Assembly: GCA_003696775.1 (NCBI GenBank)
Contig: RFFS01000139.1
Span: 1 to 37,050 of the forward strand
Direction: 5' to 3'
DNA: 37,050 nucleotides
Source: Calditrichota bacterium
GTDB taxonomy: Bacteria > Calditrichota > Calditrichia > Calditrichales > J004
Shown here piece after piece: positions 1 through 37,050 of this stretch. The notes under the pieces are model-generated. The model was given only the letters and a program-made list of their open reading frames with translations. It was not told the origin of the DNA and ran no database searches. A program made the translations under genes and the position numbers. Position 1 is the first letter of the stretch. Each line of letters begins with the position of its first letter.

Positions 1-191
1 CATTTACCACAGTATGTAACCATGTATTAACCGGAATTCCGTGTTGTACATAAATTATAAGTTAAACCGGACATTTGTACAAAGAAAATATCTTGCTTCC
101 CTCTGTCAATGTCAGTATAATTTAGCCTTTTCAGTAGTTATCCGGTAATTAACAGATGTCCGTATAACTTAAACCATAAACGGAGAAATAC

Positions 192-1919
192 ATGGGTCAG
201 GCATATCAGGACCTTTTACAATCGATTCCTGTTCATTTACGCCACTTTGTGGTTGATCAAAACTACAGCCGTTACACCGCGCAGGATCATGCCTTGTGGC
301 GGTATATCATGCGCCGTAATATGGCTTTTTTGAAAGATGTGGCCCATCCGGCATATGTAAACGGACTGATAAAAACCGGCATTTCCACGGAATATATTCC
401 CAATGTATTTGAAATGAATGAGGCACTCGGCAAAATCGGCTGGAAAGCGGTCATTGTGGACGGCTTTTTACCTCCGGCCGTTTTTATGGAATTTCAGCTA
501 CACCGCATTTTGGTTATTTCCGCCGATATGCGCACCATCGAACATGCTCTGTACACACCGGCTCCCGATATTGTCCATGAGGCCGCCGGTCACGCACCGA
601 TCATCGCCGATCCGGAATACGCGTCTTTTCTGCAACGATTCGGCTATTACGGCACCAAAGCCTTTTCATCACAAAAAGATATTGAGATTTATGAGGCGAT
701 CCGTCTGCTATCCATCATAAAAGAGTATCCGGCCACGCCGCCGGAAGAAATCGAGCGCGCCGAGGCCGACCTGAAACAGAAAATTGCGGAAAACACGCGA
801 CCGTCGGAAATGACTCTTTTATCACGCATGCATTGGTGGACGGTAGAATACGGACTGATCGGTACGCCGGATGACTATAAAATTTATGGCGCCGGTTTGT
901 TATCTTCGGTGGGTGAAAGTAAAAACTGTCTGCGGGATTCGGTGAAAAAGCTGCCCTTAACCCTGGATTGCATCAACTATAATTATGATATCACCAAGGA
1001 GCAACCGCAACTGTTTGTCAACAGAGACTGGGCGCACCTAAATGCCGTTTTGGAAGAATACGCCGAAACCCTGGCTTTCCGACGGGGTGGTGTTTACGGG
1101 ATGGAGCAGGCCAAATCCTGCGGCGGGGTAAGCACGGTACAGCTGAGCAGCGGGGTGCAGATATCGGGTATGTTGCACGGTTACGCCGCGGAGGGGTACA
1201 CGATAAATTTTTTACGCATGCAGGGCCCGGTGAGCCTGGCCGTTGACGGGCAACAACTTGAAGGGCATGGTACGGATTATCATCGAGATGGGTACAGTAC
1301 GCCTGTGGGACGATGGAAAAATGTCGCCAAAGATCCGTCCGGGTTGAGCAATGGCGATTTACAAAAAATGGGCATTGTAAAAGATAGCCGGGCAACTTTG
1401 GAATTTGAATCGGGTATTATGGTTAACGGGATTGTGCGCCGGGTGCTTTTTCATGAAGACAAGCTGCTTTTGATAACCTGGTCCGATTGCACGGTGAAAG
1501 GGCCCGAAGGACAGATTTTATTTCAACCGGACTGGGGTATGTTTGATATGGCCGTGGGCGCTTCCATCCCCTCGGTTTTTTCCGGTACGGCGGATAAGGA
1601 GCGGCATAATGTTTTCCCTCCAAAGTCGGAAAAAGTGGCCATACCATTGGAATATGATACCGCGGCTCAAAAACTGCATGCCATGTATAAGCAAATCAGA
1701 GAAATACGTCAAAGTGAGAAACCGGACCCGGCAGCCTTGCAAAACATACGTGTTCTATTGGATGAACGTTATCCGGATGAATGGCTGCTACGCCTTGAAC
1801 TGCTTGAGCTAAGCAATGATGACGGCGAGAAAATCCATTTGCAAAAGGCATTAAGTCGTATTTCGCAACAGGGTTCCGATAAAAAAGAATTGATTGAAGC
1901 GGGCCTGGCTTTACTATAA
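192..1919 (+). CDS. Aromatic amino acid hydroxylase (phenylalanine 4-monooxygenase family), long form
   Basis: This is a 575-residue protein. The first ~250 residues carry the iron site of pterin-dependent aromatic amino acid hydroxylases: HEAAGH gives ligands H129 and H134, and the WWTVEYGL segment gives E219. Such enzymes hydroxylate Phe, Tyr or Trp with tetrahydropterin and O2; substrate cannot be told from the sequence. Typical bacterial PhhA is about half this length, and there is no N-terminal ACT regulatory domain. The extra ~300 C-terminal residues have no motif I recognise; long forms like this are known in Bacteroidota-type genomes. The ATG at 192 has a GGAG ribosome site about 6 nt upstream. 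The gene is monocistronic here and converges on a TPR gene 39 nt away. Confidence is high for the family, low for the substrate. Confidence 0.9.
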   Translation: MGQAYQDLLQSIPVHLRHFVVDQNYSRYTAQDHALWRYIMRRNMAFLKDVAHPAYVNGLIKTGISTEYIPNVFEMNEALGKIGWKAVIVDGFLPPAVFMEFQLHRILVISADMRTIEHALYTPAPDIVHEAAGHAPIIADPEYASFLQRFGYYGTKAFSSQKDIEIYEAIRLLSIIKEYPATPPEEIERAEADLKQKIAENTRPSEMTLLSRMHWWTVEYGLIGTPDDYKIYGAGLLSSVGESKNCLRDSVKKLPLTLDCINYNYDITKEQPQLFVNRDWAHLNAVLEEYAETLAFRRGGVYGMEQAKSCGGVSTVQLSSGVQISGMLHGYAAEGYTINFLRMQGPVSLAVDGQQLEGHGTDYHRDGYSTPVGRWKNVAKDPSGLSNGDLQKMGIVKDSRATLEFESGIMVNGIVRRVLFHEDKLLLITWSDCTVKGPEGQILFQPDWGMFDMAVGASIPSVFSGTADKERHNVFPPKSEKVAIPLEYDTAAQKLHAMYKQIREIRQSEKPDPAALQNIRVLLDERYPDEWLLRLELLELSNDDGEKIHLQKALSRISQQGSDKKELIEAGLALL

Positions 1920-1958
1920 AGCGACATGGCCCGGAAGGAAATATTAAAAGCCTTCGTG

Positions 1959-2702
1959 TTATTCATTCTCCAACAGAGCCAGCACCTCATGCTTAAAGGA
2001 TAATTCCAACTGCTCAATCTTGTTCAGCTCCATGCGGATGATATCCGCCGAAGTATGGTACTCGATGGGATAATTGGGGTAAATTTCCGGCCGGCCCGAT
2101 AAACGCGGTGGCTGATCCTGCAATAATTCCATCAGGAACAAGGCCTGGTACAGATATGTCCGGGCACTGTCGAACTCCCCGGTGTGGAACAGAATAAGAC
2201 CCTTTAAATGGGCGTACAGGGCACTGCCGCTGTTTTCGCTGATGGCCTGGTTGATGCATTTCAGGGCCATGTCGAAATCTTTTTCATCATAATAAAGCAC
2301 GGCCGCCAGGTAGTTGAGATATTCGTCATCGGGATAATTTTCACGTGTTTCATAGATATAGCGGCGGTAGCGTACCTGGTAGTCTTTCCAGGCCAGTTCG
2401 CTGTTCACCTCAAAAATACGCTGAATGCTGGCCGGTGTAATAAGACGCACGGAATCATCCAGGCGCAGAAAGATGGTCATGATACGTTCAAAGGAAAAGG
2501 GTTCGTCATCGTAGAAGTCCGGCGCGTTGGACGGCGGTTGCATGCGGAATTTTTCCACATATTCGGCATTGTTTTTTATGAACACCTCATTGCCGATATC
2601 CATCACCAACTGTATGGTTTCGATGGTGAAATCATGGGAGTAGGAGCGTTCGCAAAAGACGTCATAAATCTCCTTAAACGATTTTTTGATGGCTTCCCGC
2701 AT
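1959..2702 (-). CDS. Tetratricopeptide-repeat protein of unknown role
   Basis: This is a 247-residue soluble protein with no signal peptide. Its C-terminal half holds helical repeats of TPR character (YLNYLAAVLYYDEKDFDMALKCIN, then a second repeat containing LKGLILFHTGEFDSARTYL). The N-terminal ~100 residues are acidic and aromatic and match no family I know. An ATG at 2783 would add 27 residues, but the ATG at 2702 has a clear AGGGAAG ribosome site 7 nt upstream, so I chose it. The gene stands alone, convergent with the hydroxylase and divergent from the outer-membrane cluster. It probably acts as a protein-protein scaffold; no partner is indicated. Confidence 0.75.
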   Translation of the reverse strand: MREAIKKSFKEIYDVFCERSYSHDFTIETIQLVMDIGNEVFIKNNAEYVEKFRMQPPSNAPDFYDDEPFSFERIMTIFLRLDDSVRLITPASIQRIFEVNSELAWKDYQVRYRRYIYETRENYPDDEYLNYLAAVLYYDEKDFDMALKCINQAISENSGSALYAHLKGLILFHTGEFDSARTYLYQALFLMELLQDQPPRLSGRPEIYPNYPIEYHTSADIIRMELNKIEQLELSFKHEVLALLENE

Positions 2703-2904
2703 AAAGACTTCCCTTTCTTTTTGCTCTGATATAATAATCGAGAGCTTCGGGAAGAGTTTAAATATCGATGGGCAGTTGGACAAAATCGGATGCGGAGTGA
2801 TATGAACCGGATGGCGCGGTTTGTGTATAAAAAACGGTCCGGGCGGTTGTTTGCAGGTTTGATTTAAATGAGTTAATTTTTACATCCCATACACAAGGAG
2901 AATC

Positions 2905-3540
2905 ATGATGTTAAAAAAAATAAGTTTTTTTCTGTTGGCGGGCGTTACCCTGATGTGGGCCAGTGACCGAATAACCGAATTCAGCGTGGGTATGCTGGTG
3001 CCGGCTGATGCCGAAAAAGGTTTTTACGGCGGACTCAACATGGGGCGCATGGTCGATGAAAATGTCGGGGTAAGTTTCGGGTTTAATGTTTACCGCAGTA
3101 GTTATAATAAAAAATCCCAGATTGGTGAAAAAGATAATACCGGTCAAATTGTTGTTTCCACCAAACAATATGAGTTACAGCAAAGCGCCACGGCTTTGCC
3201 GCTTTTTTTCCAGTTGCACTATGTCGGCCAAATAACACCCAGTCTGGATTTGAAGGTAACCGGCGGTATTGGTTATGAACTGCTCTGGAATTCCATTACC
3301 AATTATGTAACCCAGGAGGATGACACCCAGTTCTTCTCCGGATTTGCCTGGCATCTTGGCGCCGGCGTCAGTATTCCCATCAGCCGCGCGGCCGACTTTT
3401 ACGGCGAAGCCTTTTATCATGGAGGCGTGCCCAGCCAGGACGGCGGTAAAACCGTGGAAGGTCTGCCGGTTATTTCCGAGGTGGATATGTCCGGTTTGGG
3501 TTTAAGAGTAGGCGTCCGGTTGTACGGATTCGGATTTTAA
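2905..3540 (+). CDS. Outer-membrane beta-barrel protein (OmpA/porin-like, ~211 aa)
   Basis: The protein starts with a lysine-rich n-region and a hydrophobic stretch ending around WASD, a plausible signal peptide. The rest alternates polar and hydrophobic residues with frequent aromatics and glycines (GYELLW, GAGVSIPI, GLGLRVGVRLYGFGF) and ends in a C-terminal Phe, the usual terminal signature of BAM-inserted barrels. The length suits an eight-stranded barrel. Two tandem ATG codons (2905, 2908) follow an AAGGAGA ribosome site. The stop lies 4 nt before the SpoIID-type lipoprotein gene, so the two are probably translated together. The specific function is not recognisable. Confidence 0.75.
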   Translation: MMLKKISFFLLAGVTLMWASDRITEFSVGMLVPADAEKGFYGGLNMGRMVDENVGVSFGFNVYRSSYNKKSQIGEKDNTGQIVVSTKQYELQQSATALPLFFQLHYVGQITPSLDLKVTGGIGYELLWNSITNYVTQEDDTQFFSGFAWHLGAGVSIPISRAADFYGEAFYHGGVPSQDGGKTVEGLPVISEVDMSGLGLRVGVRLYGFGF

Positions 3541-3544
3541 TTTA

Positions 3545-4777
3545 ATGCGGGTCAACCGTTTATATCTTCTTTATGTGGCCGGATTGCTCTTTCTGACCGT
3601 TGCCTGCACGCCCCGCTTACAGGGACCGTCCGGAGCGCCGCCGCCCTCGCCGCCCGTGCGCGTGTTGATTGGTGAAGTGACGCATAAAGACAGCCTGACA
3701 TTCAGCGGCGCCTGTTACCTGTACACACCGGAAGCGCGATACGCTTTCGGAAATAATAATAACCGGCTCACCGTCACCGTGGACAGCAGCGGCTTCCGTT
3801 TGTATAACTCAAAACGTTTTTTTCGCTTTTTGCCGGGTGATCAGGTACGTATCGAACCGACCGCCGGCGCTCGATTTCATTTTCATAACAAGGCGTATGG
3901 TGGCACGCTTATGCTTCGTCATACCTCAAAGGAGCTGCGGCTGGTGGAGCATCTGCCGGTTGAAGAATATCTGCGCGGTGTGGTACCGGCGGAAATTTTC
4001 ACCACGCGCGCCGAATGGTTCGAGGCGGTTAAGGCCCAGGCGGTGGTGGCCCGTACCTATGTGGCCGCCCGTATGAAACGCAACGCCGACAAAGTGTTTG
4101 ATGTTTATGGCGATGTGCGTGACCAGGCCTATGGGGGCGTCGGGAATCATACCGCACTGGCTGACCAGGCGGTACGCGACACGCGCGGCAGTGTTTTAAT
4201 GTATGAAAACAAACTGATCGAGGCCTATTATCACGCCTGTGACGGTGGTATTTCCGAAGACCCCGGGGAAGTGTGGGGAAACGCGGCCCCGCCTTACCTG
4301 TCCGTTCGCCAGGATGTGTTGGCCGATAGCTTTGCCTGCGGTGGCGCCACCGTTTTCCGCTGGCATCAAACCCTGACGGTTGCTCAACTGGACAGCGCCT
4401 TTGCCGATCGGTTCGGTTTCTCCCTGCGAGATTCCACGGTGAAAGACACCACATGCATCCCGATAAGTTTAAACGTGGCCCGACGCAGCGCCTCCGGACG
4501 CGTGACGCGTTTAAATCTGAAATATGGTACGTATCAAAAAACGCTGAAGGGCAATGAAATCCGTCGCTTTTTGGCCTGGCCTCCCGGCGGTTACCTGCCC
4601 AGTACCCTTTTCCGTCTGGAAAGCGACGACAACCGGATTCATATTATCGGCGGGGGCAACGGACATGGCGTGGGGATGTGTCAATACGGCGCCATGGCGC
4701 GCAGTCGTGCCGGCATGCGGTTTTATCATATCCTGCAAAGTTATTATCCGGGGACCCGGCTGGAGAAAATATGGTAG
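3545..4777 (+). CDS. SpoIID/LytB-domain lipoprotein, putative lytic transglycosylase
   Basis: This 410-residue protein has a lipoprotein signal with Cys21 (LTVAC lipobox) and a proline-rich linker near residues 27-37. A SpoIID/LytB domain follows: the EYLRGVVPAE segment places a glutamate at 150, equivalent to the proposed catalytic Glu of Bacillus SpoIID, followed by KAQAVVARTY and, near the C-terminus, the family hallmark GHGVGMCQYGA. SpoIID proteins cleave glycan strands that have lost their stem peptides. There is no obvious ribosome site; the ATG lies 4 nt after the preceding stop, which fits translational coupling. The C-terminus overlaps the next gene by 7 nt. The expected site of action is the inner face of the outer membrane, on peptidoglycan. 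Confidence 0.9.
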   Translation: MRVNRLYLLYVAGLLFLTVACTPRLQGPSGAPPPSPPVRVLIGEVTHKDSLTFSGACYLYTPEARYAFGNNNNRLTVTVDSSGFRLYNSKRFFRFLPGDQVRIEPTAGARFHFHNKAYGGTLMLRHTSKELRLVEHLPVEEYLRGVVPAEIFTTRAEWFEAVKAQAVVARTYVAARMKRNADKVFDVYGDVRDQAYGGVGNHTALADQAVRDTRGSVLMYENKLIEAYYHACDGGISEDPGEVWGNAAPPYLSVRQDVLADSFACGGATVFRWHQTLTVAQLDSAFADRFGFSLRDSTVKDTTCIPISLNVARRSASGRVTRLNLKYGTYQKTLKGNEIRRFLAWPPGGYLPSTLFRLESDDNRIHIIGGGNGHGVGMCQYGAMARSRAGMRFYHILQSYYPGTRLEKIW

Positions 4778-5541
4778 GAAAAAGAATTGGCACGGCTGTC
4801 CTGATATGGGGCCTGTTGGCGGCATGTCAGCCGGGGTTGATCCGGGAACAACGGACCCGTACGAAACAGCCGACGCCGGACAGCACACTTTATTATACAC
4901 AAAAGGTATTGAAAGATTCGTTTTTGGATAGTCTTAAAAACGACCACTCAGCTGTTACCGTTTACCTGACCCTGACACCGCCCCCCGCGCCGCCGCCCCC
5001 GCGTTTTAAAACCATTGACGGGTTTCGTGTTCAGCTTTTTGCCGGCCTGGATTCCTTAAACGGAAAAAGTCTGGCAGCCGGTTTGTCCGCCGTGGCCGGT
5101 GATACGGTCTATTTTTTTCGGGAACAAGGCTTATATAAAGTACAGGTGGGGGATTACGCCTGGCGCAATGAGGCCGACATGAAGGTTTTGGATTTGCGTA
5201 AAAAGGGCTATCTGCAGGGCTGGGTGGTGCAACGTCCCATAAACTGGCCGGCCGACAGCACCGACGCATCCGTAAATGCCGGCCCGGCCGCGGACCCCGC
5301 GCCGCCGGCGCCGGTTCAACAAGGCGCGTACCATGTGCAGGTTCTGGTCACGGCGGATGCTCAAAAAGCGCATACTGTCCGGGCGCAATTGCAAAATAAA
5401 TGGGGGCACAGCGTGGAAGTTTTGAATCGGGGAGGTGTGTATAAAATTGTTTTTGGCGCATTTCAAACCAGGGAAGATGCGGAAAAATGGCGTGACCGTT
5501 TAAAGGAAAATGGTTTTAAAGATGCCTGGATCACACACTAA
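4771..5541 (+). CDS. Lipoprotein with two SPOR domains
   Basis: This is a 256-residue lipoprotein with Cys19 (LLAAC lipobox). Two SPOR-type modules can be read, at about residues 84-154 (GFRVQLFAGL ... YKVQVGDY) and 186-255 (YHVQVLVTAD ... YKIVFGAF), separated by a Pro/Ala-rich linker. SPOR domains bind peptidoglycan glycan strands denuded of stem peptides, mainly at division septa. The frame is open further upstream (ATG at 4678), but the ATG at 4771 has GGAG 5 nt upstream and begins exactly at a lipoprotein signal. It overlaps the stop of the SpoIID-type gene by 7 nt, so the two products are probably made together and act on the same glycan substrate. Confidence 0.9.
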   Translation: MVGKRIGTAVLIWGLLAACQPGLIREQRTRTKQPTPDSTLYYTQKVLKDSFLDSLKNDHSAVTVYLTLTPPPAPPPPRFKTIDGFRVQLFAGLDSLNGKSLAAGLSAVAGDTVYFFREQGLYKVQVGDYAWRNEADMKVLDLRKKGYLQGWVVQRPINWPADSTDASVNAGPAADPAPPAPVQQGAYHVQVLVTADAQKAHTVRAQLQNKWGHSVEVLNRGGVYKIVFGAFQTREDAEKWRDRLKENGFKDAWITH

Positions 5542-5552
5542 GCGAGGCATGT

Positions 5553-6701
5553 ATGACCTTTTATTATAACTATAAGGATTTGCTGAAGAGCCCGCGGCTG
5601 GCTTTGGGGCCGCAGAGAATTTTTCTTTCCACGCTAAGCGTGGCTCTGGCGCATATCGTCTATTTTACAGGAAGCCATGCCGCATTATTGTGGGACGGAC
5701 GTGATTTTATGTCCACCTGGCGTATGTACGGTTTGTTGCCCTGGCCGGTGATGGAAGGTTTATCCACGGGGCCGCATATCCTGGCGGTGAGTACTTTGGT
5801 CATCAGTGCACTGATCATTTTGTTGGGTAATACCACGCTGGCTCGATCGGCCTATATGACGCTGCGTCGAAACTATTTTTATACCAGTCGCCAGGCGGTG
5901 GAATTTGTCCGCTCAAAGGCTACTTCGGTTGTAGGTGTGTATCTGACTTATTTTTTTCTGATCGCCCCGTTTATATTGGGCGCGCTGGGCATGGCTGTCA
6001 TCGGAACCGTGTATGGCATCGGTGATATCATCAATGCCCTGGGAACGCTTGTGTACATTTTTGCCGGACTGATCCTGCTTTTTCTAACACTCTCCATGAT
6101 CATTTCGTTCTTTCTTGCTCCGGCAATCATTGCCGCCCGCGAAGAAGACGGATTCGGCACGGCTGTGGAATGTATGCGCCTGTTGTGGGGGGAACCATGG
6201 CGTTTGATTACCTACGGTATTTTAACGGTGGTGCTGGCACTGATTTTCACCATCGCCTTTGCTTTTGCCATTAAAGTCGGGCTGATCATCTATTCGATTC
6301 TCTTTTTACCGTTGATGCATTCACTGGCGCCCTTGCTGGATACCGCTCTGGCCTGGCTGCAACAATCCATGGGCGGACTGGATGCCTTGCTGCGTTCCCT
6401 GTTGGGTGAAAAAGGCGCGCGTCTTTTATATCTAAAAAAGCATTACGAACCGATTGCCTTGCCCCTGTCGCGTCAAATCGCCGCGACGATCATCTATTTC
6501 TTTTTGATGATTACCGGATACATGACCGTCGGCTATGCTCTTTCCCTGATCAACAGTGCGCTGGTCACCTCTATTGTGATTTTTGACAGTCATTTGAATC
6601 AAAGCGACCTGTTGAATCGCGCGGACTCCCAAATCGACAGTGGTGAGTTTGAATTCAACCCCCGGGAGAACACCAAAAACCTAAGCGACAAAACAACCTG
6701 A
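5553..6701 (+). CDS. Polytopic membrane protein of unknown function
   Basis: This 382-residue protein has about six hydrophobic spans: near 30, 75-92, 120-150, 160-195 (probably two), 215-250 and 300-330. A hydrophilic tail rich in D, S and N follows. There is no signal peptide and no motif I can tie to a family. The segment APAIIAAREEDGFGTAVECMRLLWGEPWR, a cytoplasmic loop following a helix that ends in Pro-Ala, resembles the arrangement in DUF975/DUF4013-type uncharacterised membrane proteins, but I cannot assign it. It lies 11 nt after the SPOR gene with a GAGG ribosome site, so it is the last gene of the envelope operon and may serve peptidoglycan or division-related work. Confidence 0.7.
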   Translation: MTFYYNYKDLLKSPRLALGPQRIFLSTLSVALAHIVYFTGSHAALLWDGRDFMSTWRMYGLLPWPVMEGLSTGPHILAVSTLVISALIILLGNTTLARSAYMTLRRNYFYTSRQAVEFVRSKATSVVGVYLTYFFLIAPFILGALGMAVIGTVYGIGDIINALGTLVYIFAGLILLFLTLSMIISFFLAPAIIAAREEDGFGTAVECMRLLWGEPWRLITYGILTVVLALIFTIAFAFAIKVGLIIYSILFLPLMHSLAPLLDTALAWLQQSMGGLDALLRSLLGEKGARLLYLKKHYEPIALPLSRQIAATIIYFFLMITGYMTVGYALSLINSALVTSIVIFDSHLNQSDLLNRADSQIDSGEFEFNPRENTKNLSDKTT

Positions 6702-6791
6702 TTCACGCCCTCTTTTGGCCACATGGCGTTGGTGACCTCAGTCCCGGTTGCATGACGTGACGGCGCCATCTTTCCAAAATCCAAAAAAAAT

Positions 6792-6819
6792 TTGCATCCT
6801 TGTAAAAATGATGTATCTT
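6792..6819 (+). promoter_or_regulatory. Candidate sigma-70-type promoter of the blaI-M56 operon
   Basis: A TTGCAT hexamer (6792-6797) and a TATCTT hexamer (6814-6819) are separated by 16 nt. They lie directly upstream of a perfect palindrome and 49 nt before the repressor ATG. The boxes are imperfect, and the assignment rests on position as much as on sequence. Confidence 0.45.
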
Positions 6820-6820
6820 T

Positions 6821-6838
6821 CTACTATATATATAGTAG
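6821..6838. promoter_or_regulatory. Perfect 18-bp palindrome, putative BlaI-type operator
   Basis: CTACTATATATATAGTAG is its own reverse complement. It sits just downstream of the candidate -10 box, where a bound dimer would block initiation. BlaI/MecI repressors bind short dyads of the ACTACAnnTGTAGT kind, and the outer CTACTA/TAGTAG arms here resemble that. The next gene encodes a BlaI-family repressor, so autoregulation is the natural reading. A partial half-site (AATAGTAA) lies at 6851-6858. Confidence 0.7.
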
Positions 6839-6867
6839 ATAAACTAAACAAATAGTAAGGAGCGGTT

Positions 6868-7254
6868 ATGGCGCCACCCAAAGGGCTCTCCCGTCTGGAA
6901 TGGGAAGTGATGCAGCACATCTGGGAAATGGAAAAGGCGGTTTCTGTCCGCCAGGTGTTGGATAAAGCGTATCCCGCGGGCGAAAAAGCCTATACCACCG
7001 TTCAGACCGTCATGAATAATCTTAGGGATAAGGGATATTTGAAGGCTGAAAAAATCGGTCTGGTCAACTTTTACGCGCCATTGTTTCCCCGTGAACAGAT
7101 GGTACAAAGGGAAACGCGTCATTTTGTGGAGCGTGTATTTAACGGTTCCTTTTCATCGCTGGCCAGTTACTTGATCGGGTCGGAAAATTTGACCGCCGGG
7201 GAAATCGAAGATTTGAAAAAATTGTTGGAGGAACGCCATGACGCTGCTGATTGA
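6868..7254 (+). CDS. BlaI/MecI/CopY-family transcriptional repressor
   Basis: This is a 128-residue protein, the usual length for BlaI/MecI. The winged helix covers residues ~5-75 (LSRLEWEVMQHIWEM, VRQVLDKAYP, YTTVQTVMNNLRDKGYL, then a basic wing before FYAPLF). The C-terminal helices (~80-125) form the dimerisation part that is cleaved in classic systems. The ATG has an AAGGAGCG ribosome site. The 3' end overlaps the M56 peptidase gene by 17 nt, the standard repressor/sensor-protease pairing. The perfect palindrome upstream is its likely operator. Because the partner has no penicillin-binding sensor domain, beta-lactam induction should not be assumed. Confidence 0.92.
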   Translation: MAPPKGLSRLEWEVMQHIWEMEKAVSVRQVLDKAYPAGEKAYTTVQTVMNNLRDKGYLKAEKIGLVNFYAPLFPREQMVQRETRHFVERVFNGSFSSLASYLIGSENLTAGEIEDLKKLLEERHDAAD

Positions 7255-8476
7255 TATCACCATTTGGGCCCGTGAATGGTGGGGCTGGTTTGAGCCGCTG
7301 GCCCTGCAAGGCACCTTATTCGGTTTGTTTATATGGGGCGCGGGCCGTCTGTTACGGTATTACCCCGCGTGGTGGCTTAAGGTGTTATACATCATCGGTT
7401 TTATACGATTATTGGTGCCCCTGCCGGAGTTGGGTGGCGAATGGCCGCTTATTCCGGACACATTGTCGGCGCCTCCGGTGGCCGCGTCCGTGCAACAGGT
7501 TTATCACCATCTGCTATCGCCCGATTTAAGCTTTTACTTTTTTCTTGTCTGGATAGGCGGCATGCTTGTTATGCTTATCGGTACGGTACGTGCCCAAATC
7601 CGCCTGCGTAACATGTTCCGCGCCGCCCGTCCGGTAACCTTATCCGGGGAAGAAAGCGCCGGCATAAACCTCCCGGCGCGCGTGCGCTGCTATCTGGCTA
7701 ACGATCAGCACGGCCCCTTGTTAAGCGGTCTATGGCGTCCCCGGCTGTTGTTGCCCGGGCAATGGGCCCGACTTGGGAAGGAGCAAAAACGGCTTATTCT
7801 GGCGCATGAACTGAAGCACCTACGGGGAGCCGACCCGCTATGGTTAATGTTGGCCAGAGTGGCGCGCATTGTTCATTTTTACAACCCCCTCGTACATATT
7901 CTGGAAAAACAGTTTATAGATAATATGGAAAAAAGCTGTGATGACGCCACCCTGCGTCAATTGAACATGAACCGAAAAACGTACGGCACTTCATTGCTGG
8001 ATATCGCCTCTACAGCCGTACCGGGATTGGCGCTGCCTTTTTCGCATACCCATAACAAACTTAAAAAACGCATTTTATATCACCTAAACCGAAAGGAGCA
8101 ATCCATGCGTATTCCCCTCGTCATTGTTGTTTCGGCCACCCTGATGGCCCTGTTATTCACCGCTTCCTGCAGCCAGGAAAAGGATTATGTGGACTTTTTC
8201 AATCTTGATCAAAAGCCTGCGCTTGAGAAGAAAGTGGCGCCGCGTTATCCCGCATCCGCCAAAGAAGCCGGCATTACCGGACGGGTAGTGCTTAAAGTTT
8301 ATATCAATGAAGATGGCAAAGTTGATAAGGCGGAAGTCTTAAAATCCGTTAATGAAGACCTTGATGAAGCGGCTATGGAAGCGGCTTCCGGTTTAACCTT
8401 TTCACCCGGAATAAAAAACGGGGAGAAGGTGCCTTGCATCATGGCCGTACCGTATGATTTCCGGTTAAAACAATAA
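7238..8476 (+). CDS. M56 (BlaR1-type) membrane metallopeptidase fused to a TonB C-terminal domain
   Basis: This is a 412-residue protein. N-terminal membrane spans (about 25-60 and 98-116) precede a cytoplasmic zinc protease domain with HELKH at 190-194 and a downstream EKSCDD (E231 as likely third ligand), the M56 layout. A final span lies near 293-312. The periplasmic end (~325-412) is a TonB C-terminal domain (YPASAKEAGITGRVVLKVYINEDG ... AMEAASGLTFSPG), not a penicillin-binding sensor. In BlaR1 the protease triggers cleavage of the BlaI-type repressor; the TonB-like module presumably senses or contacts an envelope component. M56-TonB fusions are known in Bacteroidota and relatives, but their signal is generally unknown. 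The GGAGG ribosome site lies inside the repressor gene. Confidence 0.88.
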   Translation: MTLLIDITIWAREWWGWFEPLALQGTLFGLFIWGAGRLLRYYPAWWLKVLYIIGFIRLLVPLPELGGEWPLIPDTLSAPPVAASVQQVYHHLLSPDLSFYFFLVWIGGMLVMLIGTVRAQIRLRNMFRAARPVTLSGEESAGINLPARVRCYLANDQHGPLLSGLWRPRLLLPGQWARLGKEQKRLILAHELKHLRGADPLWLMLARVARIVHFYNPLVHILEKQFIDNMEKSCDDATLRQLNMNRKTYGTSLLDIASTAVPGLALPFSHTHNKLKKRILYHLNRKEQSMRIPLVIVVSATLMALLFTASCSQEKDYVDFFNLDQKPALEKKVAPRYPASAKEAGITGRVVLKVYINEDGKVDKAEVLKSVNEDLDEAAMEAASGLTFSPGIKNGEKVPCIMAVPYDFRLKQ

Positions 8477-8488
8477 CAATCCCCTCGG

Positions 8489-8524
8489 CGCCCCGGCGGG
8501 CGATAGCTCCCGGGGCGTTTTTTT
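8489..8524 (+). terminator. Rho-independent terminator after the blaI-M56 operon
   Basis: An 8-bp GC-rich stem (CGCCCCGG / CCGGGGCG, 8489-8496 with 8510-8517) is followed by seven T residues, 12 nt after the M56 stop. There is no T-run on the opposite side, so it acts only in the plus direction and protects the convergent aminoacylase gene. Confidence 0.85.
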
Positions 8525-8530
8525 ATCGAT

Positions 8531-10186
8531 TTACAACAATTTTCCGGGTAAGGCTTTGGTAAGCGTACCCTTTTCCAGCACAGTTTCGCCATTTACAAAC
8601 AGATATTCAAAACCCTGCGCATAATGATGCGGATCGGAAAATGTTGCCGTATCCTTCACCTTATCAAAATCGAAAATGACCAGATCGGCCATCATGCCCG
8701 GCGCGATGCGTCCCCGGTCTTTCAGCATCAGTTGATCGGCGGGCATGGAGGTCATTTTTTTAACGGCTGTGGGCAGGTCAAACAGGCGGCGTTCCCGGCA
8801 ATAATAGGCCAGAACGCGGGCAAAGGTACCGTAGGAACGGGGATGGGGCCGGTCCTTGGCGGCCGGACCGTAGGGCGCCTGGGTCACCCCGTCGGAACCG
8901 ATCATGGTCAGCGGATGGGCCAGCACCATCTCCACATTTTCGGGACGCATGCCGTGGCCCACAAAACCGGTGGCAAAATCATCCTGTTCCAAAAAGGCCA
9001 GCAGGGCTTCGGCCGGTGTTTGTTGCCATTGCGCCGCAATGGTTTCCATGCTCAGGCCGATGTATTTTTCCAGCTTCTTGTCAGACACACTACTGATAAC
9101 AATTAAATCGTAACCGCCCAGGTCGCCGGTTACTTTGGCGTCTGTTTCTTTAAGAATTTTAGCCCGCAGATCGCTTTGTTGCAGGCGTTGGGCCGTTTTG
9201 CCGCCTTCGCGGGCCCAGGCGGGTAAAAAGGCCACAAGGGAAGTGGAATAGGCTGTATAGGGATAGGCGTCGATCATCACATCCACCCCCCGGGCGCGCG
9301 CTTTTTCAATCATATTCAGAGCATCGGCCTGTTTGGACCAATTGGCTTTCCCGTTGGCTTTAAGATGAGAAATTTGTACCCGGACGCCGCTTTCCCGGCC
9401 GATGGTCAGCGCCTCGCTGATGGCCTCCAGCAGCATTTGTTCTTCATCGCGCATGTGCGTGGCGTATAAGCGGTCATACCGCGCGGCCACGCGGGCCAAT
9501 GCGATCAGTTCGGAAGTGGGCGTAAAGGTACCGGGTGTGTATTCCAGTCCGCTGGAAAAGCCGGCGGCGCCATGTTCCAGGGCAAGGGCCAGAGCGTTTT
9601 GTTCTTCTTCCAGTTCAGAGGGGCTTAAGGGGCGGTCGTCCAGTCCGGCAATGCTTTTGCGCAAAGTGCCCTGGCCCACCAGCAGTGTTTGGTTCAACGC
9701 CATGCCGTTTTTATCCAGCGCGGCACGATAGGAAGCCACATCACTCCATTCCCTTTGGATGCCGTCTTTCTTAAAAGATCGCCGTCGCTGTTCGGCATCA
9801 CGGCCGCGCACGGGCGCCGCGGAATAGCCGCAATTACCCGTTACTTCCGTGGTAACCCCCTGATAGACCTTGCTCTCCGCGTGCGGATAAAGGAAAATAT
9901 CATCATCCGAATGGGAATGCATGTCTATAAATCCCGGGGCCAGGTGCAGGCCGTCGGCATCAATGGTTTGCCGGGCCTGGCGGGTGGAAAATTTTCCAAT
10001 ATCGACAATACGCGCGCCGCGTATCAATACATCGGCCCGGTAGGAGGGATTGCCCAGGCCATCTAAAATGTTTACGTTACGGATCAGAAAGTCCGCCCGA
10101 CGGCTTTGGCTGTACAGGGTGGAAGGCAGGGTGGCGGCGGCAGCTATCCCCAGCAAACTGTTTTTGATGAAACGACGGCGTTGCAT
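8531..10186 (-). CDS. N-acyl-D-amino-acid deacylase (D-aminoacylase), Tat-exported amidohydrolase
   Basis: This is a 551-residue metal-dependent amidohydrolase. The N-terminus RRRFIKNSLLG with a following hydrophobic stretch is a twin-arginine signal. Family motifs follow in order: FIDMHSHSDDD (metal ligands H90, H92), GNCGYSAAP (C119, characteristic of D-aminoacylases), THMRDEE, ISHLKANGK, DAYPYTA and MIGSDGV. It hydrolyses N-acyl-D-amino acids or D-amino-acid-containing peptides, here in the periplasm, possibly from peptidoglycan. An ATG four codons earlier (10198) lacks a ribosome site, whereas the one at 10186 has AGGAAA 5-10 nt upstream. The gene is divergent from the TonB receptor across a ~215-nt gap that must hold both promoters; I could not pick clear boxes there. 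Confidence 0.9.
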   Translation of the reverse strand: MQRRRFIKNSLLGIAAAATLPSTLYSQSRRADFLIRNVNILDGLGNPSYRADVLIRGARIVDIGKFSTRQARQTIDADGLHLAPGFIDMHSHSDDDIFLYPHAESKVYQGVTTEVTGNCGYSAAPVRGRDAEQRRRSFKKDGIQREWSDVASYRAALDKNGMALNQTLLVGQGTLRKSIAGLDDRPLSPSELEEEQNALALALEHGAAGFSSGLEYTPGTFTPTSELIALARVAARYDRLYATHMRDEEQMLLEAISEALTIGRESGVRVQISHLKANGKANWSKQADALNMIEKARARGVDVMIDAYPYTAYSTSLVAFLPAWAREGGKTAQRLQQSDLRAKILKETDAKVTGDLGGYDLIVISSVSDKKLEKYIGLSMETIAAQWQQTPAEALLAFLEQDDFATGFVGHGMRPENVEMVLAHPLTMIGSDGVTQAPYGPAAKDRPHPRSYGTFARVLAYYCRERRLFDLPTAVKKMTSMPADQLMLKDRGRIAPGMMADLVIFDFDKVKDTATFSDPHHYAQGFEYLFVNGETVLEKGTLTKALPGKLL

Positions 10187-10402
10187 AATTTTCCTCATGC
10201 TTAAATAGATGGTTGATGTGCTAAAATATAAAATTGTTCACCAACATACCATACGTTTGATGGTTTCTGACATGTAACACATAAAAAATAAGTGACATTT
10301 TATTAAATTAGCGCATACAGTTTATGACTGTTTCCCTGCAACATTTTATTAACGCTTTCGTTATTTTGGTTATCTTCAAAAAAAAATAAAACAGGATGGT
10401 TC

Positions 10403-12697
10403 ATGCGTCTTTTTCAGTTGTGTTTAGTGCTTTGCGTGGCGACGCTTCCGGCCCAGACCATAAGCGGGTTCGTTATCGATAAAAGTAACAGCGAGGCGTT
10501 GATCGGCGCCAATGTATATCTGGATTCGCTGAATATCGGGTCCAGCACCAATGTCAGCGGTTATTATGTGATCACCGACGTGCCGCCCGGCACATATACG
10601 CTGATCGCTTCCTATCTCGGTTATCAAACCTACCGCGCCACCCTTACCATGAAACAAAAGCCTGTCCGCCTGAATATCGTTCTGGAACCACGGCTTTTGG
10701 AGACCGAAGCCATCGTGGTCAGCGGCGATTCCATTCCTTTGATCGAAAAGATGTATGAAAAAGAAATTTCCCAGGTAAAACTGACGGCGCGGCAGATCAA
10801 CACCATTCCGCAAATCGCCGAAGCCGATCTGCTCCGTTCGTTGCAATCCCTGCCGGGTATTGTTCCCTTATCCGATTTTTCCTCCGCCTTGTACATCCGG
10901 GGCGGCACACCGGATCAAAACCTGTTTTTGCTGGATGGCACCGATGTGTATAACCCGGAACACGCCTTCGGTCTTTTTTCCACGTTTAATACCGATGCCA
11001 TTAAGCAGGTTAATTTATCCAAGGGCGGCTTTGGCGCGGAATACGGCGGAAGGCTTTCTTCCATCGTGGATGTAACCAACCTGGACGGCAATCGTAAACA
11101 ACTTGAAGGTAAAGTGGGCGTCAGTCTGCTTTCCGCGCGCGCCACGCTGCAAATGCCCATCGGACAAAAAGGCTCGGTTTCGGCCAGTCTGCGTCGCACC
11201 TATTTCGATCAGACCGTCGCCCCCTTTTTAGAGGATATCCCGGATTATTACTTTTATGACGGCAATCTGAAGGCGTTTCTCGAACTTTCTCCCAACGATA
11301 AGCTGACCCTGAGCGCCTATGGCGGTCGCGATGTGCTGACATGGGAATTTCCCTCCGGCGGGGAGAAAATCAGCTTTGGTTATAACTGGGGCAACACAAC
11401 GGGCAGCGCCAAATGGACACATGTGTTTACGCCCGAATGGTACGGCGATTTTTGGATAACATACAGCCGTTTCAGTTCGTACCTCAATTTTGATATTTTC
11501 GATGCTTATGAAGACAATCTGCTGACCGACCTGACCTTCAAGGCCGATATGCAATACCGTTTCAGCAACGATCTCGGTTTCCGCTTTGGTCTGGAACAGA
11601 AAAATTTTGATGTAAATTACACCAATGTGGCGCCGGGCCGGGAAGTGCGCACATCCACCCGCCCCACATTTGTTTCCGCATTTGGCGTGGCGAACTGGAA
11701 AATCATGCCCAGACTGGAAATGGATGCGGGCCTGCGTTTCAATTATCTGAACGGCGATACCACCCTGGCCAATCTGGCGCCGCGGCTGACGTTTAAATAC
11801 CGCCTGGCGGAACGCACCGTGCTTAAACTGGCCGCGGGGCAATATTACCAGTATCTGCACCGCATTCCGCGTTTCCTGATCGCCGATATCTGGACGGCTT
11901 CGGGTAAAAAACTTCAGGAATCCTCATCACAGCATTACATCATGGGTCTGCAAAAAACCTTTTCGACCGATATTCAATTGGAAAGTGAAATCTATTATAA
12001 GACCTACAATGATATATACTCGTTCGATTATAACTTTTTAACCCGATTGGACGCGGCCTATTACAACGATAAGGATGAGCCGGTGTTTACCTCGCCGGCC
12101 AGCCTGCTGAACCGCGGCGACGGCTGGAGCGCCGGTTTTGAAATGACTCTGCGCAAGGAAACCGGTCCGCTGACCGGCTGGCTGGGGTACGCCTTTGCCC
12201 ACACGGAATACACCCTGGAGCGCATCAATGCCAACCGTCCCTTTCCGCCGCGTCATGATCGTACCCATACGGTGAATCTGGTGGCAAAGATGAAACTGGA
12301 CCGTTTGTGGAATGGCGACTCGTACGATGCCCGGGCCGACAGCAGCCGCTGGGTACTGGGATTAAACGGCGTGTATAGCAGCGGCCAGGCCTATACGGAA
12401 CCCGGTTCCGCTTACCTTATGGGTGTAACGCCGGACGCGCCTTACCGTGATGTTTATTTCGCGCCCACGCGCATCAATCAGGTTCGGTTGCCTTATTACG
12501 CCCGGCTGGATGTCAGTCTGACCTGGCAATTGATTTATAAATCCTGGAAAATGGAGCCCTATTTGCAGGTGTTCAATGTGGGTAACCGCGGCAATGTCTG
12601 GTTTGCCACCTATGATTTTGTGGATGGTAAGCCGGTTATCGATGAACAGTACATGTTTCCCATCTTGCCCACGCTTGGTGTTAATATTGAATTTTAA
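10403..12697 (+). CDS. TonB-dependent outer-membrane receptor with CarboxypepD_reg-like N-terminal domain
   Basis: This is a 764-residue protein. A signal peptide ending at LPAQ is followed by a carboxypeptidase-regulatory-like beta-sandwich (~18-95; SGFVIDKSNSEALIGANVYL, GYYVITDVPPGTYTL), then a plug domain (~120-230; LYIRGGTPDQNLFLLDG, GGFGAEYGGRLSSIV) and a beta-barrel ending near VNIEF. This architecture is typical of Bacteroidota-type receptors that import siderophores, oligosaccharides or peptides. The protein is shorter than SusC (~1000 aa). The next gene, 10 nt downstream, is a DUF4249 lipoprotein, a known companion of such receptors. Energy could come from the TonB-ExbBD set at 17.6-19.6 kb. 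The substrate is unknown. Confidence 0.92.
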   Translation: MRLFQLCLVLCVATLPAQTISGFVIDKSNSEALIGANVYLDSLNIGSSTNVSGYYVITDVPPGTYTLIASYLGYQTYRATLTMKQKPVRLNIVLEPRLLETEAIVVSGDSIPLIEKMYEKEISQVKLTARQINTIPQIAEADLLRSLQSLPGIVPLSDFSSALYIRGGTPDQNLFLLDGTDVYNPEHAFGLFSTFNTDAIKQVNLSKGGFGAEYGGRLSSIVDVTNLDGNRKQLEGKVGVSLLSARATLQMPIGQKGSVSASLRRTYFDQTVAPFLEDIPDYYFYDGNLKAFLELSPNDKLTLSAYGGRDVLTWEFPSGGEKISFGYNWGNTTGSAKWTHVFTPEWYGDFWITYSRFSSYLNFDIFDAYEDNLLTDLTFKADMQYRFSNDLGFRFGLEQKNFDVNYTNVAPGREVRTSTRPTFVSAFGVANWKIMPRLEMDAGLRFNYLNGDTTLANLAPRLTFKYRLAERTVLKLAAGQYYQYLHRIPRFLIADIWTASGKKLQESSSQHYIMGLQKTFSTDIQLESEIYYKTYNDIYSFDYNFLTRLDAAYYNDKDEPVFTSPASLLNRGDGWSAGFEMTLRKETGPLTGWLGYAFAHTEYTLERINANRPFPPRHDRTHTVNLVAKMKLDRLWNGDSYDARADSSRWVLGLNGVYSSGQAYTEPGSAYLMGVTPDAPYRDVYFAPTRINQVRLPYYARLDVSLTWQLIYKSWKMEPYLQVFNVGNRGNVWFATYDFVDGKPVIDEQYMFPILPTLGVNIEF

Positions 12698-12707
12698 GGA
12701 AAGCATC

Positions 12708-13682
12708 ATGAAACGTAATCTCATTTTTATAAGCAAGAAAAAATTCCATCGATTGTTTCGACCGGTTTTGTTGAGTGCCGGGGTTGTTTGCGCCTGGATG
12801 TGCACCGCCTGTGGCGACGGTGTTGTACAGGTGGAAAATGTAAGTTATGAACCCCGTGTGGTTATCGAGGCTTATCTGATCCCGGGTAAACCGGTGCGCG
12901 GTATCCGTCTCTATCGCAATTTTCGTCTGGATGCCGATCTCAGCAAAGTAGGCCTGTTCGTTGATCCGCAAAAAACGACCGTCAGCATCACCGATGACGG
13001 TAGCGGGCAGGTATATCCGCTCAGCTTCCATACTCCGGATAATCTGCTGGAGCTGGATGGTTATTACTATGAATATCCCGGTACGGAGCTGACCATCCGG
13101 TCCGGTGCCAGCTATACCTTAAACGTGCAAACGGAAATTGACGGGGTGCCCATCCAAGCCCGCTCCACAACCACCGTTCCGCAAACGGGATTCCATATTC
13201 AAAGCATCAATTATGACACCCTGCGTTACCGGCAGACGGAAATCGGTAAAAGCGTCCATTTTGTTCTCGATATCCAACGTTCGCCCGGCACCACCTATTA
13301 TCTCGCTGCCATACACGCTCAAAATCCCACTTACGAAACCCTTGTTCAGGAATCGCCGTTTGGTAATAAGCGCACCCGGGAAGAGTATGAACAGGACAAA
13401 GACCGGCTGGCCAATACCACCATTTGGATACAAAACACACCGCAAACCGCCGGGGTCAGTCTGATGAATCTGTTTTGGTTTAATTTCCATTTTTATGATA
13501 CCTACCGGGTGGTGGTGTATGCCGCCGATGACAATTACCGTACATTTTTGCAAACCTATTCCCGTGTGCAGGAAATCGACGGTAATTTCCATGAGGCGCA
13601 ATTCAATATTGAAGGGCAGGGCATCGGTGTGTTCGGTTCGGTGATACCCGATACGGTTTATGTAACCGTTATCCCGGAATAA
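12708..13682 (+). CDS. DUF4249-type lipoprotein, partner of the TonB receptor
   Basis: This 324-residue protein has a basic, hydrophobic leader and a cysteine-rich cleavage region (CTAC) that suggests lipidation. After the leader, PRVVIEAYLIPGKPVRGIRLYRNF and a TVSITDDGSGQVYPL strand pattern match DUF4249, whose members sit beside TonB-dependent receptors in Bacteroidota and are thought to be surface or periplasmic accessory proteins. The frame is open further 5' inside the receptor gene, but the ATG at 12708 has AAGGAAAG about 6 nt upstream and begins the leader. It forms an operon with the receptor. Biochemical function is unknown. Confidence 0.78.
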   Translation: MKRNLIFISKKKFHRLFRPVLLSAGVVCAWMCTACGDGVVQVENVSYEPRVVIEAYLIPGKPVRGIRLYRNFRLDADLSKVGLFVDPQKTTVSITDDGSGQVYPLSFHTPDNLLELDGYYYEYPGTELTIRSGASYTLNVQTEIDGVPIQARSTTTVPQTGFHIQSINYDTLRYRQTEIGKSVHFVLDIQRSPGTTYYLAAIHAQNPTYETLVQESPFGNKRTREEYEQDKDRLANTTIWIQNTPQTAGVSLMNLFWFNFHFYDTYRVVVYAADDNYRTFLQTYSRVQEIDGNFHEAQFNIEGQGIGVFGSVIPDTVYVTVIPE

Positions 13683-13867
13683 AAGGAGGCGGATAGAAAA
13701 CCATTGAGCCGTTTCCAGGCGTGGGGGAGCCATTCTGTAACACGGGTTCTGTCCGCTCGGTCGTGTCAATTATGCCGGGATGGATGAGATTTGTTTTCAA
13801 TACATCGTTAAATTGAATATTTTTCTGAAGTCCATCCCCGAGACCCGAAACCCGAAAAGGCGCGATC

Positions 13868-15010
13868 ATGCAGATAAAATCCAAACAACCGGATTTACCG
13901 GTATCCATCTTTTCCGTGATGTCCGCTTTGGCGCATCAACACAAGGCGATAAACCTCTCTCAGGGTTTTCCTGATTTTGACCCTGATCCGCAACTGATCA
14001 CATTGTTGGAAAAGCATGTGCGCGCCGGACATAATCAATACGCGCCCATGCCCGGTGTTGCCGAACTGAACCGGGCCCTTGCCGAAAAATACAGAACCCT
14101 GTATAACGCCTCTTACGATCCGAAAACCGAAATCACCATTACCGCCGGCGCCACCCAGGCCCTGTATGCCGCTTTCACGGCCACCATTTTCCCGGGGGAT
14201 GAAGTGATTGTTTTTGAACCCTGGTACGATGCCTATCTGCCCATGATCCGTTACAACGGCGGAATTCCGGTGACCATACCGCTCACGCTACCCGATTTCC
14301 GAATACCCTGGGATGAAGTGCGTCGGTGTATCTCACCCCAAACACGGGCGATCGTGATCAACAGCCCGCATAACCCCGGTGGCGCCGTCCTTAGTCAGGA
14401 AGATATCGATGCCTTGCACACTCTGTCCGCGGCCCATGATTTTTGGATCATCAGCGACGAAGTCTATGAGCACATCATTTTCGATGACATACCACATCGT
14501 TCCATGGCGCGCTATCCGGAGCTGGCCCGGCGGTCCATCGTCATCGGTTCCTTTGGTAAAACATTCCATGCCACCGGCTGGAAAGTGGGGTATGCGCTGG
14601 CGCCGGAGGCCTTAACACGCGAATTACGTAAAATTCATCAGTTCGTCACCTTTTCGGTTCATACGCCCACCCAGCATGCCTATGCCGAATATATGAGCGA
14701 TCCCGGTCGCTACACCGGACTGGGCACGTTTTATCAAAAACGGCGTGATCTGTTCCTCGATGGGTTGCGTAACAGCCGCTTTAAAGCCATCCGCCCGTCC
14801 GGATCCTATTTTGTATTAGCCGATTACAGCGCCATCAGCGACGCGCCGGATGTTGAGTTTGCCGCAACCATGACACGGGAATACGGCGTGGCGGTAATTC
14901 CCACCAGTGTCTTTTATGAGGATGGTGTCTCGCGCGGATTGATCCGCTTTTGTTTCGCCAAAAAGGAAGAAACCCTTAACCGGGCTCTGGAGGCTTTATG
15001 TCGGATTTAA
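13868..15010 (+). CDS. Methionine-type PLP aminotransferase (class I/II, YbdL/KAT-like)
   Basis: This is a 380-residue fold-type I aminotransferase. The motifs are LSQGFPDF near the N-terminus, ITAGATQALYAA for PLP phosphate contacts, NSPHNPGG (N169), ISDEVYEH (D197, Y200), and the Schiff-base lysine K231 in SFGKTFHATGWKVGY. This GKTFHATGWK form is typical of E. coli YbdL and kynurenine/glutamine transaminase K, which prefer methionine and other hydrophobic amino acids. The next gene, overlapping by 13 nt, encodes omega-amidase, which strongly supports a glutamine/methionine transamination role: glutamine donates its amino group to the methionine keto acid (KMTB). A 185-nt gap upstream probably holds the operon promoter. 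Confidence 0.92.
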   Translation: MQIKSKQPDLPVSIFSVMSALAHQHKAINLSQGFPDFDPDPQLITLLEKHVRAGHNQYAPMPGVAELNRALAEKYRTLYNASYDPKTEITITAGATQALYAAFTATIFPGDEVIVFEPWYDAYLPMIRYNGGIPVTIPLTLPDFRIPWDEVRRCISPQTRAIVINSPHNPGGAVLSQEDIDALHTLSAAHDFWIISDEVYEHIIFDDIPHRSMARYPELARRSIVIGSFGKTFHATGWKVGYALAPEALTRELRKIHQFVTFSVHTPTQHAYAEYMSDPGRYTGLGTFYQKRRDLFLDGLRNSRFKAIRPSGSYFVLADYSAISDAPDVEFAATMTREYGVAVIPTSVFYEDGVSRGLIRFCFAKKEETLNRALEALCRI

Positions 15011-15789
15011 ACATCACATTAATACAGGCCGATATGGTCTGGGAAGATAAAACGGCCAATTTACGCGCTTTTGATGAAAAACTGGATCAGGTGCCCCCAT
15101 CGGCCGATATAATTATACTGCCGGAGATGTTTACCACGGGTTTTACCATGAACGCCGCCCCGTTGGCCGAGAAGCCCGGCGCGGAAACGCTGGAGTGGAT
15201 GCGGGAAAAAGCCGCTGCCGGAAAGGTTCATCTTGTCGGCAGCTTTATCGTTCAAACGGAACAAGGCTATGTAAACCGTCTGCATTGGGTGAAACCGAAC
15301 AAATCTTTTGAAATTTATGACAAACGTCATTTATTTCGTATGGCCGGAGAGCATAACATATATGTTCCGGGTACAAAAAAACGGATCGTAACGGTTAAGG
15401 GCTGGAAAATCGCACCGTTTATTTGTTATGACCTGCGCTTTCCGGTATGGAGCCGGGTGCGGAACCTGGAAGCGGACCTGTTGATTTACATCGCTAATTG
15501 GCCGGAGCGGCGTGTTTCGCACTGGAATCTGTTGTTACAGGCCCGCGCCGTGGAAAATCAAACCTATGTGGCCGGTGTTAACCGCGTGGGTCGGGACGGG
15601 CTGGATATCAATTATACGGGCATGTCCGCGGTGTATGATCCATTGGGACGCGCTGTCGCCGGGCCGCATGACAATTCGGAAGGCGTGATAAACGCCACGC
15701 TTAACCGGGCGGAAATGGAACGCTACCGGACAAAATTCCCCGCATGGAAAGATGCGGATTCGTTTAGCATTGAGGAAAGATATGAATAA
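14998..15789 (+). CDS. Omega-amidase (YafV/Nit2-like nitrilase-superfamily hydrolase)
   Basis: This is a 263-residue carbon-nitrogen hydrolase with the full nitrilase triad: E43 in LPEMFTTGF, K109 in YDKRHLF and C143 in ICYDLRFP. The LPEMFTTGF and ICYDLRFPVW forms are those of YafV and mammalian Nit2, which hydrolyse 2-oxoglutaramate (the keto acid of glutamine) to 2-oxoglutarate. This pulls the reversible glutamine transamination forward. The start overlaps the aminotransferase gene by 13 nt, so the two steps are made together, as in the known methionine-salvage pairing. The stop overlaps the following MoaC/MoaB-like gene by 8 nt. The protein is cytosolic with no signal peptide. Confidence 0.92.
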   Translation: MSDLNITLIQADMVWEDKTANLRAFDEKLDQVPPSADIIILPEMFTTGFTMNAAPLAEKPGAETLEWMREKAAAGKVHLVGSFIVQTEQGYVNRLHWVKPNKSFEIYDKRHLFRMAGEHNIYVPGTKKRIVTVKGWKIAPFICYDLRFPVWSRVRNLEADLLIYIANWPERRVSHWNLLLQARAVENQTYVAGVNRVGRDGLDINYTGMSAVYDPLGRAVAGPHDNSEGVINATLNRAEMERYRTKFPAWKDADSFSIEERYE

Positions 15790-16705
15790 TCCCTTAAAAC
15801 CGGAATGGGCCAATGGGCGCCTGCACATGGAAGATGTTTCCGCCAAACCGTCTTCCCTGCATCAGGCCAGAGCGGTCGCGCGGGTTTTTATACCGGAGGA
15901 AGCGCGTTATGCCGTTTTCCGGGAAGGGCAGTTAAAAGATGATGTGCGCGTCACCGCCAAAATCGCCGCCATACAGGCCGCCAAAAACACTCACGATCTG
16001 ATCCCGTTGCATCCCAAAGGCGAACTCAACTACGTGGAAATCGATTTCAATGTGCTGGATGGCCGCGTTCTCATCGAAGCCGCCGTGAAGGCCGTAACCC
16101 GTCAAAGTCTGGCCATGGAAGCGTTGACCGCCGTGAATGTGGCGGCGTTGACCATCGTCGATTTTTGCCGCGAATTCAAAGGCGTCGCCATACAGGAGAG
16201 CCGGATCCTTTTTCCGGAAAACAGGGATACCGACATTAAAATCACCACCCATGTCATGGTGGGTGTTTTGGTCATTTCCGAGCGCATTCTCGCCGGACTG
16301 GGGGATGATAACGCCGGACGCCTGCTGCAGGAAGGTTTCCGTTCCCACGGTTTCACCGTCAATCATTACAGCGTCATCGCCAACGACCCCGATAAACTGG
16401 CGGAAAAAGTGCAGGCCTGGCTGGAACAGGATGTGGAACTGATTATTACACTGGGCGGTAACGGAGTGGGGCGCAAGGATATCACCATCAATACCCTGGA
16501 ACCGTTTTTCGACTTCCGCCTGGAAGGCGTTGAACAATCCCTGCTTAACCGGGCGCAAATCGTTTATGACGGATTTGTTACCCAACGTATCGCCGTTGGC
16601 AAAATCGGGAAATCCTTTATCGTTTCACTGCCGCTTGATGAACCGCTGGCGCGGGAAGCCCTGGCCTTGCTGGCGCCGAATATTAACGCCTTGTTCGAAA
16701 TTTGA
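15782..16705 (+). CDS. MoaC-MoaB fusion protein, divergent at catalytic positions
   Basis: This is a 307-residue two-domain protein. Residues ~12-148 resemble MoaC (HMEDVSAK, LIPLHP, MEALTAVNVAALTIVDFC) and ~156-307 resemble MoaB/MogA (VLVISERILAG, TLGGNGVGRKDIT). MoaC makes cyclic pyranopterin monophosphate; MoaB/MogA adenylates molybdopterin. Compared from memory with E. coli MoaC, K52, H77, E113 and D127 are kept, but E112 is replaced by A111, K131 by R130, the Cys before the histidine is gone, and the GGKSG loop is absent. In the MoaB part GGTG reads GGNG and TPE reads TIN. The ATG at 15782 follows GAGGAAAG. It is co-transcribed with the aminotransferase pair. It may be a degenerate or repurposed paralogue. 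Confidence 0.8.
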   Translation: MNNPLKPEWANGRLHMEDVSAKPSSLHQARAVARVFIPEEARYAVFREGQLKDDVRVTAKIAAIQAAKNTHDLIPLHPKGELNYVEIDFNVLDGRVLIEAAVKAVTRQSLAMEALTAVNVAALTIVDFCREFKGVAIQESRILFPENRDTDIKITTHVMVGVLVISERILAGLGDDNAGRLLQEGFRSHGFTVNHYSVIANDPDKLAEKVQAWLEQDVELIITLGGNGVGRKDITINTLEPFFDFRLEGVEQSLLNRAQIVYDGFVTQRIAVGKIGKSFIVSLPLDEPLAREALALLAPNINALFEI

Positions 16706-17496
16706 AAGCGCTCTTTCTTCTTCAAATCCTTTTCATCGCCGTTCTTCCGGCGCAAACCATCATCGAACGATTTCCGCCACCCGAAGGATTTAAGCGTTTA
16801 ACGCTCGCCGACACGACTTTCGGCGCCTGGCTGCGTCAACGTCCTTTGTTGCCGCCGGGCAGCCCCTTGTGTGATTTTAACAACCGCATCCGTAAATCCG
16901 CCGAAGACAGTACCCTGGCCGCGATTGTGGATATGGATATCCGCGGGCGGCGCCTGGAACAATGCATGGATATCCTGATGCGTCTGTACAGCCAATGGCT
17001 TGTGGAAAATAACAAGACGGAACAACTGCGCTGGCCCATGCCGGGCGGCGTTTTTCTAAGCTGGTCCGATTGGCGACAGGGCCGCCGGCCTGTCTTTAAA
17101 AGGGATCATTATGAATTGTCCGAAACGGGACCGGCACCGGATAATGATGATTTAGACGCCTACCTTAACACCCTGTACGCCCTCAGCGGCACCCAGACTT
17201 TTTATTTCGCCTATCGTCCCGTTGACAGACAAAATGTCCGGCCCGGTGATTTTATTGTAAAAAAGAGCACGCGACACGGTCATACCGTGCTGATCATGGA
17301 TGTGGTTGTGAACAAGGCGGGGACCAGGCGTGTGATGGTGGCCCAGGGCGATACGCCCGCCGTGCCCCTGCATGTTTTAAGGGGCGCTAACGGTTCGGTC
17401 TGGTTTCCCGTGGATGAACGTCCCCGGCCGGCGTTGCCGATCCGCAAAAAGATGTATTGGAGCGGCCTGCGAAGATTTAGCCGTCCTGGGCGGTAA
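16702..17496 (+). CDS. DUF4846-family exported protein
   Basis: This is a 264-residue protein with a signal peptide (KALFLLQILFIAVLPAQ) followed by a globular domain. The segments PPGSPLCDFNN, AAIVDMDI, RRLEQCMDILMRLY and GDFIVKKSTRHGHTVLIMDV match DUF4846, a Bacteroidota-associated family of unknown function. The start is a TTG at 16702 overlapping the preceding TGA (TTGA, 4-nt overlap); no ATG upstream or nearby would keep the signal peptide. It is probably translated by reinitiation from the MoaC/MoaB-like gene. Its periplasmic location makes a direct pathway link to its cytosolic operon partners unlikely. Confidence 0.78.
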   Translation: MKALFLLQILFIAVLPAQTIIERFPPPEGFKRLTLADTTFGAWLRQRPLLPPGSPLCDFNNRIRKSAEDSTLAAIVDMDIRGRRLEQCMDILMRLYSQWLVENNKTEQLRWPMPGGVFLSWSDWRQGRRPVFKRDHYELSETGPAPDNDDLDAYLNTLYALSGTQTFYFAYRPVDRQNVRPGDFIVKKSTRHGHTVLIMDVVVNKAGTRRVMVAQGDTPAVPLHVLRGANGSVWFPVDERPRPALPIRKKMYWSGLRRFSRPGR

Positions 17497-17617
17497 ACCC
17501 GCGACCCACGGCTTTGCCTTGTTTTGTGATTTTCCGGAAACTTTTTTGTCCGATTGCTTATAACAGGTCAGCCCGTTAATTTTACAGCCATCATCCAACG
17601 CCTTAACACGGAACTTC

Positions 17618-18517
17618 ATGAAGCGCCGCACAAAAATACTGACCATCGCGTTTATACTTTCATTGCTGTTTCACATCGCGTTATTTGTGATTCTGCAACA
17701 AAGCTGGCTGCTGAACCTGGTGCATGCGGAAAAAAAATCGCCCGGGGAGCGGGAAATCGTTGTACGTTTCCCGGAAAACAAACCCCGGCCGCGTACTATT
17801 GTGGAGAATCAAAACGCCAACAATATCAAACCCCGAAAGGCTGATTTGCTAAGCGATCGAGATGCCACGGCCCGAAACCCCCGAAAAACAACCGAGCGCG
17901 GGCCGGCGCCCCTCAGCAGCGGCAACACACCGTTACCGGAAAACAACCCCCCTCAAAAAGCCGCCCGGCCTTTTCAGCCATTTAAGTTTAAGCCCTCTCG
18001 GCCCTTTAACCGTAACGCCCTGACCAATAAAGCCGCCCGCCCGACCGATGCTTCTGCCGCCAACCGGGCATCGGAGAGACGCGCCGCCCGGCAAAACAGC
18101 CGTTCCAACGCCACCGCGGCCACCAGCCGTCCGGGCCAACAAATGCAACAAAAAAAGTTTTCCGTGGAAGAAGTGGGCGCATTAAGTCTCAGTACCTATA
18201 AGTGGAACTGGGCGCCCTACATCAATAAACTTAAGCGAAAACACATGAGTGTCTGGTTTCCCCCTTCCGCCTATTCCCGGCTGGGCCTGATACACGGACG
18301 TACGAAAATCTATTTTGAGATCGATCGCCAGGGGCGGTTGCTTACACTGAAAATACTGGGGCATAAGGGCCATGAATCATTGCGCACCTCAAGCGAGGAA
18401 TCCATACGCAATATTTTCCCCTTTTTGCCCCTGCCGGATGATTTCCCCGATGATAAACTGGGTATCACCGCCACATTGATCTATCCCGATTTGAAAAAAC
18501 TTTTTAAAAGGAGATAA
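17618..18517 (+). CDS. tonB: TonB-family energy transducer
   Basis: This is a 299-residue protein. A basic N-terminus and one membrane anchor (~9-30) are followed by a long low-complexity linker rich in P, N, R and A (~45-175). A compact C-terminal domain (~185-295) contains YKWNWAPYINKLKRKH, GLIHGRTKIYFEIDRQGRLLTLKILGHKG and IYPDLKKLF. That layout, immediately before exbB and exbD, identifies it as the TonB/TolA-like partner of a proton-driven complex. The C-terminal domain is divergent from canonical TonB, so a TolA-like role is an alternative. The linker is unusually basic rather than the classic Glu-Pro/Lys-Pro type. exbB starts 3 nt downstream. Confidence 0.75.
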   Translation: MKRRTKILTIAFILSLLFHIALFVILQQSWLLNLVHAEKKSPGEREIVVRFPENKPRPRTIVENQNANNIKPRKADLLSDRDATARNPRKTTERGPAPLSSGNTPLPENNPPQKAARPFQPFKFKPSRPFNRNALTNKAARPTDASAANRASERRAARQNSRSNATAATSRPGQQMQQKKFSVEEVGALSLSTYKWNWAPYINKLKRKHMSVWFPPSAYSRLGLIHGRTKIYFEIDRQGRLLTLKILGHKGHESLRTSSEESIRNIFPFLPLPDDFPDDKLGITATLIYPDLKKLFKRR

Positions 18518-18520
18518 GTT

Positions 18521-19174
18521 ATGCCGGAATTTTTCCAACGCGGGGGAATAATGATGTACCCCCTTCTGCTTTCTTCGATCATCGCCTTGGTCTATATCAT
18601 TGAACGCGCTGTGTCGCTGCGCCGCAAAAAAGTGCTGATACCCGAAATCATATCCGTGGTGGAAAATCTAAACAGCGCCAAAGACCTGGAAATGGCCCGC
18701 GCCATATGCGAACGTCACGAGGGGCCCCTGCCCGCCCTGGTGACCACAACCCTGCAAAACACCCGGCTGCCGAGAGAAGAACTGCGCGAAGTGTTGCAGG
18801 AACAGGGGCGACAGGATATACGCACCCTGCAAAAAGGACTGGGCATTTTGGAAACCATTGCCGCCATTGCTCCCCTGATGGGCTTGTTGGGTACCGTGCT
18901 GGGCATGGTGGATGTATTCGCCGTTATCAGCGATAAGGGCATCGGGCAAACCGCGGCGCTTTCCGGCGGTATCGCCCAGGCGCTGCTGACCACCGTTACC
19001 GGTCTGTTTATCGGTATTCCGGTGCTAGTGGCCTATAATTACTTTTCGGGTAAGGCGGAAAGTCTTATACTGGATATTGAAAAATATGCCAACAATTTGA
19101 TCCTGAAATTATCACGTCTGGAAAACCATTCCGGCTCTCCGTCCGATAACGAGGAGAATCCATCATGCAACTGA
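18521..19174 (+). CDS. exbB: MotA/TolQ/ExbB proton-channel family protein
   Basis: This is a 217-residue inner-membrane protein with three spans (about 12-30, 108-132 and 148-172). The last two carry the conserved family sequence ETIAAIAPLMGLLGTVLGMVDVF and the ALLTTVTGLFIGIPVLVAYNYF pore helix. With ExbD it forms the proton channel that energises TonB- or Tol-type transducers. An AAGGAGAT ribosome site lies 5 nt before the ATG, and the 3' end overlaps exbD by 10 nt. Naming as ExbB rather than TolQ rests on the two-gene order and the TonB-like neighbour; no tolB or pal is nearby. Confidence 0.9.
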   Translation: MPEFFQRGGIMMYPLLLSSIIALVYIIERAVSLRRKKVLIPEIISVVENLNSAKDLEMARAICERHEGPLPALVTTTLQNTRLPREELREVLQEQGRQDIRTLQKGLGILETIAAIAPLMGLLGTVLGMVDVFAVISDKGIGQTAALSGGIAQALLTTVTGLFIGIPVLVAYNYFSGKAESLILDIEKYANNLILKLSRLENHSGSPSDNEENPSCN

Positions 19175-19569
19175 CACAAAAAGAACCCAAAAAACTGACG
19201 CTTAACCTGACATCCCTGATCGATGTTTTGTTTATCCTGATAATCTTTTTTGCCGTCAGCTCAACCTTTATCGAACAGCCGGGCATTGACTTGAAACTGC
19301 CGGAAGCGGAAAGTTCCAGGGCATTCTCCACTCAAAAAGTGGTGCTCTATATTGATAAGGATAAAAACCTGTTTTTAAATGATCAGTTGATTACCTTGAA
19401 TACCATGATGGAAGAGATCAAAAAACTGAATGCATTCCGAAAAGATAAAAGCATTGTGCTAAAAGCCGACACCCATGCCGAACACGGCCGGGTGATTGAA
19501 GTGATGGATGCTCTGCGAAAAAACGGCGTGTATAAAATTATTGTATCCACCGCGGCGCCTGAAAGTTAA
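19165..19569 (+). CDS. exbD: ExbD/TolR-family biopolymer transport protein
   Basis: This is a 134-residue protein with one membrane span (~17-37) carrying the essential proton-relay aspartate, D20 (LNLTSLIDVLFILIIFF), and a periplasmic domain (~45-134; GIDLKLPEAESS, VLKADTHAEHGRVIEVMDALRKNG). It is the partner of ExbB in the proton channel. Its start lies inside exbB behind GAGGAGAA. It is the last gene of the TonB-ExbB-ExbD operon, and AT-rich remnant DNA begins right after the stop with no visible intrinsic terminator. Confidence 0.92.
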   Translation: MQLTQKEPKKLTLNLTSLIDVLFILIIFFAVSSTFIEQPGIDLKLPEAESSRAFSTQKVVLYIDKDKNLFLNDQLITLNTMMEEIKKLNAFRKDKSIVLKADTHAEHGRVIEVMDALRKNGVYKIIVSTAAPES

Positions 19570-19610
19570 AAATAGAAAATACAAAATAAAAAATACGAAA
19601 TGGCAGATGA

Positions 19611-19837
19611 TTACGTAATAAAGAGGTGGATTTTAATGTAAAAATAAGAATGAAGAAATTGAATATTATCAGGTTTCCTGGGAAATATCAAATGACGAAT
19701 CCGCGGAAAGAGAATTTGCTCCATTAGAAGCAATAAAAGATAATTATCCTAAATTCTTATTATCAAATGACGCTTTTACTCAAAACAGATATGGGATAAT
19801 CCACAAAAATGTTTTTGCATGGTTAATGGAAAAATAA
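19611..19837 (+). pseudogene. Frameshifted C-terminal remnant of a COG1373-type (AAA + DUF4143) ATPase
   Basis: From 19611 the frame reads LRNKEVDFNVK, then an apparent 1-nt deletion in an A-rich run near 19641-19646 shifts it into NEEIEYYQVSWEISNDES and on through APLEAIKDNYPKFLL and FTQNRYGIIHKNVFAWLMEK to a TAA at 19835-19837. These are the terminal signature segments of archaeal/bacterial ATPases of COG1373 with a DUF4143 domain (EVDF...YYQVSW...IKDNYPK...). About 75 residues remain of a protein normally ~380-450 long; the ATPase domain and start are missing. The stretch is clearly more AT-rich than its neighbours. It is a decayed gene left between the exbD and homoserine dehydrogenase operons; the rest of the 351-nt gap (19570-19920) holds only AT-rich sequence and the hairpin below. 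Confidence 0.8.
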
Positions 19838-19860
19838 AGATGAATAAAATGAGCGACCGC

Positions 19861-19895
19861 CCAACAATGTATATAAGGTGTTGAGCGAGTGTTGG
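19861..19895. repeat. Imperfect inverted repeat with attC-like ends (speculative)
   Basis: CCAACA (19861-19866) pairs with TGTTGG (19890-19895). The outer heptamers GCCCAAC (19859-19865) and GTTAGAT (19895-19901) fit the integron attC end patterns RYYYAAC and GTTRRRY. The span of ~43 nt is shorter than known attC sites, the heptamers pair poorly beyond AAC/GTT, and there is no integrase in the window. It may be a decayed boundary of the same foreign segment as the ATPase remnant. Confidence 0.25.
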
Positions 19896-19920
19896 TTAGA
19901 TTGAAAAATTAGGAGAATAT

Positions 19921-21228
19921 ATGCCACGGGAAAGGGTTATCCGTTTCGCATTACTGGGCTACGGTAAACTGGGACAGGGCTTTCATAAAATATTTCTGCA
20001 AAAAAAAGAACATATCCGGGTGCAAACCGGCATAAAACTGGAGTTAGCCCGCATTCTTGTGAAACATAAAAACATTACCCGACCTCGCCAAACAGCACCG
20101 GAGTTGTTTACTTACCAACCCGCCGATATTGCCGACGACCTTTCCATTCCCATTGCCATAGATTGCATCGGCGGTATTGAACCGACTTTTTCCATTGTCA
20201 AACAGATGATACGCGGTAAAACACATATCATTTCCGCGAACCGCGCCTTGCTGGCTTCTAAAATGCACGCCATTTCCGATTATGCCAACGAGCACGCCAT
20301 CCATTTTCTGACCGAACCTTCCTTTGGCGGTGGTTTGCCAGTTGCGGCCATTGTACAGCGGGACCTGGTCGCGAACCGTATTCATGAACTCTACGGCGTG
20401 GTCAGCGGTGTTTCCAATTATATTCTGGATGAAATGTACACCCGTGATGTGAGCATGAAAGAGGTATTGAAATCCCGCGAAATACCGGACATGGGTGAAT
20501 CCGTCGCCGTGGTGGATTACGAAGGCGCGGACTCCGCCATGAAGGTCTCGATTCTCGCCGCCACGGCTTTTGGCATCGATATCAACTATCTTGATATCCA
20601 TTCCGAAGGCATTGCCCGTGTCACCCGTTCGGATATGCGTTGGGCGCGCCGTTTTGGCTATGCCATCAAATTGCTGGCCATTATGCGCGACCATGATAAA
20701 GGTTTTGAAATTCGAGTCCATCCCACATTGGTGCCGCAAAACCATCCCATCACATCGGTGCATGGCCACTATAACGCCTGTTACATTAAAACCGACTTAT
20801 TGGGGGAATACATGGTTTACGGGCGCGGTGTCGGCGTGGAACCCACCAGCAGTCTGATTTTGCGCGATTTGGTGGATGTCAGCAACCGTATTTTTAATAA
20901 TCCCAAAAGGCAGCGTTTTTATTTTAACTGGAACGAAAAGCCGGTTTTACCCATTGACGAAGTGGTCACATCCTATTATATACGCATACCATGCGTCGAT
21001 CGTCCGGGAGTGATGGGTGAAATCACCAATGTTCTGGGTGGTCATGATATCAACATCACCTCGGTGCATGCGGAGGTAGGCAAGGTACGCGGTGATACCA
21101 TCGGCTATGTGCATATTTTTATCGATAATGCGCCGGAGAAAATGGTTATGTCCACTCTCGAGGTGATCCGGGCGCTTAAGCTGACACGCGGGGCTATCAA
21201 ATATTTCCGTATTCTGGAGACGACATGA
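19921..21228 (+). CDS. hom: Homoserine dehydrogenase (divergent) with C-terminal ACT domain
   Basis: This is a 435-residue protein: a Rossmann NAD(P) site GYGKLGQG (13-20), a homoserine dehydrogenase catalytic domain, and an ACT domain (~352-430; RPGVMGEITNVLGGHDINITSVHAE). The catalytic EGADSAMK keeps E201, D204 and K208. Two motifs differ from the usual: the ANK lysine is R108 (SANRALLA), and GxxNGTTNYIL reads GVVSGVSNYIL. The enzyme reduces aspartate semialdehyde to homoserine for threonine and methionine synthesis; ACT domains usually give threonine feedback. The ATG has an AGGAGA ribosome site. The stop overlaps the FAH-family gene by 4 nt (ATGA). A related but distinct dehydrogenase activity is possible because of the lysine change. 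Confidence 0.82.
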   Translation: MPRERVIRFALLGYGKLGQGFHKIFLQKKEHIRVQTGIKLELARILVKHKNITRPRQTAPELFTYQPADIADDLSIPIAIDCIGGIEPTFSIVKQMIRGKTHIISANRALLASKMHAISDYANEHAIHFLTEPSFGGGLPVAAIVQRDLVANRIHELYGVVSGVSNYILDEMYTRDVSMKEVLKSREIPDMGESVAVVDYEGADSAMKVSILAATAFGIDINYLDIHSEGIARVTRSDMRWARRFGYAIKLLAIMRDHDKGFEIRVHPTLVPQNHPITSVHGHYNACYIKTDLLGEYMVYGRGVGVEPTSSLILRDLVDVSNRIFNNPKRQRFYFNWNEKPVLPIDEVVTSYYIRIPCVDRPGVMGEITNVLGGHDINITSVHAEVGKVRGDTIGYVHIFIDNAPEKMVMSTLEVIRALKLTRGAIKYFRILETT

Positions 21229-21875
21229 AGATACATATTGATAACAAATCTTTTTCTGTGCCCAAAATTATCGGGGTGGGCCGTAATTACGACGCGCATA
21301 TTCGTGAAATGAAGGCGCGGCCGACAGGTGAACCTGTTTTGTTCATCAAACCCGCCACCAGTTTGTGCGACATAAGCGCTCCCTTACGTATTCCCCATGA
21401 TCAGGGCGCCGTGCATCATGAGTTGGAACTGGCTGTGTTAATTGGGAAGGGTGGTGGCGCAGTGTCCGAGTCGGCGGCTATGTCTCATGTGGCCGGATAC
21501 GGCATGGCATTGGATTTAACACTTAGGGATGTGCAATCCGTTGCCAAGAAAAAAGGCCTGCCGTGGGCGGTGGCCAAAGGTTTTGACGGCGCCTGCCCGA
21601 TTACCCCGCGTTTTATTGATAAGTCTTTTGTTCCCGATCCCCATGATTTAAACCTCACATTAAAGGTCAACGGTCATGTGCGTCAACAGGGCCATACCGG
21701 ACAAATGATATATACCATACCCTACCTGATTCATTATATCAGTCGCTTTTTTACCCTGCAATCCGGAGATATCATTTTAACCGGAACACCGGCGGGCGTG
21801 GGGCCGCTGCAACCCGGCGACAGCCTTCAGGCCGATATCGAATCGATTGCCGGGATCAACACCCGTGTAGAATAA
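21225..21875 (+). CDS. Fumarylacetoacetate hydrolase (FAH)-family protein
   Basis: This is a 216-residue protein, the short FAHD1/YcgM form. It opens with KIIGVGRNYDAHIREM, and the metal-binding residues E66, E68 (HHELELAVLIG) and D97 (ALDLTLRD) are present, followed by AKGFDGACPITP and LTGTPAGVGPLQPGD. Relatives act as acylpyruvases, oxaloacetate decarboxylases or 2-hydroxyhepta-2,4-diene-1,7-dioate isomerases; the short form fits acylpyruvase/oxaloacetate decarboxylase best. It starts inside the hom stop codon (ATGA), so the two are translationally coupled. Oxaloacetate control next to aspartate-family synthesis would make sense, but this is inference. Confidence 0.85.
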   Translation: MKIHIDNKSFSVPKIIGVGRNYDAHIREMKARPTGEPVLFIKPATSLCDISAPLRIPHDQGAVHHELELAVLIGKGGGAVSESAAMSHVAGYGMALDLTLRDVQSVAKKKGLPWAVAKGFDGACPITPRFIDKSFVPDPHDLNLTLKVNGHVRQQGHTGQMIYTIPYLIHYISRFFTLQSGDIILTGTPAGVGPLQPGDSLQADIESIAGINTRVE

Positions 21876-21942
21876 ATGGGTAAACCTGTAACCTCCACGG
21901 AAGTGAATCAACTAAAAGCTAAAAATTAAAATTGGAGGCATC

Positions 21943-22551
21943 ATGTATAAAACGGGCAAAAGCATTGTTTTGCTTTTGTTTTTACTGTCCTGTCAAAATA
22001 CCCCTGCCCATCATCCGGATACCCGGGCACAGGTAAATGAGGCGCGCGGCCTGGTTAAGCAGTTTGCAGGTACCCTGAAACCGATGTTGGTTGAGCATTT
22101 AAAGAAAGATGGGCCAACGGGAGCCATTCGGGTATGCCGGGAAGCGGCGCCGCGTATCGCCCGGGAACTTAGTGAACGCTCCGGTTGGATCGTAAAACGG
22201 GTCAGCCATAGGGCACGGAATAAGGACACCGCTGTTCCCGATGCCTGGGAAACCAAAGTTTTACAAAAATTCTTGGCGCTTAGGGAAAAAGGCGCGGACG
22301 CGGACACCCTGGAATATCATGAGATGATCCGTCTTGCGGATGGCACGGAAGAATTCCGCTATATGAAGGCTCAAAAAACTCTGAAACTGTGCCTGACCTG
22401 TCATGGAAAAAATGTATCGCCCGATGTCCTGCAATCCCTGAACACACTTTATCCGGAAGACGCGGCGCGGGGATTTGAATTAGGTGATGTACGCGGCGCT
22501 TTCAGCTTAACATTTAAACCGGATGATGGGCCTAAGAGAGATAGTAATTAA
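21943..22551 (+). CDS. Tll0287-like (DUF3365) c-type haem lipoprotein
   Basis: This 202-residue protein has a lipoprotein signal with Cys17 (LLSC) and a Tll0287/DUF3365 domain: VCREAAPRIARELSERSGWIVKRVS, then a single CxxCH haem site at C150-C153-H154 (CLTCHG). The end FELGDVRGAFSLTF is also typical of the family. Such proteins are periplasmic, PAS-like haem sensors or electron carriers and also occur as sensor domains of kinases. Here the domain is free-standing and lipid-anchored, with no kinase beside it. The TTGGAGG ribosome site is strong. The last 20 nt overlap the 3' end of pfkA on the opposite strand. Confidence 0.87.
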   Translation: MYKTGKSIVLLLFLLSCQNTPAHHPDTRAQVNEARGLVKQFAGTLKPMLVEHLKKDGPTGAIRVCREAAPRIARELSERSGWIVKRVSHRARNKDTAVPDAWETKVLQKFLALREKGADADTLEYHEMIRLADGTEEFRYMKAQKTLKLCLTCHGKNVSPDVLQSLNTLYPEDAARGFELGDVRGAFSLTFKPDDGPKRDSN

Positions 22552-23497
22552 GGCGTAACAGTCGTTGGTCGATGGTTTTCTTTTTATTCCAGACCTCAGA
22601 AAACTTAGAAAACTTAATTTGATTGTTTACCAGCCCCACCATTTCGTGGGAATGACCATTAATCAGACCGAAAACCGCCTCACTGCCCAGAAAACTGCCC
22701 AAATAACGATCGAACGCCGAGGGTGAGCCGCCACGTTGGATATGTCCGAGGATCACTACGCGGTATTCCATGCCGCTTATGCGCTTAATTTTATTGGCGA
22801 TGGTATAGGATTTCCCCTCCTCATCCCCCTCGGCCACGACAATGATACTGCTGGTTTTACCCTTTTTACGTCCCTGAAACAGTCGTTCGGCGATATCTTC
22901 CACATTGATTTCCTGTTCGGGAATGATAATCTCTTCGGCGCCGCCGCCGATCCCCACATTCAGGGCGATGAAACCGGAATTACGCCCCATGACTTCAATC
23001 ACAAACAGACGTTCGTGTGAATCGGCCGTATCACGGATTTTATCGATGGCATCCACTCCGATGTTGACAGCCGTATCATACCCTATGGTCATGTCCGTGC
23101 CGTAAATATCATTATCGATGGTGCCCGGTATGCCAATCACCGGTATGTCGTATTCTTGCGAAAAATGATACAATCCTTTAAACGTCCCGTCGCCGCCGAT
23201 ACCGATTAAGCCGGAAACACCGAGTTTTTCCAAAAAACGCGCGCCCTTTTGCCGGCCCTGAGGTGTGCGCCACTCATCACAACGGGAAGATTTTAATATG
23301 GTACCGCCGCGTTGGATGATATTGGAAACCGAGGGGCGGTGCAGCTCCCGGTATTCTTCATAAACCAGTCCGGAAAATCCGCGTTCGATACCAAATACCT
23401 GAATATTGTTAGCTAAGGCCGTGCGTGTTATGGATCGTATGGCGGCGTTCATGCCCGGTGCGTCGCCGCCGCTGGTAAGAATGGCTATGGATTTCAT
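22532..23497 (-). CDS. pfkA: ATP-dependent 6-phosphofructokinase
   Basis: This is a 321-residue protein, the length of bacterial PfkA. Motifs: LTSGGDAPGMNAAIR at the N-terminus, IGIGGDGTFKG (a Gly after GGD, marking ATP rather than pyrophosphate as phosphoryl donor), PGTIDNDIYGTDMTIGYDTA with the catalytic aspartate, EVMGRNSGFIA, and LGHIQRGGSPSAFDR. It phosphorylates fructose 6-phosphate in glycolysis. The ATG is preceded by GGGAG. It is monocistronic, divergent from mazG over ~199 nt, and its 3' end overlaps the haem lipoprotein gene by 20 nt; no terminator was seen. Confidence 0.96.
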   Translation of the reverse strand: MKSIAILTSGGDAPGMNAAIRSITRTALANNIQVFGIERGFSGLVYEEYRELHRPSVSNIIQRGGTILKSSRCDEWRTPQGRQKGARFLEKLGVSGLIGIGGDGTFKGLYHFSQEYDIPVIGIPGTIDNDIYGTDMTIGYDTAVNIGVDAIDKIRDTADSHERLFVIEVMGRNSGFIALNVGIGGGAEEIIIPEQEINVEDIAERLFQGRKKGKTSSIIVVAEGDEEGKSYTIANKIKRISGMEYRVVILGHIQRGGSPSAFDRYLGSFLGSEAVFGLINGHSHEMVGLVNNQIKFSKFSEVWNKKKTIDQRLLRLNYYLS

Positions 23498-23696
23498 ACA
23501 GCTCCCAATTCATACTGATAAACGGCAAAGTTACAGGTGTGGGTTGTTCTATTCAATAAAACTTTTCCGCTCAAACGGGTTAAATCCATCAAGCCGGTTG
23601 TTTGCCTCCATCAGCTTCGATGTATCCGTTTATAACCTTTGCGCACAAAGGATAAATACCGTAAGTTGTAAAAAATACAATCGACCTGGTTCATCT

Positions 23697-24449
23697 ATGC
23701 AACAATTACTGGAAATCATGCGCCGCCTGCGCCGGGAATGCCCCTGGGACGCCAGGCAAACGCATCAAAGCCTTAAACGCTATCTGTTGGAAGAGTGCTA
23801 CGAAACCATCGAAGCGATTGATGCCAATGATATGAATGAGCTGAAAAAAGAACTGGGCGATATATTGCTGCAAGTTGTTTTTCATAGCGCCATTGCCGAA
23901 GAGAATGCGCATTTTACCTTTGAAGATGTGGTGGCAGCCATCAGCCGTAAGATGGTGGAACGCCACCCTCATGTGTTTGAAAAGGAGCGCGGCATTACCG
24001 CCCATCAGGTACAGGAAAACTGGGAAAAACACAAACACGCCTCGGAAGAGCGACGTTCATTGCTGGAAGGCGTGCCGCTTGCCCTGCCTGCCCTGTTACG
24101 CGCCCAACGGTTACAGGAAAAAGCGGCCGCCATTGGTTTTGACTGGTCGGATGCCCGATCGGTGTGGGAAAAACTGGACGAAGAATGGCAGGAAGTACAC
24201 CAGGCCCGGGAACAAGAAACAGAGCAGGCCGAGGCCGAAGAATTGGGCGATTTGATGTTTACCCTTGTCAACTACACCCGTAAGAAAGGCTGGAATGCCG
24301 AAGAGTTGCTGCAAAAAGCCAATCTAAAATTTTTAAAGCGTTTTAATCACATGGAAAAGGCTCTGGACTATAATACCGAACGATTACATAATACAGACCT
24401 GGATACACTGAATCGGTTATGGGAAACCGCAAAAAAGGACACGGAATAA
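23697..24449 (+). CDS. mazG: Nucleoside triphosphate pyrophosphohydrolase MazG
   Basis: This 250-residue protein has two MazG domains. The first has CPWDARQTHQSL, the EECYETIEAI helix and ELGDILLQVVFHS; the second has EEWQEV and AEELGDLMFTLVNY. These acidic ExxE/ELGD motifs bind Mg2+. MazG hydrolyses NTPs and dNTPs to monophosphates and pyrophosphate, cleansing the pool and, in E. coli, lowering (p)ppGpp through GTP/ATP pools. The frame is open upstream to 23406, but homology begins at the ATG at 23697 and the upstream part overlaps pfkA's promoter side. The ribosome site is weak. The stop overlaps the histidine kinase start by 1 nt (TAATG), linking it to a signalling operon. Confidence 0.93.
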   Translation: MQQLLEIMRRLRRECPWDARQTHQSLKRYLLEECYETIEAIDANDMNELKKELGDILLQVVFHSAIAEENAHFTFEDVVAAISRKMVERHPHVFEKERGITAHQVQENWEKHKHASEERRSLLEGVPLALPALLRAQRLQEKAAAIGFDWSDARSVWEKLDEEWQEVHQAREQETEQAEAEELGDLMFTLVNYTRKKGWNAEELLQKANLKFLKRFNHMEKALDYNTERLHNTDLDTLNRLWETAKKDTE

Positions 24450-25498
24450 TGACACTGCGCGCGTTTATCGAGTATTGCAGCGGCGCCGTCTCGGAAGAGA
24501 TTTTGGCCATGCAGGTTTTTGAATACCTCACAACACAGGGAAATATCAAAACCTTACATCTGTTGGAGCATAGCCACCAGCCCGAAGCGTTGCGCATGTT
24601 GCAATCGACGCATCCGGATTATAACAGCGTACAATTTATAAAGGAATATACCCCGCTCACGGCCCGGGAAGCAGGCTATGATGGGCCCGGCGGCTTTTGT
24701 TACCTTTCCACCGATGATACAAGCGCTTCCCTTTTTTATATCCTGGCTTTCTCTTCCGTGCCGGATGAATCGGTTCTGGAAATCCTTTCCGTATGGAAAA
24801 CCATCAGTAAAAGCATCCGACGCCACATGCAGGAAGGCGATCGGCGCACGCAATACCGTTATGCCGATCTGATTTCCCAGTTGCTTCATGATGTGCATGC
24901 CATAATGGAACTTTTTCCAGATAAAAAAAGCGAGGCGGCGTCTTTGCGTTTGCAATATCAGGCATCCGTCAATAAAAAAGTGTTACGTTATGTGCGTGAT
25001 CTCGAACTGTTCAACGCCACTGTGCCGCTGGAAGTGTTCATAAAAGACACGGCGCAAATGGCACTGGATGATCCATCCGTTATTCATTTCAGAATCGATC
25101 ACAAGCAATTCCCGTTGACCGGTGATATTGACCTGCTGGCCGAGGCACTCAAAGAGATACTGGATAATGCCGTAAACGCGGTTGCCGAAAAAACGCTTAA
25201 AATCGAAATAACAACGGATTATATCCCGTCAGATTCTCCGTTTCATCCGATGCATTGGCTTAAAATTACCATTCGGGATTATGGCAAAGGGATCATTCCC
25301 GATTTTTTACCCTATGTTAAAAAACCGTTTTTCACTACGGACAAATACCTGGGTCGCTCCGGTTTCGGTCTGGCCATTGTGGATAAGATCATCAATGCCC
25401 ATGGTGGTTTTGTGGACATCACCTCCATAAAAGGGCAATATACGGATGTGGTTTTGTATCTGCCCGTGGAATCTTCCGAAAGGTGTGATGAAAAATAA
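24449..25498 (+). CDS. Soluble sensor histidine kinase
   Basis: This 349-residue protein has no membrane span. The N-terminal ~130 residues form a putative input region with no family I recognise. The phospho-acceptor is H147 in ISQLLHDVHAI, and the ATPase domain carries the N box (EILDNAVNAV, N240/N243), G1 (DYGKG 277-281), an F-box-like PFFTTDK and G2 (GFGLAI 305-310). It should phosphorylate the adjacent NtrC-type regulator, whose gene overlaps it by 11 nt. Being cytosolic, it must sense an internal signal. An earlier in-frame start inside mazG (24419) was rejected because the TAATG junction at 24449 is the usual coupling form. Confidence 0.9.
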   Translation: MTLRAFIEYCSGAVSEEILAMQVFEYLTTQGNIKTLHLLEHSHQPEALRMLQSTHPDYNSVQFIKEYTPLTAREAGYDGPGGFCYLSTDDTSASLFYILAFSSVPDESVLEILSVWKTISKSIRRHMQEGDRRTQYRYADLISQLLHDVHAIMELFPDKKSEAASLRLQYQASVNKKVLRYVRDLELFNATVPLEVFIKDTAQMALDDPSVIHFRIDHKQFPLTGDIDLLAEALKEILDNAVNAVAEKTLKIEITTDYIPSDSPFHPMHWLKITIRDYGKGIIPDFLPYVKKPFFTTDKYLGRSGFGLAIVDKIINAHGGFVDITSIKGQYTDVVLYLPVESSERCDEK

Positions 25499-26831
25499 AA
25501 TACTAATAATAGAAGATAATGCCATCTGGCAACAGAAGTATAAAAAGTGGCTGGGCGCCGAATACAGCTACGCATTTGCCGCCAATACGGAAGACGCCTG
25601 TTTACGGATGGAGCAATTTATACCCGATCTGGTCATTCAGGACCTGGGGCTGCCCCACATCGATCAGGGTTTGCAACTGCTTAATCAGATCGTTTCCTCA
25701 ACCAATGACGTTAAAGTTATTGTGATCACCTCGTCACAGGATCACCAGCATGCGCTGGAAGCGCAACGTCGCGGCGCCTATTCGTATTTTTTTAAAGGTG
25801 AAAATATTGAAGAAGAATTGCCCCTGCTGGTACGCGGCGCCCTGCGTATGCAAAAACTGGAGCGTGAAAATAAAGAATTGCGCCATAAGCTGGATGCCAG
25901 CCTGCAATTTGAGAATATCATTGCGGTCAGCAAGCAAATGCAAAACATTTTGCGCCTGATAGAAAAAACACGTGCCACGCGGGAACCGGTATTAATCACT
26001 GGTGAATCCGGCGTGGGCAAGGAAGTGCTGGCCCGGCATATCCACCAACGGAGTATGCCCGCGCAAGCCCCCTTTATCACGCTGAATGCCGCCACGTTGC
26101 CGGAAAATTTGTTGGAAAACGAACTCTTCGGACATGAAAAAGGTGCTTTTACCGGTGCCACCGATCTTAAACACGGTCTTTTTGAACTGGCGGAGAACGG
26201 CACCCTGTTTCTTGATGAAATCGGTGAATTGCCCATACAAACCCAGGCTAAATTGTTACGCGTATTGCAGGAAAAAACCTTTTATCGTCTGGGCGGCCAA
26301 ACGGAAATCCGGGCCAACTTCCGACTGATTGCCGCCACCAATCGCGTACTTACGGAAGCTATTGAACAAAAACTGTTCCGTGAAGACCTCTATTATCGCC
26401 TGAATGTGATTCCCATACACATTCCGCCCCTGCGCGAACGGCCGGATGATATTCCCGCTCTGATCAACTTTTTTGTGGAACGCTATGCTGAAAATTATAA
26501 TCTGAAAAAAATACCGAAAATCGATCCTGCCGTTATCGCTTATTTGTCCCGTGTGGACTGGAAAGGCAACATTCGCGAACTGGAAAACACGTTAACACGC
26601 ATGCTGGTGATAAACAGTGAACATCTTACATTAAAGGACATCCCCTCGGATATTGAGGAACGAGAAAACAGTCTGCTGCGCCACGCGTTGGAACATGGAT
26701 ACACACTGGAAGAAATGACCCGGATGTATATCCATGCCGTTTATGAACATGTAAACCGCAATAAAAAAGAAGCCTGCAAATTTCTGAATATCAATTACCG
26801 CACCCTCACCGCCCGTCTCGATAAAAGCTGA
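25488..26831 (+). CDS. NtrC-family sigma-54-dependent response regulator
   Basis: This is a 447-residue protein with three parts. The receiver (~1-118) has E9, D10, phospho-acceptor D52 (VIQDLGLP), T81 and K103. The AAA+ domain (~140-375) has Walker A GESGVGKE (172-179), the sigma-54 contact loop GAFTGA (219-224) intact, and Walker B GTLFLDEIGE (238-247). A Fis-type helix-turn-helix lies at ~410-447 (NKKEACKFLNINYRTLTARL). All parts are intact, so it should activate sigma-54 promoters when phosphorylated by the adjacent kinase. The ATG at 25488 begins the canonical KNKILIIEDN strand. A matching promoter and repeated half-sites lie immediately downstream. Confidence 0.95.
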   Translation: MKNKILIIEDNAIWQQKYKKWLGAEYSYAFAANTEDACLRMEQFIPDLVIQDLGLPHIDQGLQLLNQIVSSTNDVKVIVITSSQDHQHALEAQRRGAYSYFFKGENIEEELPLLVRGALRMQKLERENKELRHKLDASLQFENIIAVSKQMQNILRLIEKTRATREPVLITGESGVGKEVLARHIHQRSMPAQAPFITLNAATLPENLLENELFGHEKGAFTGATDLKHGLFELAENGTLFLDEIGELPIQTQAKLLRVLQEKTFYRLGGQTEIRANFRLIAATNRVLTEAIEQKLFREDLYYRLNVIPIHIPPLRERPDDIPALINFFVERYAENYNLKKIPKIDPAVIAYLSRVDWKGNIRELENTLTRMLVINSEHLTLKDIPSDIEERENSLLRHALEHGYTLEEMTRMYIHAVYEHVNRNKKEACKFLNINYRTLTARLDKS

Positions 26832-26835
26832 TACC

Positions 26836-26913
26836 GGTTGCACAAATTGCAACCCTATCCCGTTGATATATTGCAAAAAATACAATTTTCTATGCAAATA
26901 GCAATGTAATTGT
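26836..26913. promoter_or_regulatory. Cluster of TTGCA half-sites, putative upstream activating sequences
   Basis: GGTTGCA (26836-26842) and TGCAACC (26848-26854) form a perfect 7-bp inverted repeat with a 5-nt spacer. TTGCAA (26871-26876) faces TGCAA (26893-26897). ACAATT (26882-26887) and AATTGT (26908-26913) form another inverted pair. The cluster lies about 65-140 nt upstream of the -24 element, the usual distance for NtrC-type enhancers, and starts just after the activator's stop codon. Confidence 0.6.
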
Positions 26914-26977
26914 CTGATTTTTAAGGGTTTACATCCGTTTTTGTTATAAATCCTTTAATATCAATGCCTTAAGGTTT

Positions 26978-26993
26978 TGGCACGTCGGTTGTT
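26978..26993 (+). promoter_or_regulatory. Sigma-54 (-24/-12) promoter
   Basis: TGGCACG-TCGG-TTGTT matches the sigma-54 consensus TGGCACG-N4-TTGCW at every defined position except C to T in the -12 element. It lies ~37 nt before the small-protein gene and just behind a gene for a sigma-54 activator. Confidence 0.85.
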
Positions 26994-27029
26994 AATAATA
27001 AAAGCAAATACAACAAAAGGGATTTTGAA

Positions 27030-27236
27030 TTGGAAAACATACTGTCGGGTGATTTACAGATCAGTACGACCAATGACCAGGAAGGTCGCACGTATTATCA
27101 AATTCGGGTTGCGTTTTCGGATAAAGACATTCTTACCATCAGTAAGAATAGCATTAACGAGCTCATGGATGAGTTACCCGATATTATTTCATCCGCCATT
27201 CAGGCGCGGGTCATAATGGAAAACAATATCAATTAG
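27030..27236 (+). CDS. Small protein of unknown family, first gene of the sigma-54 operon
   Basis: This is a 68-residue soluble, acidic protein with a predicted strand-rich first half (DLQISTTNDQEGRTYYQIRVAFSD) and a helical second half (INELMDELPDIISSAIQARV). I do not recognise a family. The start is a TTG at 27030 with an AAGGGA ribosome site 8 nt upstream; no ATG is available in frame near it. It follows the sigma-54 promoter by ~37 nt and precedes the receiver gene by 9 nt, so it should be strongly induced when the kinase/regulator pair is active. The size and fold pattern would suit a small regulatory or binding protein, but this is a guess. Confidence 0.7.
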   Translation: MENILSGDLQISTTNDQEGRTYYQIRVAFSDKDILTISKNSINELMDELPDIISSAIQARVIMENNIN

Positions 27237-27245
27237 GAGTCCCTC

Positions 27246-27629
27246 ATGCGTATTTTTATTTGTGAACACGACAACGGCAGAGCCCGTTCCATGCAAGCGA
27301 TTTTATCTGATTACAGTTATAAGGTTGTTACGATAGAAAAAAATACTGACTTATTTAAGCGCGTGAATCAACAAAAACCGGCGGTGATCATTATTAACGA
27401 AGGTTTTACCGATGCCGCGGGAATTGATACCTTAAACCGCCTCAAAAATGATCCGGCAACACGGGATATTCCCGTAATATTTATCGGACGGAATGAGAAG
27501 ATTCTTCATTACGCCCAGTCCTCGGATCATAATAAACTGGAAGTCGTGGGCGAACCGGTGAAAATTAAAAATTTACGGCACTATATTGACCGTTGGACGA
27601 CCTTAAAAAGTATCTATTTAAAGCATTAA
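27246..27629 (+). CDS. Degenerate (pseudo-) receiver domain protein
   Basis: This is a 127-residue stand-alone CheY-like domain beginning MRIFICEHDNGRAR with the usual alternating strands and helices (KPAVIIINEGF, TRDIPVIFIGRN). The phosphorylation residues are lost: the acceptor aspartate is N51, the conserved Thr/Ser position is G81, and the conserved Lys before Pro is E103 (VGEPVKI). It therefore cannot be phosphorylated in the normal way and is likely a protein-interaction or constitutively-on/off module. It has a strong AGGAG ribosome site and sits second in the sigma-54 operon. A target could be the upstream kinase or another regulator. Confidence 0.82.
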   Translation: MRIFICEHDNGRARSMQAILSDYSYKVVTIEKNTDLFKRVNQQKPAVIIINEGFTDAAGIDTLNRLKNDPATRDIPVIFIGRNEKILHYAQSSDHNKLEVVGEPVKIKNLRHYIDRWTTLKSIYLKH

Positions 27630-27633
27630 CGTT

Positions 27634-27723
27634 ATGGAAGTTTTTTTAATTATTCAGGTCATCATTGCAGCTATCTGGGTAATATATAAGGGAATAAATA
27701 TCAAGGACGATATTTTACCATGA
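27634..27723 (+). CDS. 29-residue single-span membrane peptide
   Basis: This short reading frame starts 4 nt after the pseudo-receiver stop. The product has a very hydrophobic core (VFLIIQVIIAAIWVIY, about residues 3-18) followed by a polar tail K-G-I-N-I-K-D-D-I-L-P. That matches a small inner-membrane peptide. It has no clear ribosome site, so reinitiation after the preceding gene is likely. Its stop codon overlaps the first base pairs of the terminator stem, so it ends the operon exactly. It resembles the general style of small regulatory membrane peptides, but no homology is claimed. Confidence 0.5.
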   Translation: MEVFLIIQVIIAAIWVIYKGINIKDDILP

Positions 27724-27754
27724 AGCGGATTTAACCATCCGCTTCTTTTTTTTT
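27722..27754 (+). terminator. Strong Rho-independent terminator of the sigma-54 operon
   Basis: A perfect 9-bp stem (GAAGCGGAT, 27722-27730; ATCCGCTTC, 27737-27745) with a 6-nt loop is followed by nine T residues. It overlaps the last codons of the convergent GAF gene, where the T-run encodes its Lys-Lys-Lys. There is no T-run on the minus-strand side. Confidence 0.93.
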
Positions 27755-28981
27755 CGGCGCCCATTGGGCGATACGTTCCAGGGCGTATTCAAAAATATGT
27801 GTCATTTCCCGCAGCATTCTGGAGTCTTTATTGCCGTATTGTCCCGCCTTTTTATGTTCCAAAATCACCGCTCCCCAAACCTCATCATTCAGATGGATAG
27901 GCGCGCCAAGAAACGCATGTAAATCGTAATTGGTTTTTTCATCCTTGCTGAAACGCGGGATGAACATATCACCGTTTTCAATGTCTTCCAACAGGTAAAC
28001 CCGGTCGTTGAGCAAAATTCGGCCGGCCAGACCCTCCTCCAGCGGGAATTTTTGTCCGTTACGGCCGGCTTCTTCCATGGCCACGCTTTTATAAATGTGA
28101 GCGGTGGGCGGAAATTTCTCATCACGGTCTTTAAGACAAATTGTTAATTTGTGGGCTTCAAATGTGGCCGCCAACTGTTCCACAAACGCGTCCAATGCTT
28201 CGTCTGGATCGGCCGCATTGAGCAGGGCGATGTATAATGCCTTTTCACGTTTTTCCTTAACCTGGCGGATTTCCGTTTCCAAACGAAAGAGAAAGTCATC
28301 AATCGCCTCGCGCAATAAACTTTCCAAACGGATGAGCACATCGAGGTCCTGGGCGTTGAAAAAGCCATTGCTTTTGGCGTCGAATATCCAATAAAGAGAT
28401 GTTTGGGGATGAATGGCTATGTGCTGAATATACAGGGAGCCGGGGCTGTAAGGTATATCCTCGTATAAGCGGTTGAGGTGGACATCATCCTTGAGTTGAT
28501 TTTCAATCAATATGTTTTGAGGGGCGTTGTGAATAAGTGTAAAAATGGCTTTAAAATCGGTGTGACGCGGGGTTATGGGTAAGTTTTCGGTTTCCGAAGC
28601 CAACAGGGTAATCTGTCCTTCTTCTTCCAATAAAAAATATCCGTGGTTGGGATGTAAAAATGCAAAGCCGATCTCGAATAAACGATTCAGATGGACGGCC
28701 AGCAGGCCGTCTTTTAAAGCCAGCAGTCGGGAAAAGCGGGCCGGTAATTTGAGCGCTTTTTTTTCAACAGGGCGCGAAGCAACGGGCGGCACCGGGGGGT
28801 CGGGTTCGCTAACCGCGGTAACAGAAGGTGCCGTGGCCGGCTTGTCTTGCTTATATAGGAGATAAATAAAACCGCCGAATAATATAATTTTGAGTACAAA
28901 AAGTGTTGTACTGTTTAAAAAAGACGGATTGATAAAAGCGGCGGTGCAAAACAAAACCACCATAATCAAAGTGTTGCGCAT
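27731..28981 (-). CDS. Membrane-anchored GAF-domain protein
   Basis: This is a 416-residue protein. Two hydrophobic segments (~3-22 and 26-43) are followed by a Pro-rich stretch (48-70). A divergent GAF-like domain covers ~85-230, a coiled-coil-type region (RLETEIRQVKEKREKALYIALL) ~235-260, and a C-terminal GAF domain ~262-405 (FPLEEGLAGRILLNDRVYLLEDI, HAFLGAPIHLNDEVWGAVILEH). There is no kinase, cyclase or HTH output domain, so it is probably a ligand-sensing membrane scaffold. The ribosome site is GGGGAT. It lies 61 nt behind the anti-sigma-like gene on the same strand and may be part of that regulon. The convergent terminator overlaps its 3' end. Confidence 0.8.
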   Translation of the reverse strand: MRNTLIMVVLFCTAAFINPSFLNSTTLFVLKIILFGGFIYLLYKQDKPATAPSVTAVSEPDPPVPPVASRPVEKKALKLPARFSRLLALKDGLLAVHLNRLFEIGFAFLHPNHGYFLLEEEGQITLLASETENLPITPRHTDFKAIFTLIHNAPQNILIENQLKDDVHLNRLYEDIPYSPGSLYIQHIAIHPQTSLYWIFDAKSNGFFNAQDLDVLIRLESLLREAIDDFLFRLETEIRQVKEKREKALYIALLNAADPDEALDAFVEQLAATFEAHKLTICLKDRDEKFPPTAHIYKSVAMEEAGRNGQKFPLEEGLAGRILLNDRVYLLEDIENGDMFIPRFSKDEKTNYDLHAFLGAPIHLNDEVWGAVILEHKKAGQYGNKDSRMLREMTHIFEYALERIAQWAPKKKEADG

Positions 28982-29042
28982 CAGATTATCCCCGTTTGTT
29001 GGAAAAATTAAGGATAATCCGTCAGAAAACCAAAAACAGCCT

Positions 29043-29558
29043 CTACTTCGGATCGCTGATCAGATCGATGCCTTTTTGGGCGTCCTTGCGGATATTGGTT
29101 TCCATGCTATCTTTCGGGATGGAAGCCTTATCCGGCGTGGTAGCCTTTTGTACGGCCGGTTTCATGCCCGGTACCGCCGTGGAGATGGTGGAAGCAGGCA
29201 TCACATGCTCATCGTGGGAGGGCGCCATGCCAATGTCCGTGAAAAAGAACATGTATAAGGCAGCCAGCAAAACCCCGCCGGATACCATGACGGAAACGCC
29301 CCGTTTGGGATGGGATGTTTTTTCGCCTTCCTGCACATAAGCAACAATACGTTGACGTAAAACCTCGTCAAATTGTTCGGAAGGGGTAACTACGGAAAGG
29401 CTTTGCAAACGCCGGCGTGTGTCCATGGCTTCCCGGAAAAATGTCCGGCATTCGGCATCGGTTTGGAGAAAGGCCTCCAGTTCATTGCGTGTGGCCGGAT
29501 CGAGCGTATCCTCGATATAATCGTTCAATAACATTTTGGCTTTGTCGCTATCGAGCAT
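29043..29558 (-). CDS. Putative membrane anti-sigma factor lacking zinc ligands
   Basis: This 171-residue protein follows the ECF sigma gene by 17 nt, with a CAGGAG ribosome site. The N-terminal ~75 residues form the helical fold typical of anti-sigma domains (LLNDYIEDTLDPATRNELEAFLQTDAECRTFFREA), like zf-HC2 proteins, but only one Cys (C37) is present and the His/Cys3 zinc signature is missing. One membrane span lies at ~87-107, with a periplasmic tail of ~60 residues. Its position and shape support binding and membrane sequestration of the sigma factor. Zinc-less anti-sigma domains are known. The direct partner is inferred from context. Confidence 0.78.
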   Translation of the reverse strand: MLDSDKAKMLLNDYIEDTLDPATRNELEAFLQTDAECRTFFREAMDTRRRLQSLSVVTPSEQFDEVLRQRIVAYVQEGEKTSHPKRGVSVMVSGGVLLAALYMFFFTDIGMAPSHDEHVMPASTISTAVPGMKPAVQKATTPDKASIPKDSMETNIRKDAQKGIDLISDPK

Positions 29559-29575
29559 AGGCGGACTCCTGAAAA

Positions 29576-30181
29576 TTAATCTCGAACTATCTTTTTTAGG
29601 TCTTGTTGTAATCGTAACCGGGCGCGGTTAACGCGGGATTTTACGGTTCCCAGAGGGATATTGACGATGTTGGCAATTTCTTCATAGGAAAATCCCTGTA
29701 TATCACGCAATAAAATAACCTGACGGAATTTGGGTGACAGCTTTTCGATGGCTTTTTGAATCTCGGCATCGGTGATGGTGCTGTCGGCATATTTGTCGGG
29801 AGTAATGTTTTTATCCGGCAGTTCATAATCCTTGTCCGTGGACATATAATTGTTGATGGAAAAGAAGTGGCGGCGTTTGCGTTTACGCAATTCCGTTTTG
29901 GCCAGATTGCCGGCAATGGTATAGATCCATGTGGAAAATTTGGCGATTTCCCGATAGTAATGTTTGTTCTTGTACATACGCAGGAAGGTTTCCTGAAGAA
30001 TGTCTTCCGCATCGGTGCGGCTGCCGACGAAACGGTATATATAATTCATCAGCGGGTCTTTATATCGTTTCACCAGCAAATCATAGGCGTAGGCATCGCC
30101 CTGTTGAAACCGGGCGATCAATTCTTCGTCGCTGGGTTGTGTCCCCGTGGGCCTTGTTGCCGGTTTTTCTTTAAATGTCAT
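29576..30181 (-). CDS. ECF-type RNA polymerase sigma factor (RpoE family)
   Basis: This is a 201-residue protein (204 with the alternative GTG start at 30190). Region sigma2 is at ~20-95 (LIARFQQGDAYAYDLLVKRYKDPL, DAEDILQETFLRMYKN, FSTWIYTIAGNLAKTELRKRKR) and region sigma4 at ~140-195 (LSPKFRQVILLRDIQGFSYEEIANIVNIPLGTVKSRVNRAR). Neither start has a clear ribosome site; I chose the ATG. An anti-sigma-like gene follows at 17 nt. The gene lies 64 nt behind holA, and that gap has boxes that could be a self-recognised promoter. It resembles RpoE/SigW-type envelope-stress regulators; nearby uppP fits but does not prove a cell-envelope regulon. Confidence 0.93.
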   Translation of the reverse strand: MTFKEKPATRPTGTQPSDEELIARFQQGDAYAYDLLVKRYKDPLMNYIYRFVGSRTDAEDILQETFLRMYKNKHYYREIAKFSTWIYTIAGNLAKTELRKRKRRHFFSINNYMSTDKDYELPDKNITPDKYADSTITDAEIQKAIEKLSPKFRQVILLRDIQGFSYEEIANIVNIPLGTVKSRVNRARLRLQQDLKKIVRD

Positions 30182-30196
30182 TGTTTTCACGCTTCG

Positions 30197-30224
30197 TTTA
30201 ACATGGAAGGAACCCGGTGGTTCC
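30197..30224 (-). promoter_or_regulatory. Possible ECF-type autoregulatory promoter / inverted repeat
   Basis: On the minus strand GGAACC (30224-30219) and GTTAAA (30202-30197) are 16 nt apart, like the GGAAC/GTT boxes of many ECF sigma factors, just before the sigma gene. The same bases form a GGAACC-CGGT-GGTTCC hairpin (30209-30224) with seven T residues on the plus side, so a plus-strand terminator is the alternative. The leader to the ATG would be very short. Confidence 0.3.
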
Positions 30225-30245
30225 CGATTTTTTTAATTTTAATCA

Positions 30246-31235
30246 TTAAGCTTTACAAATGCCATAGCATAAGGTTTGCATTAAGGTACGCGGTTTTTCT
30301 CCGCTGCTCTTGCTTTTCCAATCGGCTTCCTGGATATTGCGTAATACCGTTTGTAATTGACGGGCGTTAAAAGTACGCAAAGCGGCATTCATCTTTTTTA
30401 ATTGAAACTCCCTGACACCCAGTTCCTTTGTGAAGGAATGGGTGCCGCCCGACGCCTTGAGCGCGGCATATAAGCTAAGCTTCCGGAAAAAGCCAAACAA
30501 TATAACCAACAACATGTTGATGTTTTCACCGTGATTAAGCAGTTCCGTGGCAATTTTGAGACTTGCCGACAGGTTGCGTTGCGCCAGGGCATCCTGCAGG
30601 GCAAATACATTGTATTCCCGCGACATGCCCGTGGCCGCCAACACATCATCCAGGCCGATTTCGCCCTCGGGTTTGAAGTTGATCAGTTTATCCAGTTCGT
30701 TTTCGATCATCAGTAAATCGGTGCCCACATAATCGCTGAAAGCGGCCACGGCATCGGGGCTGAAGGTGCGCTGCCTTTCCTTTATGCGGGCGACAATCCA
30801 TTCCTGTATTTTCCAGTCGGTAATGGGTTTACAGTCCACCTTAACCACTTTGGAAGCGATGGATGAGACAACGGCGCCTTTGCCATCGGCGATTAATACT
30901 AACACCGTGGCCGGTTGCGGATTTTCAAGATATTTCAAAAACACGTCCATATCAGAAACCGATACTTTGTGAAAATCCTTAACCAGTACCAATTTATGGT
31001 CGGATAACATGGGGTAGCTCATGGCCGCGCCGGCTATATCCGGCAAGCCCGCTTCCGTCCCTTGCAGTATAATGCGGTTCAGGCTTTTGGCGCCGGGATC
31101 GGGAAATAACTTTTTATCCAATGCGCGGATGATCTGATCCTGAAAAAATTTTTCCTTACCTGTGATCAGATAGACCGGTTGCCAGGCCCCCTTGCGAATT
31201 TCGGCCAGCATTTGGGCCGGTGTTAACGCGCTCAT
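30246..31235 (-). CDS. holA: DNA polymerase III subunit delta
   Basis: This 329-residue protein has the length of HolA. The N-terminal AAA+-like domain begins with QPVYLITGKEKFFQDQIIRAL, the usual delta opening, and includes LVLVKDFHKV and a YLENPQPATVLVLIAD segment. The middle has GTDLLMIENELDKLINF, and the C-terminal domain has EYNVFALQDALAQRNLSASLKIATELLNHGENINMLLVILFGFFRKL, both delta-subunit signatures. Delta opens the beta clamp within the clamp loader. The start overlaps the stop of the NSS transporter gene by 4 nt (ATGA), so it is expressed from that operon. Confidence 0.94.
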   Translation of the reverse strand: MSALTPAQMLAEIRKGAWQPVYLITGKEKFFQDQIIRALDKKLFPDPGAKSLNRIILQGTEAGLPDIAGAAMSYPMLSDHKLVLVKDFHKVSVSDMDVFLKYLENPQPATVLVLIADGKGAVVSSIASKVVKVDCKPITDWKIQEWIVARIKERQRTFSPDAVAAFSDYVGTDLLMIENELDKLINFKPEGEIGLDDVLAATGMSREYNVFALQDALAQRNLSASLKIATELLNHGENINMLLVILFGFFRKLSLYAALKASGGTHSFTKELGVREFQLKKMNAALRTFNARQLQTVLRNIQEADWKSKSSGEKPRTLMQTLCYGICKA

Positions 31236-32692
31236 GTTTTTCCACCGTCGGATAAACGCCGGTTAAACATCCGGTTGAATACCACACCCAAAAGGATAAT
31301 AACCGCCCACTGGGTAAAGGTGCCGGCCAGACTGTACACATTGCTAAAACTCCAGATGTGTGTATCCCAGGTTGTGGATTGATACAGCCACCAGACCAGC
31401 ATGGCGGCAAACTCTACGGGTAACAAAACGTAAAATAATGCTTTGATAGAAAATCGCAACCAGGGCCGGATGGTCCGGCCCGGAAACCATTGAGGCAGCA
31501 GACGGGACACGCCGGTTTTAAGGGCCGCCAGGGTAAAGATGAAGCCGCTGAGCAACAACCCCACGCCCCACACCCAATCCTGGTTGTTGAACACATCCAT
31601 GCTTAAGGCGGAGGGCGCGCCGGCCAGGGCGGTTAAGGCAACAATTAACAGCACCGACTTTTTACGGCTGATGCCAAAATCCATAAAGATACGCACCACC
31701 ATCTCCAACATGGCTAACAGACTGGATAAAGCGGCAAAAAAGAGTGCGAAGAAAAAGACCGCGGCAAAAATGGCCCCTGCGGGCATGCGGGCAAAAAGTT
31801 GCGGAATGACAATGAAGGCCAGTCCCTGATTGCCGGCACCCAAGGCCTGTGTGGCATCCACAACGCTTGCGCTTAAGGCAAATACCGTGGGAATGATGGC
31901 CAGTGCCGCCAACATGGAGGCCAGGTTGTTCCCGAGTCCGGTTATAAAAACATTTTCTGTAATGGTTTCCTTTTCCCGCGCGTAAATGGCGTAGGTAAGT
32001 ATAAGCCCCCAACCGGCACCGGTGGACCAGGCCGATTGCGATAAACCTTCCAGCCAGACTTTGTAATTCAACAGTTGCGAGGGCTTAAAGGAGAATAGAT
32101 AAGCCGTCCCCGTTTCCGATCCTGTTAAAGAGAGCGCTTTGATAGCGGAAAGGATCAGCAGGATGTACAAAGAGGGGATGATGATTTTAGAGAATCGTTC
32201 GATCCCTTTGACGACGCCGTAATAGATCACCACGGCCGCCATGCCCAATGCCGTCAGATGATAGGCCAGGGGTTCCATGCCCGTTGTAAAATTGTGCCAA
32301 TAAGCATCGGAGTCGGCCAGTTTGGTTACCTGTCCCGTTATGGCCAACAGCGCGTATTTAAGCGCCCATCCGCTAACCACGCTGTAGTAAAACATGATGG
32401 CGGCGGTACAAAAAGCCACAAACCATCCCAGCCAGGTAAACCGGTCGCCCATGGAGGCCCTGAAGGCGGCCAGAACGCCAACACGGTGGGTTTTACCCAT
32501 GGAAAATTCCACCATCAGCAAGGGAATGGACCACAGGAATAAAAATAACAGCCAGGGGATCAGAAAGGCGCCGCCGTATTCGCCGGCCAGGCGTGGAAAA
32601 CGCCAGATATTGCCCGCCCCGATGGCCATGCCCAATGTGGCGGCAATCAAGCCGAATCGTGATGTAAACTGTTCATGCTTTCCCGAAGACAT
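31232..32692 (-). CDS. Sodium-dependent transporter of the NSS (SNF/LeuT) family
   Basis: This is a 486-residue protein with about 11-12 membrane spans. The N-terminal signature GMAIGAGNIWRFPRLAGEYGGAFLIPW is the TM1 unwound region that holds Na+ and substrate in LeuT-type transporters. Other family features are GWALKYAL (TM3), WSTGAGWGLILTYAIY (TM6 region) and FFAALSSLLAMLEMVVRIFMDFG (TM8). It should couple Na+ entry to uptake of an amino acid or similar small molecule; the substrate cannot be read. The start lies 3 nt after the uppP stop and the end overlaps holA, giving a uppP-NSS-holA operon. Confidence 0.93.
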   Translation of the reverse strand: MSSGKHEQFTSRFGLIAATLGMAIGAGNIWRFPRLAGEYGGAFLIPWLLFLFLWSIPLLMVEFSMGKTHRVGVLAAFRASMGDRFTWLGWFVAFCTAAIMFYYSVVSGWALKYALLAITGQVTKLADSDAYWHNFTTGMEPLAYHLTALGMAAVVIYYGVVKGIERFSKIIIPSLYILLILSAIKALSLTGSETGTAYLFSFKPSQLLNYKVWLEGLSQSAWSTGAGWGLILTYAIYAREKETITENVFITGLGNNLASMLAALAIIPTVFALSASVVDATQALGAGNQGLAFIVIPQLFARMPAGAIFAAVFFFALFFAALSSLLAMLEMVVRIFMDFGISRKKSVLLIVALTALAGAPSALSMDVFNNQDWVWGVGLLLSGFIFTLAALKTGVSRLLPQWFPGRTIRPWLRFSIKALFYVLLPVEFAAMLVWWLYQSTTWDTHIWSFSNVYSLAGTFTQWAVIILLGVVFNRMFNRRLSDGGKT

Positions 32693-32695
32693 GAT

Positions 32696-33508
32696 TTAAC
32701 CCCATATATAGAGGTAGCTCAATCCAAATAAGGCCACGGCGTAACAATACACGCCAAACCATTGCAGGCGGCCCTTCTTTACCAGGTCAATCAACCAAAG
32801 AATGGCCAGGTACCCCGAGACAAATGCCACGAGTGTACCGACAATATAGTTCAATAGCTGGGCGCTGCTGACGCCGACTTCCAACACGTCTTTTAACTTC
32901 AGCAAAGCAGCTCCGAATACCGCGGGCAGGGACATGATAAAGGAAAAACGCGCCGCTTTTTCCCGTTCGATGCCCATAAGCAAAGCCGTGAAAATGGTGC
33001 TGCCGCTACGTGAAATGCCGGGCAGAATCGCAAATGCCTGGGCGATACCGATGATAAAGGAACGCAGGCCGGTTATGGGGGTATCACGGTCTTTAAGATA
33101 AGGTGTGATGATCATGATGGTGCCGGTTATCAGTAACATAAATAAAACAAAAAGCATGCTGTCAAAAATGGCTTCGATCTGATCTTTGAATAATAGCCCG
33201 ACCACCGCCGCCGGAATACTGGCGATGATCACAAAAAAATCCCAGCGTAAAAATTCCTCTAATTCCGGATCATCGCTTTTATGTACCCACACCGCCACGG
33301 GGGCCTTGAGCATGCGCGCCAGCTCATAACGGAAGGCGACTAAAATGGATAACAGTGTGCCAAAATGCAGAAACACTTCAAACGCGATCCCTTTTTCATG
33401 AAAATTCAAAATCTCGGAAAAAATAACCAGATGCCCCGAACTGGATATGGGTAAAAACTCCGCCAATCCCTGAACCAGACCCAGCGCCATAGCCTTAAGC
33501 AATTCCAC
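32696..33508 (-). CDS. uppP: Undecaprenyl-diphosphatase (UppP/BacA)
   Basis: This is a 270-residue integral membrane protein. Motif 1, VQGLAEFLPISSSGHL, gives E17 and H26; motif 2 is LPGISRSGSTIFTALLMG. Both are the catalytic signatures of BacA-type phosphatases that recycle undecaprenyl diphosphate for peptidoglycan synthesis and give bacitracin tolerance. The start is a GTG at 33508 with AGGAG 5 nt upstream; it matches the usual M-E-L-L-K opening and length. An ATG at 33643 would add 45 atypical residues and enter the TetR promoter region, so it was rejected. Confidence 0.95.
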   Translation of the reverse strand: MELLKAMALGLVQGLAEFLPISSSGHLVIFSEILNFHEKGIAFEVFLHFGTLLSILVAFRYELARMLKAPVAVWVHKSDDPELEEFLRWDFFVIIASIPAAVVGLLFKDQIEAIFDSMLFVLFMLLITGTIMIITPYLKDRDTPITGLRSFIIGIAQAFAILPGISRSGSTIFTALLMGIEREKAARFSFIMSLPAVFGAALLKLKDVLEVGVSSAQLLNYIVGTLVAFVSGYLAILWLIDLVKKGRLQWFGVYCYAVALFGLSYLYIWG

Positions 33509-33631
33509 ATCGACTCCTGTCTTGTTAAATGAATCAAACAGAAAATGTATTGAAATAAGCGTTTTTACACAAATGACAACGGGCGTTTTAAGCATGACGA
33601 CGGGCGATGGCGGAAATTTTCTTAAAATTAT

Positions 33632-33660
33632 TTGCAAAAACATGGTCTATTAAATATATT
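33632..33660 (+). promoter_or_regulatory. Sigma-70-type promoter of the TetR gene
   Basis: TTGCAA (33632-33637) and TATATT (33655-33660) are separated by 17 nt, with the start point expected near 33667, just before a palindrome and ~44 nt before the TetR ATG. Confidence 0.6.
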
Positions 33661-33673
33661 TAAACACAACAAC

Positions 33674-33686
33674 TGACTAACAGTCA
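33674..33686. promoter_or_regulatory. Palindrome TGACT-N3-AGTCA, putative TetR operator 1
   Basis: TGACTAACAGTCA has perfect 5-bp arms around AAC and lies just downstream of the expected transcription start of the TetR gene. A related palindrome precedes the tolC-type gene, so both are probably sites of the same regulator. Confidence 0.65.
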
Positions 33687-33703
33687 TTTAATAGGAAAAG
33701 CCA

Positions 33704-34339
33704 ATGGGTATCGCCGAACGTAAGGAACGTGAAAAACAGCAACGTCGCAACGCCATCATTGATGCCGCGGAACGTCTGATTTTTGAAAAAGGATATGAGA
33801 ATACCACCATGGATATGGTGGCCGAGGAAGCCGAATTAAGCAAGGGTACCCTGTATCTCTATTTTAAAAGTAAGGAAGGCCTTTACCTGGCCATCAACGC
33901 GCGTGGCATGAAAATTTTGGAACAGATGTTCCGTGACGCGGCACGTGAAGTCACGACGGGTTTGGAAAAAATCGTAAATATCGGTAAGGCTTATTTTAAA
34001 TTTTCCCAGGAATTTCACAACTATTTTCAGGCGATGATTCATTACGAAGCCAAAAAACCGGATACCGACATGGAGTTGCCTTGCTGGGATTCCTGCGAAA
34101 CCCAGGGTATGCGCACTCTGGAAGTTGTGGCCCGGGCGGTTGAGACGGGTATCGAAGACGGTTCCATACGGGCCGACGTGGACCCCATGCAGGTGGCCAT
34201 GGCCCTGTGGGGACATACCACCGGTTTGATTCAGGTTTTGGCTCTGAAGGTCAACCAGTTGGAAAAATTTAATGATGTGACTCTGGAGGATATCATCAAT
34301 ACATCTTTTAAAATGACCCGAAACGGTCTGGCCGGATAA
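33704..34339 (+). CDS. TetR/AcrR-family transcriptional regulator
   Basis: This is a 211-residue protein. The N-terminal helix-turn-helix (~15-62) reads RRNAIIDAAERLIFEKGYENTTMDMVAEEAELSKGTLYLYFKSKEGLYLAI, a full TetR signature. The C-terminal ligand and dimer domain (~65-211) is family-specific and its ligand cannot be predicted. Downstream, on the same strand, are a TolC-type gene and an RND adaptor gene, the usual targets of AcrR-like repressors. Related palindromes lie before this gene and before the tolC-type gene, fitting autorepression and repression of the efflux operon. The ribosome site AGGAAAAG is acceptable. Confidence 0.94.
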   Translation: MGIAERKEREKQQRRNAIIDAAERLIFEKGYENTTMDMVAEEAELSKGTLYLYFKSKEGLYLAINARGMKILEQMFRDAAREVTTGLEKIVNIGKAYFKFSQEFHNYFQAMIHYEAKKPDTDMELPCWDSCETQGMRTLEVVARAVETGIEDGSIRADVDPMQVAMALWGHTTGLIQVLALKVNQLEKFNDVTLEDIINTSFKMTRNGLAG

Positions 34340-34356
34340 TTTTTTTTACCCGTAAA

Positions 34357-34371
34357 ATGACCGTTGGTCAT
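34357..34371. promoter_or_regulatory. Palindrome ATGACC-N3-GGTCAT, putative TetR operator 2
   Basis: It has perfect 6-bp arms around GTT, sharing the TGAC-Y-N3-R-GTCA pattern with the site before the TetR gene. It abuts TATTAT (34371-34376), a possible -10 box for the efflux genes. It lies between the TetR stop and the tolC-type ATG at 34400. Confidence 0.65.
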
Positions 34372-34399
34372 ATTATAAATAGAAGTGGAGTTATTGCAT

Positions 34400-35797
34400 A
34401 TGAGACAATTTATCTTGGTCTGCTTGCTGGTAGTGGGTATCGGAGCGGGGCGGGGCCAGACAACCTCGCCGCTTCCATCCTACATTCGGGTCGCGCTGGA
34501 GAATAATCTCGCTTTGCGCCAAAAACAAACCGACTTTGAACGGGCCGGGCGCGCCCTTAAAATCGTTCGCGCCATGTATGGCCCTTCCCTTACCCTGGAT
34601 GCCCGCTATACCCGTGCCGGGGGCGGCCGTACGTTGGATTTCCCGATAGGGGATTTGCTGAATCCGGTGTATGGCAGTCTCAATTCTATTTTTGACGCCC
34701 TTGGGCAGCCGGAACAAAATTTCCCCGTGTTGGAAAACGAGCACATCCCCTTTTTGCGCCGGGAAGAACAGGACACGAAGCTGCGTTTGATTCAACCGCT
34801 GTTTCAGCCGGCGTTGTGGCATGCCGCCAACGCCCGCCAGGCACAAAAAATGCAGCAACGGGCGGCGCTTAATAGTTTTAAAAATACGCTTATCCGCGAT
34901 GTGAGCCTGGCCTATTACGATTATCTGCAAAGCGTTCAGGTGGTGGAAATTTACCGGGAAGCCTTAAAGGTGGCCCGGCAGGCGGTAAAAACCGGAGAGA
35001 GTCTCGTGGCCAATGGCGTGGCGTTGAGCAGCGTTACCTATCAGGCCGGGGCGGAAGAAGCCCGGGTGCGGCAGCAACTTTCCAGGGCGCGCCATAACAG
35101 GCAACTCGCCGCCATGCACCTCAATGTGCTGCTTAACCGGGAGCCCGGCGATAGTATCCAAATTGTCTGGCCCGATCCGGTGACGATACCCGTGGGCGAT
35201 GTGCGCACGCTTACCCGTCAGGCGCTTAAAAACCGCGAGGAATTTCGTATGGTACGTCAGGCGCGCAAAGCCTTTACCGCGCAGGCCGCTGTGCACGAAG
35301 CCGCTTTTTTACCTCAAATAAACCTGGTGGCGGATTATGGTTTTGAGGGCACAAAGTACCGATTCACTATGAAAGATGAATACTGGATGGTCACCCTATC
35401 CCTGCAATGGAATCTTTATAACAGCGGAATGGATGAAGCCAAAAAGGAAGAGGCACTTTTAGCGGCCCGTCAACTGAAATACCGTGAGCAGGAATTAGAA
35501 CGATATATCGCCCTGGAAGTGGAAAAGGAATACAGTGGTCTGATTCATGCCCAACACGTTTTGTTGGCCGCCAGTAAGGAATGGCGCGGCGCGGACAAAG
35601 CCTTCCGCATATTACGCCGGCAATTTAAAACCGGCGCGGTCGCTTATATCGACTATCTTGAAGGCCGGCGGCAATGGATTGCCGCCCGTCTGAACCTGAA
35701 TATGGCGGAGATCGCCGTTCCCGCTGCACGGGTACGCCTGGATGCCGCCACCGGACAATTATTATATCGATACAGCCGAAAGGAGAGTGTAAAATGA
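34400..35797 (+). CDS. TolC-family outer-membrane efflux protein
   Basis: This is a 465-residue protein. A signal peptide (RQFILVCLLVVGIGAGRGQ) precedes two OEP repeats made of long coiled-coil helices (ALENNLALRQKQTDFERAGRAL, DVSLAYYDYLQSVQVVEIYREALKVA, RQLKYREQELERYIALEVEKEY), with EAAFLPQINLVADYGF near the second barrel part. It forms the outer-membrane exit duct of a tripartite pump. A GTG at 34385 would add five residues, but the ATG at 34400 has GGAG 9 nt upstream and opens the signal peptide. The stop overlaps the adaptor gene by 4 nt (ATGA). Confidence 0.93.
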   Translation: MRQFILVCLLVVGIGAGRGQTTSPLPSYIRVALENNLALRQKQTDFERAGRALKIVRAMYGPSLTLDARYTRAGGGRTLDFPIGDLLNPVYGSLNSIFDALGQPEQNFPVLENEHIPFLRREEQDTKLRLIQPLFQPALWHAANARQAQKMQQRAALNSFKNTLIRDVSLAYYDYLQSVQVVEIYREALKVARQAVKTGESLVANGVALSSVTYQAGAEEARVRQQLSRARHNRQLAAMHLNVLLNREPGDSIQIVWPDPVTIPVGDVRTLTRQALKNREEFRMVRQARKAFTAQAAVHEAAFLPQINLVADYGFEGTKYRFTMKDEYWMVTLSLQWNLYNSGMDEAKKEEALLAARQLKYREQELERYIALEVEKEYSGLIHAQHVLLAASKEWRGADKAFRILRRQFKTGAVAYIDYLEGRRQWIAARLNLNMAEIAVPAARVRLDAATGQLLYRYSRKESVK

Positions 35798-36849
35798 AAA
35801 AACTGTTTGTCCTGATTGCAATGGTCATTTTGATGCAGGTTGTATTGGTTTCCTGCCAGACTAAAGCCGGTACACAGCCCCGTCACAGCGCAACGCCGGT
35901 TACCGTGGCGCGCATCGAAGCGCGTTTGCTGCAACGTCCCATTCATGCGACGGGTATCGTCGCCGCGCCGGATGAAGCCACCCTTTCCTTTAAAACCGGC
36001 GGCCCTCTTGCCCGCATTTATGTTAAGGAAGGCCAGCGTGTGAAAAAGGGCACGGTATTGGCGCGTCTTGAGGAAGATGAATTACGTGCTTACGCGGAAC
36101 AGGCCCGCGCCGCGCTGGAAAAGGCCGAACGGGATGTTCGAAGGGTGGAGGCGCTATTTGCCGACAGTGCCGCTACTTTGCAGCAAAAACAAGATAGCCA
36201 TACAGCGCTTTTGGCGGCCCGGGCCCGCTATGAGGCGGTGCAATTCAATTATAAAAAAGCTGTGCTCATCGCTCCGTATGACGGCCTGATTTTAAGACGT
36301 TGGAAAGAAAACGGTGAGCTGGTCGGACCCGGCGTGCCCGTGCTAACCCTGGGACATACCGATGTCCCCTCCTTGATCAGAGTAAACCTATCCGACAAGG
36401 ATATCCTGCGTTGCCAAATTGGTGATTCCGCGCATGTAACCAGCGACGCCTTTGCCGGACGTGTGTTCCGGGCCCGTGTCAGCCGTCTGGCGGGAAGCGC
36501 CCTGCCCGGCAGCGGTTTATACGGCATGGAACTGACCCTGGAAGATACCAACAGCCGAATGCTGCCCGGTTTTGTTACCCGTGTTACGTTGTATCCCTCT
36601 CAAAAACAAAAGCTGGCGCTTGTACCTGCTTCCGCCATGACACGGTTAACAGATAAGCAGGGGACGCTTTTTGTTATGGATGAAAACACCAAAACGGTTA
36701 AAAAAATAGATGTGACCCCTGCGTTCATCACCGATCACGGTGTGGCTGTTTATCCACCCGCGCCGGTTTTTACGGTTGTTGTGCGCGGTGCCGCCTATTT
36801 GAGCGATGGCCAGACCGTACAAATCAACGAACCTTTATCAAATCTTTAA
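35794..36849 (+). CDS. RND-type periplasmic adaptor (membrane-fusion protein), lipoprotein
   Basis: This is a 351-residue protein with a lipoprotein signal and Cys21 (LVSC). A barrel-sandwich half follows ([29 protein letters not shown]), then an alpha-hairpin (~80-130, [28 protein letters not shown]), the return half ([28 protein letters not shown]), a beta-barrel domain and a membrane-proximal domain. It links an inner-membrane RND pump to the TolC-type duct. The pump gene itself is not in the window; a dehydrogenase follows instead. The start overlaps the tolC-type stop (ATGA) and has AGGAGAG upstream. It is probably controlled by the TetR regulator. Confidence 0.93.
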
Positions 36850-36863
36850 TGAGGAGAAGCATC

Positions 36864-37050
36864 ATGAAACAAACCGCTCTTATAACAGGCGCCAGTTCCG
36901 GAATTGGCGTGGAACTGGCCCGTCGATTTGCCGCCGATGGCATTGATCTGGTTTTAGCGGCCCGCCGCCGGGAACCCATGGAAAAACTAGCCCGGGAGCT
37001 GGAAAACCGGCATGCTGTCCGGGTGCGGGTTTTGCCCGTGGATTTAACGC
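36864..37050 (+). CDS. Short-chain dehydrogenase/reductase, 5' part only (cut by window end)
   Basis: The first 62 residues are visible. They start [22 protein letters not shown], the classical SDR nucleotide-binding motif TGASSGIG, followed by [20 protein letters not shown] (an R-R pair after the second strand suggests NADPH preference) and VLPVDLT. A GAGGAG ribosome site lies 7 nt before the ATG. It is 14 nt behind the adaptor gene, so it may belong to the efflux operon. The catalytic Tyr-Lys region lies beyond the window. Confidence 0.88.

Follow-up and report, generated by a model that had tools for sequence, protein, structure and literature searches.

The gene for an NtrC-type response regulator in a Calditrichota bacterium is followed by a cluster of inverted half-sites and a -24/-12 element, which raises the question of what binds there and which genes the region controls. 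The locus lies within a stretch of 37,050 nt (GCA_003696775.1, contig RFFS01000139.1, positions 1–37,050, forward strand; hereafter the window), and its gene order is mazG, histidine kinase, response regulator, the dyads and promoter, a gene for a 68-aa protein, a gene for a receiver-like protein, a 29-aa gene and a terminator. With a probability of about 0.9, we read the region as an enhancer plus sigma-54 promoter through which the response regulator, whose gene lies immediately upstream, controls the operon 27030–27723. Directly seen are the sequence elements, how they are conserved and arranged, a near-single-target regulon and the intact motifs of the activator. Genome-wide motif counts refer to the 3.25-Mb genome of the window and comparisons to a sample of 40 genomes of the phylum; since these are draft assemblies, whatever is missing (such as the regulator in G004, G022 and G033) may have fallen into an assembly gap. 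The window gave no matches in Rfam and tRNA searches.

Behind the regulator gene two dyads were distinguished, neither with an assigned strand. Dyad 1 (26838–26852; TTGCACAAATTGCAA), the predicted distal activator site, is centered at about -159 and lies within the fully symmetric stretch GGTTGCA-N5-TGCAACC (26836–26854; GGTTGCACAAATTGCAACC), which had been pointed out in the initial annotation and is indeed present there, as a single copy in the genome; its core, TTGCA-N5-TGCAA, has one copy in the window, where 0.04 would be expected. Dyad 2 (26871–26885; TTGCAAAAAATACAA), the predicted proximal site, is centered at about -126, i.e., 33 bp or approximately three helix turns from dyad 1. The further half-site pairs listed in the initial annotation fared differently: TTGCA at 26871 and ACAATT at 26882 are real, but they are the two arms of the complete dyad 2, while TGCAA at 26892 and AATTGT at 26909 are absent from the matching place in three genomes of the same genus. 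The cluster as such is therefore borne out, as two defined dyads and not as a scatter of half-sites. The dyad consensus is ATTGYA-N5-TRCAAT, with an A/T-rich center.

The -24/-12 element claimed for this region (TGGCACG-N4-TTGTT) was found at positions 26978–26993 of the forward strand (TGGCACGTCGGTTGTT; GG-N10-GT, TGGCAC-N5-TTGTT), with a predicted transcription start near 27004, and it is the only site in the window with at most one mismatch to TGGCACN5TTGCW. Its -12 dinucleotide is GT, in place of the canonical GC. The pattern TGGCAC-N5-TTGYW occurs at 11 places in the genome vs. 4 for the reversed pattern, and the element thus belongs to a modestly enriched class. RpoN is encoded in the same genome (PF04552, E-value 4.3e-60, contig C95). 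In the relatives the -24 GG is kept, and the -12 dinucleotide is GT in 18, GC in 9 and GA in 7 of 34 promoters. The -12 regions of these 34 Calditrichota promoters mostly read TTGTA or TTGTT, with TTGAT in some families, the canonical form being TTGC. We counted against the main reading that the -12 element carries GT and not GC, with GA in some relatives; such departures are nevertheless tolerated in the phylum, TTGTN being the commonest form among the 34 promoters.

The possibility that the dyads are not conserved in relatives, which would speak against an enhancer, was checked, and strong conservation was found. An exact double-dyad pattern (gap of 8–38 bp between the dyads) is present in 30 of the 40 genomes, mostly once in each, and in none of the 40 for the reversed control. 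With at most one mismatch per dyad, both dyads together with a -24/-12 element precede the 68-aa or the receiver-like gene in 34/40 genomes. In these 34 genomes the dyads are spaced by 31–34 bp (32 bp in 14, 33 bp in 12, 31 bp in 7 and 34 bp in one), and the -24 element lies 105–107 bp from dyad 2 in 19, 115–120 bp in 14 (groups of 115–116 and 118–120 bp) and 94 bp in a single genome. The left-arm letters T, T, G and A are kept in 67–68 of the 68 dyads, and all half-site letters except the Y/R pair in at least 63. The double dyads adjoin regulator orthologs of 53–82% identity; at ten Calditrichota loci the dyads and the promoter are directly visible downstream of the regulator stop codon, which in several genomes runs directly into the first dyad (TAATTGCA...), and in two genomes of family f4 the double dyads are found at the start of the regulator's operon. 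Genomes G025 and G026 have one intact dyad with the promoter, and in G033 a dyad, the promoter and the receiver-like gene lie at a contig end. The sequence of the spacer between dyads and promoter is not conserved across the relatives; inspection by eye for a bending site revealed an AT-rich spacer with TTGTTTTTAT-like stretches and no fixed block. Since the layout recurs across the deep-branching class Calditrichia, it is very probably the regulator's own switch for one small neighboring operon, and the persistence of the dyads in position, spacing and sequence beside the regulator orthologs supports the NtrC-type enhancer proposed in the initial annotation.

The presumed activator (25488–26831, forward strand) has an open frame from 25446 and a likely ATG start at 25488. 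It is composed of a receiver domain (PF00072, 5.8e-16), whose acidic pocket, acceptor Asp and Lys are kept in 35 orthologs, an AAA+ domain (PF00158, 5.2e-68) with Walker A intact and GAFTGA or GAYTGA present in all 35, and a Fis-type HTH (PF02954; 24.1 bits vs. a cut-off of 22), whose NKKxAC...NYRTL residues are shared by at least 90% of the orthologs. This near-invariant HTH core matches the invariance of the half-sites. With a receiver, an AAA+ domain, a Fis-type HTH and candidate dyads, the protein can be assigned on its sequence to the NtrC-type (group I) bacterial enhancer-binding proteins. Its nearest relatives in the contig search all come from Calditrichota, the full-length ones sharing 60–82% identity. 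NtrC proper (TIGR01818) was rejected, the score of 362.8 bits being below the cut-off of 558.6 and the site motif being different (PMC8743547). The partner histidine kinase (24419–25498, forward strand) has a phospho-acceptor, His157, that is invariant in 18 aligned members. No Pfam sensor domain was found in it; its model (pLDDT 86.7) has a globular alpha/beta N-terminal domain, which may be called GAF-like from the order of its secondary-structure elements.

Three other explanations were weighed. The inverted repeats might be RNA hairpins, i.e., terminators or attenuators behind the regulator gene, given that dyad 1 lies 6 bases past the stop codon and can fold into a 7-pair stem; yet a T-run is absent after the dyad, the terminator scan is blank there, and folding of the whole region is no better than that of shuffled sequences (z -0.74). 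RNA stems would be expected to select against C-A combinations at the variable pair (dyad positions 4 and 12). Pairing is also not kept among the relatives, because this pair forms a C-A mismatch in 23 of the 68 dyads, close to the approximately 25 expected from the column counts for independent arms. As the two positions vary independently, a DNA-binding dimer is favored over an RNA hairpin, and the C-A frequency is consistent with a protein dimer that contacts each half-site independently. A terminator would, moreover, give no meaning to the fixed 31–34-bp spacing and the near-fixed distance to the promoter. We therefore rejected the hairpin reading, on the terminator scan, the comparison with shuffles and the mismatch counts, as very improbable.

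A protein other than the neighboring regulator, either another Fis-type activator or an unrelated repressor, could bind the dyads. Co-localization is not binding, other bacterial enhancer-binding proteins of these genomes could in principle bind the sites (a point counted against the main reading), and in Desulfovibrio only one of two neighboring activators bound the promoter that they share (PMC4641369). In 37 genomes, however, the sites are essentially confined to the locus and own operon of the regulator, the off-locus matches read were mostly intragenic and lacked a sigma-54 element, and no second regulator gene sharing the conserved neighborhood was seen; we consider a foreign binder unlikely and, from co-localization and co-conservation, infer that the adjacent regulator occupies the dyads. 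The regulator might, on the other hand, be a true PrsR, with the system controlling PEP-CTERM/exosortase surface proteins. TIGR02915 (PrsR) is its best NCBIfam match (381 bits), and the PrsR box likewise precedes sigma-54 promoters (PMC1569441). Against this, the score lies below the curated cut-off of 502.6, the exosortase model TIGR02602 (EpsH) matches 0 of 40 genomes, the targets found are not PEP-CTERM genes, and the globular N-terminus of the kinase model differs from the transmembrane layout of PrsK. Membership in the PrsR/PEP-CTERM system was rejected on the sub-threshold score and the lack of an exosortase in the 40 genomes, and we regard it as extremely improbable.

The proposal that the motif could serve a genome-wide regulon search held insofar as the motif is usable, but the regulon delivered by the pattern searches is almost a single promoter and not a wide one. 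Scanning the 40 genomes for a dyad 76–106 bp before TGGCAY returned mostly the locus itself, the remaining matches being mostly weak dyads. When 20 off- or near-locus places were read individually, most strong off-locus dyads proved to lie within open frames and to lack a -24/-12 element, and single dyads in the genome of the window (13) were about as frequent as in the reversed control (12), on which grounds a wider regulon was rejected. The regulon found consists of the adjacent downstream operon, the operon of the regulator itself, which is preceded by a single dyad, and a target that is duplicated in one genome. This duplicate, on contig C321 of G013 (L165, L199), repeats the 68-aa gene together with a dyad of its own and a promoter of the same type; the gene after it probably encodes a secreted protein. 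It is the only second target found. In G014 (C17:4083; L203 1784–1798) a perfect dyad, TTGTATTTTTTACAA, lies approximately 125 bp before a phosphofructokinase-like gene and 1.3 kb beyond the receiver-like gene, and is possibly a lineage-specific extra target.

A third dyad, missed in the initial annotation, was identified at 23666–23680 (TTGTAAAAAATACAA; likewise with no strand assigned), 17 bp before the start of mazG (23697–24449, forward strand), the first gene of the mazG-kinase-regulator operon. It overlaps the -10 of a weak sigma-70-like promoter (TTGCGC at 23639–23644, N17, TAAGTT at 23662–23667), which suggests negative autoregulation, and the same arrangement can also be read in the genus of the window. 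The single mazG-proximal dyad recurs in families f1, f4, f5 and f6, and in most of f5 it is doubled, with approximately 70 bp between the copies. This dyad is probably an autoregulatory site, with the promoter and the repression predicted from the sequence pattern; we counted against the main reading that the sigma-70-like elements at mazG are weak and that the dyad is missing in families f2 and f3. In f2, a gene for an FAA-hydrolase-like protein often precedes mazG.

The target operon starts with the gene for the 68-aa protein (27030–27236, forward strand; TTG start), a member of an undescribed family present in 28/40 genomes, practically always behind the predicted sigma-54 promoter of the dyad locus. 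The protein was modeled as beta-beta-beta-alpha (pLDDT 84), and sequence searches of Pfam, NCBIfam and the PDB gave no noteworthy match; a likeness to Pur-alpha is a weak fold match (E-value 0.04, TM 0.4) and was not relied on. The second gene (27246–27629, forward strand) encodes a stand-alone receiver-like protein (pseudo-receiver), found at nearly every locus, in which the acceptor Asp is replaced by Asn and the active-site Lys is lost. Among the relatives, Asn is the usual residue at the acceptor position (a few f2 genomes have Asp there), the catalytic Lys is missing, and a C-terminal EPxKIKNxRH...RW block is strongly kept across the class. The third, unannotated gene (27634–27723, forward strand) encodes a 29-aa hydrophobic microprotein (MEVFLIIQVIIAAIWVIYKGINIKDDILP) that is kept at 21 of the examined loci (families f1–f3) and ends in KGxxIKDDxL; its substitutions are concentrated at third codon positions, and it is therefore very probably a real gene. 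The operon ends with an intrinsic terminator (27722–27745, forward strand) detected by the terminator scan. A GAF-domain gene with a hydrophobic N-terminus (27731–28981, reverse strand) is convergent with the operon and is its neighbor in many relatives as well.

In the proposed switch, two regulator dimers would bind the two TTGYA-N5-TRCAA dyads, which, being approximately three helical turns apart, would lie on the same side of the DNA. The partner histidine kinase would phosphorylate the regulator, which would then build its AAA+ ring at the dyads; the DNA would loop, and ATP hydrolysis would open the RpoN-polymerase complex at TGGCAC-N5-TTGTT. Via the single dyad that overlaps the start region of mazG, the regulator probably represses or tunes its own operon. 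The binding, the phosphorylation by the partner kinase, the activation and the direction of autoregulation are what we infer from these sequences.

At glnAp2, the spacing between the two strong NtrC sites is likewise approximately 32 bp, and sigma-70 promoters of the operon that encodes NtrC are themselves bound and repressed by it. In enteric bacteria, the tandem palindromic sites for NtrC dimers at glnAp2 are located approximately 90–140 bp upstream of the start of the sigma-54 promoter, and the locus described here resembles this system in its tandem candidate dimer sites upstream of a sigma-54 promoter and in the looping that it would employ (PMC7408454). It differs in its motif (ATTGYA-N5-TRCAAT vs. 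the NtrC consensus TGCACCA-N3-TGGTGCA; PMC8743547) and in its regulon, which is essentially a single operon and does not comprise nitrogen genes. PrsR/PrsK, the nearest named regulator family, shares the order of activator box and -24/-12 element (PMC1569441), whereas the PEP-CTERM box motif, the kinase and the targets are different and an exosortase is lacking in the phylum sample. Small local sigma-54 regulons are normal: in Desulfovibrio most comprise one to four operons, and there, too, the activator gene adjoins its conserved sigma-54 promoter, although the phylum and targets are other ones and the TTGCA/TTGTA motif is not printed in the text of that study (PMC4641369). A literature search for Caldithrix with sigma-54 found nothing.

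The mechanism thus appears to be that of an ordinary NtrC/sigma-54 enhancer whose recognition motif is new; its comparative footprint looks unusually clean, and its target operon is unexplained. Tentatively, the locus may be a new type of self-contained, class-wide two-component signaling module that acts almost exclusively on one operon, which would encode three undescribed regulators or adaptors (the beta-beta-beta-alpha mini-protein, the pseudo-receiver and a membrane microprotein); these could act back on the kinase or regulator, or relay the response to the envelope. For Calditrichota, the analysis provides a triple of activator, site and promoter that is confident and open to experimental testing, with a defined motif and spacing rule, and it highlights three conserved, undescribed families of small proteins, which visibly share only their control by the predicted dyad/sigma-54 switch.
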